NCBI RefSeq assembly: GCF_024204685.1
Contig: NZ_CP100350.1
Span: forward strand, 2,644,501-2,708,500
DNA: 64,000 bases
Reading direction: 5' to 3'
Source of the DNA: Gilvimarinus sp. DA14
GTDB lineage: Bacteria > Pseudomonadota > Gammaproteobacteria > Pseudomonadales > Cellvibrionaceae
Shown: positions 1-64,000 of the stretch, piece after piece
Layout of the letters: each line of letters opens with the position of its first letter
Numbering within the stretch: the first letter of the stretch is position 1
Notes under the pieces: generated by a model
Database searches by the model: none
Told to the model about the DNA's origin: nothing
Seen by the model: the letters and a program-made list of their open reading frames with translations, nothing else
Position numbers and translations under genes: made by a program

Positions 1-227
1 AGGCCAGTGGCAATCGGTTTTTTGTCCAGCTGTGCCATTTTATCCGTATTGCCATAGGCGTTGAGGTGGCTGCTGGGCACTATTCGCCAGATGGCCTTCC
101 CGATTATCAGGCCGTAGTGGAAGCCATAGCGGAGGCCAACGAATTAGCCGCCCGCGGCGCTATGACCCGCCTGCTGGCGCTCACCGGTAGTCGCGCCGAT
201 GTCGCCCCCGTGGCCGCCGCCTCTTAG
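1..227 (+). CDS. GntR-family transcriptional regulator, FCD domain C-terminus (partial)
   Basis: Only the last 74 codons lie in the window; the frame is open at the left edge and stops with TAG at 225-227. The peptide begins ASGNRFF and carries a helix reading YQAVVEAIAEANELAARGAM, which fits the last helices of the FCD ligand-binding domain of FadR/GntR regulators (SGNPxL, then HRAIxxAIxxGDxxxARxAM). The histidine that usually opens this helix and binds metal is a tyrosine here, so metal dependence may be lost. It lies 116 bases before a sugar dehydrogenase, symporter and lactonase on the same strand, so it is probably the local regulator. The family call rests on a short fragment. Confidence 0.6.
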   Translation, partial: ASGNRFFVQLCHFIRIAIGVEVAAGHYSPDGLPDYQAVVEAIAEANELAARGAMTRLLALTGSRADVAPVAAAS

Positions 228-343
228 GTGATCGGATTATAAGGGCATTATTAGTTCATATCTGACGCAGCATTCACTGGCGCAAAGCGATATACTCTGC
301 ACCCAATCGGAAACTTTACCGAGTCGGTGTTTAGAGGTGAGAC

Positions 344-1120
344 ATGTCCCAAACCGCTGAGCGTACGCTCTACCCCAGCTTGAAGGGCCAAACGGTATTT
401 ATTACCGGCGGCGCTACGGGTATTGGGGCGTGCATGGTTGAAGCCTTTTTGTACCAGGGGTGCAAGGTTGGCTTTGTGGATATCGCTGCAGCCGATGGTG
501 AGCAGCTGTGCCACGAGCTGGAGTCCAGCTACCCCGGCGCGGTAATCTTCCAGCCCTGTGATGTCACCGATGTGGCCGCACTGCGCCGTGCTATCGAGTC
601 CATCGAGGCTGGGCTCGGCACAATCGAAGTGTTGATCAATAATGTTGCCAACGACAAGCGCTGCGACCCGCGCAGCTTGTCGGATGAAAATTGGCACAGC
701 TCACTCGCGGTCAATCTAGACGCCGCTTTCTTTACCACCCGCGCCATTGCCCCGGGTATGGCCGCCAGTGGCGGTGGTTCAATTATCAACTTCAGCTCCA
801 TCAACGCTGTGCTGGGCCCGGCCCAGATGCCCAGCTATGTCACCGCCAAGGCCGGTTTGTTGGGGCTTACCCGGGCACTTGCCTCGGATTTTGCGCCGGA
901 TAATATTCGTGTGAACGCCATTATTCCGGGCTGGGTAGCCACCGATAAGCAATTGGAGAAATGGCTCACCCCGGAAATGGAAGCCCAGTGGATGGAAAGT
1001 GTGCGTTTGAAACGGCGGCTAATGCCTTCCGATGTGGCCAATATGGCGCTGTTTTTGGCATCTAGCGACGCGGCTATGATTACCGGTCAACAGTTTGTGG
1101 TAGACGGCGGACGCCTGTAG
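344..1120 (+). CDS. SDR-family sugar 1-dehydrogenase (xylose/galactose dehydrogenase type)
   Basis: A 258-residue short-chain dehydrogenase, predicted to oxidise an aldose at C1 to the lactone with NAD(P)+. The Rossmann motif TGGATGIG is at residues 21-28, NNVA at 99-102, and the catalytic set is Ser152, Tyr165, Lys169. The N-terminus YPSLKGQTVFITGG and the C-terminal LASSDAAMITGQQFVVDGG resemble the Caulobacter XylB xylose dehydrogenase and related galactose/arabinose dehydrogenases. The ATG follows an AGAGGTGAG ribosome-binding site. It heads a unit with a symporter and an SMP-30 lactonase, which fits oxidation of a transported sugar. The exact sugar cannot be read from sequence. Confidence 0.85.
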   Translation: MSQTAERTLYPSLKGQTVFITGGATGIGACMVEAFLYQGCKVGFVDIAAADGEQLCHELESSYPGAVIFQPCDVTDVAALRRAIESIEAGLGTIEVLINNVANDKRCDPRSLSDENWHSSLAVNLDAAFFTTRAIAPGMAASGGGSIINFSSINAVLGPAQMPSYVTAKAGLLGLTRALASDFAPDNIRVNAIIPGWVATDKQLEKWLTPEMEAQWMESVRLKRRLMPSDVANMALFLASSDAAMITGQQFVVDGGRL

Positions 1121-1217
1121 TTCTCGGCATTCCCGCTGTTTGATTGCAAGGTAAAAACACAACAATAAACCCGCTCAAGCGGAATAATTATTCTAAGAGA
1201 CCATTCTGGAGTTGCCT

Positions 1218-2783
1218 ATGTCTTTATCTGCGGTCGATATAGCGGCCTTTGTTATTTATTGTGTGGCCCTGGTTGCCATTGCCTGGTGGGTATCGCGGGA
1301 AAAAGCCGGCCACGATAAAAATACCGAAGATTACTTTCTCGCGGGCAAGTCGCTGCCCTGGTGGGCCATTGGTGCGTCACTGATTGCGGCCAATATTTCC
1401 GCCGAGCAAATTATTGGTATGTCCGGCTCGGGCTTTGCCATCGGTCTGGGGATAGCCTCCTACGAGTGGATGGCGGCCATTACGCTGCTGATTATCGGTA
1501 AATACTTTCTGCCGATTTTCCTCAGCAAGGGCATTTACACCATGCCCCACTTTCTCGAAGAGCGCTATGACCACCGAGTGCGGATCATTATGGCCGTGTT
1601 CTGGCTGGCGCTGTATGTGTTGGTAAATCTTACCTCGGTGCTCTGGCTGGGCGCCTTGGCCATTAATGCCATTACCGGATTGGAGCTGGTGTACGGCCTG
1701 ATCTTCCTCGCCGTGTTCTCGGTGGGTTATTCAATTTACGGCGGTCTTAAAGCCGTGGCCATGACCGATATTATCCAGGTGGTACTGCTGATTTTCGGCG
1801 GGCTGCTGGTCTCTTACCTGGCATTGGATAAAATTGCCGACGGCGAGGGCGCCTGGACAGGCTTTAGCATTATGCTGGCCGAAATGCCCGAAAAGTTCGA
1901 TATGATTCTCGACCCCTCCAACGAGCACTATGTCAGCTTGCCCGGTATCTCCGTGCTGGTGGGCGGCCTGTGGATTATGAACCTGTCCTACTGGGGCTTT
2001 AACCAATACATCACCCAGCGCACCCTGGCTGCCAAAAGCCTGGCCGAAGCGCAAAAAGGTATCGCCTTTGCGGCTTACCTGAAATTGCTGATGCCGGTGA
2101 TTGTGGTGCTGCCCGGTATTGCCGCGGCCATGTTAACGCCGGATTTAGACAAGCCAGACCAAGCTTACCCCGAAATGATGAAACTGGTACCACAAGGGCT
2201 TTTAGGCATTACCTTTGCGGCTCTGGTGGCTGCGATCGCCTCATCCTTGGGCTCAATGGTTAATTCAATTTCCACGATCTTCACAGTGGATATTTACAAG
2301 CGCGTTATCAACCCGCAGGCGACTGAGCACAAAATGGTTTGGTTGGGCCGCGTGGTGGCTGTACTGGCAATGGTTGTAGCGGTCATTATTGCCCGTCCAC
2401 TGCTGGGTAACTTCCCGCAGGCGTTCCAGTTTATTCAGGAGTTTACCGGCTTCTTTACTCCCGGCATTGTCAGCATCTTTTTGCTGGGCTTTTTCTGGAA
2501 AAAAGCCACCGCTCTGTCGGCGCTGGTATCGGCGTTTGCCTCGGTGATTTTGTCGGCGCTGTTTTGGAAGTTCCTGCCCGAGTTTCCGTTTATGGATCGC
2601 GTGGGCGTAGTGTTTTTACTCTGTGTTGCTCTGTCGGTGGGTATTACCTTGGCAACGGGTAGTCGCGAGCAGGCTAAAGCAATCGACTTGCAGGGTATCG
2701 ACTTCTCCACCAACGCCAGCTTTAAGCTTTTAAGCATAGGTGTAGTAGTCATTACGGCGGCGCTTTACCTCACCTGGTGGTAA
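1218..2783 (+). CDS. Sodium/sugar symporter, SSS family (vSGLT-like)
   Basis: A 521-residue inner-membrane protein of the solute:sodium symporter family, very close in motif pattern to Vibrio vSGLT, the sodium/galactose transporter. Segments such as STEDYFLAGKSLPWWA-like (here NTEDYFLAGKSLPWWAIGAS), AANISAEQ and IASYEW are nearly identical. By comparison with vSGLT the sugar-contacting Asn and Gln in NISAEQ, the Glu in SYEW, the Lys in AAYLKL and the Gln in FIQEFTG are kept, as is the gating Tyr in NLSYWG. The sodium-site serines in AIASSLGSM are also kept. An in-frame TTG lies two codons earlier, but the ATG at 1218 has GGAG six bases upstream and is preferred. It feeds the dehydrogenase and lactonase on either side. 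Confidence 0.92.
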   Translation: MSLSAVDIAAFVIYCVALVAIAWWVSREKAGHDKNTEDYFLAGKSLPWWAIGASLIAANISAEQIIGMSGSGFAIGLGIASYEWMAAITLLIIGKYFLPIFLSKGIYTMPHFLEERYDHRVRIIMAVFWLALYVLVNLTSVLWLGALAINAITGLELVYGLIFLAVFSVGYSIYGGLKAVAMTDIIQVVLLIFGGLLVSYLALDKIADGEGAWTGFSIMLAEMPEKFDMILDPSNEHYVSLPGISVLVGGLWIMNLSYWGFNQYITQRTLAAKSLAEAQKGIAFAAYLKLLMPVIVVLPGIAAAMLTPDLDKPDQAYPEMMKLVPQGLLGITFAALVAAIASSLGSMVNSISTIFTVDIYKRVINPQATEHKMVWLGRVVAVLAMVVAVIIARPLLGNFPQAFQFIQEFTGFFTPGIVSIFLLGFFWKKATALSALVSAFASVILSALFWKFLPEFPFMDRVGVVFLLCVALSVGITLATGSREQAKAIDLQGIDFSTNASFKLLSIGVVVITAALYLTWW

Positions 2784-2784
2784 T

Positions 2785-3651
2785 GTGGCCATCGATACTG
2801 TTGAGTTAGTTGCCGAAATTGCCGTTGGCTGTGAGCTGGGCGAGGGTGTGCTCTGGGATGATATAGAGCAGCGCTTGTGGTGGACCGACATTCTCGACCA
2901 GTGTCTTTACAGCGCCGCGATTGACGGCGGCGAGCTAAAGCGCTGGCCCGCGCCCGAGGCCATTACCGCGTTCGGTTTTACCAGCGAACTGGGTCAGCTT
3001 ATCTGCAGCTTTGCCTCGGGCATCGGTTACTTTTGGCCAGCCACCGGTCAACGCCAGTGGCTGGCACGGCCCGCCCTGCAGGGGGCCGCGCGCTTTAACG
3101 ACGGTCGCGTCGATCCCTGGGGAAATTTCTGGGCGGGCACTCTGTCACCCGGTGCGCAAAAGGCCAAGCTCTATCGTTACGATGGCCGCTTAAGCGAGGA
3201 GCGTGTGGGGCTGGAAATCGCCAACGGCCTGTGTTGGAGCCCGGATGGTAAGCGCGCCTATCATGCCGATTCGCCGCGCCGCGAAATTCACGAATTCACC
3301 CTCTGCGGTGGCCATTTAGGTCGCGGGCGGTTGTTTGCACGCACCCCGGAGGGCGTGTTTCCGGACGGCGCCTGTACCGATGCGGCGGGGAACCTGTGGA
3401 GTGCCCAGTGGGGCGGGGCGCAGGTGGTTTGCTACAGTAATACCGGGGCTGTTATTGCGACTCTTGAGTTACCTGTATCTCAGCCTTCCTGTGTTGCTTT
3501 TGGTGGGCCGCAGCTGCACCATTTAGTGGTGACCAGCGCCTGGGAAAATATGACTCAGACCGAGCGCAAGCGCGAACCGAGAGCCGGCAATGTTTTCGTG
3601 TACCGGACACCTTTCCAGGGGCGGCTCTGTGATCGCGGGCAAATAAAATAA
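2785..3651 (+). CDS. SMP-30/gluconolactonase-family sugar lactonase
   Basis: A 288-residue six-bladed propeller protein of the SMP-30/regucalcin lactonase family, which hydrolyses aldonolactones with a divalent metal. Expected metal ligands are visible: Glu20 in ELGEGVLW, Asn147 in IANGLCWSPDG and Asp194 in FPDGACTD; RFNDGRVD supplies the substrate-side Asn. It starts with GTG directly after the symporter stop (one base between), with GGTGG upstream, so it is translationally coupled. It would open the lactone made by the SDR enzyme at 344-1120. No dehydratase or aldolase for the resulting aldonate is in this part of the window. Confidence 0.88.
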   Translation: MAIDTVELVAEIAVGCELGEGVLWDDIEQRLWWTDILDQCLYSAAIDGGELKRWPAPEAITAFGFTSELGQLICSFASGIGYFWPATGQRQWLARPALQGAARFNDGRVDPWGNFWAGTLSPGAQKAKLYRYDGRLSEERVGLEIANGLCWSPDGKRAYHADSPRREIHEFTLCGGHLGRGRLFARTPEGVFPDGACTDAAGNLWSAQWGGAQVVCYSNTGAVIATLELPVSQPSCVAFGGPQLHHLVVTSAWENMTQTERKREPRAGNVFVYRTPFQGRLCDRGQIK

Positions 3652-3706
3652 TGTAATCCGCTGAGTTCGTCGTTATTATCATAAAAAATACGCCAACAGG
3701 ATCGGC

Positions 3707-6160
3707 GTGTGGGGACAGGCAAGGCGGCCGACCAACAACCATTCGGCTTGCTATATGACTGTAGATCTTCTGCAACGACTTTCGTACAAGTTGGCTCGCA
3801 CCAGCTTTGTGGTGGTCGTTGTTTTGGGGGTCTTAGTCGCCAGCCTGCAGGTGTATCTGGATTTTCGCTCGCAGTACCGCGAAATTCGCGCCGGTGTCGA
3901 TGAAATTAGCCGTGTAAGTCGCACCGCAGCGCAGCGCGCTGTTTTTCTGCTGGATGAACGCCTCGCTGAACAAGTCGTAGAAGGACTTTCCGAATACCGC
4001 TTTCTCAGTTATATCGCTATTTTTGATGATCAGGATCATCTAATGGCTGAGCGTCGCCGCGCGCTTGAGCCGAGCCCCACGCAATGGCTCACCACTTTAT
4101 TGGTGGGCGACAAAGAGGTCTTTGAATACCCGCTACAAACCTCTTCCAATATGCCCTCGGGCACCTTGCAACTTGAGCTGAATAAAGACCAGGCCTTAAT
4201 GCCTTTTTACCAGCGCGCCTGGCGCGTGCTATTGACGGGTACCGCGCGCAATATTGGTTTGGCTTTTGTACTGGTGTTGGTGTATCACTTTCTCTTGACC
4301 CGCCCGCTGGTCACACTGGCATCGCGCTTCGCCGCGCTTGATCACACCAAAGTTCCGGTCACCAATATTCCCCATTTACGTAAACACGAGCAGGACGAGC
4401 TGGGCTATATTGTCAACTCTGCCAACCGTCTGCTGACCAACTTTAATCAAAAGCACACCGAGCTGCAGCACCAGCAACAACAATTAAGTTTGATTCTGGA
4501 TGCCAGCCCCAACCAGGTATTTGCGGTCAATGAAAACGGCGATCTGCTGTTTTATAACCAGGCCTTTAAACGCTATTTTTTGCCCCTGGAGCCGAACAAC
4601 TTTTTTGAGCTACTGCAACGCAGCGAAGTGAAAGAAGCCAGTCAGATTCGCGCGCTGATTCAGCGAGTCTGTCGCAAGCAGGCGCCGGTGTTTAATCGCC
4701 AGCAGCACTTGAGTGGCGTGCACAATGAAAGCCATGTAATGCAGATGTCGCTGGTGCCGTTTGTCTCCGAGCACATGACCCATGTGATAGTGGTGCTGAA
4801 TAACATTACCGAACTGGTAGAGGCTGAAGAGCGAGTAGAGTACCTCGCTTACTGCGATACCTTAACCGGGCTTGCCAATCGCAACCGTATTCTGGAACAG
4901 TTGCAGGAGGATTTACACAAGTGCAAAGCCAGCAACCGTTACGGCGCAGTACTGTTAATAGATTTGAATGATTTTAAGCGTATTAACGACACTATGGGTC
5001 ACTCATTGGGCGATGAGCTGCTGCTGCATATTGCCCAGCGCATGGCCATGCGAGTGCGCGAGCCAGAAACTTTAGCGCGTTTGGGGGGCGATGAATTTAT
5101 TCTCTCTATGCCCGAAATTGGCGGTACTACTGAGGAGGCTCGCGCGCGTGCCGAACAAGTGGCCGAACGGTTTTTGCAAACCATTAGCCACCCGGTGACC
5201 TTGGCCAATCAAGATTTTTCCGTTAATGCCACCGTGGGTATTGCGCTTTACCCGCTGGCTGAGATTACCGTCGAAACGCTGTTATCTCAGGCAGACACCG
5301 CCCTTAACGAAGCCAAGCGTCGCGCCCACAGCAATTACCGGGTGTTTGAACCGCAAATGGCCGAAGAAGTTAACCGCCTGCTACAACTTGAATCGGATAT
5401 TCGTGCCGCTTATGCCGAACACCACTTTACCTTTTATTTGCAGCCATTAATTGATCTGCACGCGCGCTCGCTGGTAGGGGCTGAAGCGTTGATACGTTGG
5501 GATCATCCCACCCGGGGTTTGGTAAAGCCGGCTGAATTTATCGGCTTTCTAGAAAACTCCGAAATGATTAATCCGGTGGGTTTGCAGCTGCTGGATGATG
5601 TCTGCCAGTTTATTCGCCTGCAAAAAGAGCAGGGCCGTTTTCCCGCCGAGATGCGGGTGGCGGTGAATATCAGTGAGAGACAGTTGTACGACGCCGATTT
5701 TGTCGGCAAGTGCATGAGTGTGCTGTACAAATATAAATTGCCCGGCAGTTGTCTGGAGTTTGAAATTACCGAGGGTGCGGCGCTGCACAATATTGATGAA
5801 GTGGTCGATAAAATGCGCAAGCTGCAAAACGAAGGTATTACCTTTGCACTGGATGATTTTGGTACCGGCTACAGCTCGCTAAGTTATTTAAAACGCTTGC
5901 CGGTCAACAAAGTAAAAATTGATAAATCTTTTATTGACGATATTACGATTGACCCGCAAGACGCTGCGATGGTGGCTTCCATTATTGCCATTGCGCGCAA
6001 TATGAATTTGCTTATCGTCGCCGAAGGGGTAGAGACAGACGCGCAGGCGCAGTGGCTACAACAATACGACGGTATTTTGATTCAGGGTTATCTATTCGAT
6101 AAACCATTGCAGCCGCAGAGCTTTGCACAAAAGTATTTATCCGAGCCCGCTGTTTTTTAA
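3707..6160 (+). CDS. Membrane GGDEF-EAL cyclic-di-GMP signalling protein with PAS domain
   Basis: An 817-residue protein. A transmembrane helix near residues 32-51, a periplasmic region to about 180, a second helix near 182-198, a HAMP-like linker, a PAS-like stretch near 255-370, then GGDEF (460-464) and EAL (593-595). The cyclase motif is intact (RLGGDEFIL). The site nine residues before it reads REPE rather than RxxD, so the product-inhibition site looks degenerate. The EAL domain keeps EALIRW, NISERQL and DDFGTGYSSL (Asp716-Asp717), so phosphodiesterase activity is plausible. The GTG start at 3707 has CAGG six bases upstream; an ATG at 3755 is an alternative. Its stop overlaps that of the convergent FAH gene. 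Confidence 0.93.
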   Translation: MWGQARRPTNNHSACYMTVDLLQRLSYKLARTSFVVVVVLGVLVASLQVYLDFRSQYREIRAGVDEISRVSRTAAQRAVFLLDERLAEQVVEGLSEYRFLSYIAIFDDQDHLMAERRRALEPSPTQWLTTLLVGDKEVFEYPLQTSSNMPSGTLQLELNKDQALMPFYQRAWRVLLTGTARNIGLAFVLVLVYHFLLTRPLVTLASRFAALDHTKVPVTNIPHLRKHEQDELGYIVNSANRLLTNFNQKHTELQHQQQQLSLILDASPNQVFAVNENGDLLFYNQAFKRYFLPLEPNNFFELLQRSEVKEASQIRALIQRVCRKQAPVFNRQQHLSGVHNESHVMQMSLVPFVSEHMTHVIVVLNNITELVEAEERVEYLAYCDTLTGLANRNRILEQLQEDLHKCKASNRYGAVLLIDLNDFKRINDTMGHSLGDELLLHIAQRMAMRVREPETLARLGGDEFILSMPEIGGTTEEARARAEQVAERFLQTISHPVTLANQDFSVNATVGIALYPLAEITVETLLSQADTALNEAKRRAHSNYRVFEPQMAEEVNRLLQLESDIRAAYAEHHFTFYLQPLIDLHARSLVGAEALIRWDHPTRGLVKPAEFIGFLENSEMINPVGLQLLDDVCQFIRLQKEQGRFPAEMRVAVNISERQLYDADFVGKCMSVLYKYKLPGSCLEFEITEGAALHNIDEVVDKMRKLQNEGITFALDDFGTGYSSLSYLKRLPVNKVKIDKSFIDDITIDPQDAAMVASIIAIARNMNLLIVAEGVETDAQAQWLQQYDGILIQGYLFDKPLQPQSFAQKYLSEPAVF

Positions 6161-6786
6161 ATAACGCTCAGCGTCAACTTGCACACATCATCCAGCCGCG
6201 CAATGAGGCGGTCACCTCGCGCTACCTCACCCACGCCTGCCGGGGTTCCGGTAAAAATCAGGTCGCCCGGAGTGAGAGCAATATAGCGAGAGACTTCGGC
6301 CATCAGTTCTGGAATGCTCCAGATCATATCTCGCCATAGCCCGCTTTGCACAATAACGCCGTTACGCTCTAGAGTAATGGCTGAGGTTTTTTCTAAATCC
6401 TGCAAGTTGCCGGCAATAAATTCCGAACAGGGCGCCGAGCCGTCAAAGCCTTTCGCCAGCTCCCAGGGGCGTCCCTGTTGTTTGGCCACGCGCTGTAAAT
6501 CGCGACAGGTCATATCCAGCCCAATCGCAAAGCCATTAATCTCGGTTTGCTCGGTTTTTAGATGTCGGCCGCCAACGGCAACACGCACGACTAGCTCCAA
6601 CTCGTGGTGCACCTCGCGACTAAAGTCCGGGTAAATAAAATCCTCACCGGGCAACAGCAGTGCGCTTGCCGGTTTGAAAAAGAAAAAAGGCTGGCTGCGC
6701 TCCGGGTCGTGGCCCATTTCGGCGGCGTGTTCGGCGTAGTTGCGGCCGATACAGATAATTTTTCCGCCTGGCGCGAAATCAGGCAT
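6157..6786 (-). CDS. FAH-family hydrolase/decarboxylase (fumarylpyruvate hydrolase type)
   Basis: A 209-residue single-domain member of the fumarylacetoacetate hydrolase superfamily. It shows the family signatures KIICIGRNYAEHA, FFFKPASALL, the metal-binding HELELVVRV, and FTGTPAGVGEV near the C-terminus. Members act on acylpyruvates or oxaloacetate-like substrates with Mg2+ or Mn2+. Its ATG overlaps by eight bases the stop of the upstream gamma-carbonic anhydrase gene, so the two form a coupled pair. It is distinct from the larger FAH protein at 59728-60573. The substrate cannot be told from sequence. Confidence 0.85.
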   Translation of the reverse strand: MPDFAPGGKIICIGRNYAEHAAEMGHDPERSQPFFFFKPASALLLPGEDFIYPDFSREVHHELELVVRVAVGGRHLKTEQTEINGFAIGLDMTCRDLQRVAKQQGRPWELAKGFDGSAPCSEFIAGNLQDLEKTSAITLERNGVIVQSGLWRDMIWSIPELMAEVSRYIALTPGDLIFTGTPAGVGEVARGDRLIARLDDVCKLTLSVI

Positions 6787-7342
6787 CGGCTTGCTCCAGA
6801 TACTGATCTTTCAGCTTGACGTAATTGCCTGCCGAATAGCGGAAAAACTCTTTTTCGCTGTCCTTTAACGGCCGCGTCTGTTTTGCCGGCGAGCCCACGT
6901 ACAAGAAGCCCGACTCCAGACGCTTGCCAGGCGGCACTAGCGTGCCCGCACCGATAATGACTTCATCTTCCAACACCGCGCCATCTAACACCGTAGCGCC
7001 AATGCCTACCAAAACCCGATCGCCGATGCTGCAGCCGTGCAGGCAGGCGCTGTGGCCCACAGTCACGTCATCGCCAATGGTCAGCGGGAAGCCATCCGGG
7101 TTAAAAGGCCCTGCATGGGTAATATGCAGCACCGTGTTGTCTTGAATACTGCTGCGCTCGCCTATACGTATAGAGTGCATATCGCCGCGCGCCACGGCAA
7201 AGGGCCAGATGGAGGAATCTGCACCCACAGTGACATCGCCTATCAGCAGCGCGCAGGGGTCGACATACACGCGCTCGCCGAGCTGAGGCGCGGTGTTTTG
7301 AAAGGGGCGAATCGCTTCGCCGTTATGCACTTTAGAATTCAC
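6779..7342 (-). CDS. Gamma-class carbonic anhydrase-like protein (left-handed beta-helix)
   Basis: A 187-residue protein made of hexapeptide repeats that form a left-handed beta-helix, with a terminal helix. The three zinc histidines expected in this family are visible in NTVLHITHAGPF and VTVGHSACLHGC. It belongs to the YrdA/PaaY/CaiE group of gamma-carbonic anhydrase homologues; real hydratase activity varies in the group and is not assured. It is the first gene of a two-gene unit with the FAH hydrolase and runs divergently from oligopeptidase A, with 75 bases between the starts. Confidence 0.88.
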   Translation of the reverse strand: MNSKVHNGEAIRPFQNTAPQLGERVYVDPCALLIGDVTVGADSSIWPFAVARGDMHSIRIGERSSIQDNTVLHITHAGPFNPDGFPLTIGDDVTVGHSACLHGCSIGDRVLVGIGATVLDGAVLEDEVIIGAGTLVPPGKRLESGFLYVGSPAKQTRPLKDSEKEFFRYSAGNYVKLKDQYLEQADA

Positions 7343-7417
7343 GGGGATACCTCGTCGCGACGCCTGTTAAGCGGTGTATCATACCCAAGACTACGAGCTG
7401 TCCCAACCGGAGGAAGA

Positions 7418-9508
7418 ATGACCGAGCAAACCGCAGCCAATCCACTGTTAAACGACGCGGCCCTGCCGCCGTTTAGCCAGATTAAACCCGAACATGTGGA
7501 GCCGGCGGTACGCCAGCTGATCGACGAGGGTCGAGCGCACCTGGCCGAGCTGCTGGCGAGCCTCGAACATCCTACCTGGGACAACTTGGTAGCCCCTCTG
7601 GAGGCCGAAGACGACAAGCTGGAACGAGCTTTCTCGCCGGTCAGCCACTTAAACGCGGTGGCCAATAACCCCGAGTTGCGCGACGCCTACAACGCCAGCA
7701 TCGCCCTGTTAACCGAGTACAGCACAGAGGTATCACAAAATCGCGAGCTGTATCAGGCCTATCAAAGGTTGGCCGACAGCGATGAGTACCAGAGCTTGAA
7801 CACCACCCAGAAAAAGGTGGTGGATAACGCCCTGCGGGATTTTAAGTTAGGCGGGGTGGCGCTCGAGGGGGAAGAGAAAAAACGCTACGGTGATATCGTC
7901 AAACGTTTGAGCGAGCTATCGACCACCTTTGCCAATAATGTGCTGGATGCCACCGGCGCCTGGTACAAGCACTTTGATACAGCCGAGCCATTGGCAGGCT
8001 TACCCGAGTCGGCGTTGGCCCAGGCGCAACAGGCCGGTGAGCAGAAAAAACACGACAATGGCGCGCCTTTGGGTGGCTATGTGATTACTCTGGATTTTCC
8101 CTCGTACTTGGCGGTGATGATGTACGCCGAAGATCGCGGCTTGCGCGAAGAAATTTACCGCGCTTTCGTCACCCGCGCCTCTCATTTGGGACTCAAGGCC
8201 GACGGTTCCAGCGCCGCCGAGTGGGATAATACCGGCCTGATCGCTGAAACTCTGGCTCTGCGCCACGAGCTGGCTAAATTGCTGGGCTTTAATAACTATG
8301 CCGAGCGCTCGCTGGCAACCAAAATGGCCGAATCGCCGCAGCAGGTGCTGGACTTTTTGCAGCAGCTGGCAGAGAAATCCAAGCCCCAGGCCGAGGCCGA
8401 CTTTGCCGAGCTGAAGGCTTACGCCGCCGAACAGGGCTGCGATGATATTCAGGCGTGGGATTTGGCCTACTACAGCGAAAAGCTGCGCGAGCAAAAGTAC
8501 GATATCTCCCAGGAGGCGCTGCGCCCTTACTTTCCCGCTGAGAAGGTCATTAGTGGTATGTTTGAGGTGGTGGGCCGGCTGTTTGGTATCGATATTCTGC
8601 CGGTAGCAAGTTTTGATGCCTGGCACCCGGACGTGCGCTTTTATCACATTTACAAAGACGGCCAGCAGATCGCCAGTTTTTATCTCGATTTGTTTGCCCG
8701 CGAGCACAAACGCGGTGGCGCCTGGATGGCAGATTGCCGGGTGCGTCGCCAGACCGAAAGCGGCTTACAGCAGCCAGTGGCCTTTTTAACCTGCAACTTT
8801 ACCCCGCCGGTGGGTGATACTCCGTCGCTGCTCACGCACGATGAAGTCACCACCTTGTTCCACGAATTTGGCCATGGCCTGCACCATATGCTGACGCAGA
8901 TTGATATTGCGGCGGTAAGCGGTATTAACGGCGTCGCCTGGGACGCGGTGGAGCTGCCCAGTCAATTTCTGGAAAACTGGTGCTGGCAGGAAGAGGTGAT
9001 CGGTCTGATCTCCAGCCACTATGAAACCGGCGAACCCTTGCCCAAAGCGCTGCTGGACAAAATGTTGGCGGCAAAAAACTTTCAGTCGGGCATGCAAATG
9101 CTGCGTCAGCTGGAATTCTCGCTATTCGATTTTCGTTTGCACGCCGAGTACGACCCAAAACACCCGGTATCCGCCGCCGACTTAATTGCCGAGGTGCGCC
9201 GCGAGGTGGCGGTGATTCCGCAGCCCGAGTTTAATCGCTTTGAAAATGGTTTTAGCCATATCTTTGCCGGCGGTTACGCGGCGGGCTACTACAGCTACAA
9301 GTGGGCCGAGGTGCTGTCGGCAGATGCCTTTTCGGCGTTTGAGGAAGAGGGCATTTTTAACCCGCAAACCGGTACCCGCTTTTTGCAGGAAATTCTTCAG
9401 CGCGGCGGCTCGCGCGAGCCTATGCACTTGTTTGTCAGCTTTCGCGGGCGCGAGCCGTCCATCGAGCCACTGTTGCGTCACAGCGGTTTGTTGGAGGAGG
9501 CATCGTGA
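7418..9508 (+). CDS. prlC: Oligopeptidase A (M3 family zinc metallopeptidase)
   Basis: A 696-residue cytoplasmic M3 metallopeptidase that degrades oligopeptides and cleaved signal peptides. The zinc motif HEFGH is at residues 482-486, within TTLFHEFGHGLHHML, and the third ligand glutamate lies downstream in the conserved GINGVAWDAVELPSQFLENW segment. The length matches E. coli PrlC (680 residues). The reading frame is open a further 380 bases upstream, but the ATG at 7418 has GGAGGAAG in front and begins the homologous sequence; the upstream part overlaps the divergent gene. Its end overlaps yheV by four bases. Confidence 0.95.
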   Translation: MTEQTAANPLLNDAALPPFSQIKPEHVEPAVRQLIDEGRAHLAELLASLEHPTWDNLVAPLEAEDDKLERAFSPVSHLNAVANNPELRDAYNASIALLTEYSTEVSQNRELYQAYQRLADSDEYQSLNTTQKKVVDNALRDFKLGGVALEGEEKKRYGDIVKRLSELSTTFANNVLDATGAWYKHFDTAEPLAGLPESALAQAQQAGEQKKHDNGAPLGGYVITLDFPSYLAVMMYAEDRGLREEIYRAFVTRASHLGLKADGSSAAEWDNTGLIAETLALRHELAKLLGFNNYAERSLATKMAESPQQVLDFLQQLAEKSKPQAEADFAELKAYAAEQGCDDIQAWDLAYYSEKLREQKYDISQEALRPYFPAEKVISGMFEVVGRLFGIDILPVASFDAWHPDVRFYHIYKDGQQIASFYLDLFAREHKRGGAWMADCRVRRQTESGLQQPVAFLTCNFTPPVGDTPSLLTHDEVTTLFHEFGHGLHHMLTQIDIAAVSGINGVAWDAVELPSQFLENWCWQEEVIGLISSHYETGEPLPKALLDKMLAAKNFQSGMQMLRQLEFSLFDFRLHAEYDPKHPVSAADLIAEVRREVAVIPQPEFNRFENGFSHIFAGGYAAGYYSYKWAEVLSADAFSAFEEEGIFNPQTGTRFLQEILQRGGSREPMHLFVSFRGREPSIEPLLRHSGLLEEAS

Positions 9509-9753
9509 GTGTTTACAGTACTACGCCCCGGTTTCTCGCCGGGGCCGTCTGCCCGCGCTGCGAAGCGCTGGATCGGATTAAGGTGTTCAGCAAAGACGGT
9601 AAAGACTTTCGGGAGTGTGTCTCGTGTGGATTTTTGGACGAGCTGCATTTTCCCGCCAACAGCCGCGAGCTACCCACTCGGGTGAATCAGACGCAAGCGC
9701 AAAGCGGTGAAGATGTGGTTAAGATTCTGCCGTTAGACTCGCAAGATAAATAA
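9505..9753 (+). CDS. yheV: YheV-family putative metal-binding protein (DUF2387)
   Basis: An 82-residue protein with two paired cysteine motifs, VCPRCEAL and CVSCGFLDE, spaced like a zinc ribbon. The start RFLAGAVCPRC resembles E. coli YheV (KRFIAGAKCPAC). It begins with GTG in a GTGA overlap with the prlC stop, so it is translationally coupled. The prlC-yheV type pairing is seen in other gammaproteobacteria. The function is unknown; metal binding is predicted only from the cysteines. Confidence 0.85.
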   Translation: MSVYSTTPRFLAGAVCPRCEALDRIKVFSKDGKDFRECVSCGFLDELHFPANSRELPTRVNQTQAQSGEDVVKILPLDSQDK

Positions 9754-9768
9754 GCGAAAAGCTTGGTT

Positions 9769-10488
9769 TTAGCGCTCAAAGTTCAGAAAAATCGCGCGGT
9801 CTGCCGCCAGGCAAGGCCAGCGCGATAGCTCTACCGACCAGCCCTGTTCACGGTGCTTGGTAAAAAACCGCTCAAAGGCTTCGCCCTTAAAGTTGTACTC
9901 GGTCAGTAGTAAATCGGCCGAGAACAGCACGGCCTGATCCAGCTCATTGGCGAAGGGCTCGCCGATTAATTCGTGGGCAATCAGGTTGGCGCGGGTCATA
10001 TCCATGGGTACCAGTGGGGCGCCGCACAACCCGATAAAACGGTCGTTCATCTCTTCCAACAGACGATGGGCGAGATAGGCCTCGTCCAACAAAGACTCCA
10101 TCGCGCTGTGGCCTTTCAGCAAATCCGGCGGGTGTAAAAAGTAGTCCACGGCAATATTAAGCAGCGGCTCAACGCCCTCGGTAATGCCGGCTTCACTGGC
10201 GATGGAGTAAATTGCCTCGATAAAGTCAGGCACATGCTCGATATAACGCACCACAAAGTCGGCCAGCAACAACGGTGCAGTATCCGCTGCCAAGTGAATA
10301 GAGCTGTGCAAATGATGGCTGCGCAGGTGCAATCGGTCTACCAGTGATACGGTTTCACCATCAGCTTGCGCGGCGCTGTCAATCAGGTGGCGAATGGCGT
10401 CTATACGGTCGACAAAAGGTGTAGGTTCGGAGGTGGCCGGGGTCACAATAATCTCTGTAAAACGTTTGTTGTTAACCCGTAACTGCAT
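9769..10488 (-). CDS. Conserved hypothetical protein
   Basis: A 239-residue soluble, mostly helical, acidic protein that I do not recognise. The ATG at 10488 has AAGGTAGG upstream on the minus strand; a longer open frame to 10572 lacks such a site. A histidine-rich stretch (HLRSHHLHSSIHLAAD) lies near residue 75, and the C-terminus ends LAADRAIFLNFER. No signal peptide or membrane helix is seen. It lies convergent to yheV and downstream of a MATE pump on the same strand, with about 120 bases between; no clear functional link follows. Confidence 0.75.
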   Translation of the reverse strand: MQLRVNNKRFTEIIVTPATSEPTPFVDRIDAIRHLIDSAAQADGETVSLVDRLHLRSHHLHSSIHLAADTAPLLLADFVVRYIEHVPDFIEAIYSIASEAGITEGVEPLLNIAVDYFLHPPDLLKGHSAMESLLDEAYLAHRLLEEMNDRFIGLCGAPLVPMDMTRANLIAHELIGEPFANELDQAVLFSADLLLTEYNFKGEAFERFFTKHREQGWSVELSRWPCLAADRAIFLNFER

Positions 10489-10607
10489 AGACCTACCTTG
10501 GATAAAACGGGATTGAATCGGGCCATCAGACCCTGACCTTCTAAAAAATAATATAAAAGCGCAGCAATGCAAGCGAATGCCACCCGGAAAATTGTAAAGA
10601 CGGGCTT

Positions 10608-11966
10608 TTAAGCCATCGGCCGAGCGCGCAGGTACCGTCTGAATACCCAGGCCATTGCCAGGCTGCGTGATAAGTTAAAACCGCAAAATGCCAGCCATAA
10701 GCCGGTGTTCCCCAACTCTTGGCTGCCATACCACAGCGGAAAAAACACCGCCAACATACAGCCCAGCATGGTGTATTGCATGGCTCGGGTGAGCCCCGCG
10801 CCGAGAAATATACCGTCTAGCTGGTAGGCCCAAATGGTCAACAGAGGCAGGGCGATTATCCAGATAAACTGGCGCGATGCCTCCAACAGCACCGGCTCAA
10901 TGGCGGTAAACAAATTCAGCCAGAGGGGTTTGCCCAGGGCAAACACCAGGCTGATCCCCAGCGCTGTGGCCAGTGCCATCGAGGTGGTGGCGCCGCAAAC
11001 GCGCAAAAACTCGGCGCGATTTCTCTCTCCGGTGGCCTTGCCGCACAGGGCTTCAGCGGCGTGGGCGAAGCCGTCCAGCGCATGGGATGTCAGCATCAGC
11101 AGTTGCAGCAAAATGGCATTGGCTGCGACCACATGGGTCCCGGCACGGGCGCCCTGGGCGGTAAAGAAGGTAAACACCCCAAGCAGACAGGCGGTGCGTA
11201 CAAACAGGTGGCGATTAACCGTTAACAGGGGCAGATAAGCGTGTAACTGGCCCAGTTTTGCCAATTGCTGTCGCAACTGCGCCACCCCGGGTAAGCGTCG
11301 TAATTTGTGAGCCAGTAGTATCAGGCCCAGCAGGGTTGCCGAGTACTCAGCGCAAACACTGGCCCAGGCCGCGCCATCGCTGTTGAGCCCCAGGCCGAGA
11401 ATCAGTATTAAATCCAAAAAAATGTTCAGGCCGTTGGTAAATACCAGAATAAGCAGCGGGCGGCGGGTGTCCTGCTGGCCGATAAACCAGCCAATCAAGG
11501 TGTAATTAACCAGGGTGGCAGGCGCACTGAGCAGGCGAATTTGGCAGTAGCTAGCGGCCAGTGGCGCCACATCGGGGGCGGGTGCCATCAGGCTGATAGC
11601 GAAGGGAATTAGCCATTGGCCGAGTCCGATCACCAGTGCCGCCAACAGTAATGCCAATACCGCCGAGCGCAGCCACAGGACAAAAGACTCATCAAAGTCG
11701 CGGCTGCCCACGGCGCGCGATACTAAACTGGTGGTGCCCATGCGCAAAAAGCCCAGGGACCAAAACAGCATAGTGATAATGCTGCTGCCGACTGCCACGG
11801 CCCCCAAGTACCTGGCCTCGGGCAGGTGGCCGAGAATGGCGGTGTCCACCGCGCCCAACAAAGGCACCGATAAATTGCTCAGTAAAATGGGCCACACCAG
11901 CGGCCAGACACCGCGGTGGTAGTGCTGCCAGCGGTGAATGCTTGTGGCGTTGATCAGAGTTTTCAT
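10608..11966 (-). CDS. MATE family efflux protein, DinF subfamily
   Basis: A 452-residue inner-membrane protein with about twelve hydrophobic segments. The opening WPILLSNLSVPLLGAVDTAILGHL and GTTSLVSRAVG match the DinF branch of the MATE family, which exports cationic or organic compounds in exchange for Na+ or H+. The loop MLTSHALDGFAHAAEALCG is typical of DinF-like proteins. The minus-strand start lies just right of a spacer shared with the divergent cytochrome oxidase operon. A second, NorM-like MATE protein is encoded at 48220-49569; the two belong to different subfamilies. Confidence 0.9.
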   Translation of the reverse strand: MKTLINATSIHRWQHYHRGVWPLVWPILLSNLSVPLLGAVDTAILGHLPEARYLGAVAVGSSIITMLFWSLGFLRMGTTSLVSRAVGSRDFDESFVLWLRSAVLALLLAALVIGLGQWLIPFAISLMAPAPDVAPLAASYCQIRLLSAPATLVNYTLIGWFIGQQDTRRPLLILVFTNGLNIFLDLILILGLGLNSDGAAWASVCAEYSATLLGLILLAHKLRRLPGVAQLRQQLAKLGQLHAYLPLLTVNRHLFVRTACLLGVFTFFTAQGARAGTHVVAANAILLQLLMLTSHALDGFAHAAEALCGKATGERNRAEFLRVCGATTSMALATALGISLVFALGKPLWLNLFTAIEPVLLEASRQFIWIIALPLLTIWAYQLDGIFLGAGLTRAMQYTMLGCMLAVFFPLWYGSQELGNTGLWLAFCGFNLSRSLAMAWVFRRYLRARPMA

Positions 11967-12301
11967 TGTGCAATTTGTCTGGCTAGTGAACGAATTGGCG
12001 ATAAATTGTTTGACTTTTTTGCTGCCCTATGGCCACATTATCGCCTGTAGTTGCGACGATTTGCCGCAGTTTATTTGTCGTACCCTTCCGCTTTTTTCGC
12101 CGGTACTAATAAACTCACAAAGCGAATCCCACTCGTTGTAACAAAGTGGCGATACCTTTGCGCGGGTGTTTTGTGGCGGTAATTTGGCGGCACAGTAAGT
12201 GCGATGGCATTTCGACGCAACAAAAAATAAAGGTGAGCCAGAAGGTATCGTGCTCTTCCTAACAATAATCATAACGAAACCATTTACGGAGAAGATGGGC
12301 A
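11967..12301. other. Divergent intergenic spacer between MATE pump and cytochrome oxidase operon
   Basis: 335 bases with no convincing gene. It must hold the promoters for dinF-like (minus) and coxB (plus). A TTGACT hexamer lies at 12010-12015 but no good -10 partner was found at the right spacing. The last 20 bases before coxB contain GGAGAAGATGGGCA, which gives the GGAG ribosome-binding site. Confidence 0.5.
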
Positions 12302-13444
12302 ATGTTGAAAGCAGCAGGTGGGCTCTGTGCCCGTGTGCTCGGTTTCGCAGTGCTGCTGATGAGCCACGTAGCTCTGGCAGACGAAACTGAGTCGTTGAAG
12401 TTCAATATGACCCGGGGGGTGACGCCGGTCAGTCAAGACATCCACGGCCTGCATATGCAGATGTTCTGGTGGTGTGTTGGTATCGGGGTCGTGGTGTTTG
12501 GAGTCATGTTTGTCAGCATGTTCCTGCACAGAAAATCCCGCGGCGTTAAACCGGCCAACTTTCACGAGAGCACTTGGCTCGAGTTAACCTGGACCGCCAT
12601 CCCGATTTTAATCCTGGTGCTGATGGGCATCCCCGCCTCCAAATCCCTTATTAATTTGTACGACACCCGCGAATCCGAAGTCGATGTATTAATTACCGGC
12701 TACCAGTGGCGCTGGAAGTACGAAATTCTGGGCGAGGATGTAAGCTTCTTCAGTAACCTCTCTACTCCGCGCGATGAAATTGAAGGCTTCGCCGAGAAAA
12801 ACCCCAATTACCTGTTGGAAGTGGATGAACCCCTGGTGCTGCCAGTGGGCAAAAAAATCCGCTTTATCGTCACCGCCAACGATGTGATTCACAACTGGTG
12901 GGTACCCGACTTCGGCGTTAAGCGCGACGCCATCCCCGGTTTTACTAACGACTCCTGGGCAATTATTGAAGAGCCCGGCACCTACCGGGGCCAGTGCGCC
13001 GAGCTGTGCGGTAAAGACCACGGCTTTATGCCCATTGTGGTGGAGGCCAAAACCCAAGAGGAATACCGCGCCTGGCTGGACGAGAAAAAAGCCGCCGCCG
13101 CCGCGCTTGCCGAGTTGACTGAAAAAACCTTTACCTTTGACGAGCTCTACGCCCAGGGTGAAGAGGTTTACAACCGCTCCTGCGCCGCCTGTCACCAGGC
13201 CAATGGTGAGGGCCTACCGGGCACCTTCCCCAGCCTGAAAGAGGGCATTGCGGTCGGCCCCATTCAAGATCACATAGACGTAGTGGTAAACGGCGTGCCC
13301 GGAACCGCTATGCAGGCATTTGGTGAGCAATTGTCTGAAGTCGATATCGCCGCCGTGGTTACCTACGAGCGCAACGCTTGGGGTAACAACATGGGCGATT
13401 TGGCTCAACCGCTCGATATTTATAACCATAAACAGGGCAAATAA
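12302..13444 (+). CDS. coxB: Cytochrome c oxidase subunit II with C-terminal cytochrome c domain
   Basis: A 380-residue subunit of an aa3-type haem-copper oxidase. A signal peptide is followed by two membrane helices, then the periplasmic cupredoxin domain. The CuA site is intact: Cys232, Cys236, His240 and Met243 in QCAELCGKDHGFM, with the earlier histidine in VIHNWWVPDFG. A fused class I cytochrome c follows, with CAACH at 294-298 and a likely Met axial ligand in GTAMQAFG. It opens the cox operon, 11 bases before coxA. The extra haem domain makes this a caa3-like arrangement. Confidence 0.96.
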   Translation: MLKAAGGLCARVLGFAVLLMSHVALADETESLKFNMTRGVTPVSQDIHGLHMQMFWWCVGIGVVVFGVMFVSMFLHRKSRGVKPANFHESTWLELTWTAIPILILVLMGIPASKSLINLYDTRESEVDVLITGYQWRWKYEILGEDVSFFSNLSTPRDEIEGFAEKNPNYLLEVDEPLVLPVGKKIRFIVTANDVIHNWWVPDFGVKRDAIPGFTNDSWAIIEEPGTYRGQCAELCGKDHGFMPIVVEAKTQEEYRAWLDEKKAAAAALAELTEKTFTFDELYAQGEEVYNRSCAACHQANGEGLPGTFPSLKEGIAVGPIQDHIDVVVNGVPGTAMQAFGEQLSEVDIAAVVTYERNAWGNNMGDLAQPLDIYNHKQGK

Positions 13445-13455
13445 GGAGGTAGACA

Positions 13456-15006
13456 ATGGCTCACGGTCCCGCAAAAGGCATTACGCGCTGGTTGTATACC
13501 ACCAACCACAAAGATATTGGCAGCATGTATCTGTGGTTTAGTTTTGCCATGTTTTTTCTGGGCGGTATTTTCGCCCTGGTGATTCGCGCCGAGTTGTTCC
13601 AGCCCGGCCTGCAAATCGTTGACCCCAACTTTTTTAACCAGATGACCACCATGCACGGTTTGGTGATGGTGTTCGGTGCGGTTATGCCCGCGTTTGTGGG
13701 CCTGGCAAACTGGATGATTCCCATGCAGATAGGCGCGCCCGATATGGCACTGCCGCGCATGAATAACTGGAGTTTCTGGATTCTGCCGTTTGCGTTTGCA
13801 ATGCTCTCGTCCACGCTGTTTATGGACGGTGGAGCCCCCAACTTTGGTTGGACCTTCTACGCACCGCTTTCAACCACCTACGCACCGCCGTCGGTGACTT
13901 TCTTTATTTTCGCCATCCACATTATGGGTGCCAGCTCGATTATGGGTGCGATTAATATCATCGCCACCATCGTCAATATGCGCGCCCCCGGCATGACCTA
14001 CATGAAAATGCCGCTGTTCGTCTGGACCTGGTTAATTACCGCCTTCTTGCTGATTGCGGTTATGCCAGTACTGGCGGGTGTGGTCACCATGATGCTGATG
14101 GACATTCATTTTGGCACCAGCTTCTTCGATGCCGCCGGTGGCGGTGACCCGGTACTGTTCCAGCATGTGTTCTGGTTCTTCGGTCACCCCGAGGTGTACA
14201 TCATGATTCTGCCGGCCTTTGGTATTGTTTCGGCGATCATTCCCACCTTTGCGCGCAAACCGCTGTTTGGCTACGCGTCTATGGTGTACGCCACTGCCGC
14301 CATTGCCTTTTTAAGCTTTGTGGTCTGGGCGCACCATATGTTTACCGTGGGCCTGCCCATTGCCGGTGAGCTGTTCTTTATGTGGGCCACCATGCTGATC
14401 GCCGTGCCCACAGGGGTAAAAGTGTTCAACTGGGTCGCAACCATGTTCAAAGGTGCCATGACCTTTGAAACCCCCATGTTGTTCTCCATTGCCTTTGTGA
14501 TTTTGTTCACCATCGGCGGTTTCTCGGGCCTGATGCTCGCCATCGCCCCGGCGGACTTCCAGTATCACGACACCTACTTTGTGGTGGCGCACTTCCACTA
14601 TGTGCTGGTGCCCGGTGCGATTTTCTCGATCACCGCGGGCGTGTACTACTGGCTGCCCAAGTGGTGCGGCAATATGTACAACGAGACCATGGGCAAGCTG
14701 CACTTCTGGCTGGCGTTTATCGGCCTTAACGTGACTTTCTTCCCCATGCACTTTTCGGGCTTGGCCGGTATGCCCCGTCGTATCCCCGACTACAACATGA
14801 TGTTCGCCGACTGGAATATGATTTCCTCGGTGGGCGCCTTCTTGTTCGGTGCGGCGCAGGTACTGTTTTTGTACAACGTGATCGCCACCATTATCGGCGG
14901 CAAAAAAGCCACCGACGAAGTGTGGGAAAACCCCGAAGGCTTGGAGTGGACGGTACCCTCACCGGCGCCTTACCACACCTTTGAAACGCCTCCGGAGTAC
15001 AAGTAA
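13456..15006 (+). CDS. coxA: Cytochrome c oxidase subunit I
   Basis: A 516-residue, twelve-helix catalytic subunit holding haem a, haem a3 and CuB. The CuB His and the cross-linked Tyr lie in GHPEVYIMILPAFG (HPEVY at 244-248), the His pair in WAHHMFTVG, and the two haem ligands in FVVAHFHYVLVPG. The ATG has one of the strongest ribosome-binding sites in the window, AAGGAGGT. The motifs expected for proton pathways of the A family are kept, including FGHPEVYI. Electrons arrive from the CuA site of the preceding gene product. Confidence 0.97.
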   Translation: MAHGPAKGITRWLYTTNHKDIGSMYLWFSFAMFFLGGIFALVIRAELFQPGLQIVDPNFFNQMTTMHGLVMVFGAVMPAFVGLANWMIPMQIGAPDMALPRMNNWSFWILPFAFAMLSSTLFMDGGAPNFGWTFYAPLSTTYAPPSVTFFIFAIHIMGASSIMGAINIIATIVNMRAPGMTYMKMPLFVWTWLITAFLLIAVMPVLAGVVTMMLMDIHFGTSFFDAAGGGDPVLFQHVFWFFGHPEVYIMILPAFGIVSAIIPTFARKPLFGYASMVYATAAIAFLSFVVWAHHMFTVGLPIAGELFFMWATMLIAVPTGVKVFNWVATMFKGAMTFETPMLFSIAFVILFTIGGFSGLMLAIAPADFQYHDTYFVVAHFHYVLVPGAIFSITAGVYYWLPKWCGNMYNETMGKLHFWLAFIGLNVTFFPMHFSGLAGMPRRIPDYNMMFADWNMISSVGAFLFGAAQVLFLYNVIATIIGGKKATDEVWENPEGLEWTVPSPAPYHTFETPPEYK

Positions 15007-15038
15007 GCATCGGTGAGCGGGCGGTATAGAGAGCGAAC

Positions 15039-15614
15039 ATGAAGTGGTTGCCGGAAAACCCCAACACACGATTAACGGTAAAGTTAACCGCCATCGTGAG
15101 TTTCATGTTCGTCTTTGCGATTTTTATTATGCCGCCGCTGTACGATGCGTTTTGTGAAATAACCGGGTTAAACGGCAAAACCGGCACCAAGTACGAAGCG
15201 GTGGAGGCAGTCGTCGACACCAGCCGAGAAATTAAAGTGCAGTTTGTCGCCACCAATAACGAGGGTATGCCCTGGCAGTTTGGCCCCGAGGTAAAAACCG
15301 TAACGGTTCATCCGGGCGAGCAAACGCGGATTAATTACCGGGTTAAGAACACCACCGGTAAAGATATGATCGGCCAGGCGATTCCCTCGCTAACGCCCTA
15401 CAAGGCAAGCAGTTACTTTCACAAAACCGAATGTTTTTGTTTTAACCAACAGGCGCTGTTGGCGGGCACCGAGGCAGAGCTGCCGATGTACTTTATCATC
15501 GACCAGGATCTGCCCGAGTACATCAAAACGGTAACGCTCAGCTATACCTTGTTTGATGTCACCGACCGCTTCAGCAAAGACGAGTTGTTAAGCATGGTCG
15601 TTACCGACCAATAA
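15039..15614 (+). CDS. ctaG: Cytochrome c oxidase assembly protein CtaG/Cox11
   Basis: A 191-residue copper chaperone that delivers copper to the CuB site of subunit I. One N-terminal membrane helix (about residues 15-35) anchors a periplasmic immunoglobulin-like domain. The copper-binding pair is Cys132 and Cys134 in TECFCFNQQ. It lies between coxA and coxC, the usual gammaproteobacterial order. Confidence 0.95.
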   Translation: MKWLPENPNTRLTVKLTAIVSFMFVFAIFIMPPLYDAFCEITGLNGKTGTKYEAVEAVVDTSREIKVQFVATNNEGMPWQFGPEVKTVTVHPGEQTRINYRVKNTTGKDMIGQAIPSLTPYKASSYFHKTECFCFNQQALLAGTEAELPMYFIIDQDLPEYIKTVTLSYTLFDVTDRFSKDELLSMVVTDQ

Positions 15615-15657
15615 CATTAACCGCAGAACAATAACATTTTGCGCGGGGAGTAGAATT

Positions 15658-16569
15658 ATGAGTGGAGGAACCTACTACGTACCGGAACAGAGCAAGCTGC
15701 CAATTTTTGCCAGCTTTGGTTTGTTTTTAACGGTATTTGGTGCAGCCAATTGGATGAATGGCAATTCGTCTGGCCCCTGGCTGTTTTTTGCCGGCGGCTT
15801 AACCTTTGCCGCGGTGCTGTGGAACTGGTTCAGCATTGTCATCAGCGAAAATATGGCGGGGCTTAACAGCCCGCAGTTAAAGCGCTCCTACGTGATTGGT
15901 ATGGGCTGGTTTATTTTCTCTGAGGTCATGTTCTTTGCCGCCTTCTTCGGTGCACTGTTTTATATTCGCGCTTTGGCACTGCCCTGGCTGGCGGGCGAGG
16001 GTGACGGCGTAGACAACGTTTTACTGTGGCCGGGCTTTGCCAACGAATGGCCGCTAATGACCACGCCGGATATGGCCGCCAATGCCGAGAACGCGATTAA
16101 AGTGGGCCCCGAAGCCGCCATGAGCTGGCCGGGCTTTGGCGGGCTGTTTAGCTGGCTGCCGTTTTGGAATACCGTGGTGCTGTTAAGCTCGAGTGTCACC
16201 GTGCACTTTGCTCACACCGCCATCAAAAACAACAACCGCAAACAGTTCAACATTATGTTGGGCGTGACCGTGCTGCTGGGCTTTATCTTTTTGTTCCTGC
16301 AGGCCGAAGAATATATTCACGCCTACCAAGAGCTGGGCCTGACGTTGCAGTCCGGTATTTACGGTACCACCTTCTTTATGCTCACAGGGTTCCACGGTGC
16401 CCACGTGACCATGGGTACCATTATGCTGCTGGTGATGTGGCTGCGCTCGGTGCTAAAAGGTCACTTTAAACCCGACGATAACTTCGGCTTTGAAGCGGCC
16501 AGTTGGTACTGGCACTTTGTGGATGTGGTCTGGGTAGGTCTGTTCTTTGTGGTGTATGTATTTGGTTAA
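15658..16569 (+). CDS. coxC: Cytochrome c oxidase subunit III
   Basis: A 303-residue membrane subunit with seven predicted helices. Signatures include GWFIFSEVMFFAAFFGALFY, the glutamate-containing LFLQAEEYIHAY and the ending ASWYWHFVDVVWVGLFFVVY. A Gly/Ala-rich insertion of about 50 residues around positions 110-165 lies between helices, as in many gammaproteobacterial CoxC. RBS GGGGAG precedes the ATG. Subunit III stabilises the catalytic core during turnover. It is followed by a strong inverted repeat. Confidence 0.96.
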   Translation: MSGGTYYVPEQSKLPIFASFGLFLTVFGAANWMNGNSSGPWLFFAGGLTFAAVLWNWFSIVISENMAGLNSPQLKRSYVIGMGWFIFSEVMFFAAFFGALFYIRALALPWLAGEGDGVDNVLLWPGFANEWPLMTTPDMAANAENAIKVGPEAAMSWPGFGGLFSWLPFWNTVVLLSSSVTVHFAHTAIKNNNRKQFNIMLGVTVLLGFIFLFLQAEEYIHAYQELGLTLQSGIYGTTFFMLTGFHGAHVTMGTIMLLVMWLRSVLKGHFKPDDNFGFEAASWYWHFVDVVWVGLFFVVYVFG

Positions 16570-16575
16570 CGCTTT

Positions 16576-16625
16576 TACCCTGGGCCGAGAATAAGCTTGG
16601 CCCAGGGTAGTGCAGCCAGCACTAC
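16576..16625. terminator. Two inverted repeats between convergent coxC and DUF2909 gene
   Basis: An 11-bp perfect stem TACCCTGGGCC/GGCCCAGGGTA (16576-16586 with 16599-16609) is followed by a second hairpin GTAGTGC/GCACTAC (16607-16613 with 16619-16625). They lie between convergent genes and could end transcription both ways, though neither carries a long T tract on the plus strand. Confidence 0.55.
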
Positions 16626-16633
16626 AAAGAGTT

Positions 16634-16861
16634 TTAGCGCAGGTGCTGATCCCAGGGCGCGGTGTCGGTCAGAATACCACTGTAAAAACCGTAACCCACA
16701 CAAATCATCATCAAAATAGCGAGGGTAATACGAATGCCCAGCGCGTAAAGCGTTCGCTTAGTGCCGGGTACACCGGCATCGCGCAGTAAATAATTTAATC
16801 CGGCGGTCAGGCTTAAGACCACGCCGATAAACAGAATTAAGATAATAATTTTAAGCCACAT
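16634..16861 (-). CDS. DUF2909 twin-helix membrane protein
   Basis: A 75-residue protein with two transmembrane helices (about 5-24 and 43-62) joined by a basic loop, DAGVPGTKRTLYALGIR, characteristic of DUF2909. Homologues sit next to cytochrome oxidase genes in pseudomonads and relatives, and a role in oxidase assembly or stability has been supposed but not shown to my knowledge. It is on the opposite strand inside the cox region, back-to-back with the SURF1 gene. Confidence 0.8.
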   Translation of the reverse strand: MWLKIIILILFIGVVLSLTAGLNYLLRDAGVPGTKRTLYALGIRITLAILMMICVGYGFYSGILTDTAPWDQHLR

Positions 16862-16978
16862 AGTGAACCCTGATTATTAGAATACGAATGGATACACAGC
16901 GATACTAACGCAAAGCCAGATAACTCTAAATGCTTGTTGGCTAAATGAGTTATCAACGATGTAAAGGCAGCCCAAACC

Positions 16979-17719
16979 GTGACACCCCGAGGTAAACCCA
17001 CTTTACGCTTTATGCCCAATACCTGGATTTTGGTGCTGTCACTGGTATTTTTGCCGCTGTTAATCGGCCTGGGCGTATGGCAATTAAGCCGCGCCGATGA
17101 AAAGCGAGACTTAGAGGCGCAGCTGGCGCAAAGGCAAACCGCAGCGCCGGTTGCTTTGCAAAGCCTAAAAAACCCTGCGGCCTACACGCGTATTATCGCT
17201 CGGGGCCGGTTTGATTCGGACCACACCTGGCTGTTGGATAATCGCCAGCGCGATGGCAAACCGGGTTACGAAGTGGTGCAGCCCTTTGTGCTGGACAGTG
17301 GTGAAAGAATGTTGGTCAATCGCGGCTGGTTGCCCGCCCCGGCCCGACGCGAACAGTTGCCAGAAATAAACAATATAGTGGGCGATACCACCATTTTTGC
17401 CGAGGTGGCTTACCCCAGTAATCACCCCATGCTATCGGCGCAAAGCGGCAATAAAAACTGGCCCAAGGTGATCACCCAAGTTGTGCCCTCGGTAATGGCG
17501 CCGTCACTCGATGAGCCGCTAGCGGGTTACTATTTAAAACTGGATGCCGCCAGCACCGGCGCTTTTACGACCGCCTGGCAGCCCATTAATATGAGTTCGG
17601 CCAAGCATACCGGTTATGCGGTACAGTGGTTTGCCATGGCGCTGGCCCTGGTGATTTTAAATGTGTTCGCCAACACCAATGTGGCGCAAGTACTAAAACA
17701 TAAAAAGCACAGGCAGTAG
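16979..17719 (+). CDS. SURF1-family cytochrome oxidase assembly protein
   Basis: A 246-residue protein with the SURF1 layout: a membrane helix near the N-terminus (WILVLSLVFLPLLIGLGVWQ), a periplasmic domain with FDSDHTWLLDNRQRDGKPGY and LVNRGWLP, and a second helix near the C-terminus after HTGYAVQWFAMA. SURF1/Shy1 proteins help insert haem a into subunit I. The GTG start at 16979 has AAAGG upstream; an ATG at 17012 sits nearer the first helix but lacks a good site, so the start is uncertain. Confidence 0.9.
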   Translation: MTPRGKPTLRFMPNTWILVLSLVFLPLLIGLGVWQLSRADEKRDLEAQLAQRQTAAPVALQSLKNPAAYTRIIARGRFDSDHTWLLDNRQRDGKPGYEVVQPFVLDSGERMLVNRGWLPAPARREQLPEINNIVGDTTIFAEVAYPSNHPMLSAQSGNKNWPKVITQVVPSVMAPSLDEPLAGYYLKLDAASTGAFTTAWQPINMSSAKHTGYAVQWFAMALALVILNVFANTNVAQVLKHKKHRQ

Positions 17720-17729
17720 AGAGGTGTGT

Positions 17730-18350
17730 ATGAGCGGGGAAGATAAAGCGCCCAACAAAAGGCGCGGACAAATTCAGGCGTTACTGTTAATGCTGGTGGT
17801 GGCGCTGCCCATGATCGCCGCTTATGTGATTTACCATACGGGTGTGGGCATGCCCGAGGGCACCGTCAATAAAGGCAAGCTGTTGCAGCCACCGCAGCAC
17901 CTGCCAGATTTGCCCCTGCGCTTTGCCGACGGCGGTGCCTGGGACTTTGCCGAACAACCCGTGCGCTGGCGCTATGTGATCCCCGGTAGTGGCAGCTGCG
18001 ACCAGGTGTGCCGCGACAATCTGTACTTGACCCGTCAGGTGCATATTCGTCTGAATGAAAAAGCCCGCCGGGTAGAGCGCTATTACCTGCTGCTGGACGG
18101 CGCCATTGAGCCCCAGTTTGCCGCCTACCTAGAAAAAGAGCACCCCCGCTTGCGCATTGTCGAGGCCCCGCGCGCAGCATTAAACGACGCACTTGCCAAG
18201 ACCAATGAAACGCAGAACCCCGACCGCGCCGGGCGTTACTTTTTGATGGATCAGGAAGGCTACTTAATGATGAGTTACGGCCCCAATACCGATGGCGCCG
18301 ACTTATTAAAAGACGTTAAAAAAATGCTGAAGACATCCTATGAAGAGTAA
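17730..18350 (+). CDS. Membrane-anchored thioredoxin-like protein of the cox cluster
   Basis: A 206-residue protein with one N-terminal membrane helix (about 15-35) and a periplasmic domain carrying CDQVC (Cys90, Cys94), the same CxxxC spacing found in Sco proteins. The C-terminus DQEGYLMMSYG resembles the end of a thioredoxin fold. Such proteins commonly lie between surf1 and ctaA in gammaproteobacteria; a redox or copper-handling role is inferred. The ATG at 17730 with GAGAGG upstream is preferred to a GTG two codons earlier. It overlaps ctaA by 11 bases. Confidence 0.8.
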   Translation: MSGEDKAPNKRRGQIQALLLMLVVALPMIAAYVIYHTGVGMPEGTVNKGKLLQPPQHLPDLPLRFADGGAWDFAEQPVRWRYVIPGSGSCDQVCRDNLYLTRQVHIRLNEKARRVERYYLLLDGAIEPQFAAYLEKEHPRLRIVEAPRAALNDALAKTNETQNPDRAGRYFLMDQEGYLMMSYGPNTDGADLLKDVKKMLKTSYEE

Positions 18351-19353
18351 CTTTACCTGGGATTTTCGTCTGGCGCTGTTAGCCACCGCGCTGGCATCGG
18401 TTGTCGTCGTCTTGGGCGCCTTTACCCGGTTGGTGGATGCTGGGCTGGGCTGTCCCGATTGGCCCGGCTGCTATGGCCATTTAACCTGGCCCACCACCGA
18501 AGAGCATGTCGCCACCGCCGAGGCGCTCTTCCCCGAAGCGCCGGTGGAGCACGACAAAACCTGGCCGGAAATGGTGCACCGGCACTTTGCCGGGCTGCTG
18601 GGGTTACTGATACTGGGGCTGACTATTTTTACCTGGCGCCGCGCCGCGCAAACCGGTCAGCCTTTACCCAAGGGCCACACCCTGGGCTTGCTGATTTTGG
18701 TGATTATCCAGGCCGCCTTTGGCATGTGGACGGTCACCCTCAAGCTCTGGCCCCAGGTGGTTACCGCGCACCTGCTGGGGGGCTTTGCCACCTTAAGCCT
18801 GCTGTGGCTACTCGCCCAGCGCTTGGGGCCCTGGCAGTGGATTAGCCAGCAGACCGGCAAAATCCGCGCGTTGAAACCACTGGTGCTGTTGGCGTTAGTG
18901 CTGGTGGTGGTACAAATTGCCCTGGGCGGCTGGACCAGCTCGAACTACGCGGCTCTCGCCTGTACCGACTTCCCCACCTGTCACGGTAAGTGGTGGCCCG
19001 AGATGGACGTAGCACGCGGTTTTAATTTTGCCCAAACCATTGGCCCCAATTATTTGGGCGGCCTGCTGGAGGGCGAGGCGCGCACCGCCATTCACATGGC
19101 CCACCGCTTGGGGGCTATTGTCGTCACCCTGGCGGTTTTACTCTTGGTAGTACGGCTGTTTCGCATCCGCTGCGCCCGGCCCATGGCGTGCACCGTACTG
19201 GCGGTGCTGGCGCTGCAGGTGAGCCTGGGCATTACCAATGTGATGGCGCATTTGCCGCTGGCAGTCGCCGTGGCGCACAACGCCGTGGGGGCGCTGCTGC
19301 TGCTCACCCTGGTTACCTTGACGCACCGGGTGTTTACGGCGCAAAGTACTTAA
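18340..19353 (+). CDS. ctaA: Haem A synthase (Cox15/CtaA)
   Basis: A 337-residue, eight-helix membrane enzyme that oxidises the C8 methyl of haem O to the formyl of haem A. The motif GAFTRLVDAGLGCPDWPGCYG opens the protein, and conserved histidines appear in EMVHRHFAG, VTAHLLGG, HMAHRLGA and AVAHNAVGA. Cysteine pairs in GCPDWPGC and ACTDFPTC are typical of the subgroup. Its start lies inside the end of the preceding gene, so translation is coupled. Product haem A goes to the oxidase encoded upstream. Confidence 0.95.
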   Translation: MKSNFTWDFRLALLATALASVVVVLGAFTRLVDAGLGCPDWPGCYGHLTWPTTEEHVATAEALFPEAPVEHDKTWPEMVHRHFAGLLGLLILGLTIFTWRRAAQTGQPLPKGHTLGLLILVIIQAAFGMWTVTLKLWPQVVTAHLLGGFATLSLLWLLAQRLGPWQWISQQTGKIRALKPLVLLALVLVVVQIALGGWTSSNYAALACTDFPTCHGKWWPEMDVARGFNFAQTIGPNYLGGLLEGEARTAIHMAHRLGAIVVTLAVLLLVVRLFRIRCARPMACTVLAVLALQVSLGITNVMAHLPLAVAVAHNAVGALLLLTLVTLTHRVFTAQST

Positions 19354-19398
19354 TGCTAACGACAACGCACCCGATATAAGAATGATATAGGTACGCTT

Positions 19399-20310
19399 AT
19401 GGCACAAACACAGGCACTGGCCCAATCGCCCAGCTGGCGCGATTACTACGAGCTGACCAAACCCAAGGTGGTCATGCTGATGATTCTCACCTCGGTGATC
19501 GGCATGTTGCTGGCAGTGCCCGGAATGGTGCCGCTGGATGTGCTGTTAATTGGCAACTTGGGCATCGCCCTTTGCGCCGGTTCTGCGGCGGCGGTCAATC
19601 ACCTGGTGGATCGCACCATTGATCAGAAAATGTCGCGCACCTTAAACCGACCAGTGGCCAAAGGCCGGGTCGAGCCCATGCAGGCACTGCTGTTTGCCGG
19701 GGTGATCGGCGCTTTGGGCATGACTTTACTGGTGGTGTTTATTAACACCTTAACCGCCGTGCTCACGCTTATTTCGCTGCTGGGTTATGCGCTGGTGTAC
19801 ACCCTGTTTTTAAAGCGCGCCACGCCGCAGAATATTGTGATTGGCGGCATTGCCGGGGCCGCGCCGCCACTACTGGGCTGGACCGCGGTAACCGGCAGCA
19901 TTGACGGCCACGCGCTCTTGCTGGTGCTGATTATTTTCGCCTGGACGCCGCCGCACTTCTGGGCCCTGGCGGTGCACCGCAAAGACGATTACGCCAAGGC
20001 CGACATTCCCATGCTGCCCGTCACCCACGGCGAGCAGTACACCAAGCTGCACATATTCCTGTATACCATCATTATGGTACTGGTGACCTTGCTGCCGTTT
20101 ATTACCGGCATGATGAACTGGATTTACCTGGTGGGCGCACTGGTGCTGGGGGCCGGGTTTTTGTACTGGTCGTTTATGCTCATGGTGAGCAAGCGAGAAG
20201 GCCTGGGTATGGAAACCTTTAAATATTCCATTATTTATCTGATGGCGCTGTTTGTGGTAATGCTGGCGGACCATTATATTTTGCCCGCGCAAAGCCTCGG
20301 TGCAGTCTAA
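19399..20310 (+). CDS. ctaB: Protohaem IX farnesyltransferase (haem O synthase)
   Basis: A 303-residue UbiA-superfamily prenyltransferase that adds a farnesyl group to haem B. Nine hydrophobic segments and the prenyl-diphosphate-binding motif NHLVDRTIDQKMSRTLNRP are clear; the second conserved region is FAWTPPHFWALAVHRKDDY. It follows ctaA, so the two enzymes for haem A lie side by side. Length and motifs agree with CyoE/CtaB. Confidence 0.96.
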   Translation: MAQTQALAQSPSWRDYYELTKPKVVMLMILTSVIGMLLAVPGMVPLDVLLIGNLGIALCAGSAAAVNHLVDRTIDQKMSRTLNRPVAKGRVEPMQALLFAGVIGALGMTLLVVFINTLTAVLTLISLLGYALVYTLFLKRATPQNIVIGGIAGAAPPLLGWTAVTGSIDGHALLLVLIIFAWTPPHFWALAVHRKDDYAKADIPMLPVTHGEQYTKLHIFLYTIIMVLVTLLPFITGMMNWIYLVGALVLGAGFLYWSFMLMVSKREGLGMETFKYSIIYLMALFVVMLADHYILPAQSLGAV

Positions 20311-20344
20311 CCCTTAAAACAAATAACGTTCAGGTAAAAGCGTA

Positions 20345-20992
20345 ATGAGCAGTTCGTCCAACCGGCGCGGTATTATCATCACGGTTTTGTGTTGCGTGGC
20401 ATTTATGGCGCTGGTGGTAGCCGGAGTAGTACACAAGCTGCTCAGCCCCCGGGTGATGACCCAGAGCGAATTGCAACTAAACCGCGCCATCGTGTTCGAT
20501 AAACCCCGCCGCTTTGAAGACTTTGAACTACTCAATCAAAACGGTGAACCTTTTACCAAAGACGATTTAACCGGCCAGTGGTCGCTGCTGTTTTTTGGCT
20601 TTACCCACTGCCCGGATATCTGCCCAACCACCATGGCCGATATGGCGCGCCTAAAACAAAACCTGCCCGCCGACATTGCCGCGCAAACCCAGGGTGTGTT
20701 GGTCAGCTTGGACCCGGCGCGCGACACTCCCGAGCTGCTTAAAGATTACGTCGCCTACTTTGACCCCGAGTTTGTCGGCGTCACCGGCGATTTTCTGCAA
20801 ATACGCCGCTTTGCCAACCAGGTGAACGTTGCCTTTACCAAAGTCACCCAGGGCGACGATTACACCGTGGATCACTCGGGTAATATTGTTTTAATTAACC
20901 CCTACGGTGACTACCACGGCTTTTTTAAACCGCCGTTTGAATTGGCTAAATTAAAAGCCACCTATAGCTCTATTGTCACCAGCTTTGATTAA
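20345..20992 (+). CDS. Sco1/SenC-family copper chaperone
   Basis: A 215-residue membrane-anchored thioredoxin-fold protein that delivers copper to CuA of subunit II. An N-terminal helix precedes the domain; the copper ligands are Cys89 and Cys93 in HCPDICPTT and His177 in VDHSGNIVL. It is the last recognisable gene of the oxidase assembly set. Confidence 0.94.
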   Translation: MSSSSNRRGIIITVLCCVAFMALVVAGVVHKLLSPRVMTQSELQLNRAIVFDKPRRFEDFELLNQNGEPFTKDDLTGQWSLLFFGFTHCPDICPTTMADMARLKQNLPADIAAQTQGVLVSLDPARDTPELLKDYVAYFDPEFVGVTGDFLQIRRFANQVNVAFTKVTQGDDYTVDHSGNIVLINPYGDYHGFFKPPFELAKLKATYSSIVTSFD

Positions 20993-21017
20993 CCCCGGCT
21001 TGGCAAAGGATCGCCCA

Positions 21018-21314
21018 ATGCGTTTTTCTCGTTTTACTCTTATTGCTGGTGTGCTACTGGCGAGTGGCTGTGTCGTAAAGCCAAAAACCATCCATGTGTA
21101 CGATGAACACTGCAATATCCTAGTGCGCAAAGCTGTGCTTGAACCCGACCAATCCAAACAGTTACTGCGTTGTACCAATGAAGACTGTGTGGATCAACTG
21201 GTTGTTAGTGGTATCGTGGGGGCGGGCAGTGTGATCGTCGCGGGTAGTATTGTAATGGTGTCTAACGTGGTCTACTGGATTGAGCGGGAGCAAGAATGTC
21301 AGGCCATCAATTAA
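21018..21314 (+). CDS. Small lipoprotein, function unknown
   Basis: A 98-residue protein with a lipoprotein signal: hydrophobic segment and lipobox LASGC, cysteine at about residue 17. The mature part has four further cysteines (including CTNEDC) and a Gly/Val-rich hydrophobic segment, VVSGIVGAGSVIVAGSIVMV, that may enter the membrane. ATG at 21018 has AAAGGA before it. It follows the Sco gene by 25 bases and overlaps the next gene by 19 bases. I do not recognise the family. Confidence 0.7.
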   Translation: MRFSRFTLIAGVLLASGCVVKPKTIHVYDEHCNILVRKAVLEPDQSKQLLRCTNEDCVDQLVVSGIVGAGSVIVAGSIVMVSNVVYWIEREQECQAIN

Positions 21315-21898
21315 GTTCGCTCGCCTGGGCGGTCGTATTTATTGCCGTTTTTCTCTGGTCGGCCATTGCCCCTCACGACTATTTCACGTGGGCGCTTGAA
21401 GTCGCTCCCGCGGTTATCGGTGCTTTATTATTACTCGTTACGCGACATCAATTTCCTCTCACGCCTTTATTGTCGGTATTAATTTTAATTCACTGCATTG
21501 TGCTTATGGTCGGCGGTCATTACACCTATGCCGAAGTCCCGCTGTTTGAAAACCTGTGGGGCAGTGAGCGCAATAACTACGATAAGCTCGGTCACTTTTT
21601 TCAAGGCTTTGTGCCGGCGCTGCTTGCCCGTGAAATACTGTTACGGCGACAGGTGGTTAAACCCGGATGTTGGCTGGCGCTATTTGTGGTGTCTTTGTGC
21701 CTGGCCTTCAGCGCTTTTTACGAGTTGCTTGAGTGGTGGGTTGCCCTGGCCACTGGCGAGAATGCCGAAGCTTTTCTGGGAACCCAGGGCTACGAGTGGG
21801 ATACACAGTCGGACATGGGCTGGGCATTACTGGGCGCCATAAGCTGCTTGCTGCTATTGTCCCGCTGGCACAATCGGCAGCTGACCCACTTCATTTAA
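21296..21898 (+). CDS. YjdF-like inner-membrane protein (DUF2238)
   Basis: A 200-residue protein with about six membrane helices. The segments GGHYTYAEVPLF, YDKLGHFFQGFVPALLAREILLR, FSAFYELLEWW and a terminal WDTQSDMGWALLGA are those of the DUF2238/YjdF family, whose role is unknown. It begins within the end of the small lipoprotein gene, so the two are probably co-translated. Confidence 0.85.
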   Translation: MSGHQLSSLAWAVVFIAVFLWSAIAPHDYFTWALEVAPAVIGALLLLVTRHQFPLTPLLSVLILIHCIVLMVGGHYTYAEVPLFENLWGSERNNYDKLGHFFQGFVPALLAREILLRRQVVKPGCWLALFVVSLCLAFSAFYELLEWWVALATGENAEAFLGTQGYEWDTQSDMGWALLGAISCLLLLSRWHNRQLTHFI

Positions 21899-21964
21899 AA
21901 CGACGTGAGTGGTGCGGGCTACAGTTAACGGCCGGTTGAATAGTCCCCTCAAACTAGCAGTTAA

Positions 21965-21978
21965 TTGAGGCAAATCAA
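21965..21978 (+). promoter_or_regulatory. Fnr/Anr-like box upstream of ompW
   Basis: TTGAGGCAAATCAA matches the Fnr/Anr consensus TTGAT-N4-ATCAA with one change. It lies 56 bases before the ompW start. E. coli ompW is known to respond to oxygen through Fnr, which makes this placement meaningful. If transcription began about 41 bases downstream of its centre, the start would fall near 22013. Confidence 0.55.
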
Positions 21979-21998
21979 TAAGGTTAAAATCCAGCGCT

Positions 21999-22034
21999 TT
22001 AAACTGTCTCCATGTTAACGAGGAGACAGTTTAA
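21999..22034 (+). promoter_or_regulatory. Inverted repeat overlapping the ompW ribosome-binding site and start
   Basis: A perfect 13-bp inverted repeat, TTAAACTGTCTCC (21999-22011) with GGAGACAGTTTAA (22022-22034), separated by ten bases. The right arm contains most of the AGGAG ribosome-binding site (22021-22025) and ends on the A of the ompW ATG. As RNA it would mask translation; as DNA it could be a repressor site. Confidence 0.65.
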
Positions 22035-22744
22035 TGAAATGTGTCGCAGTTCCCGCTTTGTTCACCCTTTCTATTGCCGCCACTTTATCAGCACCCGTAT
22101 CAGCTGATTACCAAGCTGGTGATATCGTCGTGCGCGGTGGTTTAACCAGTGTCCAACCCGATTCCGATAAGGCCGGCGTGTATGTCGAAGCTTTAGGGGG
22201 CGATACGCCGCTGTCGCTGTCGGTTGACGATAACAGCCAGCTGGGTTTGAACTTTGTTTACTTTTTTAACAGTAACCTTGCCATTGAGTTGCTGGCGGCC
22301 ACGCCTTTTTCTCACGATGTCACCATTCACGATCCGCAAGCGGTATCTCCCGGCGTGTTCAACACCAATGTGGATGGCATTAATCTGGCCGAAGTAAAAC
22401 ACTTACCGCCAACGCTAAGCGCGCTCTATTATTTTACTACGCAGTCGGCGTTTAAACCCTACGTCGGTGCGGGTATTAACTACACCGTATTTTTTGATGA
22501 AGAGTTTACTCAGGCGCCCGAGAGTTTAGGCTTTAATAATCTCAAGCTGGACGATTCCTGGGGCTATGCGCTGCAAGTGGGTGCGGATTTTATGCTGGGT
22601 GAGAACTGGTTGGTTAACGCCTCGGCGCGCTATATCGATATCTCCACCGAAGCGACATTTAACATTGGCGATGACATTACCGGCAGCAGCGATGTGGATA
22701 TCAACCCCATGGTGTATTCGGTAATGCTGGGATATGAATTCTAA
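22034..22744 (+). CDS. ompW: OmpW family outer-membrane protein
   Basis: A 236-residue outer-membrane beta-barrel. A signal peptide ends after PVSA, giving a mature start DYQAGDIVVRGGLTSVQPDS. Family features include FFNSNLAIELLAATPFSHDV, the short LPPTLSALYYF, KPYVGAGINYTVFF, and a final strand ending in phenylalanine (VMLGYEF). OmpW forms an eight-stranded barrel with a hydrophobic channel for small non-polar molecules. Regulation is suggested by an Fnr-like box and an inverted repeat over the start. A strong terminator follows. Confidence 0.93.
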   Translation: MKCVAVPALFTLSIAATLSAPVSADYQAGDIVVRGGLTSVQPDSDKAGVYVEALGGDTPLSLSVDDNSQLGLNFVYFFNSNLAIELLAATPFSHDVTIHDPQAVSPGVFNTNVDGINLAEVKHLPPTLSALYYFTTQSAFKPYVGAGINYTVFFDEEFTQAPESLGFNNLKLDDSWGYALQVGADFMLGENWLVNASARYIDISTEATFNIGDDITGSSDVDINPMVYSVMLGYEF

Positions 22745-22763
22745 AAACTGACTAGATGATTGC

Positions 22764-22788
22764 GCCGCACCTCAGGTGCGGCCTTTTT
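22764..22788 (+). terminator. Intrinsic terminator of ompW
   Basis: A GC-rich stem GCCGCAC/GTGCGGC (22764-22770 with 22776-22782), a five-base loop CTCAG and a following CTTTTT make a textbook intrinsic terminator 20 bases after the ompW stop. The convergent DUF4112 gene ends just beyond. Confidence 0.9.
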
Positions 22789-22799
22789 CTGTTTGCTAA

Positions 22800-23207
22800 T
22801 TAAACCGGCGGCTCGCTGTCTTTCTCCCATCGCTTTTGCAGATGCTCGCGCAAAATTTTAGTGTTGCGCGTATTGGCCTTAAAGTAGGCATCAAAAATAT
22901 CGCCCACCAGTGGCACCAGACCCCCGACAAAGTCTATGGCCATGTTAGCGGCAATCTTAACCTTTACCCCCGTACTGGCACCGGCGCGCTGCGCTTCCAG
23001 CAGTACATAGCTCGACAGCAACAAACCGGCAAAATCGCCAATAAAGGGTACCAAGCCAATAATGGCCTCGAAGCCCACGCGAAAGCCAATAAAAGGAACG
23101 CGTACACTGCTGTCCATCAAGCGGCTGAATTTATCCAGCCGCGCCAAAATAGCCTGTTGCTCGGCGCGCTGCGCGGCCTGAGCTTTGCCGTCCACTGAGT
23201 CGTTCAC
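22800..23207 (-). CDS. DUF4112 protein
   Basis: A 135-residue protein of the DUF4112 family. Two hydrophobic segments contain the family repeats FEAIIGLVPFIGDFAGLLLS and FVGGLVPLVGDIFDAYFKAN; the start LARLDKFSRLMDSSVRVPF is also typical. Function unknown. It lies three bases after the FrnE-like gene on the same strand, so the two probably share a transcript. Confidence 0.85.
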   Translation of the reverse strand: MNDSVDGKAQAAQRAEQQAILARLDKFSRLMDSSVRVPFIGFRVGFEAIIGLVPFIGDFAGLLLSSYVLLEAQRAGASTGVKVKIAANMAIDFVGGLVPLVGDIFDAYFKANTRNTKILREHLQKRWEKDSEPPV

Positions 23208-23210
23208 CGC

Positions 23211-23873
23211 TTAACCTTTCTCCGCTTGGTCTGCTTCGGCGCTAATGTCTTTAAAGGCCTGTGCTAGGGTGGCGGGCTCTTGCGCGCCCGAGATTAAATA
23301 CTTCTGGTTGATAATAAACGCCGGTACCGCCGTTACGCCCGCCTGCTGGTATCGGGTTTCATCGTCGCGCACCGTCTGGGCGTATTGTTCGGAATCGAGT
23401 ACCGCGCGGGCGGCCTCTTTATCAAGCCCCACCTGGGCGACGCACGCTAGCAGCACTTCGGGCTGGGAAACATCTTCGGCGTGGCCAAAGTAGGCTTCAA
23501 ACAGTGCCTGTTTCATCTCGGTCTGTTTGCCTTGCTTGCCCGCCCATTTAACCAGCCGGTGGGCGTCAAAGGTGCTACAGGTGTAGCGCTCCTGCAACTT
23601 ATCAAAGTTCACGCCCAGGCCCGAGGCAATCTGAATCATCTCGTCCTGGGTCGCGCGCACGTCTTCTTCGCTACGGCCGTACTTGCGCGCCAGGGCGGGC
23701 AGTATGTGTTCGCCTTCGCCGCTGTGGTCGGGGTTTAGCTCAAAGGCGTGCCATTGCACGCTAAAGTTAAATTCGGGTTCTACCTGCTGCATGGCCTGTT
23801 CCAGGCGAGCGTAGCCAATGGCGCACCAGGGGCAGGCGATGTCTGAGACTATGTCTATTTGGATGTTGGGCAT
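23211..23873 (-). CDS. DsbA-family oxidoreductase, FrnE type
   Basis: A 220-residue thioredoxin-fold protein with a helical insertion. The active-site motif is CPWC in DIACPWCAIGYARLEQA; SGLGVNFD, SAFDAHRL-like STFDAHRLVKWA and the cis-Pro loop VTAVPAFIIN support FrnE/2-hydroxychromene isomerase-like membership. No signal peptide is seen, so it is probably cytoplasmic. The frame stays open to 24044, but those codons lie in a repeat element; the ATG at 23873 with AGGA upstream fits the family start. Confidence 0.9.
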   Translation of the reverse strand: MPNIQIDIVSDIACPWCAIGYARLEQAMQQVEPEFNFSVQWHAFELNPDHSGEGEHILPALARKYGRSEEDVRATQDEMIQIASGLGVNFDKLQERYTCSTFDAHRLVKWAGKQGKQTEMKQALFEAYFGHAEDVSQPEVLLACVAQVGLDKEAARAVLDSEQYAQTVRDDETRYQQAGVTAVPAFIINQKYLISGAQEPATLAQAFKDISAEADQAEKG

Positions 23874-23973
23874 GGGGTGTCCTGTGGTGGATAAATGGGC
23901 CGCTGTGCTCAGCGTATAAGTGTGTTGGTTGGGTGTTTTGGTGTGGTTTTCAATGGTTGGGGGCTTTTTGTTT

Positions 23974-24215
23974 GCCCGTGTCGCCGGGCGTTGCGAGGTA
24001 CTTTTGGTCTTGGCCAAAAGTACCCAAAAGCCGCGCCCTAACATCTGGCCCTGCGGGTCCCCTCATTCCAATCGATTTTAGCGGGCCGTATCGACAGCGC
24101 GTCCATGCGCTGGCGATACTTGCGCAAAAGCGGCCCAGGCCGGTCTCTCTGCCTTCGGCATTCACCTTCTCCTGTTTGCTTACCCCCTAAAATCGATTTC
24201 CATTCGGCCTAGATG
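23974..24215. repeat. Dispersed structured repeat, copy A
   Basis: A roughly 240-base non-coding element that shares 24 of 25 bases at its start (GCCCGTGTCGCCGGGCGTTG...) and a common fold with copy B at 51531-51745. It holds a short GCCCG/CGGGC hairpin, an 11-bp hairpin (23997-24007 with 24014-24024), outer arms AATCGATTTTAG/CTAAAATCGATT (24070-24081 with 24187-24198), a 6+6-bp hairpin with loop GTCCAT (24088-24119) and a small CGGC/GCCG hairpin. Stems differ in sequence from copy B but stay paired. I know no name for it. Confidence 0.8.
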
Positions 24216-24318
24216 TAAACGGGGCAAAAAAGCAGTGCTTCGTAGCTAAGTTGAGTCCATCGGGCCTAAAGAGGCAAAGCATTGCTCTAGCGTCAGACCT
24301 CCGACATCAGACGTCCGA

Positions 24319-24346
24319 CGTTAGCCCGTTGCAAAACGGGCTAACG
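24319..24346. repeat. 12-bp perfect hairpin with GCAA tetraloop
   Basis: CGTTAGCCCGTT and AACGGGCTAACG pair perfectly around the loop GCAA, a GNRA tetraloop. No T tract follows on either side, so it is not an obvious terminator. It directly abuts a 17-base sequence (24300-24316) found again, inverted, at 59614-59630. Confidence 0.7.
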
Positions 24347-24618
24347 CATGGCACTATTTTCTTCATCAAACATGCGCTTATTGTTGTCACGCAGTACAAC
24401 TATAAATCAGTGGCTTAGCCAGGAGGCTGAGATTGGGACAGGGCAGTATCTACAGAATGACGCATGCCCTTCTTTTTAGATTCCGTGTTCTTCGTTTTCA
24501 GGGGAAACCCTTGAACACCGCGCGGTAGAGTTCCTGGGGTTAACTAAAAAATCCATTATTTTCAGTGGGTAAATTGTATCTTTAGGCAATTTAGATAGAT
24601 CCACTGAATGCGGTATTA

Positions 24619-24757
24619 GTGCGACTGAGTCGCACATTTACCACACAGAGATATTTAAAGAACCAACTTTTCACTGTGTTTTCAGAGGCTTATGCTATTT
24701 TTCGATTCGACCTCTAGTGAGGATAGGGTGAAAGGGAAAAGTGCGACTTTAGTCGCA
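24619..24757. repeat. Pair of related palindromes TGCGACT-n-AGTCGCA
   Basis: GTGCGACTGAGTCGCAC at 24619-24635 and TGCGACTTTAGTCGCA at 24742-24757 share the same seven-base arms around a one- or two-base centre. They lie about 120 bases apart with no gene between. They resemble REP-type palindromes or ends of a small element. Confidence 0.6.
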
Positions 24758-25109
24758 TGAATTAGCTGTTAGGTTTTTCGGCTCCTGAAGCGGTCGGCGT
24801 TTATAGGCTACAGGAAACGAGAGCTGTATGTAAATACAGTATTGGGATAAAGGGCTCACCAAGTAGCGTGATTACATCTAAAAGGAAGATGACGAGCAAA
24901 ACGTTTTTCTGGTACCGTGAAGCGCCGCTTACGCACGCAAGCACGAGTGTTTGCGGACATAAGCCTCACTTCACGGCAAAGCGGTTTGCCGCATCCATTT
25001 TCCCTTTCCGGAGTAACGTCACCTACACAGCGTCCGTTAAGCGGTGCCAACGTAGAAGCATTCACAAGTGTGCGTGCTGGAAAAGTCTGCTGTTCGATTG
25101 GGCTGCGAA

Positions 25110-25171
25110 CCTAACAAGTAGCAAAACGAGTCCTCACGTGACCGTTCGGCTCGTTTACAAATTTCGTTAGG
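25110..25171 (+). repeat. attC-like inverted structure (possible integron recombination site)
   Basis: CCTAAC (25110-25115) and GTTAGG (25166-25171) form outer arms, and AAACGAG (25124-25130) pairs with CTCGTTT (25150-25156), giving a 62-base imperfect hairpin with the outer-box and inner-box layout of small attC sites. The 3' end GTTAGGG fits the recombination triplet form. No integrase or cassette array is in view, so this remains tentative. Confidence 0.35.
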
Positions 25172-25395
25172 GCTAGCTGAAGGAGTACAGGTGTTTGACT
25201 AGGATATTTCCTTCAAAAGTGCTAGAGAGCTAATTGATTGTTTTCTCGATGAAAACATTTTGGCTCCCAAAAAGAAATAAATAGGACACCCACAGTTTTA
25301 AGAATCTCTCGGTGATCTCCAAAAGCCCTTTGCGAATCATTTGTCGACACTTCCAGGTAGCCGCTATGCTCGAACGTTAAGTTTCAGGAGATTTA

Positions 25396-26316
25396 ATGGA
25401 AGGTGTGAATAAAATCGAAGCAGTAACCGAAAGAGATATTGATCTTTTGCTGCTTGAGGAACTGAACGTATCGCACGATTTTTCTTCGTGGTTATATTCA
25501 GTAGTAACGAAGAATTATGATGCTCCGTTGTGTACGGGAGCATGGCATTCGATTTCAGATTCGTCTCTCGGAGAGTCGGATTTAGTTGTCATCTACGATA
25601 ATGGACTAGCTATTCTCATAGAAAACAAAATTGATGCGTTTGCTCAGCCTGAACAAGGTGCGAGGTACAAAGCGAGAGGTTTAAAGGGGATTGAAAGCGC
25701 TTTATGGAGCAGTTTTTATACGTGTATGATAGCTCCTAGTCTATATCTTAAGAAAGAAAAAGACGCCAGCGAGTACAGCGCGCGTTTGAGCTATGAAGAA
25801 GTTTCTAACTGGTTAAAGTCGTTCAATCAAAGTGATCGGCGCGCTAAGTATAGAGCTTATATTCTTCAGGAAGCGATAGAGCAAAACCGGAGAGGTTATA
25901 CGATTAATCCTGATGAAAGAGTTACGGAATTTTGGTTAAACTATTGGAAGCTGGCGACACAAAAATACCCTGAATTAGAAATGAAGAGGCCGGGTATTAA
26001 GCCTGCAAATTCCGATTGGCCTGATTTTCGGCCGTCTACGCTCAAGAAAGGACTATCCATTGTTCACAAACTCGAACGTGGTGATATTGATCTGCAAATA
26101 CCCGGTTTCTCTGATAATCTGGAATATCTAAAAAACATACTTTCTGATGTAGAGGTTGAAGTAGTAAAAGCTGGAAAATCGGCTGCTATCAGAGTTAAAG
26201 TTGATTCACTTGACAGATTTTCAGCTTTTGAGTCGCAAAAGAATATAGTTATTGAAGGGTTAGAAGCAGCGAAAAAGCTCATAGAGGTTGCGAAAAATAT
26301 AGAGAAACATATCTAA
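25396..26316 (+). CDS. PD-(D/E)XK nuclease superfamily protein
   Basis: A 306-residue protein. The nuclease core is visible around residues 45-105: Glu/Asp in LGESDLVVIYDNG, then the ExK-type motif in AILIENKIDAFAQPEQGARY. This spacing matches stand-alone PD-(D/E)XK proteins of phage-defence and mobile regions. The rest is helical and unfamiliar. The ATG has CAGGAGA upstream. Base composition is clearly AT-richer than the flanking core genes, and the gene lies between palindromes and an IS remnant, so transfer is likely. No partner methylase or helicase is present. Confidence 0.75.
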   Translation: MEGVNKIEAVTERDIDLLLLEELNVSHDFSSWLYSVVTKNYDAPLCTGAWHSISDSSLGESDLVVIYDNGLAILIENKIDAFAQPEQGARYKARGLKGIESALWSSFYTCMIAPSLYLKKEKDASEYSARLSYEEVSNWLKSFNQSDRRAKYRAYILQEAIEQNRRGYTINPDERVTEFWLNYWKLATQKYPELEMKRPGIKPANSDWPDFRPSTLKKGLSIVHKLERGDIDLQIPGFSDNLEYLKNILSDVEVEVVKAGKSAAIRVKVDSLDRFSAFESQKNIVIEGLEAAKKLIEVAKNIEKHI

Positions 26317-26337
26317 AGGAAAATTCGAGAATTGGGG

Positions 26338-26463
26338 TCAGATACCCTCTTGAAGATCAAGACCTGAAAGTGGAATTTTCGCATTAAAATGGGTTTCTGA
26401 CTTCACGACACCGTAGATCATGTGAACCGGCTTCCTCATGCTGACGCCAATAATCGCTTTAAA
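26338..26463 (-). pseudogene. IS110-family transposase C-terminal remnant
   Basis: On the minus strand about 42 codons read FKAIIGVSMRKPVHMIYGVV, then KSETHFNAK, and end LDLQEGI with stop TGA (26338-26340). This resembles the final segment of IS110/IS116 transposases (AxMRKxxHxIYGVxKxxxPF, often ending QxGI). No start or catalytic region remains. Copies of GGGGTCAGA lie at both edges (26334-26342 and 26469-26477), perhaps scars of the element. Confidence 0.6.
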
Positions 26464-26587
26464 ATCAACGGGGTCAGAGTCGCTGATTTTAACGAGAAAA
26501 ATCAGATGGGGTCTGGCCTTACATTTATGCTCCCCACATCCATTCTTGAGCTGATCAAATTAACGAGAAGGCTAGGCTAATTTAAGA

Positions 26588-27451
26588 ATGAACGGAAGAC
26601 CCACGATTCAGCATTGGGTGCCACGGTTTTATCTCAAGCAATTTGCGACAGAGGAAACAAGGGGCACTTCAAACCCGAAAGTCTGGGTAATCAACAAGGA
26701 CGATAGTCCGTCAGAGCCCGAACTCGTTACGACCAGAAGGATCTGTGGACAGCGATTTTTATATACTCCCGAAGGGAGTGATGGCAGACGAGACTGGAGC
26801 CTCGAGGAATATTTTTCGGGGTTGGAAAGTGGCGCAGCAGAATACTGGGAGGCACTTTCCAGTTTGCAGCTCGATCTATCAGAGCCAGAAGTAAGGAGTA
26901 GGGTAGCCGAATTTCTCGCTGCGCTTCACCTTCGCAACAAATTCGTGTTCGATCTCTGCAAGGGGATCATGGAGAAACGAGACGCACTATTTGGCAGGCC
27001 AAGGCCTATTCAGAAAATCGCGGGTGAAGAGGTCAATGATGATCGACCGGACCTGACTAATCCTGGAAAAATTTTTGCGCAAAGTACGAGAGACGGTATC
27101 CCAAGAATAAAAAAGTTATTTGAGTCATATCGTTGGATGATCCTGAAGTGCGAGAAAAATGTTTTGACCACCTCTGATGTGCCGGTAACATTCATAGACT
27201 CGATCCCGCGCCGGTCCGGGCCCGGATCGAAAGATGCGAAAGCAGTCTTTCCAGTGTCGCCAAGCACGCTGCTCTGTATGGTGCCCCGAGAGGGGCAGCC
27301 TGAGACTCTCTGCGGCGAGGTTGACTGTGCTTTTTTCCAGGATGTCAATCAAGCAATAGAAAATTATGCCGAAAGATTTGTAGTTCTCGGGACAAAAGAT
27401 GCAGCGAATCAATGGTTTCAGGATAAATTAAATAGGACGCCCAAAGCTTAA
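26588..27451 (+). CDS. DUF4238 protein
   Basis: A 287-residue protein whose start, IQHWVPRFYLKQFATEE, is the hallmark of DUF4238 (HxxPRFYLxxF). A conserved middle part, ALHLRNKFVFDLCKGIMEKR, and a later MILKCEKNVLTTSDVPVTFI also fit the family, whose later domain often reads TSDxPV. The function is unknown; members are scattered in accessory regions. It follows the PD-(D/E)XK gene by 270 bases that hold the transposase remnant. Its last codons coincide with a 25-base sequence also found at 25280-25304. Confidence 0.8.
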   Translation: MNGRPTIQHWVPRFYLKQFATEETRGTSNPKVWVINKDDSPSEPELVTTRRICGQRFLYTPEGSDGRRDWSLEEYFSGLESGAAEYWEALSSLQLDLSEPEVRSRVAEFLAALHLRNKFVFDLCKGIMEKRDALFGRPRPIQKIAGEEVNDDRPDLTNPGKIFAQSTRDGIPRIKKLFESYRWMILKCEKNVLTTSDVPVTFIDSIPRRSGPGSKDAKAVFPVSPSTLLCMVPREGQPETLCGEVDCAFFQDVNQAIENYAERFVVLGTKDAANQWFQDKLNRTPKA

Positions 27452-27676
27452 AGAAGCTTAGCTATTCTTGGCCGGTTCACTAACGGTTTTTATGTTCTCG
27501 GATTATTGAGGCTTGAGTTGATAGGAAACCGGTCAACAAATGATAAAGGTCATAAAGGTGTCAAATCTTGACTTAAGAAAAATAGCGGCCGCTAATACCA
27601 ATAAGGAGCATTGGGGTCTAGTCTTGAATTGTGAAAATTTTTAGAATGCTACTACGAAAAATATGGAGGCGGATCT

Positions 27677-27976
27677 ATGGTTGAAGAAAAGGACATAGAA
27701 TTATTTCTAAAAGCGAAAAAGGAAGAGAAAACAACTATTTTTTTACAATCCCTGTCGGCAGCCTTTTTGCTCGCGCTTGTGATGCTCGAGGTTTTTAACG
27801 TTACTCATGATTACACCATTTTATTGGCCACCATCTCAATCGTATTTATGACGGCGGCATTGGGTCGCAGTCGGTGGATTACTGTTTCCAGGTCGCACCT
27901 GATTGCCACCTTGGAAAGCATTATTAATAGGGATGCCAATGCTTTGAAGATTTTGGCGGATAAAAAGAGAAGCTAA
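27677..27976 (+). CDS. Small two-helix membrane protein, unknown
   Basis: A 99-residue protein with a charged N-terminus (EEKDIELFLKAKKEEK), two membrane helices (about 25-42 and 48-64) and a basic tail. The ATG has GGAGG nine bases upstream, a good site, which supports it as a real gene. I do not recognise the family. About 225 bases before and 250 bases after it hold nothing I can name. Confidence 0.6.
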   Translation: MVEEKDIELFLKAKKEEKTTIFLQSLSAAFLLALVMLEVFNVTHDYTILLATISIVFMTAALGRSRWITVSRSHLIATLESIINRDANALKILADKKRS

Positions 27977-28228
27977 GAGATTTCACTTCACTCATTCCCC
28001 TTTGCTTTATCACAAACCATTCAGCACTTCCGGCATCGCACCATCATCTACTGTGAATGGTACAGATCCTGCTTATTTGATGTTTCTTATAGTTAGATTG
28101 CCCTAAAACCCACTTTAGCAACGCCAAGAGAGTAAAACTCACAATCTCAGCGCGCTTTTGACAATTTTTCGGTTCAAATTAGAGGGTGTTTTAGGTTTTA
28201 CAACCAATCAAGCGAAAGGTGAATAAGC

Positions 28229-28876
28229 ATGTTAATAAGTCGTTGGTTTTTCAGTTCCATTTTAGTCGTGACTCTGGCGGGCTGTCAGTCGGTTTATTAC
28301 GGGGCGATGGAAAAGGCGGGGGTTCACAAGCGCGATATTATGATTGACCGTGTGGAGTCGGCACAGGAGTCGCAGACTGATGCCAAGGAGCAGTTCGAGT
28401 CTGCGCTGGAACAGTATCAATCTATTGTGACGATTGAAGATCAGGACTTGGTAGAGCGCTACGAGAAGCTCAACGACGAATACGAGGACAGTAAAGCGGC
28501 CGCTGAAGAGGTGTCCGAGCGCATTAATTCGGTGGAAGACGTTTCCGAAGCCCTGTTCGATGAGTGGGAAGATGAAATTGATTTGTACAGCAATGCCAAC
28601 CTAAAGCGCCAAAGTGAAGCCAAGTTACGTCAGACCAAAAAGCAATACGAGAAACTGATTAACGCTATGCGCAGTGCAGAGGCACGCATGGATCCGGTGT
28701 TACAAGTGTTTCAAGACCAGGTGTTGTTTCTTAAGCATAACTTGAACGCGCGCGCGATTGACTCGCTGCAGGGTGAGCTGGGAAATGTAAACACTGAGGT
28801 TGCCGGGCTGATCCGCGAAATGGAAAAATCCATTGCCGAGTCGGAAGCGTTTATTAGCAGCCTTAAGAATGACTAG
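28229..28876 (+). CDS. DUF2959 coiled-coil lipoprotein
   Basis: A 215-residue lipoprotein: signal with lipobox LAGC (Cys19), then an almost wholly helical, charged mature chain rich in Glu, Lys and Gln. The segment YYGAMEKAGVHKRDIMIDRVE and the later SEAKLRQTKKQYEKLINAMR are typical of DUF2959. Function unknown; the predicted long coiled coil suggests a periplasmic structural or scaffold role, which is inference. It marks the return to core-like base composition after the accessory stretch. Confidence 0.85.
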   Translation: MLISRWFFSSILVVTLAGCQSVYYGAMEKAGVHKRDIMIDRVESAQESQTDAKEQFESALEQYQSIVTIEDQDLVERYEKLNDEYEDSKAAAEEVSERINSVEDVSEALFDEWEDEIDLYSNANLKRQSEAKLRQTKKQYEKLINAMRSAEARMDPVLQVFQDQVLFLKHNLNARAIDSLQGELGNVNTEVAGLIREMEKSIAESEAFISSLKND

Positions 28877-28975
28877 GCGACACGAAGCACAAGTTACCTA
28901 GGGCGCGAGCGAAAAATGTTATACGCAAGAATACTTTTCGTTACCTTTCGGTAGCAGTAGGTTACAGGAGCTCTC

Positions 28976-30196
28976 ATGGATCGACCATCGCCCGATAAGG
29001 CCTGTTCTGAGCTGGCACCTATCGAAATCGGCTTGGTCATTATCGGCCGTATGGATCGTATTGATAAACAGGCCATTCGGTTGGCGCGCGAGCAGCTGCT
29101 GGTCTGGCTGCAAGAACAGTTTCCTCAGTTCGCCTGGCGCATCAGTGCAGTTCAGCGCGAAGAGGTGCCCCTGAGCATTCGCCAGGAGCCCTCGGCTTTG
29201 TTGCGCGATGGCAGCGACTTGCGCGATGCCGAAGGCTGGGATTTTGCCATTTTATTCACCGCCGCTGATTTAACTTGTCGCTACAAGCCCTATTCGATTG
29301 CGGTTACCTCCAGCGCGCTGGACTTGGCGGTAGTGTCCACCAACCGAATCGACCCCCATGCATTTGATGCCGAAGTGGATGAGAGCGAGCGCGTACACAC
29401 AGTAGCGCAACGCCTAACCACGCTTTGCATTCGCTCTTTAGGTCACTTGAATGGCCTTGCTACGGCCCGAGAGGAAAACAATTTTATGCACATTCCCTCA
29501 TCGCCTAAAGAGCTGGCAAAGATGAGGGAGTTTGATAGTGATCAGCACAGCGCGATAGAAAATAACCTTCACCAAATTGCCGACCCCCGCCTTGAGGAAA
29601 CTCAGGCAGCGGAAAAGTTATCGCCCTTTCGCTTTTACCTGCAGTCGGCCTACATCAACAGGCACGAAATTGCCGATGCGGTTTTGCATGCGCGCCCCTG
29701 GGAGTTTCCGCTACGGTTGTTGCGCCTGACCGCTGCGGCGGTTTCCACAACGACTCTGTTAATGCTCACCGCCGAAACCTGGCATTTGGCATCCTATCAG
29801 GCCATAGCCACGCTCGCTATGCTATTGGGGGTTGTTCTGGCCGTTACCACCGCGCTGGTGGCGGTCAGGCAGCGCTTGTTAATTCGAAGGCGCCGCTCGC
29901 TAATGCGAGAGCAGATTGTGATTACCAATTGCTCGGCGGTGTTAATCGTATTACTGGGCCTTGCGAGCACAGCCGCCGCACTGCTGGCGCTCAATCTATC
30001 GGCGGGTTATTTGCTCTATCCGCTCAGCTTAGTGGCAGCCTGGATTGAGTCAGACATCGGCATGGTTATGTCCACTACCTACTGGCAAGTGGCCTTGTTC
30101 GTCACCACCCTGGGACTATTTATTGGCGCCCTGGGGGCCACCTTCGAAGAACAGCACCACTTTCGCCATGTGGTCTTTGTAGATGAAGAAATATGA
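28976..30196 (+). CDS. Membrane protein with degenerate metzincin-like N-terminal domain
   Basis: A 406-residue protein in two parts. Residues 1 to about 230 are soluble; IEIGLVIIGRMDRIDKQAI, WDFAILFTAADLTC and LAVVSTNRID recall archaemetzincin-type proteases. Where the zinc motif HExxHxxGxxH would stand it reads RSLGHLNGLAT, followed by NNFM: only the second histidine and the glycine remain, so it should not be a protease. From about 240 on there are four membrane helices in two pairs, separated by a basic loop (RQRLLIRRRRSLMREQ). It overlaps the antiporter gene by four bases (ATGA). A sensory or regulatory partner role is inferred. Confidence 0.7.
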   Translation: MDRPSPDKACSELAPIEIGLVIIGRMDRIDKQAIRLAREQLLVWLQEQFPQFAWRISAVQREEVPLSIRQEPSALLRDGSDLRDAEGWDFAILFTAADLTCRYKPYSIAVTSSALDLAVVSTNRIDPHAFDAEVDESERVHTVAQRLTTLCIRSLGHLNGLATAREENNFMHIPSSPKELAKMREFDSDQHSAIENNLHQIADPRLEETQAAEKLSPFRFYLQSAYINRHEIADAVLHARPWEFPLRLLRLTAAAVSTTTLLMLTAETWHLASYQAIATLAMLLGVVLAVTTALVAVRQRLLIRRRRSLMREQIVITNCSAVLIVLLGLASTAAALLALNLSAGYLLYPLSLVAAWIESDIGMVMSTTYWQVALFVTTLGLFIGALGATFEEQHHFRHVVFVDEEI

Positions 30197-31218
30197 TTGA
30201 ACTACTGGTGGGATCACCGGTGATGGCCTATGTCATCTTTGCTGTCTGTACCGGCATTATTTTGTTTGCGGGGGTGCGTATTACGCGCCTGGCCGATGCG
30301 CTGGGCAAACGAACCGGCATTGGCTCGGCGCTGTTTGGTGCTGTGCTTTTGGGGGGCACTACCTCTTTGCCCGGCATCATTACCTCGGTAAGTACTGCCT
30401 GGCAGGGTTACGCCGATCTTGCCGTGAGTAATGCGGTGGGGGGCATTGCCGCACAAACCACGTTTTTAATTTTTGCCGATATTATTTACCGCAAAGCCAA
30501 TTTAGAGCATGCCGCGGCCTCGTTGGAAAATCTGGTTCAATGCACTTTGCTGATTGCGCTGTTATCGGTCGCTCTGGTGGCGCTTACGGGGCCAGATGTC
30601 AGTGTTTTTGCGATTAACCCCGTCTCCATTGTTCTCGTGCTCGCCTATCTGTTTGGCCTGCGACTGATTTCCGATACCAAAGATCAGCCCCGCTGGTTTG
30701 CCTCTAAAACCAAAGAGACTAAGCCCGAAAGCGATTTGCCTACCCCGGGCGGGGCGTTGTCAACATTGTGGCTCAGGTTCGGCGGCTATGCAGTGGCGAT
30801 TGCCGTGGCAGGCTACGGCATTGGTGAAACGGGTATTGCGATTGCCAAAATCACCGGTATCTCGGAAACCGTGGTGGGCACCTTATTAACCTCAGTGGCG
30901 ACCTCACTGCCCGAACTGGTTACGGTGTTGTTCGCCGTACGGATGGGGGCACTCGCCTTGGCCGTGGGCGATATTATCGGCGGCAACAGCTTTGACGTGC
31001 TCTTTTTAGCCTTTGCAGACTTTGCCTACCGAGACGGGTCTATTTACCACGCGACCACCCGAGACACGGGCTTTGTTTTGGCTATTAATGTATTGATGAG
31101 TGCAGTTCTGATGCTGGGTCTGCTGCGCAGAAAACGCAGCGGCGTGGGCAATATTGGTTTTGAAGGCTTTATGGTGTTGGGACTCTACGCATTAGCCATT
31201 TTGGTTGTGACACAGTAA
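30193..31218 (+). CDS. Sodium/calcium-type cation antiporter (CaCA superfamily)
   Basis: A 341-residue membrane protein with two inverted halves of about five helices. The alpha repeats are GTTSLPGIITSVSTAW followed by AVSNAVGGIAAQTTF in the first half, and TSVATSLPELVTVLFAVRMG with VGDIIGGNSFDVLFLAF in the second. These are the ion-binding signatures of the CaCA/NCX superfamily. The first repeat has Gly rather than Glu after LP (SLPGI against SLPEL), so one half lacks the usual acidic ligand. It is coupled by ATGA to the metzincin-like membrane protein. Confidence 0.85.
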   Translation: MIELLVGSPVMAYVIFAVCTGIILFAGVRITRLADALGKRTGIGSALFGAVLLGGTTSLPGIITSVSTAWQGYADLAVSNAVGGIAAQTTFLIFADIIYRKANLEHAAASLENLVQCTLLIALLSVALVALTGPDVSVFAINPVSIVLVLAYLFGLRLISDTKDQPRWFASKTKETKPESDLPTPGGALSTLWLRFGGYAVAIAVAGYGIGETGIAIAKITGISETVVGTLLTSVATSLPELVTVLFAVRMGALALAVGDIIGGNSFDVLFLAFADFAYRDGSIYHATTRDTGFVLAINVLMSAVLMLGLLRRKRSGVGNIGFEGFMVLGLYALAILVVTQ

Positions 31219-31295
31219 TAAGGCACGTGCCCTGGTCCCGGCGCTTTACAGGTTGCTGCAATACGGTTTAGAGGCGATTGCTGCGGGCGGCGCGC

Positions 31296-31925
31296 TTACT
31301 GCGCGCCAGGTTTGCCTGCGCTGTACCAATACTCTGGCTTCAGGCCAATAATGCGGTAAATCCCTTCGGGCAGGTCTTTGCGGGCGTTATCGAGGTTGCG
31401 GGCCAGGCGCGTATGACTGACAAAGCCGTGCATATATTGCTGTATCAGGCGCGCTGTCTGCTCTACGTCTTCGGGCGGGGCGATAAACCCGCCGTTCTCC
31501 AGGTTGCGCAGCATCGCGATATGGTACTTGATGCCGCGGTCATTCATTTGTAGCAAGGTGTTGTTAATATCAACCTCGCCGCAGCTGGTTTGGTTGCCGG
31601 TGCTGAAAAAGGCGCAGCCCGGAATATTGTCGATATCATCGCCAATTTTGGTGTCCAGCACGAGCTTTAGCCAGCCCTCAAGTTGCTCCAGTGGAGTGTT
31701 AAGCGGCGACAGCAGGGCGTCGAGGTCGTGGCGAACTTTATCCCAGTAATGCTCAGATGCCTGGCAAAACAGCTCGGCCTTGGACTCGAAGTGGTGGTAA
31801 AAGCTGCCCTTGGTGACTTCGGCTTGTTTGCAGATTTCATTAACGCCCACAGAGTTATAGTTACTGCTCCAAATCAGTTTAAGGGCAGTTTCTAGCAACC
31901 GTGTACGTGTGTCTGTAGCCGTCAT
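31296..31925 (-). CDS. TetR-family transcriptional repressor
   Basis: A 209-residue TetR regulator. The DNA-binding helix-turn-helix lies in the first 50 residues: SVGVNEICKQAEVTKGSFYH followed by HFESKAELF. The ligand-binding half is helical and ends in an AcrR/NemR-like region. It is divergent from an RND efflux operon; three near-identical copies of a putative operator lie in the shared spacer, one of them 38 bases before its own start, so it probably controls both itself and the pump. Confidence 0.9.
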   Translation of the reverse strand: MTATDTRTRLLETALKLIWSSNYNSVGVNEICKQAEVTKGSFYHHFESKAELFCQASEHYWDKVRHDLDALLSPLNTPLEQLEGWLKLVLDTKIGDDIDNIPGCAFFSTGNQTSCGEVDINNTLLQMNDRGIKYHIAMLRNLENGGFIAPPEDVEQTARLIQQYMHGFVSHTRLARNLDNARKDLPEGIYRIIGLKPEYWYSAGKPGAQ

Positions 31926-31962
31926 AGAAAGACCTCTGGGTGGCGTTGGGCGGCATTATGAT

Positions 31963-31979
31963 ACCAACGGGTATGTTAA
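31963..31979. promoter_or_regulatory. Putative TetR operator, copy 1 (before tetR)
   Basis: ACCAACGGGTATGTTAA matches the other two sites in 14 of 17 bases. It lies 38 bases before the tetR start, where binding would allow autoregulation. Confidence 0.6.
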
Positions 31980-32122
31980 TCAATGCAGCTGTTTTGTCAT
32001 ACAGTTGTACGAAATGCTGTCTTATAGACGCTATTTTGCGTTAAAAAGTTCGTTTTTGCGCGTTAATTCAAGTAAATAAATACTTAAGTGGCCAGCGAAT
32101 TAATTGCAAAGCAATAATTTAG

Positions 32123-32152
32123 TTGACGAATAGACCAACCGGTATGTATAGT
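32123..32152 (+). promoter_or_regulatory. RND operon promoter with TetR operator (copy 2) in the spacer
   Basis: TTGACG (32123-32128) and TATAGT (32147-32152) are 18 bases apart, a good sigma-70 promoter. The sequence ACCAACCGGTATGTATA fills 32134-32150, so a bound repressor would block RNA polymerase directly. Confidence 0.75.
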
Positions 32153-32281
32153 TTTTAACACTGCCACGCAGTCATCCGACCTTATAAACAAAATCTTCCT
32201 ATTTCCCTGTTAACTATCGGGGCTATTGCGCCGATTTCGCTCTTGTAGCTTAGAGGTTGGATAACTGTACACAGAGGCCAT

Positions 32282-32298
32282 ACCAACCGGTATGTATA
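32282..32298 (+). promoter_or_regulatory. Putative TetR operator, copy 3 (in the leader)
   Basis: ACCAACCGGTATGTATA is identical over 17 bases to the promoter copy 148 bases upstream. It lies 68 bases before the membrane-fusion gene start, inside the presumed leader, where it could act as a roadblock or allow looping. Confidence 0.65.
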
Positions 32299-32366
32299 AG
32301 ATGCCGGAAGAGTTGATTTGTTCCCTAGTGTGTAAAGATTTTGCCGCAGGCAAAAGGAGATACCCC

Positions 32367-33530
32367 ATGTCTAGCTTGTTAGGTTTACCCAGCCGTATAC
32401 CGGTGGTGCGTTCAGTGGTGAGCGCCCTGTTCAGCGTGATGGCGCTGTCTGTCGCCCCGTTTGCCGCCACCGCTGACGACGCGGTTGCACCCCCTCCGCC
32501 CGCAGTGGATGTATTAGTGCTGGAGCCCGAAAGCGTGCGCACCTGGGTGGAGTTTTCCGGACGATTGGCGCCGGTCGAGAGCGCCAAAATTCGCCCTTTA
32601 GTGGGCGGAGTCATTCAGAAGGTGCTGTTTGCCGAAGGGCAGCAGGTAGAGCAAGGGCAGCCTCTGTTCGTGATCGACCCGCGCCCCCATCAAGCCGCTG
32701 TGGCTGAAGCCGAGGCGCGCCTGGCGGTCGCCCAATCGCGCGCTCAGTTGGCCCAGGATGAGCTAAAGCGGTCGCAGCAATTGGTCAACGATAAACTGAT
32801 ATCACAAAGCATTTACGATGCAGCGCGCAGTGCTAAGCATGTTGCCGATGCGGATGTAAAACAGGCTGAGGCGGTACTTAGCCAGCAGCAGCTGAACCTT
32901 GAGTACGCTCACATTACGGCGCCTATTAGTGGCCGGGTAAGCCGCGCGGAGCTAACCGCCGGTAACGTGGTCGATGCCGGAATTAACGCGCCGGTGCTGA
33001 CCGAAATTGTCGCCACGAACCAGCTTTTCGCCGAGTTTAATGTGGATGAGGCGACCTACATTGAATTTGTGCGCTCTGTGCAAGACCCGCAACAAATGCC
33101 CGTTAAGTTAACCCTGGCTCGCGACAGCGATGTGGTTTACGAAGGGCGTATCAGCTCATTCGATAACCGCCTTGACCCCACCAGCGGCACCATTCGCGCG
33201 CGGGCGGTGATCGATAACCGCGATGGCGCCTTGACGGCTGGTATGTTCGCCAACGTTCGCCTGGGCGCGGCATCCATTAACGAGGTGTTACTGGTGCCCA
33301 GCCTTGCGGTGAGTACAAATCAGAGCAAAAAGTTTGTGCTGGTTGTGGATGACACTAACACCGCTACCTATCGCGAAGTGACTTTGGGCGAATACTACCA
33401 GGGGCGACGCGTGGTGGCGGCGGGGTTAAGTCCCGGTGAGCGCGTGATTGTGAATGGTTTATCCCACGTTCGCCCGAATACTGTGGTCGCTCCGCGAGAG
33501 GTAGCCACCGAAGTCGCGGCGGCGCATTAA
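32367..33530 (+). CDS. RND efflux membrane fusion protein
   Basis: A 387-residue periplasmic adaptor of the AcrA/MexA family. A signal segment ends near APFAATADD. Then come the lipoyl halves (RPLVGGVIQKVLFAEGQQVE with a return in ITAPISGRVSRAELTAGNVV), a coiled coil (residues about 90-155) and beta-barrel parts. The ATG at 32367 is preceded by AAAGGAGA; the frame is open upstream, but the earlier ATG overlaps operator copy 3 and has no ribosome-binding site. It is the first gene of the three-part pump. Confidence 0.93.
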   Translation: MSSLLGLPSRIPVVRSVVSALFSVMALSVAPFAATADDAVAPPPPAVDVLVLEPESVRTWVEFSGRLAPVESAKIRPLVGGVIQKVLFAEGQQVEQGQPLFVIDPRPHQAAVAEAEARLAVAQSRAQLAQDELKRSQQLVNDKLISQSIYDAARSAKHVADADVKQAEAVLSQQQLNLEYAHITAPISGRVSRAELTAGNVVDAGINAPVLTEIVATNQLFAEFNVDEATYIEFVRSVQDPQQMPVKLTLARDSDVVYEGRISSFDNRLDPTSGTIRARAVIDNRDGALTAGMFANVRLGAASINEVLLVPSLAVSTNQSKKFVLVVDDTNTATYREVTLGEYYQGRRVVAAGLSPGERVIVNGLSHVRPNTVVAPREVATEVAAAH

Positions 33531-33639
33531 AAGATTCCGCGAATACTTCTAGTTTTAGGGCGTGCGGTCTTAATAGATTGCACGTCACGGTTTCTCATAT
33601 TGTCTTTATCTCCCATTTTCTATCGCTCATGGGCTTAGT

Positions 33640-36600
33640 ATGAATATCTCCAAATTTTTTGTGGATCGACCCATTTTTGCCGGTGTGATTTCGCTGCTGA
33701 TTTTTATCGCAGGGTTTCTCGCCATGTTCCAGCTTCCCATATCGGAGTACCCCGAGGTTTCGCCGCCATCTGTGGTGGTGAGTGCTTCGTACCCGGGCGC
33801 CAACCCCAAAGTCATTGCCGAAACCCTGGCCACGCCACTGGAGGAGCAATTGGCCGGTACCGAAAATATGTTGTACATGTCGTCGCAAGCGACCACCGAC
33901 GGCCGCATGAATCTAACCGTTACCTTTAAAATTGGCACCGATGTGGATTTGGCGCAGCAGATGGTGCAAAACCGAGTCTCGCAGGCGCTGCCGCGTTTGC
34001 CCGAGGTAACCCGCCAGGCGGGGGTCACCGTGGTAAAAAGTTCGCCCGACTTAACCATGGTGGTGCATTTGATTTCACCGAATAAAAGCTATGACGAGCT
34101 GTACCTGCGCAACTACGCTGTACTGAATGTAAAAGACGAGTTGGCTAAAGTGGCAGGTGTGGGCCAGGTGCGCCTATTTGGCTCGGGCGATTACGCCATG
34201 CGGGTGTGGCTCAACCCGGAAAAAATAGCCGAAAAAAACCTGACGGCCAGTGATGTAGTCAACGCTATTCGTGAACAAAATGTACAGGCCGCCGCCGGCA
34301 TTATTGGTGGTGCACCCATTACCAATCTCGTTGACGTGCAACTGCCGGTGAATGCCAAGGGCCGCTTGGATAACCCGGAAGAATTTAATGACATTATTAT
34401 TCGCGCCGGTCGCAATGGAGAAATTACCCGGCTGGAGGATGTCGCCCGCATTGAGTTAGGTGCCTCTGAATTCAGCTTAGGCTCCATGCTCGATAATCAG
34501 CCCGCGGTAGCGATTCCGATTTTTCAGTCTCCCGGTGCAAACGCCATTCAAATCTCGGATGACGTGCGCGCGACTATGGCTGAGCTCAAAGAGCGATTTC
34601 CTGAGGGCGTGGATTACCGCGTGGTGTACGACCCGACCATTTTTGTTAAAAGCTCCATCAAGGCCGTGATTAAAACCTTACTTGAGGCTTTGGCACTTGT
34701 GGTTATTGTGGTCATCGTATTTTTGCAAACATGGCGCGCCTCCATTATTCCGCTGCTCGCGGTTCCCGTTTCTATTGTCGGTACCTTTGCACTGATGTCG
34801 GCATTTGGCTTTTCCATCAACACCTTATCGCTGTTTGGTCTGGTGCTGGCCATTGGCATTGTGGTGGATGATGCGATTGTGGTAGTTGAGAACGTGGAGC
34901 GTAATATTGAGGAGGGCTTAAGCCCGTTACAAGCCACTTACAAAGCCATGCAGGAAGTCAGCGGGCCGATTATTGCGATCTCACTGACGCTGATAGCGGT
35001 GTTTGTGCCTATCGCGTTTGTCAGTGGATTAACCGGACAGTTCTATAAACAGTTTGCCTTGACGATTGCAATTTCCACCGTTATCTCGGCCATTAACTCC
35101 CTTACCTTAAGCCCTGCTCTGGCAGCGCTATTGCTAAAGCCACACGACGCTCCCAAAGATAGACTGACCCGTGGCATTGACGCCGTATTCGGCCGCTTCT
35201 TTGCCTGGTTTAATCGCACTTTCAAGCGAGCCTCGGACGGCTATTCAAATCAGGTGGGTCGCTTGCTGGGGCGTAAAGGTCTGACGGTTGCTGTTTACGG
35301 TCTGCTGCTGGCCGTGACGGTAGGGGAATTTAATGTCATTCCCAAAGGTTTTGTGCCGGCCCAAGACAAACAATACCTGATTGCTTTTGCGCAACTACCA
35401 GACGGCGCCACGCTTGAGCGTACCAAAGGCGTCATTCGTGAAATGGGCGAAATTGGCCTGGCTGAAACCGGCGTACAAAATGCGGTGCAATTTCCCGGCC
35501 TGAGCATTAACGGGTTTATGAACAGCTCAAGCGCCGGAATTGTTTTCTTCCCGCTCGAGGCGTTTGATAAGCGCCAGGGCGATGAATTGTCGGCAGGCGC
35601 GATTGCGCAGCGCTTACAGATGAAGTTTGCAGGCATTGAAGAAGCATTTATTGCGATCTTCCCGCCTCCGCCGGTGCAGGGGTTGGGTACAACCGGTGGC
35701 TTTAAATTGCAGATTGAAGATCGCGCCGGATTGGGGTACGAAAAACTTGCTGAGGTGGTGCAGCAGGTGCAACAAAAAGCCTGGCAGCGGCCCGAGCTTG
35801 CCAGTGTTTACTCCAACTACAAAATTAACGTACCGCAACTTTATGCTGATTTAGATCGCACTAAGGCCAAACAGCTGGGCCTGGATATCAAAGACATCTT
35901 CGACACCATGCAAATTTATCTGGGGTCTTTGTATGTGAATGATTTCAACCAGTTTGGCCGCACTTATCAAGTGATAGCCCAGGCGGACGCCGAGTATCGC
36001 AATACCCCGGCCGATGCCATGGCGTTAAAAGTACGTAATCAGCAGGGCGATATGGTGCCACTTGGAACAGTGCTGAGTATGGAGGAAAGCTACGGCCCCG
36101 AAAGTGCAACACACTACAACGGTTATCTGTCGGCAGACCTGAACGGTAACGCCGCACCTGGATACTCCAGCGGCGAGGCGCAGGATGCGATTACCGAAGT
36201 GTTGGCGCAAACTCTACCAAGGGGCATCGAGTTTGAGTGGACAGACCTGACTTATCAAGAGGTGCTGGCCGGTAATACCGCGATCATTATTTTGCCACTG
36301 TGCCTATTGCTGGTGTTTTTGGTACTGGCGGCGCAATACGAGAGCTTGGCACTGCCGGTGGTCGTGGTGTTAATAGTACCTTTATCCATTCTAGCGGCGC
36401 TCTTTGGCGTGTGGCTAACCGATGGGGATAACAACATATTTACTCAAATCAGCTTGTTTGTGTTGGCCGGACTTGCCAGTAAAAATGCGATATTAATTGT
36501 CGAGTTTGCGCGTGAGCTCGAGCAGCGAGGTATTGCAACTTTGGAGGCCGCAATCACTGCCAGCCGTATGCGTTTGCGCCCCATATTGATGACCTCTTTC

Positions 36601-36825
36601 GCGTTTATTATGGGGGTTGTACCCATGGTGTTCTCAACGGGGGCAGGCTCAGAAATGCGCAGCGTGATGGGTATTGCGGTGTTTTCGGGAATGTTGGGGG
36701 TGACTTTCTTTGGCCTGTTTTTTACCCCGGTTTTCTACGTTCTGCTGCGTAAGATAGAGGGCAAAAGCTACTTTAAGCCTAACAGTCACGTAGCTGAAAA
36801 CGCGCCATTACCGAGTCAGGTGTAA
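33640..36825 (+). CDS. RND efflux inner-membrane transporter, HAE1 family
   Basis: A 1061-residue AcrB/MexB-type proton-driven exporter. It starts MNISKFFVDRPIFAGVISLL, typical for HAE1. Twelve helices in two sets of six flank large periplasmic loops. Helix 4 carries the proton-relay aspartate pair in GLVLAIGIVVDDAIVVVENV, and the matching lysine lies in GLASKNAILIVEFAREL. Length and all domains are normal. The spacer of 109 bases after the adaptor gene holds no clear terminator. Confidence 0.96.
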   Translation: MNISKFFVDRPIFAGVISLLIFIAGFLAMFQLPISEYPEVSPPSVVVSASYPGANPKVIAETLATPLEEQLAGTENMLYMSSQATTDGRMNLTVTFKIGTDVDLAQQMVQNRVSQALPRLPEVTRQAGVTVVKSSPDLTMVVHLISPNKSYDELYLRNYAVLNVKDELAKVAGVGQVRLFGSGDYAMRVWLNPEKIAEKNLTASDVVNAIREQNVQAAAGIIGGAPITNLVDVQLPVNAKGRLDNPEEFNDIIIRAGRNGEITRLEDVARIELGASEFSLGSMLDNQPAVAIPIFQSPGANAIQISDDVRATMAELKERFPEGVDYRVVYDPTIFVKSSIKAVIKTLLEALALVVIVVIVFLQTWRASIIPLLAVPVSIVGTFALMSAFGFSINTLSLFGLVLAIGIVVDDAIVVVENVERNIEEGLSPLQATYKAMQEVSGPIIAISLTLIAVFVPIAFVSGLTGQFYKQFALTIAISTVISAINSLTLSPALAALLLKPHDAPKDRLTRGIDAVFGRFFAWFNRTFKRASDGYSNQVGRLLGRKGLTVAVYGLLLAVTVGEFNVIPKGFVPAQDKQYLIAFAQLPDGATLERTKGVIREMGEIGLAETGVQNAVQFPGLSINGFMNSSSAGIVFFPLEAFDKRQGDELSAGAIAQRLQMKFAGIEEAFIAIFPPPPVQGLGTTGGFKLQIEDRAGLGYEKLAEVVQQVQQKAWQRPELASVYSNYKINVPQLYADLDRTKAKQLGLDIKDIFDTMQIYLGSLYVNDFNQFGRTYQVIAQADAEYRNTPADAMALKVRNQQGDMVPLGTVLSMEESYGPESATHYNGYLSADLNGNAAPGYSSGEAQDAITEVLAQTLPRGIEFEWTDLTYQEVLAGNTAIIILPLCLLLVFLVLAAQYESLALPVVVVLIVPLSILAALFGVWLTDGDNNIFTQISLFVLAGLASKNAILIVEFARELEQRGIATLEAAITASRMRLRPILMTSFAFIMGVVPMVFSTGAGSEMRSVMGIAVFSGMLGVTFFGLFFTPVFYVLLRKIEGKSYFKPNSHVAENAPLPSQV

Positions 36826-36834
36826 GGACATATC

Positions 36835-38277
36835 ATGAAGCACAAAACATCCCAGATAAAGCTTGTAGGCGTAGCGCTTTTGCCTCTGGCGATTGCCGCT
36901 TGCAGTGCCTTTAAGTCTCCCGAGCAAGTGCGCGCCAATGCACAGCTGCCTGAGCCCGAGGTGAGTTTTTCTCTGCCTGAACAGGCTACGAATGCCAAAC
37001 CCGTTGCCCAATGGTGGATGCAGTTTAACGATGCAGAGCTAGATCGTCTGGTCAGCGCTGCGCTTGAACACAATCACAGTGTGCGTATTGCGGCGGCCTC
37101 TTTGAATGAGTCGCGCGCTTACCTGCGCGAAACTAAACTTGACCGGTATCCCACGGTGGAAGCCGAGCTTAGTGCGCGCCGCGAGCGCCAGAGCGCGGAT
37201 CGAGTTGGTACGCAGGGCTCGCGCATCAGCGAAACTTACAGTACCGGGTTTGATGCCAGCTGGGAGTTGGATCTGTTTGGCCGCGTTCGCAACGGCGTGC
37301 GAGCATCGCAGGCGCAGGTCGCCATGAGCGAGGCGGATTTACATGCCGCCCAGGTGAGTGTAGCGGCCGAAGTGGCCAGCGCCTATGTGAACTTGCGTGG
37401 GTACCAATATCTGCTTGATGTGGCCGCGCAAAATGTGGCCATTCAGCAGCAGACATTCAATTTAACCGAGCGCTATTTCGACGTGGGTCTGGAAGATGAG
37501 CTCAATGTGGCGCGCGCGAAGTCGCAGCTGGAGCTCACCCGCGCCCGCGTGCCCAGCATAGAGGCGCTAATCAATACGTCGCTCAACCGTTTGGGCGTGT
37601 TGACTGGCCGTCAACTGCCGGCGTTAAAAACACAGCTTGCTGAAGCGCAAGCGCTGCCAAGTTTGCCGGCGGCGTTTGCCGTGGGGGACCCACAAAGCTT
37701 GCTGCAGCGTCGCCCAGACATTCACCGTGCAGAACAGGCTTTGGCGCAGTCGGTAGCTCAGTACAATATTCGTGTAGCCGACTTGTACCCGAGCATCAGT
37801 ATTACCGGCGGGCTGGGGTATCTTTCCAGTGATTGGTCGCGCCTGGGCGATAGTCCTACTTCCACCTTCTTGTTTGCACCGCAAATTCATTGGGCGGCGT
37901 TTAACCTGGGGCGGGTGAATGCTGAAATTGACGCAGCCGATGCCCGCACCCAGGCGCGCTTGGCTGAATTTGAGCAAAGCGTGCTGGTCGCGCTGGAGGA
38001 GACCGACAACAGCTTGCAGAATTACACTCGCGAGGAGCAGCGTCGGGCGGGCTTGCAGCAGGCGGCTAAGGCGAGTGCCAAGGCGGCTGAGTTAGCCGGG
38101 CGCAAGTTCGAGTTGGGCAACGGTGACTTCCTAACCGTTTTGGATGCCCAGCGCTCGCAGCTGGACGTGAGCGCACAGTTAGCCCAAAGCGATATTCAGG
38201 TACTGCTCAATTTGATTGCGGTGTATAAATCTTTGGGCGGTGGCTGGGATGCTCCAACAGAGTTGGCGGGTCGTTAA
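36835..38277 (+). CDS. RND efflux outer-membrane factor (OprM/NodT family lipoprotein)
   Basis: A 480-residue TolC-like outer-membrane channel with a lipoprotein signal (AIAACSAFKSPE; Cys22). It holds two copies of the OEP repeat: QWWMQFNDAELDRLVSAALE... and the second beginning near RRPDIHRAEQALAQSVAQYN. STGFDASWELDLFGRVRNGV and FKLGNGDF-like FELGNGDFLTVLDAQRSQLD are family signatures. It starts nine bases after the transporter stop and completes a full tripartite pump. Confidence 0.95.
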   Translation: MKHKTSQIKLVGVALLPLAIAACSAFKSPEQVRANAQLPEPEVSFSLPEQATNAKPVAQWWMQFNDAELDRLVSAALEHNHSVRIAAASLNESRAYLRETKLDRYPTVEAELSARRERQSADRVGTQGSRISETYSTGFDASWELDLFGRVRNGVRASQAQVAMSEADLHAAQVSVAAEVASAYVNLRGYQYLLDVAAQNVAIQQQTFNLTERYFDVGLEDELNVARAKSQLELTRARVPSIEALINTSLNRLGVLTGRQLPALKTQLAEAQALPSLPAAFAVGDPQSLLQRRPDIHRAEQALAQSVAQYNIRVADLYPSISITGGLGYLSSDWSRLGDSPTSTFLFAPQIHWAAFNLGRVNAEIDAADARTQARLAEFEQSVLVALEETDNSLQNYTREEQRRAGLQQAAKASAKAAELAGRKFELGNGDFLTVLDAQRSQLDVSAQLAQSDIQVLLNLIAVYKSLGGGWDAPTELAGR

Positions 38278-38496
38278 GTAGCTGTCTGTAAGATTTCCAA
38301 GGATGCTGACGGCCTAGTTAGTAAGTATCAAATTATTAACCAGGCCGGTCACAGACGCGCGATGAGAATAGCAAAACGATAGAATCACTCTAAGAAAAAT
38401 TTGTAGGAGTCGATCGTCACACAAAATCTATTTCATCTAACAATATAGCTCTTTATAGGGGCTATTTGCATCATTACTTAGACGAAGGAAAATTCA

Positions 38497-38802
38497 GTGC
38501 GTCATATCGTTGCTTTTAAATACAAGGACGGAACCACCGAAGATCAGATTCAAACCATTACCGAAGTTTTTAGCCAATTTCCGGAAAAAATCCCTGGTAT
38601 CGTCGATTTTGAATATGGCGAAAACAACAGTCCGGAAGGCTTACACAAAGGATTCAATCACGTTTATGTGCTCACCTTTGACAGTGAAAAATCCAGGGAC
38701 GAATACTTGCCCCACCCAGAGCACAAAAAGTTGAAAGAGTTGCTAGACAAAATGGGTATTCTTGAGGATGTATTTGTCATCGATTATCCATTGAATAACT
38801 AG
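38497..38802 (+). CDS. Dabb (stress-responsive alpha/beta barrel) domain protein
   Basis: A 101-residue single-domain protein with the Dabb signatures RHIVAFKYKDGTT at the start, FNHVYVLTFDSEKSRDEYL in the middle and HPEHKKLKELL near the end. These ferredoxin-like dimers have varied or unknown roles. The GTG start is preceded by GAAGGA. It stands alone, with 219 bases before it that hold no gene. Confidence 0.85.
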   Translation: MRHIVAFKYKDGTTEDQIQTITEVFSQFPEKIPGIVDFEYGENNSPEGLHKGFNHVYVLTFDSEKSRDEYLPHPEHKKLKELLDKMGILEDVFVIDYPLNN

Positions 38803-39066
38803 TGTTAACAGGCCCTAGGCTTTTTGCTCTGTAAAAGACATTACGGTCTGCGGGCAGTATTAACCCACTCTAGCCGAGAACAAACTCTAAACGAAGGTGA
38901 GACAGTTGTAGGGTCGCAGGCATCAATAGCGGACTTCCCGGAACCCACTATGGCAATAAGCGTGTGGGGCAGAGGCCGGACAAATTCGCCCTTGCCTGAT
39001 CCAAGTCAAACTTGAACGTAGGTCTACGATTTAGAATGCTCCCGTAAACAGCAATTGGGGGTAAAA

Positions 39067-39357
39067 ATGGCTTACAAGAAAATGGCGGGCACCTGCGCGG
39101 TGTTTATTGATGAAAATGACTCGAATAGCTCTGCGCAGGAGCGCGACGGTTTAGTTTGGTCGGCGGCGGAGTTACACGTGCAGGAGATCCCCGCGCAGCT
39201 GACACGCAAAGAGCCGATGCAGAACAGTTTATCGCTGGAGGGGTTGGAAGATTACGATCCGCCCAGCCACGGTGATGTGCGCTTAATGCAGTGTGTCAAT
39301 TCTGACTTTGTGTATATCGCGCCCGCAAAAGCCTGGGTGCAGTACCAAAGTCGTTAG
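39067..39357 (+). CDS. Small hypothetical protein
   Basis: A 96-residue protein I do not recognise. It has no signal peptide or membrane helix and is fairly acidic. ATG at 39067 has GGGG upstream; a TTG four codons earlier is the only other start. A clear terminator follows after about 35 bases, which supports it being expressed. The 264 bases before it hold no gene. Confidence 0.55.
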   Translation: MAYKKMAGTCAVFIDENDSNSSAQERDGLVWSAAELHVQEIPAQLTRKEPMQNSLSLEGLEDYDPPSHGDVRLMQCVNSDFVYIAPAKAWVQYQSR

Positions 39358-39392
39358 CAAGTGTTAGGTAGGTATCTAGATCGATATAAAGT

Positions 39393-39424
39393 AAACCGCC
39401 AGCGTTTTACCGCTGGCGGTTTAT
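39393..39424. terminator. Bidirectional terminator
   Basis: A 12-bp perfect stem AAACCGCCAGCG/CGCTGGCGGTTT (39393-39404 with 39411-39422) with loop TTTTAC. With A and T runs at its edges it can serve both the small gene to the left and the convergent nuclease gene to the right. Confidence 0.85.
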
Positions 39425-39433
39425 TGTTACGGG

Positions 39434-42400
39434 TTAATCACACTTGGCGGCAATAATACCTGCCAGGGTGCTGTTCCAATCACTTAAGCCCTCTCCCGCA
39501 ATCCAATCGCTGCGTCCGCCATCGGAGTGCTTGGCGGCTTTGCCGAGAAAGTTGCAGGCCTGACGCTCGCGGCCGCGGTTATCAAACCATTGTGCTTTCT
39601 CTAAGGTGGTGTAGTAGAGAAAGGCGTTGATGGATTGAATCGCGGACCAGCGTCCATTGCCCTGCAGTTGGCCGGTCAGCAGCATTTGCTGGAAGCTGCT
39701 GATCAATGCATCCAGGGTCAGGCTCTGGCTTTGCAGTTGCAGGCCCACAATTAACGGGTCGTGGTCCGAGCTGCGGTAGGCGGTGCTTGCGTCAAAGTAG
39801 CCGGGGTCGCGGCCGTAATCCAGGTTGTAGTCCAGCGCGTCGGCTTCGTCGGCGTTAATGTTCCAGATCGCATGGCCCGCAAGTTTGTCGGCTAAGGCGC
39901 TGCTGAGCAGAACATAGTCCAGGGTGCCGGTCTGGCCGTCGAAAACGTAAGAGTAATCGCTGGCGGTTTCGGGGTTTACATAACCCTGATCCAACAGGTA
40001 CTGCACCGGTGCTTCGGCGGCATAGGCGTTGAGGTCGCCGGCGATGGCCACTTGGTCGGTATTGATCCCCGTGGGTGATGTCTCTAACCAGTTAACCAAA
40101 GCAGTGGCCGCGTCCAGGCGGCGTTGATTCCAGAAACCGGCGCCGTCGTTTTGGTCGTAGTTAATATCGCCACTGTCTTCCAGGCTGGAGCTTCCTTTGG
40201 ATTTAAAATGGTTCGCCACCAAGGTAAAGCGTTCGCCGGATTCGCTGTGGCTAAAGCTCGCTGCCAGTGCCACGCGGTTGGTGGCCGGGCCGTTAAAGAT
40301 GGGTTGGGCGTTAAAGTCGCGCGCGGCGAAAATATCCAGGCTTGCCGCCGCTGTATCATCCAGCAGGGCCGGGGTGCTGCCTTCGGCCAGGGTTAAGCTG
40401 TCGGTTTGGTAAATAATCGCCACGGCAATGGCGTCGGTGCCGACAAACTGTGAATCCGGGTAAACATAATCGTAAGTTTGATTACCCAACTCGGCGTTGA
40501 CCGCATTGACTAAGGTTTCCAGCGCGGTGGAGCCGTCGTTGGTGTTATCAAACTCGTTTTCAATTTCCACCAGTGCCAGGGCATCGGCATCCAGCTGCAC
40601 AATGGCGTTCACCAGCTTGGCTTGCTGGCGCGCCAGCTCGTCGGCGGAGTCGGCGCCGCGCGGGCTCATACCCACGGCGGTGCTGCCGCCGTTATCCAAC
40701 GTGGTGAAATAATTCAGCACATTCAGCGAGGCGAGTTTTACATTGCCCGCCACCGAGGGTGCAGCGGGGCGCGGTTCGCTGCTGACTACTTGGTTAATGC
40801 CTTCACTGTTCGCGCGTACACGCCAGGTGGCACCCGAGGCAGAGTTACCCGCCCATTTGTAATCCAATACGCCGGTCAGGTTACTGATGGTATCGCCCAT
40901 GCGCGGTGCGGTGGCTTCGCTGTAGGGGGCGAAACCGTCCAGGTTGTTTACACTGGCGTTCTGCTCGTTTAAACCATCGTCGTAAACAATGCTGCGAGCA
41001 CCCAGGTTTGCTAAATGAGTCTGCAGGCCGCTAACGCTGGGGGCATTTAGCTGGGTAAACTGCATGGGGCGTTCGCCCGCCACCAGGCGTACCTCGTTAA
41101 AGCGATCCAGCTGGTATTGTTCGGTAATGGTGAGCGTATCGGTAAAGGTGACCAGCATGCCTTCGTAGGCTTCTAAATCAGGCTGGTAGTTGCCGTTCTG
41201 ACCCTGGGTAACCGCGCTGTTATTGGCCAGAGAAATACTGGCGGGAGTGACGTCGCCGAGGGCATTGCTGGCGATAATCTGTAAATCGCTAACGTTCGAA
41301 AGTTGAGTCTCGCCGTAGTATTGATCTACCCGCGCGGTTAAGCGCACTTTATCGCCCAGGTTAACGTCGGTATCACTGTGGTAGACAAACACGCCCTCGG
41401 AACTTGCCGGGTTGCCGTCTTCGTCCAGGGTTTCTTCCTGCAGGTAAAAGCCGTTTAGGTTGCGGCTGTCGTCAGCGTCGCCGTTTTGGAAATCCCCTAC
41501 AACCACCGCCTCGACGGTCACGGTTTGATTGATCAGCGGGCTGACATCCGTCTCGCCGTAACTGTTGCTGCCGTAGGTGTCGGGGGTGCCCTGAATCGCA
41601 GAAATTAAGGTTAACTCGGCTGCCACGGGCTCGCAGTTATTGGCGCTGCCCGGTGTGGGTGATGCCTGAATATAACTGTCGGTGTTGCGGGCTCCGCCGG
41701 CGCCATTGTCGCAGCGCTGGTTGGAATCCACCGGGCTGCCGTTAGCGGCGCTTTCGTTTACCTGTGCCTGCCCCCCATTTAACAGTGCCAGCAAGCCGGT
41801 GTCGTCGTCGTCATTGGTGCCGTAAACCAGTGCGTCCAGAATGTTATCGGTGGGCAGGGCGCTGCCGCTGGGGAAGCTGGCGGCCTGTGCACTGACCAGC
41901 ACGGCGGCATCGGCGCCGTTTTGCAGGCTGTTGCTGGCACCGATTACCAAATCGACATTGGCGACATTGGGGTTGCCCAAGACAAAGTAGCCTTCGGCAT
42001 TGGTGCTGTAACCGCTTAAATCAAAGGCGGCGTAGCTGGTGTCGCTGCTGCCGTTATACAGCACCAGGGTCAGGCCGCTTAGGTCGGTATTGCCAATGCC
42101 GCCATCGTAAAGCTCGATAAACTCGAGCTCATCGGTGCCGTCGGTATCGGCGTCCAGCTCGTTAATAATGACGCTGGCCGGCGCGGGGGTGGTGTTGCCG
42201 CCAAAGCTGCCCAGGGGAACAGGGCTGGCGGCGCTGGCGTTGGTCGCCTCACCGTCCAGCGCATTGGCGCCGCTGTACTGCCATTCGCCCGGGGTGAACT
42301 GATCGGCAACCGAGGCGCCGTCCTGACGGTAAGCCCAGCCGTCCTGGTAATCCCAGGCGGTGCCTGTACCGTCTGTGTCCTGCTCGCCGAATACGTCAAT

Positions 42401-42766
42401 CACCGCGCCATTGTGGAACAGCTCGATGGCGTCATCGCCGTTAATGCTGGCAACCGAGCCTGTGTAATCCGGAGGAAAACCAAAGAAGTCGCTAAAACCA
42501 ATGTCTTCACTGGCGACGGTGATAAAAGTGCCGGCCGGTACGCTCACGGGCGGGAACACAAACTCTTCCCCGTCGCTGCCGCCGCCATTGTTGGCGCTAC
42601 CCAGGCCGTATTCGCTCAGGTCGGTAATATCGGCGCTGGCGTAGACCTCAATGCCTTTGGGCAGGCCGCCCGGCAATGGGCCGTCGAATACAGAGGTAAT
42701 CAGTAAATCGGCATTTGCGTGACTGGCTGCCAGGGCGATGGCCGCCGCCAGAATTCCTTTTTTCAT
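39434..42766 (-). CDS. Secreted ExeM/NucH-type extracellular endonuclease
   Basis: A 1110-residue exported protein with signal peptide MKKGILAAAIALAASHANA. Two lamin-tail-like segments occupy roughly residues 20-380 (LLITSVFDGPLPGG...; VIINELDADTDGTDELEFIE). A DNA-binding OB-like part follows, and the endonuclease/exonuclease/phosphatase domain begins near residue 680 with VKLASLNVLNYFTTLDNGGS, then LVEIENEFDN, VANHFKSKGSS, GDLNAYAAEAP and YRSSDHDPLIVGL, giving the catalytic Asn, Glu, His and Asp residues. About 100 residues at the C-terminus are extra. Such nucleases break down extracellular DNA for phosphate or biofilm turnover. Confidence 0.92.
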   Translation of the reverse strand: MKKGILAAAIALAASHANADLLITSVFDGPLPGGLPKGIEVYASADITDLSEYGLGSANNGGGSDGEEFVFPPVSVPAGTFITVASEDIGFSDFFGFPPDYTGSVASINGDDAIELFHNGAVIDVFGEQDTDGTGTAWDYQDGWAYRQDGASVADQFTPGEWQYSGANALDGEATNASAASPVPLGSFGGNTTPAPASVIINELDADTDGTDELEFIELYDGGIGNTDLSGLTLVLYNGSSDTSYAAFDLSGYSTNAEGYFVLGNPNVANVDLVIGASNSLQNGADAAVLVSAQAASFPSGSALPTDNILDALVYGTNDDDDTGLLALLNGGQAQVNESAANGSPVDSNQRCDNGAGGARNTDSYIQASPTPGSANNCEPVAAELTLISAIQGTPDTYGSNSYGETDVSPLINQTVTVEAVVVGDFQNGDADDSRNLNGFYLQEETLDEDGNPASSEGVFVYHSDTDVNLGDKVRLTARVDQYYGETQLSNVSDLQIIASNALGDVTPASISLANNSAVTQGQNGNYQPDLEAYEGMLVTFTDTLTITEQYQLDRFNEVRLVAGERPMQFTQLNAPSVSGLQTHLANLGARSIVYDDGLNEQNASVNNLDGFAPYSEATAPRMGDTISNLTGVLDYKWAGNSASGATWRVRANSEGINQVVSSEPRPAAPSVAGNVKLASLNVLNYFTTLDNGGSTAVGMSPRGADSADELARQQAKLVNAIVQLDADALALVEIENEFDNTNDGSTALETLVNAVNAELGNQTYDYVYPDSQFVGTDAIAVAIIYQTDSLTLAEGSTPALLDDTAAASLDIFAARDFNAQPIFNGPATNRVALAASFSHSESGERFTLVANHFKSKGSSSLEDSGDINYDQNDGAGFWNQRRLDAATALVNWLETSPTGINTDQVAIAGDLNAYAAEAPVQYLLDQGYVNPETASDYSYVFDGQTGTLDYVLLSSALADKLAGHAIWNINADEADALDYNLDYGRDPGYFDASTAYRSSDHDPLIVGLQLQSQSLTLDALISSFQQMLLTGQLQGNGRWSAIQSINAFLYYTTLEKAQWFDNRGRERQACNFLGKAAKHSDGGRSDWIAGEGLSDWNSTLAGIIAAKCD

Positions 42767-42908
42767 AAAGCACCTGATGTCGAGAGTGGGTTGAGTAAGT
42801 GGCTGCGCCGATTATTGGACGCTTTGCGCAGGTGCTTTATGGAAACAGACAAAAGTGACAGATTCTTAACGTATTTGTGGCAGTTCTGGTGAGATTATAT
42901 GACAGGGT

Positions 42909-43934
42909 TTAAAACTGTGCGCCACCGCTCTTGCCAATGTTGCCCGGGTTATGCGCGCTGCGGTACTGGGAGGGCGACATGGCAAACCAGCGCTTAAAAG
43001 CGCGGCTAAAACTGGGCTGGTCGCCATAGCCCAGCAGGTAGCTGATTTCACTAAACGAGTGCTCGCCAGATTCTAGATAATGCTTGGCCAGCTCGCGCCG
43101 AACCTTATCCAACAGCTGTTTAAAGCTGCTGTTTTCCTCACTTAGTCGACGTTGCAGGCTGCGGGTGCTTAACGCCAGCTCGGCCGCTACACTCTCTTCG
43201 CTGACGTTACCTGTGGGCAAACGTTTGGCAATGGCCTGTCCGGCGCGTGCGCGGATATTGCTGTCGGTGACCCGACTTAAATTTTCCAATGCGAGCTTTT
43301 CATTGACCAGTGCCAGCTGCGAGTTGGCGCCGGGTAAATGAATATGCGCCTGTTGCCGATCTATATTTAGAAAGCTATGGGTTTGCTTGGCGTGAATTCG
43401 GCAACCAAAAAAAGCTTCCACCGCCGCCGAGTCACTATCGCTGCCGGCGGGCAGGCCCAACTCCACCGGGGTAAAGCTCGGGCCTAGCAGGGCGCGGCAC
43501 ATCACCATTAGTGCTGTCAGGCCCGCCAGGTTGGCCGCGCCATGGGCATCGCCGTGGGGTTGAATGCGCAGCTGGTACACCGTGCCCTGACTGGTAAGTT
43601 CGGCCACTAAGCCGCTGTTAACCAGTTGCGCGTAGCGCACCAGGCGCTCGAGCGCGGTATAAAGATTATCGCTCGCCAACCAGGCAAAACCCAAGGCGTT
43701 AAATGTGGTGGGGTGCCAGCGTTGACCAACCGCCAGGCCGAAATCTTTTTTTGAGTAACGCGCCTGGCCCTCGGCCCAAAGTATATGCATGCCGCTGGTG
43801 GGGTAGCGGCCAGTGGGGTCCGACAATAGGGCGGGGTTTAATCCCGCTTTGGCAAATACCGCGCGGCTGTCTATACCATCGTTTTGCAGTGTTTCCCAAA
43901 TCAGTTGAGCCCAGCTGGTCAGCGTTGTAGCCAT
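42909..43934 (-). CDS. AraC-family transcriptional regulator (OruR/ToxR-like type)
   Basis: A 341-residue regulator. The N-terminal domain has the arabinose-binding-type arrangement of the OruR/ArgR group (FGLAVGQRWHPTTFNALGFAW, LYTALERLVRYAQLV). The C-terminal double helix-turn-helix shows ALSTRSLQRRLSEENSSFKQ and YLLGYGDQPSFSRAFKRWF, followed by SPSQYR. It is divergent from an lpxC-like gene, 139 bases away, and downstream of the nuclease in the same direction with 142 bases between. Confidence 0.9.
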   Translation of the reverse strand: MATTLTSWAQLIWETLQNDGIDSRAVFAKAGLNPALLSDPTGRYPTSGMHILWAEGQARYSKKDFGLAVGQRWHPTTFNALGFAWLASDNLYTALERLVRYAQLVNSGLVAELTSQGTVYQLRIQPHGDAHGAANLAGLTALMVMCRALLGPSFTPVELGLPAGSDSDSAAVEAFFGCRIHAKQTHSFLNIDRQQAHIHLPGANSQLALVNEKLALENLSRVTDSNIRARAGQAIAKRLPTGNVSEESVAAELALSTRSLQRRLSEENSSFKQLLDKVRRELAKHYLESGEHSFSEISYLLGYGDQPSFSRAFKRWFAMSPSQYRSAHNPGNIGKSGGAQF

Positions 43935-44073
43935 GCCTGCATTCCATTAAAAAACACCAGTGTAAGCAAAAAAAATGCGCTTGGCAGCAAATGCTAAACA
44001 ATTGGCGCGATCGGACAAAACAATTGGTGGGTGTGGCCATATCCTGACAATGTACCGAACAGGAGGTAACAGG

Positions 44074-44994
44074 ATGAAAACTCACTATTATCAACACACC
44101 ATCAATACACCTTTTACCTGCTTTGGCAGAGGCTTACACACAGGTGTGCCCGTGGTTATGAAAGTATTACCCGCCGAGGAAAATACCGGTCGTACCTTTG
44201 TGCGCCGCGATTGTCTGAGCGGACAAAACGAGGTGCGCGCTATTTGGTTTAATGTGCGCGATACTCGTCTGAGCACCAAAATTGGCAATCGCTTTGGCGT
44301 AACCGTGAGTACGGTCGAACATCTTATGGCCGCGTTTGCCGCCCATGGTGTGGACAATGTAAAAATCGTTCTGGACGGCCCAGAAGTGCCGATTCTGGAA
44401 GGTAGCTCAAGAACCTTTTCGGATCTGATTTTGGCCTCGGGCCTTAGGCAACAGAAAGCCCGCCGTCGGGTGATTGTGGTGCGCCGCCCGGTAGAGGTCG
44501 CTCACGGCGACAAATGGGGTCGGTTAAAAGCTGCCACCGAAATGTCCGCCGATATGACCATCGACTTTGATGCCAAAGCGATTGGTCGGCAGAAATTACG
44601 CGGCATTAAGTTGGACGAACAGACTTTTGTACGCAGTATTCGCGATGCACGTACCTTCGGCATGATGGAAGATGTAGAAACTCTGGCGCGCCATGGCTTT
44701 GCGCGCGGCGCTTCACTGAAAAACGCCATTGTGGTGAATGACGATAAAGTGATGAACCCTGAAGGATTGTTTTACCCCGATGAGTTTGTGCGTCACAAAG
44801 TGTTGGATTTGTACGGTGATTTAGCCATGGCCGGTGCGCCCATTATTGGACACTTTAGCGGCTTTAAAAGCGGCCACCAGATAAACGCCGAGCTGGTAAG
44901 CCAGCTTCTGACAGACTCCAGCAACTTCTCGTTTGTGGATGCCCAGCTGGCGGAAAAATTTTGGCAAGACAGCCGCGTACGCGATATTGCCTAA
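44074..44994 (+). CDS. LpxC-type UDP-3-O-acyl-N-acetylglucosamine deacetylase (probable paralogue)
   Basis: A 306-residue zinc deacetylase of the first committed lipid A step. Zinc ligands and catalytic residues are present: STVEHLMAAF (His83), RHKVLDLYGDL (His241, Asp245) and KSGHQINAEL (His268); TFGMMEDVE also matches. The ATG has AGGAGG upstream. The usual lpxC lies in the cell-division cluster after ftsZ; this one stands alone beside an AraC regulator and has diverged (GHFSGFKSGH for GxFTAYKSGH). I therefore infer a second copy, which needs the rest of the genome to settle. Confidence 0.85.
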   Translation: MKTHYYQHTINTPFTCFGRGLHTGVPVVMKVLPAEENTGRTFVRRDCLSGQNEVRAIWFNVRDTRLSTKIGNRFGVTVSTVEHLMAAFAAHGVDNVKIVLDGPEVPILEGSSRTFSDLILASGLRQQKARRRVIVVRRPVEVAHGDKWGRLKAATEMSADMTIDFDAKAIGRQKLRGIKLDEQTFVRSIRDARTFGMMEDVETLARHGFARGASLKNAIVVNDDKVMNPEGLFYPDEFVRHKVLDLYGDLAMAGAPIIGHFSGFKSGHQINAELVSQLLTDSSNFSFVDAQLAEKFWQDSRVRDIA

Positions 44995-45020
44995 CCTCTT
45001 ACCGTTAAATTAAAAGATAA

Positions 45021-45047
45021 GGCGCTGATCATCAGCGCCCTTTTTTT
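45021..45047. terminator. Intrinsic terminator after the lpxC-like gene
   Basis: GGCGCTGA/TCAGCGCC (45021-45028 with 45032-45039), loop TCA, then C and seven Ts (45041-45047). Strong for the plus strand; it touches the stop of the convergent DUF748 gene. Confidence 0.9.
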
Positions 45048-48000
45048 ATTGGGCCTGTACTTCAAATTTAAGCGTTGTGCCGGTCAGGGCGGCAATATAG
45101 GCGTCTTTTTTAACCAACCGGTTTTCAGCCAGCCCTGCGTCCAACAGTTGTGCAATAACATTGTCGGCGCGCCGGTCGGCCAATTGCTCAAGTCTCGCAT
45201 CGGTTATTTGAATTGTTTCGCTCAACTGTGTCAGTGCCCGCTCGGTGGCGATGTTAGCGGCCGCTTCAGTCTCCAGAGTTTGCTCGTTGGCAATACGCTC
45301 GACCAAAGTGCCGAAGGTCTCCCCGTTTAATTCGCGATATCGTCTGTGCAACTGTCTCTGCACGCCGCTTTGTTGCAAGGCCGAATCAATAGCCGACTGA
45401 TTGTAAAACTGAGGTTCGTCCTCTGGGTCGATGTCGCTCAGCTCCGCCATCAATTGACTCTTTTGCAGCGCAAGCTTATCGGCGCTGCGATCGGCGTTAC
45501 CCTGCACGACCAGAATCAGTTCCGGTTTTTTGTTTAAGGCGCTGGCGAGTTTATTCAGGTTGTTATGCTGCTCCTTGCCCACAACAGCACTGCCGTTGGC
45601 AAAGCTGACTTCGCCCAGATTTTCATCGGAGCTGACAATAGAACCCAGTAAGGTAAAAGGCGATGCAACCGCTTTAACCAAAATATTGATAAAAGTTTTG
45701 GTGATGAGTCCCGGAATATTAAAGCCGGGATCGCTCTGGTCACCGCTGATGCCCAAATCCAGGTTGATATCGCCATTTAAATCTTTAAGCAGGGTGAGGC
45801 CGAGTTTAATCGGCGCATCTATGGCTTGCTCACTGTCTACCGAGCCGCCCAGGGCAAACTTTTCCGCCACAATGTCGTTCGCGCCGGTAATTTTTGTGCC
45901 TTCGAGAACATAGTCGAAGTGATAGTTCAGCTCGCCTCGGTCGACGTTATAGCCGATATAAGTACCGGTGTAGGGTGAGAGCCCCTTTAAGTCGAGCGCG
46001 TTAACTGACCCTTCAATTTCTTTTTTGGCGGCAGTGGTTTCGGCCGTTATCGCAAGGGGTGCATGCTTGTTGATGCTGGCTTGCAGTGTCGCCGATAGGT
46101 TTTGTGCGTCGCTGGTGCTGAAATCTGTCATTGATACTTTAATGTCGTTAATCGAGGAGGCAAACTCCGGTTGAATCAACGTGTCTTTAAAGTAGACATT
46201 GCCTTGATTTATTTGCAGCCGTGCGATGTTAAGCGCGAGGGGTTTACTCTCGCTGGTTTCGGTTTCGGTTTCGGTTTCGGTTTCGGTTTCGGTTTCGGTT
46301 TCGGTTTCGGTTTCTGGCGTTTGCGCGGGCGGTGCTTTTACCAGCGTCTGCCAGCTGGAGGGATTGCCCCGGGTCATACTGGCCCAGGGCGCGGTGAGTT
46401 CAATGGCTTCAATATCCAGCTGCATCTTCGGATAGTTGAAACGGGTATTTTTTATATCCAGATTTTCCCAGCTAAGAAACTTATCGCCATCGGTGGTATT
46501 GATAAACACAGCCTTGCTTAGTTGAGTGTCTGCCGTTGCGGTAAGGCTCAGTTGCGGTTGCGTTGCTAATTCCACTCGCGCATTGGTGGTCAGCGCGCCG
46601 TCTTCTATGGCGATATTAGTCGCCTGATTTAAATAAGGTGTGACCTTAGCGGTGGCCAGATCTTCAAGCCCGATATTCAATGTGAGGGATACGGGAGCCA
46701 GAGTGAGTTCACCGTCCAACTGTAACGGTGCCTGATTGACTTGCGCGCGCAAATTTAATGCAGCGGCTTGGTCGCTGTTAAGCACAATGGGGGCTAATGA
46801 GGCATTGACCTGTTCCAGCGACCACTTGGCCGGCGGATCAACCTTCTGGTCGCTAAAATGGGATTGCGAGTCACGGATGGTGAATTCGTTCAGGCGTATA
46901 TCCCATGGCGATTGCTCAGCCGTTTGCTTATTGGCCGAGGTTGCCTGTTGGGCAACAGGATCGGGTTCTGGCGCCTCGCTGGACGGTTGTTGCGTTGCAG
47001 TCGGTGTGCCCGCCGAGGCCATGGTTTGTTCGTGGGCGTGCAGTAGTAGCGATTGAAAACGCATGTCGCCGTTTTTATCTAACCACTGATTGAGGCTCAG
47101 CCCCGCTACATTTACGGCGGCTACATTCAGGCTGCGCTCCTGTACATTTAGCTGTATATCGTCGATAACGAAACTGTCCAGACGTAAAAGCGGAGGGTCC
47201 AGAGTTTCATCGTCCACGGCCACATTGGTGACCTCGATACGGCTCTGGTTAAGAGAAATTTGCGTTGGCGCCTCGGGGGCAGGCTTGACAATATGGAGTG
47301 TCGCTTTGGCATCCAACACGCCGTTTTTTACATCGGCATTAATAACATTGCGGACAAAGTCGGCAAAGCCCGCGAGGTTGATGGTATTGGCTTGCAGGTT
47401 GATGTTAAACAGCAGCGGCTGTAAACGGTAATCGCCGTTGAGGGTGACAGCGCCACCGGCGGCAAGGTCTGCAGCAATATTAAACGGATTGCTGCTCTCG
47501 GCGCCGGTGTCTATGTATAAATCGTTAAACACCAGGTTAAAATCTTCAATGCCGGCATCGGCAGGCACAATGCCTGCGGTGTCTTCGTAGTGAAAAGCGC
47601 CGCCGCTTATTTGAATCAGGACAACTTCAACCCCGAGAGGCTCGCTTTCGCTAGACGGTTCGGGCTCTGGTTTGGGGGCCTGGTTGCGGGCGCTGTTAAT
47701 GGAGTCGATTACCGAGTCGAAGTTAAAGCCATCGGCGGTTTGCAGAATGTTAATTTGGGGCCCGGCCAGTTGTATTTCTTTTACCACTAGGTGCCAGTTA
47801 AACAGCGACGGCCAGAAATCCACATTGACGCTTAAATGGTCCCAGTGCGCTAACGGTTTGTCGGGTCGGTCGGCAATGGAAAAGTTTTCCGATTGCAGCT
47901 CGAGGGTGAAGGGGTTGTAGGCAAAGGACTCCACACTGACCTGACGGCCCAGGTATTCGCTGCCTTGGGTTTCGGCCACTTCTTTGAGCTTGCCCGGTAA

Positions 48001-48105
48001 ATACCAGTAACCCAATATCAGATACAGGCAGTAGCACAGCGCCAGTAGGGCGAAAAAAACCATTAACGAGCGCTTGGCCCAGTGTGCGATGCGGGACTTG
48101 TCCAT
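45046..48105 (-). CDS. DUF748 (AsmA-like) envelope protein with Glu-Thr repeat
   Basis: A 1019-residue protein: a membrane anchor near residues 13-33, then a long chain of beta-rich DUF748 repeats (GRQVSVESFAYNPFTLELQS, HLSVNVDFWPSLFNWHLVVK, FSTSDAQNLSATLQASINKH). A C-terminal helical part contains an OmpA-like stretch, LVVQGNADRSADKLALQKSQ. It probably spans the periplasm as a lipid-transfer or envelope-homeostasis bridge, inferred from the AsmA relationship. An acidic Pro/Gln/Glu linker sits near residue 340, and a run of ten Glu-Thr pairs near residue 600 is coded by a hexamer microsatellite. Confidence 0.88.
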   Translation of the reverse strand: MDKSRIAHWAKRSLMVFFALLALCYCLYLILGYWYLPGKLKEVAETQGSEYLGRQVSVESFAYNPFTLELQSENFSIADRPDKPLAHWDHLSVNVDFWPSLFNWHLVVKEIQLAGPQINILQTADGFNFDSVIDSINSARNQAPKPEPEPSSESEPLGVEVVLIQISGGAFHYEDTAGIVPADAGIEDFNLVFNDLYIDTGAESSNPFNIAADLAAGGAVTLNGDYRLQPLLFNINLQANTINLAGFADFVRNVINADVKNGVLDAKATLHIVKPAPEAPTQISLNQSRIEVTNVAVDDETLDPPLLRLDSFVIDDIQLNVQERSLNVAAVNVAGLSLNQWLDKNGDMRFQSLLLHAHEQTMASAGTPTATQQPSSEAPEPDPVAQQATSANKQTAEQSPWDIRLNEFTIRDSQSHFSDQKVDPPAKWSLEQVNASLAPIVLNSDQAAALNLRAQVNQAPLQLDGELTLAPVSLTLNIGLEDLATAKVTPYLNQATNIAIEDGALTTNARVELATQPQLSLTATADTQLSKAVFINTTDGDKFLSWENLDIKNTRFNYPKMQLDIEAIELTAPWASMTRGNPSSWQTLVKAPPAQTPETETETETETETETETETETSESKPLALNIARLQINQGNVYFKDTLIQPEFASSINDIKVSMTDFSTSDAQNLSATLQASINKHAPLAITAETTAAKKEIEGSVNALDLKGLSPYTGTYIGYNVDRGELNYHFDYVLEGTKITGANDIVAEKFALGGSVDSEQAIDAPIKLGLTLLKDLNGDINLDLGISGDQSDPGFNIPGLITKTFINILVKAVASPFTLLGSIVSSDENLGEVSFANGSAVVGKEQHNNLNKLASALNKKPELILVVQGNADRSADKLALQKSQLMAELSDIDPEDEPQFYNQSAIDSALQQSGVQRQLHRRYRELNGETFGTLVERIANEQTLETEAAANIATERALTQLSETIQITDARLEQLADRRADNVIAQLLDAGLAENRLVKKDAYIAALTGTTLKFEVQAQ
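46255..46314. repeat. Hexamer microsatellite (GGTTTC)10
   Basis: Ten perfect tandem copies of GGTTTC on the plus strand (GAAACC on the coding strand) encode ten Glu-Thr pairs within the DUF748 protein. Because the unit is six bases, slippage changes length without shifting frame. Confidence 0.97.
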
Positions 48106-48219
48106 ATTCCACCTCAGTTACAACTTTTCTTTACGCAAAATGGGCGTTTGGCGATCAGTGCGCAGGCCGATTTGCGAGCGATGCGCTGTATTATAGAGCA
48201 CCCCAATGAAGGACATGTG

Positions 48220-49569
48220 ATGTTAGCCCAGACTCAAACTTCTATGTGGCGCCGGGTGGCGGTGCTGGCGTTGCCCGTGGCGCTGCAAATGGTGCTGCAG
48301 TCACTGCTCGGCATGGCCGATGTGTTGATGGTTGGCAGCCTGGGCGCCGAAGCGGTGGCGGCCGTGGGCCTGGCGGCCAAACTGCATTTTTTAATGCTGG
48401 TGACCATGATGGGGGTGGCTACTGCCTGCGCGATTTTAGTGGCCCAATATGCCGGAGCTGAGGATGCGCACGGTGCTCAGCGCTCTCTGGCGATGGCGCT
48501 GTTGGTGGGGGCGTGTTTTATGCTGCCCTTTACCGCGCTATTTTTCAGCGCCGGTGGTTGGTTGGGGTTGATTAACCCCGACGCGCAGGTGGTGTCGCTC
48601 ACCGCCGAGTTTTTGTGGATTACCGCACCTGTGCTGCTGATTGCGCAGATTATTACTGTCTTTGAGGCGGCGCTACGGGCCATTGGCAATACCCTGGTGC
48701 CGCTGGCAATGGGTGCGGTGGCGGCGCTACTCAATATTTTGTTTAACTACATTTTGATTTTCGGCCACTGGGGTTTTCCCGAGCTGGGTGTTGCCGGGGC
48801 GGCCTGGGGCACGCTGCTGGCGCGAGTGCTGCAGCTGGTGTTTACCTTAAGCTGGCTCTACGCGGTAAAACACGAATTTGCCCCCAGGCTCAAGCGCTGG
48901 TGGGGCGAGGTTTCGGCGCAGCAATTAAAGCGCTTTTTGTGGTTCGCTCTGCCGCTTTTGGTCAATCACATTGTCTGGGCGCTGGGTAACTGCGCCTACC
49001 ATGTGGCATCGGGCTTTGCCGGTACCGACGCGCTGGCGGTGATGGGGGTGCTGGTGCCCATCGAGAGTTTGTTTTTCTCGCTGTTTGTAGGTTTGGCCAA
49101 TGCCGCTTCGGTGATGGTGGGGCAGAGCCTGGGGGCTAATCGCCCCGAAGCGGCCTGGCAGTTGTGCCGCTTTTTTAATCGCCTGACTTTTGTGCTGGTG
49201 TTGGCAATGTCGGCACTGCTGTGGCTGGCGCGGCCCTGGGTGCTGCTGGCGTTTGACCATATCGACCCGGCCACCAGTGAGCTTTTGTACCAAACCCTGG
49301 CGGTATTCTGCCTGGGCGTGTGGGTAAAAGTGCTGAACATGCTGCGTATTTTGGGTATTTTGCGCGCCGGTGGCGACACTCACTACTGTTTAGTGGTGGA
49401 TGTGATTGTTATGTGGGTGTTCGGTGTGCCCCTGTATATGGCCGGGGTGTTCTTTAGCGACTGGAATTTCGCTGCGCTCTACGCGTTGATGTACATTGAA
49501 GACGCGCTAAAATGGTTGCCCATTCGCGCGCGGGTGAAGCGCGGCCTGTGGGTCAAAAACCTAACCTAG
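48220..49569 (+). CDS. MATE family multidrug efflux protein, NorM-like
   Basis: A 449-residue membrane protein with about twelve helices in two halves. LALPVALQMVLQSLLGMADV and MVGSLGAEAVAAVGLAAKLH open the first half; NHIVWALGNCAYHVASGFAG the second. It exports cationic compounds using Na+ or H+ gradients. The frame is open further upstream, but the ATG at 48220 has AAGGA six bases before it and begins the homologous part. It is divergent from the DUF748 gene. Confidence 0.9.
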   Translation: MLAQTQTSMWRRVAVLALPVALQMVLQSLLGMADVLMVGSLGAEAVAAVGLAAKLHFLMLVTMMGVATACAILVAQYAGAEDAHGAQRSLAMALLVGACFMLPFTALFFSAGGWLGLINPDAQVVSLTAEFLWITAPVLLIAQIITVFEAALRAIGNTLVPLAMGAVAALLNILFNYILIFGHWGFPELGVAGAAWGTLLARVLQLVFTLSWLYAVKHEFAPRLKRWWGEVSAQQLKRFLWFALPLLVNHIVWALGNCAYHVASGFAGTDALAVMGVLVPIESLFFSLFVGLANAASVMVGQSLGANRPEAAWQLCRFFNRLTFVLVLAMSALLWLARPWVLLAFDHIDPATSELLYQTLAVFCLGVWVKVLNMLRILGILRAGGDTHYCLVVDVIVMWVFGVPLYMAGVFFSDWNFAALYALMYIEDALKWLPIRARVKRGLWVKNLT

Positions 49570-49635
49570 ATCGCGTTTGTCATTCCTGCTAGAGCGTAGA
49601 ATCGCGGTTCAAGAATAACTACACGGATTGTATCT

Positions 49636-51462
49636 ATGAAAGTCACACTCTGCCGCGCGGGTTTAATTGTGGCGCTGCTGCTCGCCAGTTTGTGGTGCTT
49701 AATGAGTGCGGCAAACCTCGGTAATCTCAGTTTGTCGCAGGTCAGCTTTACCCACCACGACAGAACTCTGCCCGTTGAGGAGCTGCCCCTGTCGCGCTCG
49801 CTGATCGGTCAATACCAGGTGCAGTTTAGTTTGCACTCCCATGGTAAGAGTTCGCTGGCGGTGCGGGTGATACCCGACGATGAATTGCACGCCGTAATGC
49901 TAAACGGCGAGCCTGTCTCGCTGCACAACTTTACCCGCCAGCAGCGGCGCGATTACAGCAAAGGTTTGGTGTTGCCGCTTGAGGGGCTAGACCCCCACGG
50001 GCCGAATAGTCTGACGTTTATCCTCAGCAATGCCAATAACCCTGCGGGCTTCGATGTGCGGCCGGTGGCCAGTCTGGGTGCGGCCCAGCTGGCGCTGCTG
50101 GTACTGGCTTTTGTTCTGCTGGCCGGGGCGCTCTATCGCAGCTTGCCCATCAGCCGCCGCCAGGGTTTTCTGTTGGCGGTGGGGCTGGTGGCTTGTACGG
50201 CGTATTTATCGCATACCGATTCTTTCACCCGTACCTTCGATGTGTACGAGGGCGGTGGACACCGCGACTATATCCATTACCTGATTGAGCATCAGAGCTT
50301 TCCGCTGGCCTCCGAGGGCTGGGAGTATCATCAGCCGCCTTTGTATTACACCTTTGCCGCGCTGGTAAAAGTGCTTCTGGTGGATGAGGTGGCCGGGGAT
50401 GATCGCTGGGCGCAGTGGCTGGCGCTGTGGCTGTGGGTGATTTTCTTGTGGGCCTCGCTGGCGGCGCTGCGCCTGGCGTTTCGCGCACACCCACCCGCTC
50501 TGCTATTGGCGAGCCTGGCACTTTGCCTTTGGCCCTCGGGCATAGTGCACAGTATTCGCATTGGCAATGATGTGCCTTTGTACGCGTTTTACGCGCTGGG
50601 GTTTTTCTTTACCCTGCGCTGGTGGCACAGCGGTGCCCGCGCGGCTTTGCTGTGGGCCGCCTTTTGGGCTGCATGCGCGCTGTTAACAAAGTCCAACGCT
50701 CTGGCGCTGTGGGCGGTATTGGGGTGCTTGTGGTTATTGCGCTCGGTGCGCCACGGGGGAGGGCTTTTGCGCTCGTCTATTTATCGGCGTCAGGCCATCG
50801 GGGCGGCGGTAGTTCTGGGGGCGTTTTTTAGCGTGGCCGTGGCCTTCAACCTGGGCGATAACCTCTGGCACTACGCCCAGGGGCAGTCGGAGGACTGGTT
50901 GCTCTCCAATGTCAGCACCACGATTAATCCAGGTCTGAGAGTGGGGAATCAACCGGCCAATTATCTGGTGTTTGATGTGCCTACATTTGTGCAGCATCCG
51001 TTTATTAGCAGTTGGAGTGACGAGTACGGGCGTCAGTATTTCTGGAACTACGTGTTGCGCTCCAGCCTTTCTTCGGAGTTTTTTTACCGTGGCGAATCGC
51101 TGCAGCTGTGGGGCAAAATCAATGGTGTCTTGCTGCTGCTGATGCTCGCGGGCCAGGTTTACTATTCGGCGGCTCACAGCGCGGTGTTGGATCGCGCCCG
51201 GCAGGTGCGGCGTTTGTACCGGGCGGCGCCCTGGATTCTGGCGATTGTGTTTCCGTTGTTGTTGCTCCTGGCGTATCGCATCAAAGTGCCGCTGTCCTGC
51301 AATACCGATTTTCGCTATGTGTATATGATGCTGGTACCGCTGCTGTACTGGTCCGCCCGGCCGCTTGCGTGGCCGAGGTTCGGCCTGGCGCGATTGCTGG
51401 CGCTGGCTCCGGCGGCAATTGGTGTGTCGACGCTGGTGTGGCTGGCGCTGTTGTTACGTTAG
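49636..51462 (+). CDS. GT-C fold membrane glycosyltransferase (PMT/ArnT-like)
   Basis: A 608-residue protein. A first helix is followed by a periplasmic beta-rich domain of about 130 residues, then some ten helices. Past the second helix the loop FDVYEGGGHRDYIHYLIEH holds acidic residues in the place of the catalytic site of GT-C enzymes, and YHQPPLYYTFAALVKVL is the PPLYY motif of the ArnT/PMT group. SIRIGNDVPLYAFYALG fits too. It would transfer a sugar from a polyprenyl-phosphate donor; the acceptor is unknown. A repeat element follows 68 bases downstream. Confidence 0.75.
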   Translation: MKVTLCRAGLIVALLLASLWCLMSAANLGNLSLSQVSFTHHDRTLPVEELPLSRSLIGQYQVQFSLHSHGKSSLAVRVIPDDELHAVMLNGEPVSLHNFTRQQRRDYSKGLVLPLEGLDPHGPNSLTFILSNANNPAGFDVRPVASLGAAQLALLVLAFVLLAGALYRSLPISRRQGFLLAVGLVACTAYLSHTDSFTRTFDVYEGGGHRDYIHYLIEHQSFPLASEGWEYHQPPLYYTFAALVKVLLVDEVAGDDRWAQWLALWLWVIFLWASLAALRLAFRAHPPALLLASLALCLWPSGIVHSIRIGNDVPLYAFYALGFFFTLRWWHSGARAALLWAAFWAACALLTKSNALALWAVLGCLWLLRSVRHGGGLLRSSIYRRQAIGAAVVLGAFFSVAVAFNLGDNLWHYAQGQSEDWLLSNVSTTINPGLRVGNQPANYLVFDVPTFVQHPFISSWSDEYGRQYFWNYVLRSSLSSEFFYRGESLQLWGKINGVLLLLMLAGQVYYSAAHSAVLDRARQVRRLYRAAPWILAIVFPLLLLLAYRIKVPLSCNTDFRYVYMMLVPLLYWSARPLAWPRFGLARLLALAPAAIGVSTLVWLALLLR

Positions 51463-51530
51463 GGGCGGATTTGCTTCGGTTAGCTGCGCTACTTGTTGGG
51501 CCGATTGATAGAGAAATGGATATTTTATAA

Positions 51531-51745
51531 GCCCGTGTCGCCGGGCGTTGCGAGTTACTTTTTAGGGGTAAAAAGTAACCAAAAACCTCGCCCAACAACT
51601 GGCCTCTTCGAGGTGCCCTCCCTCCAGCCAATTTTAGCGGTCGGTCTAAACCGCACATCCCTGTGCGCTTAGACCTTTCGCGCTCGTCCAGAGCGCTCAA
51701 CCCCTAAAATCGGCCTCCACTCGGCTCAGTTGTAACCGGGCGAAC
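51531..51745. repeat. Dispersed structured repeat, copy B
   Basis: The second copy of the element at 23974-24215. It starts with the same GCCCGTGTCGCCGGGCGTTG and has an 11-bp hairpin GTTACTTTTTA/TAAAAAGTAAC with loop GGGG (51554-51564, 51569-51579). Outer arms GCCAATTTTAG/CTAAAATCGGC (51627-51637, 51704-51714) enclose GGTCTAA/TTAGACC plus CGCACA/TGTGCG with loop TCCC (51643-51675) and GCGCTC/GAGCGC (51680-51696). It fills the 432-base gap between the glycosyltransferase and lldD; the rest of that gap holds nothing I recognise. Confidence 0.8.
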
Positions 51746-51894
51746 CCCCTTCTGGTTCCACGATTTTTTGTATGAATAACATTCAAAATAGTTGAGGCTA
51801 TCGGTGGTTTAGGCTTTTATTCTGAGCAACCAACACGGCCTCCAGCTCAGCTACTTTTTTGCTTGCGTACTAATCGCGCATATTAAAGACGGCG

Positions 51895-53043
51895 TCAGCC
51901 CCCTTTTAGCAAAATATCATCGGTGATCTGATCAACGCGGGTGCAGCCGGTTAGGGCCATGGCTACGCGTAACTCTTTGGCGAAGCATTCGATTATTTCG
52001 GCCACCCCGCGCTCGCCCCGTGCGGCCAGGCCGTAAACCCAGGGGCGCCCGATCATCACCGCGCTGGCGCCCAAAGCGCGGGCGCGAAGGATATCCACCC
52101 CGGTGCGCACGCCCGAATCCAGCAGAATATCCAGTTGCCCGTGCACCGCTTCGCTAATCGCGGGCAGGGCGGCGATGCTGGAGCTGGCGCCGTCTAGCTG
52201 GCGTCCGCCGTGGTTGCTAATCACAATGCCGTCGGCACCGGTAGTGGCGGCGGCGCGTGCGTCTTCCGGGTCGAGAATACCCTTGATCACCAGCTTACCC
52301 TTCCACAGCTGGCGGATCTCGGCCATATCATCCCAGGTGACTGTGGGGTCGAAATTCTGCGCCATCCAGCCCCAAAATTCGTCGATACCGGCGTTATCTC
52401 CCAGCACTGGCGCGATATTGCCCAGGCTATGGGGCCGCCCCCACAGGCCCACATCCCAGGCCCAGCGGGGTTTAACCATGGCCTGGCCGGCGCGGGCGAG
52501 CTTGCGGCGCAGGGCGCTGCCGCCGGACAGGCCGCTGCGAATATCCCGGTAGCGGGTGGCGGGTACGGGCATATCCACGGTAAAAATAAGAGTGCGGCAA
52601 CCGGCTTCCCAGGCGCGCTCCAGCATGGCCCTAAGAAAGCCGCGATCGCGAATCATATACAGCTGAAACCAAAAACCGGGACCCGCGTGGTTGGCAACTT
52701 CATTCACCGAGCAGGCGGAAACAGTGCTGAGGCAAAAAGGCACGCCGGCTTTTTGCGCGGCGCGCGCGGCCTGCACTTCGCCCCGGCGGGCGTTGAGCCC
52801 GGCGATACCCACGGGGGCCAGTATCAGGGGCAGGGCGGTTTGCTGGCCGAGAATCTCGCAGGCGGTGCTGGCATTATCGACATTTTGCAGTACTCTTTGG
52901 CGCAGACTGTAGCGCTCAAAGTCGCTTTGGTTGCGGCGCAGGGTGGATTCACTGAAGGCGCCGCCGTCGATATATTCAAATAGAAATTTAGGTAGACGAC
53001 GTTTGGCAAGTGTGCGGTAGTCGCTAATGCTGGCTGGTATCAT
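51895..53043 (-). CDS. lldD: FMN-dependent L-lactate dehydrogenase
   Basis: A 382-residue flavoenzyme of the alpha-hydroxy-acid oxidase family, feeding electrons from L-lactate to the quinone pool. Close to E. coli LldD in motif order: DYRTLAKRRLPKFLFEYIDG, ILAPVGIAGLNARRGEVQAA, FTVDMPVPATRYRD, WAWDVGLWGRPHSLGNI. The catalytic His278 and Arg281 are in SNHGGRQLDG, Lys254 in LVIKGI, Tyr24 in EYIDGG. It is divergent from fucP. The fucose pathway downstream should release L-lactate, which explains its place here. Confidence 0.93.
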   Translation of the reverse strand: MIPASISDYRTLAKRRLPKFLFEYIDGGAFSESTLRRNQSDFERYSLRQRVLQNVDNASTACEILGQQTALPLILAPVGIAGLNARRGEVQAARAAQKAGVPFCLSTVSACSVNEVANHAGPGFWFQLYMIRDRGFLRAMLERAWEAGCRTLIFTVDMPVPATRYRDIRSGLSGGSALRRKLARAGQAMVKPRWAWDVGLWGRPHSLGNIAPVLGDNAGIDEFWGWMAQNFDPTVTWDDMAEIRQLWKGKLVIKGILDPEDARAAATTGADGIVISNHGGRQLDGASSSIAALPAISEAVHGQLDILLDSGVRTGVDILRARALGASAVMIGRPWVYGLAARGERGVAEIIECFAKELRVAMALTGCTRVDQITDDILLKGG

Positions 53044-53167
53044 ACGAGGCTCACATACAGATTCGTTATTTTAAATATAATTTGAATTTTACTTGTAAAT
53101 GGTGTCGTGGTATACAAGTGCTAGGCCTTGAGAGTCCTTAGAATAAAAATAGCCTCCTGGAGGAGAC
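53044..53167. promoter_or_regulatory. lldD-fucP divergent promoter region with inverted repeat
   Basis: This 124-base spacer must serve both directions. It contains ACTTGTA (53091-53097) and its inverse TACAAGT (53113-53119) 15 bases apart. TTTTACTTGTAA (53087-53098) recurs with one change upstream of the aldo/keto reductase gene at 56243-56254. TTTACT (53088-53093) and TATACA (53111-53116), 17 bases apart, form a possible weak promoter for fucP overlapping the repeat. The local IclR protein is the obvious candidate binder. Confidence 0.5.
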
Positions 53168-54454
53168 GTGAATAATCAACAAGCCCAGGCTATGCCCTTA
53201 GCCAGCGCCCGTCTTTGGGTGCCTCTGTTTCTGATTGTCAGCCTCTTTTTTATGTGGGGCGTGGCCAATAACCTTAACGATATTCTGATTACCCAGTTTA
53301 AAAAGGCTTTCGTGCTCACCGACCTGCAATCGGGTCTGGTGCAGTCGGCGTTTTATTTTGGTTACTTTGTATTTGCCATTCCCGCCGCGCTGGCCATGAA
53401 GCGCTTTGGCTATCGCGCGGCGATCGTGTTTGGTTTGTTGCTTTACGCAGGCGGCGCGGCACTGTTTTACCCGGCAGCCCAGGCTCATGAATACGTTTAT
53501 TTTTTGGCGGCGCTGTTTGTGATCGCGAGCGGCCTGTCGTTTTTGGAAACCTCGGCCAATCCGTTGATTGTTGCTATGGGTGACCCGGAAACGGCAGAAC
53601 GGCGCTTAAACTTCGCTCAGTCTTTTAACTCATTGGGCACTATATCCGGCGTGTTGATTGGGCGCGAGTTTATTCTCTCGGGGGTGGAGCACAGCCCCGA
53701 GGAGCTGGCAGCCATGAGCGAGGCGCAGCAAACGGCTTTTTACACTACCGAGGTGCAGGCCGTGGCCGGGCCCTATCTGGCCATTGCGGCGGTGGTAGTG
53801 GTGTGGGCGCTGTGTGTGGCGCTGGTGAAGTTTCCGGTTCTGGCCCGGGCCCATGAAAATGACGAGCGCGGTTTTTCTCTGGCGGACTTTAAAGCACTGC
53901 TGCAGCGTCGCCACTATTTGTTTGGCGTATTGGCGCAGTTTTTTTACGTGGGCGCACAGGTGTGCATCTGGAGTTTTATGATTCGCTATGGCCAAGAAGC
54001 TGTGCCGGGCACCGGCGAGAAAACCCTGGCTACCTATTTAACCGTATCTCTGGTGGCCTTTATGGTGGGCCGCTTTTTTGCCACCTGGTTGATGGGCTAT
54101 GTTAAGCCCGCGCGGCTGATGGCCTGGTACGCCGTGGTGAATATCGGTTTGTGCGGCTACGCCATGCTGGCGGCGAATCACGCAGGTTTAATCGCTCTGG
54201 CCGCTACCAGCTTTTTTATGTCGCTGATGTTTCCCACGATTTTTGCCCTTAGCATTAAGGGCTTGGGGCGCGAGGCCAAGGCCGGCTCGGCGCTGCTGAT
54301 TATGGCGATTATCGGCGGCGCAATTCTCACCGCTGTTATGGGCTTGGTGTCGGATTTGACCAGCATGCATACCGCAGTGATTGTGCCTTTGGTGTGTTTT
54401 GTGGTGATTTGGCTGTTTGCTCGCAAATGCCAGGCGGGGGCGGTCGGTGCCTGA
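53168..54454 (+). CDS. fucP: L-fucose/H+ symporter
   Basis: A 428-residue MFS transporter of the FHS family, close to E. coli FucP. FMWGVANNLNDILITQFKKA contains Asp38, and LSFLETSANPLIVAMGDPE contains Glu127; these match the two acidic residues needed for transport in E. coli FucP (Asp46, Glu135). FAQSFNSLGTISGVLIG and FFYVGAQVCIWSFMIRYGQE agree as well. The GTG start has GGAGGAGA before it. It is the first gene of the plus-strand fucose run and overlaps the next gene by eight bases. Confidence 0.92.
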   Translation: MNNQQAQAMPLASARLWVPLFLIVSLFFMWGVANNLNDILITQFKKAFVLTDLQSGLVQSAFYFGYFVFAIPAALAMKRFGYRAAIVFGLLLYAGGAALFYPAAQAHEYVYFLAALFVIASGLSFLETSANPLIVAMGDPETAERRLNFAQSFNSLGTISGVLIGREFILSGVEHSPEELAAMSEAQQTAFYTTEVQAVAGPYLAIAAVVVVWALCVALVKFPVLARAHENDERGFSLADFKALLQRRHYLFGVLAQFFYVGAQVCIWSFMIRYGQEAVPGTGEKTLATYLTVSLVAFMVGRFFATWLMGYVKPARLMAWYAVVNIGLCGYAMLAANHAGLIALAATSFFMSLMFPTIFALSIKGLGREAKAGSALLIMAIIGGAILTAVMGLVSDLTSMHTAVIVPLVCFVVIWLFARKCQAGAVGA

Positions 54455-55283
54455 CTTTGCCCTAGTCGACGCCCACCAACACGCCTGGGAGCTGGCCAAT
54501 ACCCAGTGGCCGACGCCGGAGCTGGGCGAGATATATCGCGATTTTAGTGCGGCGGATTATCTAACTGCCAGCGCCGAGGCCGGTGCGGTGGCGTCGGTGC
54601 TGGTGCAGTCGCAGCCCCATGCGGCGGATACCGATTATCTGTTGGCTGAGGCAGACGCCTATCGCCATGTGGTGGGGGTGGTGGGCTGGGTGGATTTGGC
54701 CGCTGCGGATGCGCGCGAGCAACTTACGCTGCGCGCTCGCCACCCGGCTTTTTGCGGGGTGCGACCGATGTTGCAGGCCCTACCCGAGGACGACTGGATT
54801 TTGCGCCCTGAGTGCGCAGCAGGGTTGGCGGCCCTAAGCGAGCACAAGCTGTGCTTTGATGCGCTGGTATATCCGCGCCACCTGCGCCACATTGAAACCC
54901 TGGCATTGGCTCATCCCGAGCTGAGCATTGTGTTGGATCACGGCGCCAAGCCGGATATTGCCGGGGGCGAGTGGCAACACTGGTATCAGTTGATGGTGCG
55001 GCTGGCGGCTTTGCCCAATGTTCACTGCAAGCTATCCGGGCTGATTACCGAAGCCCCGGCGGAGTCACAATTGAGCGTGGTGCGGCCCTATGCTGAGGCC
55101 ATTTTGACTTTGTTTGGGCCCCGGCGGGTCATTTGGGGCAGCGACTGGCCTGTGTTGAATTTGGCGAGTAATTACCGAGAGTGGCTGGTTTATTGCAGAC
55201 AACTGGTACAATCTTTCGCCCCCGGCGCCGAAAAGGCAATATTTCGCGATAATGCAATTGCCCTGTACCGACTTGGGGTTTGA
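54447..55283 (+). CDS. Amidohydrolase-family L-fuconolactone hydrolase
   Basis: A 278-residue TIM-barrel enzyme of the COG3618 branch of the amidohydrolases. It starts PDFALVDAHQHAWELAN with His10 and His12 as the first metal pair; later motifs are CFDALVYPRHLRHIETLA, IVLDHGAKPDI, VHCKLSGLITEA and VIWGSDWPVLNL (catalytic Asp). Relatives hydrolyse L-fuconolactone or L-rhamnonolactone. The GTG at 54447, overlapping the fucP stop, gives the family-like N-terminus and has GGCGGGGG upstream; the frame is open further back inside fucP. Confidence 0.88.
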   Translation: MPDFALVDAHQHAWELANTQWPTPELGEIYRDFSAADYLTASAEAGAVASVLVQSQPHAADTDYLLAEADAYRHVVGVVGWVDLAAADAREQLTLRARHPAFCGVRPMLQALPEDDWILRPECAAGLAALSEHKLCFDALVYPRHLRHIETLALAHPELSIVLDHGAKPDIAGGEWQHWYQLMVRLAALPNVHCKLSGLITEAPAESQLSVVRPYAEAILTLFGPRRVIWGSDWPVLNLASNYREWLVYCRQLVQSFAPGAEKAIFRDNAIALYRLGV

Positions 55284-55336
55284 TAACAACAATGACCGAA
55301 ACGCTTTGAGCAGCGACACTTTAGAGTAACGATAAC

Positions 55337-56134
55337 ATGACAGGTAAACGCAACGAGGCCGCCAAGGCAACGGCCGAAGACAGTCGAAAATATAAGGCAC
55401 CAGCGCTGGAAAAAGGGCTGGATATTCTCGAGCTGCTAGCCACTAGCAGCGAGCCTATGACCACCTCGCAAATGGCGGCTAGGTTGGGGCGCTCGGTGAG
55501 CGAATTGTTTCGCATGGTGCTGGCGCTGGAGTATCGCGGCTACATCACCCCCGCCGAAGATGGCCGCGATGGCTATGCTTTGTCGAACAAGTTGTTTGCT
55601 CTGGGTATCGCCCGCGCGCCTACCAAAACGCTGCTGGAAACGGCCTTGCCGATTATGTCGGCACTCAGTCGCGAGATAGGTCAGTCCTGCCATTTGGCGG
55701 TGCCTTCGGGGGACCAGATTGTGGTGGTGGGGCGCATTGAGAACCCGGGCGATCTGGGATTTTCCGTACGTATCGGTTACCGCCGCCCCCTGATTAAAGC
55801 CGCGTCGGGCAAGGTGCTGTTTGGTTTTCAGGCCCCGGATGTACAGAGCGTGATGCTCAAAGCCCTGGCCGGCGAGGACGAATCCGAGCTGGAGACTTTT
55901 ATCTCCAGCGCCGAACAGGCGCGCAAAGCGGGCTATGTACGAACCCCCAGTGATTTTATCGATGGTGTTACCGATTTATCGACGCCGGTGATCGGCTATC
56001 GCGGTGCGCTGGCAGCCTTGACGGTGCCCCATGTGGTTTACCATCCAGAGCCCTGCAGCGTCGATCGCGCCCTCGAGGGGCTGCGCGAAGCGGCGCAAAA
56101 AATCTCTTCACTGCTGACTGAACAAAGCCACTGA
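55337..56134 (+). CDS. IclR-family transcriptional regulator
   Basis: A 265-residue regulator. The winged helix-turn-helix spans residues about 25-75 (ALEKGLDILELLATSSEPMT, QMAARLGRSVSELFRMVLAL). The effector domain has LPIMSALSREIGQSCHLAVP, FSVRIGYRRPLIKAASGKVL and a late RTPSDFIDGVTDLSTPVIGY. IclR proteins also control L-fucose genes in Campylobacter. It lies between lactonase and aldo/keto reductase genes and ends in a hairpin, so it divides the cluster into two transcripts. Confidence 0.92.
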   Translation: MTGKRNEAAKATAEDSRKYKAPALEKGLDILELLATSSEPMTTSQMAARLGRSVSELFRMVLALEYRGYITPAEDGRDGYALSNKLFALGIARAPTKTLLETALPIMSALSREIGQSCHLAVPSGDQIVVVGRIENPGDLGFSVRIGYRRPLIKAASGKVLFGFQAPDVQSVMLKALAGEDESELETFISSAEQARKAGYVRTPSDFIDGVTDLSTPVIGYRGALAALTVPHVVYHPEPCSVDRALEGLREAAQKISSLLTEQSH

Positions 56135-56142
56135 TCTCACCT

Positions 56143-56174
56143 CTGTAAAGGCGCTTTTAACAGCGCCTTTACAG
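56143..56174 (+). terminator. Hairpin terminator after the IclR gene
   Basis: A 12-bp perfect stem CTGTAAAGGCGC/GCGCCTTTACAG (56143-56154 with 56163-56174) around TTTTAACA. Only a short T-rich tail follows, so termination may be partial. Confidence 0.7.
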
Positions 56175-56242
56175 TCTTATAGTTATATAGACTTTTTCCT
56201 GTGTTGGGTCGTGAAACCGGTTGACTTTTGTCGGCTGTTTGT

Positions 56243-56258
56243 TTTTACTTGTGAGTAT
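56243..56258 (+). promoter_or_regulatory. Shared element TTTTACTTGTGA upstream of aldo/keto reductase
   Basis: TTTTACTTGTGA at 56243-56254 matches 11 of 12 bases of the sequence at 53087-53098 upstream of fucP. It lies some 30 bases before the second fucose transcript, consistent with a common operator. Confidence 0.45.
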
Positions 56259-56284
56259 ATTTTTAATTATAAAAAAGGTTTTCT

Positions 56285-57316
56285 GTGGTAGCCGCAATCG
56301 ACTTACAGCCGTGCCGCGTGGCCAATACCTGCGTGTATCTACCGCCCTTCGCTATGGGCGCTGCGCCTCTGGGTAACCTGTACCGCGAAGTGGCCGAGCA
56401 ACAGGCGCAGCAGGCAGTGCATAGCGCTCTTGCCCTTGGCTTTAACTATATCGATACCGCCCCCCACTATGGCTTCGGCTTAAGTGAACGCCGCCTGGGC
56501 CGCGCCCTGAGCGGCGCAAAGCAGCCGGTATTGTCCACCAAGGTGGGTCGCGTGCTGGAGCCAATTGCTGCCGCAGAGCGGGCGCCGCTGCGCTTTGGTT
56601 TTGCCGCTACCCCCGATTTAAAACCGGTATTCGACTACAGCTACGGGGGCGTTATGCGCTCTTTTAACGAGTCGCTACAACGCCTGAGCGTGGAGCGAGT
56701 TGAGCTGGTGTTCGCTCACGATTTGGGCGAGTTGACCCACGCTGAGCAGCACGAGCAGCGCTGGCGAGAGTTTTGCGAGGGCGGCATGCGTGCCCTGGAG
56801 GAGCTAAAAGCCGCCGGGCGAATCGGTGCGATTGGCCTGGGGGTGAACGAAGTGGCCGTGTGCGAGCGCGCCCTGGATGAACTGGCGGTGGATGTGTTTT
56901 TGCTGGCTGGGCGCTACACGCTACTTGAGCAAACGCCGCTGGATTCGTTGCTGCCGCGCTGCGCCCAGGCCGGAGTGTCGGTGATTGCTGCGGGGCCGTT
57001 TAATTCAGGTATTCTCGCGGCCGATTTGACTGCCGACGTTCTGCACTATAACTACGCGCCCGCCCCCGAGGCCATTGTGCAAAAAGTGCGGCAGCTGCGC
57101 TCGGTATGCGATGACTACGCCGTGCCGGTGCAAGCCGCCGCGTTGCAGTTTCCCGCCGCGCACCCACAGGTGGTGAGCGTGTTGGCGGGCTTTGCCAGCG
57201 CCGCAGAAGTCGAGCAGGCGCGCGTTTGGATTGACACAGATATACCTGCCAGTTTTTGGCGGGCACTTAAAGCCGGGGGACTGCTGCACCCACAGGCCCC
57301 GGTGCCATCGGAGTAA
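56285..57316 (+). CDS. Aldo/keto reductase, probable L-fucose 1-dehydrogenase
   Basis: A 343-residue AKR barrel protein. The catalytic tetrad is Asp57 and Tyr62 (NYIDTAPHYGFGLSERRLG), Lys86 (LSTKVGRV) and His145 (LVFAHDLGEL). The sequence, with FDYSYGGVMRSFNESLQRL, belongs to the D-threo-aldose/L-fucose dehydrogenase group. It should oxidise L-fucose to L-fuconolactone, the substrate of the amidohydrolase at 54447. The GTG start follows AAAAAAGG at eight bases. It begins the second transcript of the cluster. Confidence 0.85.
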   Translation: MVAAIDLQPCRVANTCVYLPPFAMGAAPLGNLYREVAEQQAQQAVHSALALGFNYIDTAPHYGFGLSERRLGRALSGAKQPVLSTKVGRVLEPIAAAERAPLRFGFAATPDLKPVFDYSYGGVMRSFNESLQRLSVERVELVFAHDLGELTHAEQHEQRWREFCEGGMRALEELKAAGRIGAIGLGVNEVAVCERALDELAVDVFLLAGRYTLLEQTPLDSLLPRCAQAGVSVIAAGPFNSGILAADLTADVLHYNYAPAPEAIVQKVRQLRSVCDDYAVPVQAAALQFPAAHPQVVSVLAGFASAAEVEQARVWIDTDIPASFWRALKAGGLLHPQAPVPSE

Positions 57317-57320
57317 TACT

Positions 57321-57647
57321 ATGAGCAGAGCCACAAGCGCCGCGCCGCAGGTGGTTTTACTACACCCACAAGACAATGTCCTGATCAGTGTGATGACTCT
57401 GGCGGCGGATACTCAGTTTACGTTTGCGGGGCGCGAGTACCGGCTCGCCCAAGCGGTGCCTTTGGGGCACAAAATTGCCCGCACTGATATGCCGGCGGGC
57501 ACTCGTATTTTTCGCTATGGAGCCCCCATTGGCTCACTCTACAGCGCTGTAAAAGCCGGCGACTGGGTGCACATGCACAATTTAAAAAGTGACTATCTGG
57601 CCAGTCATACCCGAAAAGGGCGGGCCCAGGAGGGCAGTGGTGAGTAA
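57321..57647 (+). CDS. UxaA-type dehydratase, N-terminal SAF-domain subunit
   Basis: A 108-residue stand-alone SAF domain matching the first part of altronate/galactarate dehydratases: VVLLHPQDNVLISVMTLAAD, VPLGHKIARTDMPAGTRIFR and GAPIGSLYSAVKAGDWVHMH. The final VHMHNLKSD is the usual end of this domain. The ATG has GGAG upstream and lies four bases after the AKR stop; its end overlaps the large subunit gene by eight bases. Together they would form one split enzyme. Confidence 0.88.
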   Translation: MSRATSAAPQVVLLHPQDNVLISVMTLAADTQFTFAGREYRLAQAVPLGHKIARTDMPAGTRIFRYGAPIGSLYSAVKAGDWVHMHNLKSDYLASHTRKGRAQEGSGE

Positions 57648-58863
57648 CAGCAAACAGCAACCCGAACTACAGGGCTTCTTGCGCAGCGACGGGCGCAAAG
57701 GCATACGCAATGTGTTAGTGGTGGCCTACTTAGTGGAGTGTGCGCATCACGTCAGTCGCCGCATTGTGCTGCAGGCCGATGACAGCGAAGTCCATTTAAT
57801 TGGCTTTCCTGGTTGCTACCCCAACGATTACGCCAGCGAAATGATGCGCGCAGTATGTACTCACCCCAATGTGGGTGGCGCGCTGTTAGTTTCCTTGGGC
57901 TGCGAAAGTATGGATCGCGACAGCTTACTGCAAACGGTGCGCGACTCCGGCCGCCCGGCTGAGCTACTGGTGATTCAGGAAACCGGCGGTACCGCCAGTA
58001 CCATTGCCGAGGGCCTGCGCCTGGTAAAACAAATGCGCCGCGAGCTGGCGCAGGAGCAGACGGTCCGCATGGGCATAGACGAGCTGGTGGTGGGGACAAT
58101 ATGCGGCGGCAGCGATGGCACCAGCGGTATCACCGCCAACCCCGCAGTGGGCCGTTGTTTTGATGCCCTGGTAGCCGAGGGCGCGGCCTGTGTGTTCGAG
58201 GAAACCGGCGAGCTTATCGGCTGTGAAAATATTATGGCCGACCGCGCCGCCACGCCCGAGCTGGGTAAGCTGATACAGGAGTGTGTCGCCAAGGCCGAAC
58301 GCTATTACACCACCATGGGCTTTGGCAGTTTTGCGCCGGGCAATGCCGATGGCGGCCTGACGACTTTGGAAGAAAAGTCCATGGGTGCCTATTCCAAATC
58401 TGGCTCTTCTCTTATTAGCGGTTTAATTAAGCCGGGCGATGTCCCCCCCACTGGCGGCCTGTACTTGTTGGATGTGGTGCCCGATGGCGAACCGCGCTTT
58501 GGTTTTCCCAATATTTCCGACAATGCCGAGATTGTGGAGATGATTGCCTGCGGCTGTCACCTGACCCTGTTTACCACCGGGCGAGGCTCGGTGGTGGGTT
58601 CGGCTATTTCGCCGGTGATAAAAATCTGCGCCAATCCCGATACCTATCAGCGTCTGGCGGACGATATGGATATCAACGCCGGAAAAATTCTCACCGGTGA
58701 GGCGACCCTTGATGAAGTCGGGCAAGAGATTTATCAGTGTGTGATGGCAGTGGCCGGCGGTGCCCAGAGTGTGTCTGAGGCTCTCGGTCATCAGGAGTTT
58801 ATTCTTACCTATAAATCATTCGAGCCCATCGGCCCGGGCTGCTTGCCGGTGCGGCAACTGTAA
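57640..58863 (+). CDS. UxaA-type dehydratase, large subunit (probable L-fuconate dehydratase)
   Basis: A 407-residue protein equal to the C-terminal part of altronate dehydratase. Signatures: FLRSDGRKGIRNVLVVAYLV, the cysteine-containing GFPGCYPNDYASEMM, VGTICGGSDGTSGITANPAV, MGFGSFAPGNADGGLTTLEE and ACGCHLTLFTTGRGSVVGSA. These enzymes lose water from an aldonate to give the 2-keto-3-deoxy acid. Given its neighbours, L-fuconate is the likely substrate; the usual enolase-superfamily fuconate dehydratase is absent. The GTG at 57640 with CAGGAGGG upstream is preferred to codons further back. Confidence 0.85.
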   Translation: MSNSKQQPELQGFLRSDGRKGIRNVLVVAYLVECAHHVSRRIVLQADDSEVHLIGFPGCYPNDYASEMMRAVCTHPNVGGALLVSLGCESMDRDSLLQTVRDSGRPAELLVIQETGGTASTIAEGLRLVKQMRRELAQEQTVRMGIDELVVGTICGGSDGTSGITANPAVGRCFDALVAEGAACVFEETGELIGCENIMADRAATPELGKLIQECVAKAERYYTTMGFGSFAPGNADGGLTTLEEKSMGAYSKSGSSLISGLIKPGDVPPTGGLYLLDVVPDGEPRFGFPNISDNAEIVEMIACGCHLTLFTTGRGSVVGSAISPVIKICANPDTYQRLADDMDINAGKILTGEATLDEVGQEIYQCVMAVAGGAQSVSEALGHQEFILTYKSFEPIGPGCLPVRQL

Positions 58864-58888
58864 GCGCTATTTAACTGGAATAAAAATA

Positions 58889-59611
58889 ATGAGACTGAGC
58901 AATAAAACCGCCTTTGTTACCGCCGCAGGGCAGGGCATTGGCTTGGCCACCGCGCGTCAGTTTATGGCCGAAGGCGCGCGGGTAATCGCCACCGATATTA
59001 ACGCCGAAGCGCTTGCGCAATTAGACTGCGAAACTTTTGTGCTGGATGTGACCGACACAGCGGCAGTAAACGCCGCGGCAGCAAAAGTCGGTGCAATTGA
59101 TGTACTGTTTAACTGCGCCGGCTACGTACATTCGGGGACAATTTTAGATTGCGATGAAGCCAGCTGGCAAAAGTCTATAGATATGAATATCAACTCAATG
59201 CATCGCACCATCCGCGCCTTTTTGCCGGGTATGCTGGCAAGTGGTGGCGGCTCCATTATTAATATGTCGTCGGTGGCAAGCTCTATAAAAGGCGCGCCCA
59301 ATCGCTGTGCTTACGGCATGACCAAGGCGGCGGTTATAGGTCTGACAAAGGCGGTAGCAGCGGATTTTATGACCCAGGGAGTGCGCTGCAACGCCATTTG
59401 TCCGGGTACAGTGGATACGCCCTCGCTGCAGCAGCGCCTGGTGGCCACCGGTGACTACGAAGCCGCACACAAAGCCTTTGTCGCCCGCCAGCCCATGGGG
59501 CGTCTGGGTACCGCCGAAGAGATGGCTAAACTCGCGTTGTATTTGGCGAGTGATGACAGTGCGTTTACGACAGGGACTATTAATATTATTGATGGTGGTT
59601 GGAGTAATTGA
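58889..59611 (+). CDS. SDR-family 2-keto-3-deoxy-L-fuconate dehydrogenase
   Basis: A 240-residue short-chain dehydrogenase. TAAGQGIG is at 11-18, Ser128 in NMSSVASS, Tyr142 and Lys146 in CAYGMTKAAVIGLTKAVAAD, and CPGTVDTPSLQQR follows. The whole pattern is that of the 2-keto-3-deoxy-L-fuconate dehydrogenase/BDH2 group, which oxidises C4 of the keto-deoxy acid with NAD+. It lies directly after the split dehydratase. The ATG at 58889 fits the family start; the frame is open upstream inside the dehydratase gene. Confidence 0.88.
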   Translation: MRLSNKTAFVTAAGQGIGLATARQFMAEGARVIATDINAEALAQLDCETFVLDVTDTAAVNAAAAKVGAIDVLFNCAGYVHSGTILDCDEASWQKSIDMNINSMHRTIRAFLPGMLASGGGSIINMSSVASSIKGAPNRCAYGMTKAAVIGLTKAVAADFMTQGVRCNAICPGTVDTPSLQQRLVATGDYEAAHKAFVARQPMGRLGTAEEMAKLALYLASDDSAFTTGTINIIDGGWSN

Positions 59612-59613
59612 TT

Positions 59614-59675
59614 GGACGTCTGATGTCGGACGACGGACGATAATTTTGCTGAACGCTGAACGCTGAACGCTGAAC
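59614..59675. repeat. Repeat-rich spacer: 17-base inverted copy and (GCTGAAC)4
   Basis: GGACGTCTGATGTCGGA at 59614-59630 is the exact inverse of 24300-24316. It is followed by four tandem copies of GCTGAAC at 59648-59675. The block separates the SDR and FAH genes of the fucose cluster and has no coding content. Confidence 0.75.
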
Positions 59676-59727
59676 GTCTTGTGCGTTTTTTTGGTTTGAA
59701 AAAAGACAACGAATTACGGAATAGATT

Positions 59728-60573
59728 ATGAAATTATTACGCTTTGGAGAGCCGGGTAAAGAGCGTCCCGGATTAATTGATTCGCAGCAACAGATTCGCG
59801 ATTTATCCTCAGTGGTGGATGACATTGATGGTTCGGCAGTATCGCCAGAGGGGCTGGCAAAAATCGCCGCCTGCGATATCGACTCCCTGCCGGTGGTGAG
59901 TAACACCCAACGCTTTGGCCCCTGCGTGGGCAATGTGGGTAAGTTTATTTGCATCGGCTTGAATTATGTCGATCACTGCGAAGAAACCGGCGCACCAGTT
60001 CCGACTGAACCTGTGGTGTTTACCAAAGCCACCAGTGCCATTACCGGCCCGGATGACGGCATTATCAAGCCGCGCGGCTCAGAAAAGTTGGACTGGGAAG
60101 TTGAAATGGGAATCGTGATAGGCCGCGAAGCTAAGTATGTCAGCGAAGCAGATGCAGAGGATTATATTGCCGGTTACTGTGTAGTGCACGATGTCTCCGA
60201 ACGCGGCTTTCAGCTCGAGCGCAGCGGCCAGTGGGATTTAGGCAAGGGCTGCGATACCTTTGGTCCCATAGGTCCTTACCTGGTTACTCGCGATTCGGTG
60301 AAAGACCCCCTCAATTTAAATATCTGGTTGCGGGTAAACGGTAAAACCTATCAAAACTCCAATACCAAGAATATGGTGTTTGGGCCGGCGCAGTTGGTTT
60401 CGTTTTTAAGCCAGTATATGAGTTTGCAGCCCGGCGATATTATTTCTACCGGCACACCGCCCGGTGTTGGGCTGGGGCAAAAGCCGCCGGTGTATTTGAA
60501 TGTGGGTGATAAAGTTCAATTGGGTATTGATGGCCTGGGTGAGCAATCGCAAAAAATTCTTCCCAGCCCCTAG
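59728..60573 (+). CDS. FAH-family 2,4-diketo-3-deoxy-L-fuconate hydrolase
   Basis: A 281-residue FAH-superfamily enzyme of the longer type with an N-terminal domain (MKLLRFGEPGKERPGLIDSQ). FICIGLNYVDHCEETG, the metal-binding DWEVEMGIVIGREA and CVVHDVSERGFQLERSGQWD are typical, with STGTPPGVGLG near the end. In the Xanthomonas-type L-fucose pathway such an enzyme splits 2,4-diketo-3-deoxy-L-fuconate to pyruvate and L-lactate. Its place after the SDR gene supports the same step here. Confidence 0.88.
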   Translation: MKLLRFGEPGKERPGLIDSQQQIRDLSSVVDDIDGSAVSPEGLAKIAACDIDSLPVVSNTQRFGPCVGNVGKFICIGLNYVDHCEETGAPVPTEPVVFTKATSAITGPDDGIIKPRGSEKLDWEVEMGIVIGREAKYVSEADAEDYIAGYCVVHDVSERGFQLERSGQWDLGKGCDTFGPIGPYLVTRDSVKDPLNLNIWLRVNGKTYQNSNTKNMVFGPAQLVSFLSQYMSLQPGDIISTGTPPGVGLGQKPPVYLNVGDKVQLGIDGLGEQSQKILPSP

Positions 60574-60584
60574 AGAAATTTCTT

Positions 60585-61853
60585 ATGCGTCTTATCATTA
60601 ATACCGCACTTACATTAGCGCTTTTCAGCCATGCTGCGTTCAGTGACAGTCAAACCAAAGTCGATCAATTACAGCTTTGGCCTGTGCAGAGCGGCAATCT
60701 GGTTGCACAAACACACGATCAAGAGAAACTCTGGCAGGGCTCGGATCTTACCCTGGGTGATGAGCGGCGCGTAATGTTAAGCCGGTCAAAAAAGGATGCA
60801 TTGATTTTCCAGTGGCAGGATGCCTGGTGGTCGGCGGTGCGCTTTGAAACAAATCCGGCCGCGAACCTTGAGCCATTTCGCGAGAATGGTGGCGTTGTTT
60901 TTACCCTGCAGCTGGAGCAATTTGATAATGCCGGCTTCGATGTCGCTTATCTTTGCGGTAACGGCTGCGAGCGCAAAGTGACGTTGACCCATCAGGTAAA
61001 AGCTTTACTGGGTAAGGGGCCGCAGACTTTGAAGCTGCCCGCCAGTTGCTTAATGCGAGAACAGGATAACGCAGGCTATATTAAAACGCCTTTACGCTTT
61101 GGTGCTGGTGGCAGTGGTAAAGCGATATTTTCGTCGGTCAGCTGGCAGCGGGATCTGCAATCGGTTGAGGGTATAACGCTCAGCTGCCCCGATCAGCAAA
61201 CCGTGGCGATTACCCCGGCGCCTTTAAATGAGCACTGGGCGCAAAGCTGGTGGATGCCCCGCCATAAAGAGAAGTTAAAACAGGCCCGGGAAAACAACCC
61301 TGAAGTGATTTTTCTCGGCGATTCGATTACCGAGGGATGGGAAAAGTCCGGCGCCGATGTGTTTGAAAAATACTTTGGTGATTACCGCACCTTAAACCTG
61401 GGCTACGGCGGTGACCGCACCGAAAATGTGCTCTGGCGGTTACAACATGGCGAAGTGGATGAAACTAACCCCAAGTTAGTGGTGCTGATGATTGGTACCA
61501 ACAACACCGGCCATCGTCAAGACGATCCGGCGCGCATTGCTGAAGGCATTAAACATATACTCGCAGAGCTAGAACAACGTGTGCCCGATAGCAAAGTCTT
61601 GCTCCTGGCTATTTATCCGCGTGGCGCTACCGCCGACGATGTGTTACGCAAAAATAACGCTCTGGTCAATGCACGAATTCGTAATTTTGCCGATGGCGAG
61701 CGTGTCTTCTTTAAAGACATTAACAGCATCTTTCTTACCGAAGATGGCGTGCTAAGCGAAAAAGTCATGCCCGATTTGCTGCACCCTGAAGAGTATGGCT
61801 ACACCCTGGTGGCTGAAGCGATTAAGGATGATATCGAAAGACTGACGCGCTAG
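60585..61853 (+). CDS. Secreted SGNH/GDSL esterase with N-terminal beta-sandwich domain
   Basis: A 422-residue exported protein. After a signal peptide (ending near HAAFS) comes a beta-rich domain to about residue 205; IFQWQDAWWSAVRFETNPAA and KTPLRFGAGGSGKAIFSSVS resemble the galactose-binding-like domain known from ExoP glucosidases. Then follows the hydrolase: FLGDSITEGW (catalytic Ser), GYGGDRTENVLWRL, LVVLMIGTNNTG and the Asp/His pair in DLLHPEEYGY. Such enzymes remove acetyl or other acyl groups from glycans. It lies 11 bases after the FAH gene, so it may belong to the fucose transcript and act on fucose-containing polysaccharide. Confidence 0.82.
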   Translation: MRLIINTALTLALFSHAAFSDSQTKVDQLQLWPVQSGNLVAQTHDQEKLWQGSDLTLGDERRVMLSRSKKDALIFQWQDAWWSAVRFETNPAANLEPFRENGGVVFTLQLEQFDNAGFDVAYLCGNGCERKVTLTHQVKALLGKGPQTLKLPASCLMREQDNAGYIKTPLRFGAGGSGKAIFSSVSWQRDLQSVEGITLSCPDQQTVAITPAPLNEHWAQSWWMPRHKEKLKQARENNPEVIFLGDSITEGWEKSGADVFEKYFGDYRTLNLGYGGDRTENVLWRLQHGEVDETNPKLVVLMIGTNNTGHRQDDPARIAEGIKHILAELEQRVPDSKVLLLAIYPRGATADDVLRKNNALVNARIRNFADGERVFFKDINSIFLTEDGVLSEKVMPDLLHPEEYGYTLVAEAIKDDIERLTR

Positions 61854-61859
61854 AGCGAA

Positions 61860-61890
61860 AGCGTGTGCTTAGGATTGCTATGCACACGCT
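61860..61890. terminator. Inverted repeat between convergent esterase and BLUF genes
   Basis: AGCGTGTGC (61860-61868) pairs with GCACACGCT (61882-61890) around 13 bases. It lies between two convergent stops and may end transcription both ways; there is no clear T tract. Confidence 0.5.
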
Positions 61891-61896
61891 CAATTT

Positions 61897-62355
61897 CTAC
61901 ATGGGTTGCCGGGGCTGCTGAGCCTGCTGCTGTTGGTTGCGCGCGATGGTGGCCACCATCTTTAAAATGTTTTTTTGCCAGCGCTCCTCGTTGCGATACA
62001 CCTCGTCGTTCATCGATAGCATATCGTCAATAATAACCTGCTCCAGAATCAGGCGAGGCAGCCCCTGCTGGTTGATAAACTTCATGCTCCACTCGCCAAA
62101 GCGGCGGTTGCCCTCAAATTCTTCGCTAAACATGGCCATCACTTTATGGCGAGGATCTTTCTCAATGCTGGCCATTATCTCCGCAGCTTCGTCGGCTTCA
62201 CTCTCCAGATACTGAAAGAAGTAAGGGGCCTTAAAGTACAGATAGCCTGTTACATTAACGCTTTGATTGCGCTCTTGAGCCTGTTGCAAAAGCTCTGTGA
62301 GTGCATTGGCGTCGAACGCCTGCTCAGCCTGGCTGACGTATAAAATGGCTTTCAT
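61897..62355 (-). CDS. Short BLUF-domain blue-light photoreceptor
   Basis: A 152-residue protein consisting of one BLUF domain. The flavin-site residues are present: Tyr6 (AILYVSQA), Asn30 (ERNQSVNVTGYLYF) and Gln48 (FFQYLESEADEAAEIMASIE). KDPRHKVMAMFSEE and RRFGEWSMKFI complete the fold. No effector domain follows, as in other short BLUF proteins that act through partners. The ATG at 62355 has AGGA upstream; the frame is open twenty codons further. The C-terminus is rich in Gln. Confidence 0.9.
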   Translation of the reverse strand: MKAILYVSQAEQAFDANALTELLQQAQERNQSVNVTGYLYFKAPYFFQYLESEADEAAEIMASIEKDPRHKVMAMFSEEFEGNRRFGEWSMKFINQQGLPRLILEQVIIDDMLSMNDEVYRNEERWQKNILKMVATIARNQQQQAQQPRQPM

Positions 62356-62514
62356 AAAGTCCTGTGAGGAGAAAGGAAGGCGGGCCAGTGTGCAGCAAAC
62401 TGGGCTGGCGCACAAGAGAAATCCTTGCCAATGCTGGTGACGGCGACAAACGGAGCTTTCGTTGCTATGATTTCTACTTCGCCTGACTGTGTTTTAACCT
62501 GTTTGGAGGGATGT

Positions 62515-63408
62515 ATGACGCGACTATGGAGTTGGTTGGCGGCCCTGGTGCTATTGGCTGGGTGCGCTCAAACTCAGGTAAACCTGCCGGCGCTGGAAGG
62601 AGCGTCCTCTGCTCGCCTGCCCGGTAAAGTCATTTGGCACGATCTGATCAGTGCTACCCCCCAGGCCAGTCAGCGCTTTTACGGCGAGCTGTTCGGCTGG
62701 CAGTTTGAGCAGCTTACGTTTAACACCAGTATCTTTTCCAGCGCCAGCTACTATGTCATTAGCCATCAGGGGCGGGTCATTGGTGGGATGGTGGATCAGG
62801 CCGATCTCAACGCCGAGGGCAATGCCTCACAATGGGTGGTAGTGCTAGCCAGCGATAATATTGACCAGAGCGCGGCGGCGGTCGAGGCCAATGGCGGTAC
62901 ATTACTGGGCCCTGTGTTTGATTTGCAAGAGCGCGGTCGCATGGCGGTAGCTAAAGATGGGCAGGGCGCCCTGTTTGCTCTGTTACAAACCCCGAATGGC
63001 GACCCGGCAGACCGCAGTCAAATACCCACCGGCGATTTTCTCTGGAACGAGCTTTGGACCAGTAATGTGAGCCAGGCTGGTCACTTTTACCGCACCCTGG
63101 CACCCTACCAGTTGGACGCCCACAACCTGGGCGATGGCCACGATTACACCTTGCTAAAAGCGCAGCAAAAACCTCGTGCCGGCATCGTGAAAATGCCGGT
63201 ACAGGGTATACCGCCCACCTGGGTCAGCTATGTGCGCGTAGCGGACGCGGCCGAGCTGGATGCGATTTTGGCGCAGGTGGAAAGCCTGGGCGGCAAAATC
63301 CTGCTGCCAGCCGAAGACCGTATAGCCGGGGGGCGCGCCGCGTTAATTGCCGGCCCCTCTGGTGCGGGTATTGCGCTGCAAACCTGGCCTGTGACTGACA
63401 AGGAGTAG
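62515..63408 (+). CDS. VOC-superfamily two-domain lipoprotein
   Basis: A 297-residue protein with lipoprotein signal MTRLWSWLAALVLLAGCAQ, then two vicinal-oxygen-chelate (glyoxalase-like) domains: VIWHDLISATPQASQRFYGE to about residue 165, and FLWNELWTSNVSQAGHFYRT onward. Pairing of two VOC units resembles the CFP-30 group. Lipidation of such a protein is unusual. GGAGGG lies just before the ATG. A 54-residue lipoprotein follows six bases after its stop. Confidence 0.82.
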   Translation: MTRLWSWLAALVLLAGCAQTQVNLPALEGASSARLPGKVIWHDLISATPQASQRFYGELFGWQFEQLTFNTSIFSSASYYVISHQGRVIGGMVDQADLNAEGNASQWVVVLASDNIDQSAAAVEANGGTLLGPVFDLQERGRMAVAKDGQGALFALLQTPNGDPADRSQIPTGDFLWNELWTSNVSQAGHFYRTLAPYQLDAHNLGDGHDYTLLKAQQKPRAGIVKMPVQGIPPTWVSYVRVADAAELDAILAQVESLGGKILLPAEDRIAGGRAALIAGPSGAGIALQTWPVTDKE

Positions 63409-63413
63409 TAGGT

Positions 63414-63578
63414 ATGAAACGATTGGGAAAAGTGTTCAGCGCCGCGTTTTTGTTAACTGCTCTGGCGTGCTTGGGCGGTTGTGACCCGCAGGTGTACGGC
63501 AATATCGGTATTCAGTCTGGCTGGGGCAGTGGCCCGCATTTGACCGGCAGTATTTCCGTTGGCGGTCGTATCCATTAG
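63414..63578 (+). CDS. 54-residue lipoprotein, unknown
   Basis: ATG at 63414 (AAGGAGTAGTAGGT upstream) opens 54 codons to TAG at 63576. The peptide MKRLGKVFSAAFLLTALA followed by CLGGCDPQ has a lipoprotein signal; the mature part is Gly/Ser-rich (IGIQSGWGSGPHLTGSISVG) and may form beta strands. It is tightly placed after the VOC lipoprotein gene, so likely co-expressed. No family recognised. Confidence 0.7.
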   Translation: MKRLGKVFSAAFLLTALACLGGCDPQVYGNIGIQSGWGSGPHLTGSISVGGRIH

Positions 63579-63689
63579 GTCAGATTTTTAAAGTATTCTG
63601 CTGCAATCGCCCTGTGCGTGCGCGAAAATTTATGCTGATGGGGTTTGGTGACACGCCCAATCTATAGAGGTCTACCGCTTAAGTTCGCT

Positions 63690-64000
63690 TCACTGCTTCG
63701 GCTCCGCCTCTTTTATGGGTTGCTCGGGGTCAGCCTCCCCGGTGACGGTATCCAAAAGCGTTTGTCCTTCTTCTTTTAACGTATTCACAATCGGTTCGCG
63801 AAATAACTCATCCGGTGCGGTAATGATTTTTTCCGGTAGGGTTTCGGGCTGTTGTTCGGCAATAGTTTGCGCCTCGGTAATGCGAAAGCGCAGCACGCCA
63901 ATCACCTGCTGCGCCTCAGTGACCACATCGATGCGCCAGTTACCCTGGGGGTAGGGCGGAAAGTTCAGTTTGTGACTCCAGGCACGGTAGCCCGCTTGGC
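63690..64000 (-). CDS. DUF2914 protein, C-terminal part (cut by right edge)
   Basis: The minus-strand frame is open to the right edge. The visible 102 residues begin GYRAWSHKLNFPPYPQGNWR and continue IDVVTEAQQVIGVLRFRITE, the pattern of a DUF2914 domain (GYRxWS...GxWRVDVVTxxGQVIGxxRF). A Pro/Glu-rich tail of about 50 residues follows and ends EPKQ. Start and N-terminal domain are outside. Function unknown. Confidence 0.75.
   Translation of the reverse strand, partial: QAGYRAWSHKLNFPPYPQGNWRIDVVTEAQQVIGVLRFRITEAQTIAEQQPETLPEKIITAPDELFREPIVNTLKEEGQTLLDTVTGEADPEQPIKEAEPKQ

Follow-up and report, generated by a model that had tools for sequence, protein, structure and literature searches.

What keeps the shape of a non-coding repeat constant while its sequence drifts, and in which molecule does that shape act? 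The question is raised by two elements in the window, the whole stretch of 64,000 nucleotides that was analysed (positions 2,644,501-2,708,500 of a single-contig Gilvimarinus genome of 3,956,837 bases). An earlier note on this DNA had placed one element near 24.0 kb and the other near 51.6 kb, had argued from compensated changes that structure is under selection in a non-coding dispersed repeat, and had proposed either a functional RNA or a hairpin-processed mobile element.

Both elements are present at those places, with the extents redrawn so that the conserved unit is the one listed for each copy in Table 1. Three base pairs differ between the copies in the 11-bp hairpin (H2), and all three are compensated (23998/24023, G-C to T-A; 24006/24015, G-C to T-A; 24007/24014, G-C to A-T). 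The central hairpins have unrelated stems, with a two-helix layout common to both copies and TCC in the loop, and outer arms built on ATTTTAG/CTAAAAT enclose the hairpins in each copy, all as the note had described. The description nevertheless needs amending. The layout extends to an outer helix, a small hairpin with a GNA loop (H3) and, in many copies, a pseudoknot, and the same fold holds for both copies as a layout, but not for the loop insertion, which is found in copy 1 only. Read as a minus-strand RNA of about 215-255 nt, the architecture consists of the outer helix P0, the helix P1 with H4 and H5, and the hairpins H3, H2 and H1, with H3 competing for bases with P0. In the pseudoknot, which is seen in many copies and in other subfamilies, the loop of H2 pairs with bases upstream of H2. 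A UNCG tetraloop on the plus strand was considered as well; it fits the copies of this genome, but several distant copies do not fit it (by eye).

Table 1. Features of the element, its copies and its surroundings; positions are those of the window unless a locus is named.
Feature	Position	Strand	Remarks
Element copy 1	23974..24228	-	255 bp including loop insertion; R2 match 198.0 bits, E 3.4e-56; R1 match too
Element copy 2	51531..51745	-	215 bp; R2 match 193.3 bits, E 8.3e-55
T-rich tract abutting copy 1	23965..23973	+	TTTT within 18 nt in 28/41 copies
H1 hairpin, copy 1 (GCCCG/CGGGC)	23974..23989	-	sequence; helix 1 of 26-copy alignment
H2 hairpin, copy 1	23997..24024	-	helix 6 of 30-sequence alignment; pseudoknot is helix 5
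H2 hairpin, copy 2	51554..51579	-	three compensated pairs relative to copy 1
P0 outer helix, copy 1	24042..24215	-	arms about 24042-24051 and 24206-24215; covariation alignments (26-copy, 30-sequence)
H3 small hairpin, copy 1	24049..24057	-	C-GCA-G triloop; sequence and loop class
P1 helix, copy 1	24070..24198	-	arms 24070-24081 and 24187-24198; encloses both GGA hairpins; covariation alignments
H4 hairpin, copy 1	24088..24119	-	loop AUGGAC; TCC at 24102-24104; helix 4 of 30-sequence alignment
H5 hairpin, copy 1	24124..24179	-	GGA at 24170-24172, split by loop insertion; helix 3 of 30-sequence alignment
Loop module, copy 1	24131..24169	-	39 bp, directly 3' of GGA in H5 loop
Second dispersed repeat	about 24240-24560; L038:9668-10089; L041:1076-1504; L059; L049
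Sites retained in congeners	L034, L045, L033, L031, L028, window copy 1

The two copies belong to a large set. A covariance model built on 26 copies of this genome (R1) matched the genome 45 times at E<=1e-3, counting a few pieces of split copies, and a second model (R2), for which copy 2 was among the sequences used, gave 44 matches over 22 loci. We count 41 copies, namely the 44 R2 matches minus one 34-base palindromic-hairpin match and with the pieces at L040 merged, a count that leaves out two R1 matches near 85.3 kb and 2.41 Mb. A minus-strand DsbA-like gene (start codon inferred) has copy 1 on its 5' side, at a distance of about 100 bp, and copy 2 sits between the facing 3' ends of an ORF with no Pfam match and an FMN-dependent dehydrogenase gene. 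A second dispersed repeat, about 300 bp long and with conserved blocks, adjoins the 5' (RNA-sense) side of one subfamily of copies. Short GTCGGACGTCTGATGTC repeats are found near copy 1 at about 24300-24325 (by eye). Several copies of this and of distant genomes share a CTACGRAG box shortly before the RNA 5' end (by eye; an example lies near 24240 in the window), and this box may mark the true end of the element.

Is the shape under selection? On both strands, both window copies fold more stably than any of 200 dinucleotide shuffles (z -4.9 to -7.2), and the larger alignments carry the argument further. In the 26-copy alignment, 28 of 55 pairs are altered on both sides and the covariation score is 0.330 versus 0.115 in shuffles (0 of 500 shuffles as high on either measure), with slid partners reaching at most 0.083. 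One of five measures in this alignment, the number of further pair types, showed no excess (44 versus 45.2 in shuffles; 388 of 500 as high). One subfamily of this alignment has the outer part of H4 shifted by one column (69.9% paired); the placement is set right in a later alignment (A3), from which one subfamily still departs. In a 30-sequence alignment on the other strand, including seven copies from other genera, 44 of 63 pairs change on both sides, the score rises to 0.400 versus 0.139, and further pair types do exceed the shuffles (103 versus 84.4). The pseudoknot covaries there too, 3 of its 5 pairs changing on both sides in columns with gaps in 12 to 16 of the 30 rows. Finally, in 83 copies from 54 loci of other genomes, 57 of 58 pairs change on both sides and the score is 0.632 versus 0.150, in an alignment fitted to the model, with seven rows that helped to build it and related rows that are not independent. 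Both-side changes and covariation score exceed 500 of 500 shuffles and all slid-partner controls in all three alignments. Additional copies thus show compensated changes in their stems rather than random, uncompensated ones, and the proposal of selection for structure in a functional RNA is supported by these changes and by the membership of the core in an Rfam RNA family, discussed below.

Which strand folds? A pair that reads A-C on the plus strand is G-U on the minus strand, so an excess of A-C cells in the plus reading points to the minus strand. In a sequence-only alignment (A1), H2, P1 and H5 hold 22 A-C and no G-T cells in the plus reading; the G-T/A-C counts are 3/1 in H1, 7/11 in P0 and 27/38 in the whole alignment, and H4, with 17 G-T and 4 A-C cells, is misaligned there. 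When the copies are fitted to a plus-strand model (A2), the counts are 11/50 for H2, P1 and H5 together, 15/2 for H1, 30/15 for P0 and 67/83 overall, while an alignment fitted to a minus-strand model (A5) has 193 G-T and 73 A-C cells in the minus reading. The trend is therefore reversed in H1 and mixed in P0, and from the three clean helices we infer that the minus strand is the folding strand. The hairpins of the earlier note are real, but it had drawn them on the opposite strand. Folding with RNA parameters also finds the minus strand more stable in 114 of 117 copies, an advantage that may reflect base composition only; we set it aside because such energies are composition-prone, random segments of the window differing by 11.4 kcal/mol on average.

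The strand and the fold lead to a known family. The core of the element is that of TwoAYGGAY (RF01731, clan CL00106), as shown by sister copies that score above its gathering threshold of 43 bits. Seventeen matches at or above the threshold were found in sister copies and other genomes, all on the RNA (minus-sense) strand: three in six loci of this genome (49.1-49.8 bits, two in L028 and one in L041, with three more below threshold), seven in 20 distant loci and seven in 20 further loci. The window itself has no Rfam match at gathering, its copies falling below the RF01731 threshold, and copy 1 gave nothing relevant even at E<=5. The RF01731 matches cover no more than the P0/P1 part. A pair of hairpins ending in AYGGAY-like loops is present, and the stems covary on the annotated strand (H1 and partly P0 without the wobble asymmetry). 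Neither attC integron sites nor group IIC introns matched at gathering in the window or in the 20 and 20 distant loci. Considering all of this, we are nearly certain that this is a structured element of the TwoAYGGAY family; within that known RNA family, whose function is unassigned, it is a longer form present in many copies. In the parts of the literature available to us, the family was published in 2010 as a candidate RNA, probably an RNA and not cis-regulatory, reported from the human gut, gammaproteobacteria and Clostridiales (PMC2864571), and a CsrA-binding role was later proposed from motif matches, with the function still called unknown in 2014 (PMC4333381). Rfam gives its type as Cis-reg. 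The passages seen that name TwoAYGGAY or RF01731 describe neither dispersal, pairs nor loop modules. Relative to those passages, the full-length architecture with its covarying pseudoknot, the distribution, the divergent pairs, the modules in GGA loops and the carriage in MITE-like units are new here.

Of the 44 rows from this genome, GGA is present in the H5 loop of 41 of 41 scorable ones and in the H4 loop of 40 of 40; for the 83 rows from other genomes, the figures are 59 of 65 and 58 of 65 scorable ones. H5 often has a pentaloop such as AGGAC, and hence AYGGAY is not strictly matched. In the H3 region, C-GNA-G accounts for 19 of 22 triloops of this genome and 20 of 24 distant ones, in a scan that found no triloop in 7 of 44 and 33 of 83 rows, respectively, and picked H4 or H5 in some.

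How far does the element extend beyond this genome? By sequence alone, not far: its first 24 bases occur exactly in 15 stretches of the named genome collection, all from three Gilvimarinus species, and blastn with copy 1 matched 8 of 38 genomes, which are all eight Gilvimarinus genomes searched, and none of the 30 outside the genus. Covariance models reach further, to 16 of 61 genomes (12 of 32 genera) in the family, 27 of 145 (19 of 88 genera) in the order and, with R2, 75 of 276 sampled genomes (65 of 216 genera) in the class, the present genome included each time. These surveys used strict filters that lose weak matches, their E-values are rough and their weakest matches may be partial; copy numbers per genome are lower bounds, at most 35, 14 and 8 candidates having been scored in family, order and class. 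Searches of plasmids with L113 and L137 and of phages with copy 2 gave no match. Copies lying less than 300 bases apart are mostly divergent in the RNA sense, 20 of 24 pairs in other genomes (3 are convergent and 1 is tandem) and 3 of 4 in this one. At L040:1546-3706, a FemAB-like gene is enclosed by two divergent copies that stand 1.3 kb apart. Among the 25 largest clusters of ORFs from 81 loci that overlap in part, no mobile-element protein recurs beside the element (by eye), and many of the clusters are frames read through the element itself. The only recurrent neighbours in these clusters are dnaE2/imuB-like ORFs (named by eye from the translation), beside L085/L101 and L116; the elements at L085:1181-1746 and L116 belong to two genomes of different families.

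Copies kept at the same site in congeners (Table 1) have 95-98% identity in the element and 81-98% in the flanks, while at L038:1551, L043 and L041 the flanks are better conserved than the element. Two congeners have copies of different subfamilies, oppositely oriented, at one shared intergenic site (L044:1340-1860 and L067). Taken together, the retained and changed sites indicate that many copies are old and that some sites turn over. Three copies, at L032, L036 and L039, lie in MITE-like units of about 442 bp with imperfect terminal inverted repeats (TIRs). The flanking 11-bp duplications are exact at L032 and L036 and near-exact at L039, where two congeners (G003 and G007) have empty sites. 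Facing pairs of the TIR pattern occur at these three places; single matches elsewhere are at chance level (20 in all versus 16 with a control pattern). The L036 unit sits in a stretch resembling the GTCGGACGTCTGATGTC repeats (by eye). No unit was recognised around the other 38 of 41 copies, but further units may be missed, because the scan requires an exact duplication within 260 bases and passed over L039. Three further copies pass its loose score with no recognisable TIR, as do 18 of 300 random segments. From the TIRs and duplications in the sequence, the mover of the unit would be a DDE transposase.

A second kind of variation lies within the loops. Modules of 39-43 bp are inserted right after GGA in hairpin loops; by motif, 8 of the 41 copies carry the 43-type module and 6 a 52-base type, which has an AUGGAU-like hairpin of its own. 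An exact pattern search found 18 first-type modules in six of the eight Gilvimarinus genomes (a control pattern found none), 17 directly after GGA and one after CGA, and a covariance-model match covers each of the 18, several being weak (21-47 bits). The module of copy 1 is absent from its counterpart in G. xylanilyticus (L010); a G. chinensis copy has a module between GGA and TGTG that the corresponding copy of this genome lacks (L033/L051); and a 52-base module present in this genome is absent from its counterpart at L045/L047. Such differences may be gains or losses. No target duplication is visible at the modules in two presence/absence comparisons.

What, then, does the folded strand do? 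We take the element for a probable RNA gene that spreads, and not for junk DNA, because its shape is kept by paired mutations and it has two GGA loops resembling those bound by CsrA. That it acts as RNA rather than as single-stranded DNA has, in our estimate, a probability of about 0.65. Covariation, the G-U pairs of the minus strand, the location of all 17 RF01731 matches on the RNA strand and the high identity of retained copies support this reading. It is weakened by the contrary or mixed wobble in H1 and P0, by the sites at which the element is less conserved than its flanks, by the lack of a conserved promoter 5' of the RNA in the 40 of 127 rows inspected (by eye), and by the lack of an evident terminator for a minus-strand RNA on the 3' side, which usually faces a convergent gene end.

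In the mechanism that we propose, an RNA of about 215-255 nt would be transcribed from the minus strand, its GGA loops would bind the translational regulator CsrA/RsmA, and it would titrate the regulator or hold it locally. Dispersed copies would raise the dose, and 52-bp modules, with their further GGA hairpin, would add sites. The element would have spread as single copies, as divergent pairs and partly as a passenger of the small MITE-like unit, the route of most copies being conjectural. Action through CsrA is the best-supported mechanism, judged from motif and loop conservation, and we rate it a little below even odds. Besides the conservation of the two GGA loops, it is supported by the finding of CsrA in 58 of the 60 element-bearing genomes checked, the present genome having two such genes, and by the copies of G295. 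CsrA was not found in that genome or in G401, of the same family; the two copies read in G295 (L199:358-499 and 798-967) keep H2, but no pair of GGA-loop hairpins is apparent (by eye), and they seem to have lost the two-GGA domain. The same reading is weakened by the near-equal frequency of CsrA in genomes with no element match (17 of 20; Fisher p 0.10) and by the very fact that G295 and G401 have element matches while lacking a CsrA match. If CsrA is bound, bacterial repeats would serve as a dose knob for a global regulator.

The strongest competitor places the function in single-stranded DNA: the minus strand would fold, a nuclease or transposase would recognise the hairpins, divergent pairs would be mobile in the manner of REP/REPIN or IS200/IS605 sequences, and modules would enter loops of the folded strand on the 3' side of GGA. 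Insertion of IS200/IS605 occurs 3' of a fixed short motif, and the GGA-following modules, with no visible target duplication, resemble it. The prevalence of divergent close pairs points the same way. C-GNA-G loops are unusually stable in DNA. Their high frequency here, the conserved GGA and the strand asymmetry are likewise compatible with a single DNA strand that folds; still, the G-U asymmetry and the pseudoknot are at least as natural for RNA, and the element is far longer than REPs, which measure 20-40 bp in the sources as far as available. A Y1 transposase (PF01797) is present in 51 of 60 element-bearing genomes versus 11 of 20 others (p 0.011), with two matches in this genome, but the association may be one of genome size because the comparison genomes include small ones. 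The enzyme is not obligatory, since 9 of the 60 genomes have no match, among them G176 (one contig), which has at least 14 element matches. The absence of a recurrent mobile-element protein in the ORF clusters described above also tells against this alternative, which we put at about one chance in four; the exactness of the loop insertions and the divergence of the pairs are what mainly keep it in play. The hairpin-processed element of the earlier note is supported in part: one MITE-like unit with empty sites in two congeners and the presence or absence of modules speak for mobility, but no processing enzyme was identified.

A bolder version, which we consider somewhat less likely again, is a mobile system of two levels, in which the element would spread as divergent pairs and the 39-43-base module would insert behind GGA in its loops. 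Folded loops would then be the insertion sites, used with no target duplication, and a structure-guided enzyme would be needed. If true, the module would rank with the smallest mobile sequences known, and movement by reading hairpins would be an unusual kind of insertion.

Could the element instead belong to the gene that ends beside it? On the plus strand, the hairpins and T tract would form a terminator or a 3'-UTR stabiliser of the neighbouring gene. In this genome, the 3' neighbour in the RNA sense is convergent in 31 of 41 copies (simple gene calls, some genes missed), so that a gene end is followed by the element; a TTTT tract is found no more than 18 nt from the plus start in 28 of 41 copies, many of which have hairpins ahead of it, and the 51 bases upstream have a mean fold of -9.5 versus -7.6 kcal/mol in shuffles. 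It is difficult to see, however, why a 3'-end element would need two GGA loops, a pseudoknot and wobble asymmetry on the minus strand, and copy 1 lies 5' of the DsbA-like gene; we regard this explanation as unlikely. Least likely of all is a selfish MITE-type transposon family with an incidental internal fold: the L032, L036 and L039 units are what favours it, but they account for 3 of 41 copies, and if the fold were incidental, 57 of 58 pairs would not covary across genomes.

The comparison with known systems sets the RNA reading in context. Like bacterial MITEs, three copies lie in TIR-bounded units with target duplications of about 11 bp, but the element is the cargo of these units and not their ends, and most copies have no recognised unit. 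Like REP/REPIN sequences with their RAYT, the element has many intergenic copies, single or in inverted pairs, but it is a multibranched structure of about 220 nt rather than a short palindrome, and some genomes that bear it have no Y1 match. The R178 and R200 repeats of P. fluorescens are likewise intergenic (101 and 320 bp); the comparison is by description only, and the part of that report available to us mentions no covariation or GGA loops (PMC2718517). CsrB, CsrC and RsmX/Y/Z share with the element GGA in hairpin loops, but here each unit has two conserved GGA loops in a multibranched, pseudoknotted fold, copies are dispersed, and CsrA binding is a prediction; known CsrA sponges carry many more GGA sites, a point against the CsrA reading. 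The closest relative is TwoAYGGAY itself, which has the same P1 helix with two hairpins, AYGGAY-like loops and a matching strand; the element is longer, having H3, H1 and the pseudoknot at H2 besides, and it occurs in tens of dispersed copies, some as divergent pairs and some with loop insertions. What was a motif becomes a testable RNA or mobile element that is longer, pseudoknotted, dispersed, fixed in strand and present in 75 of 276 genomes sampled in the class.
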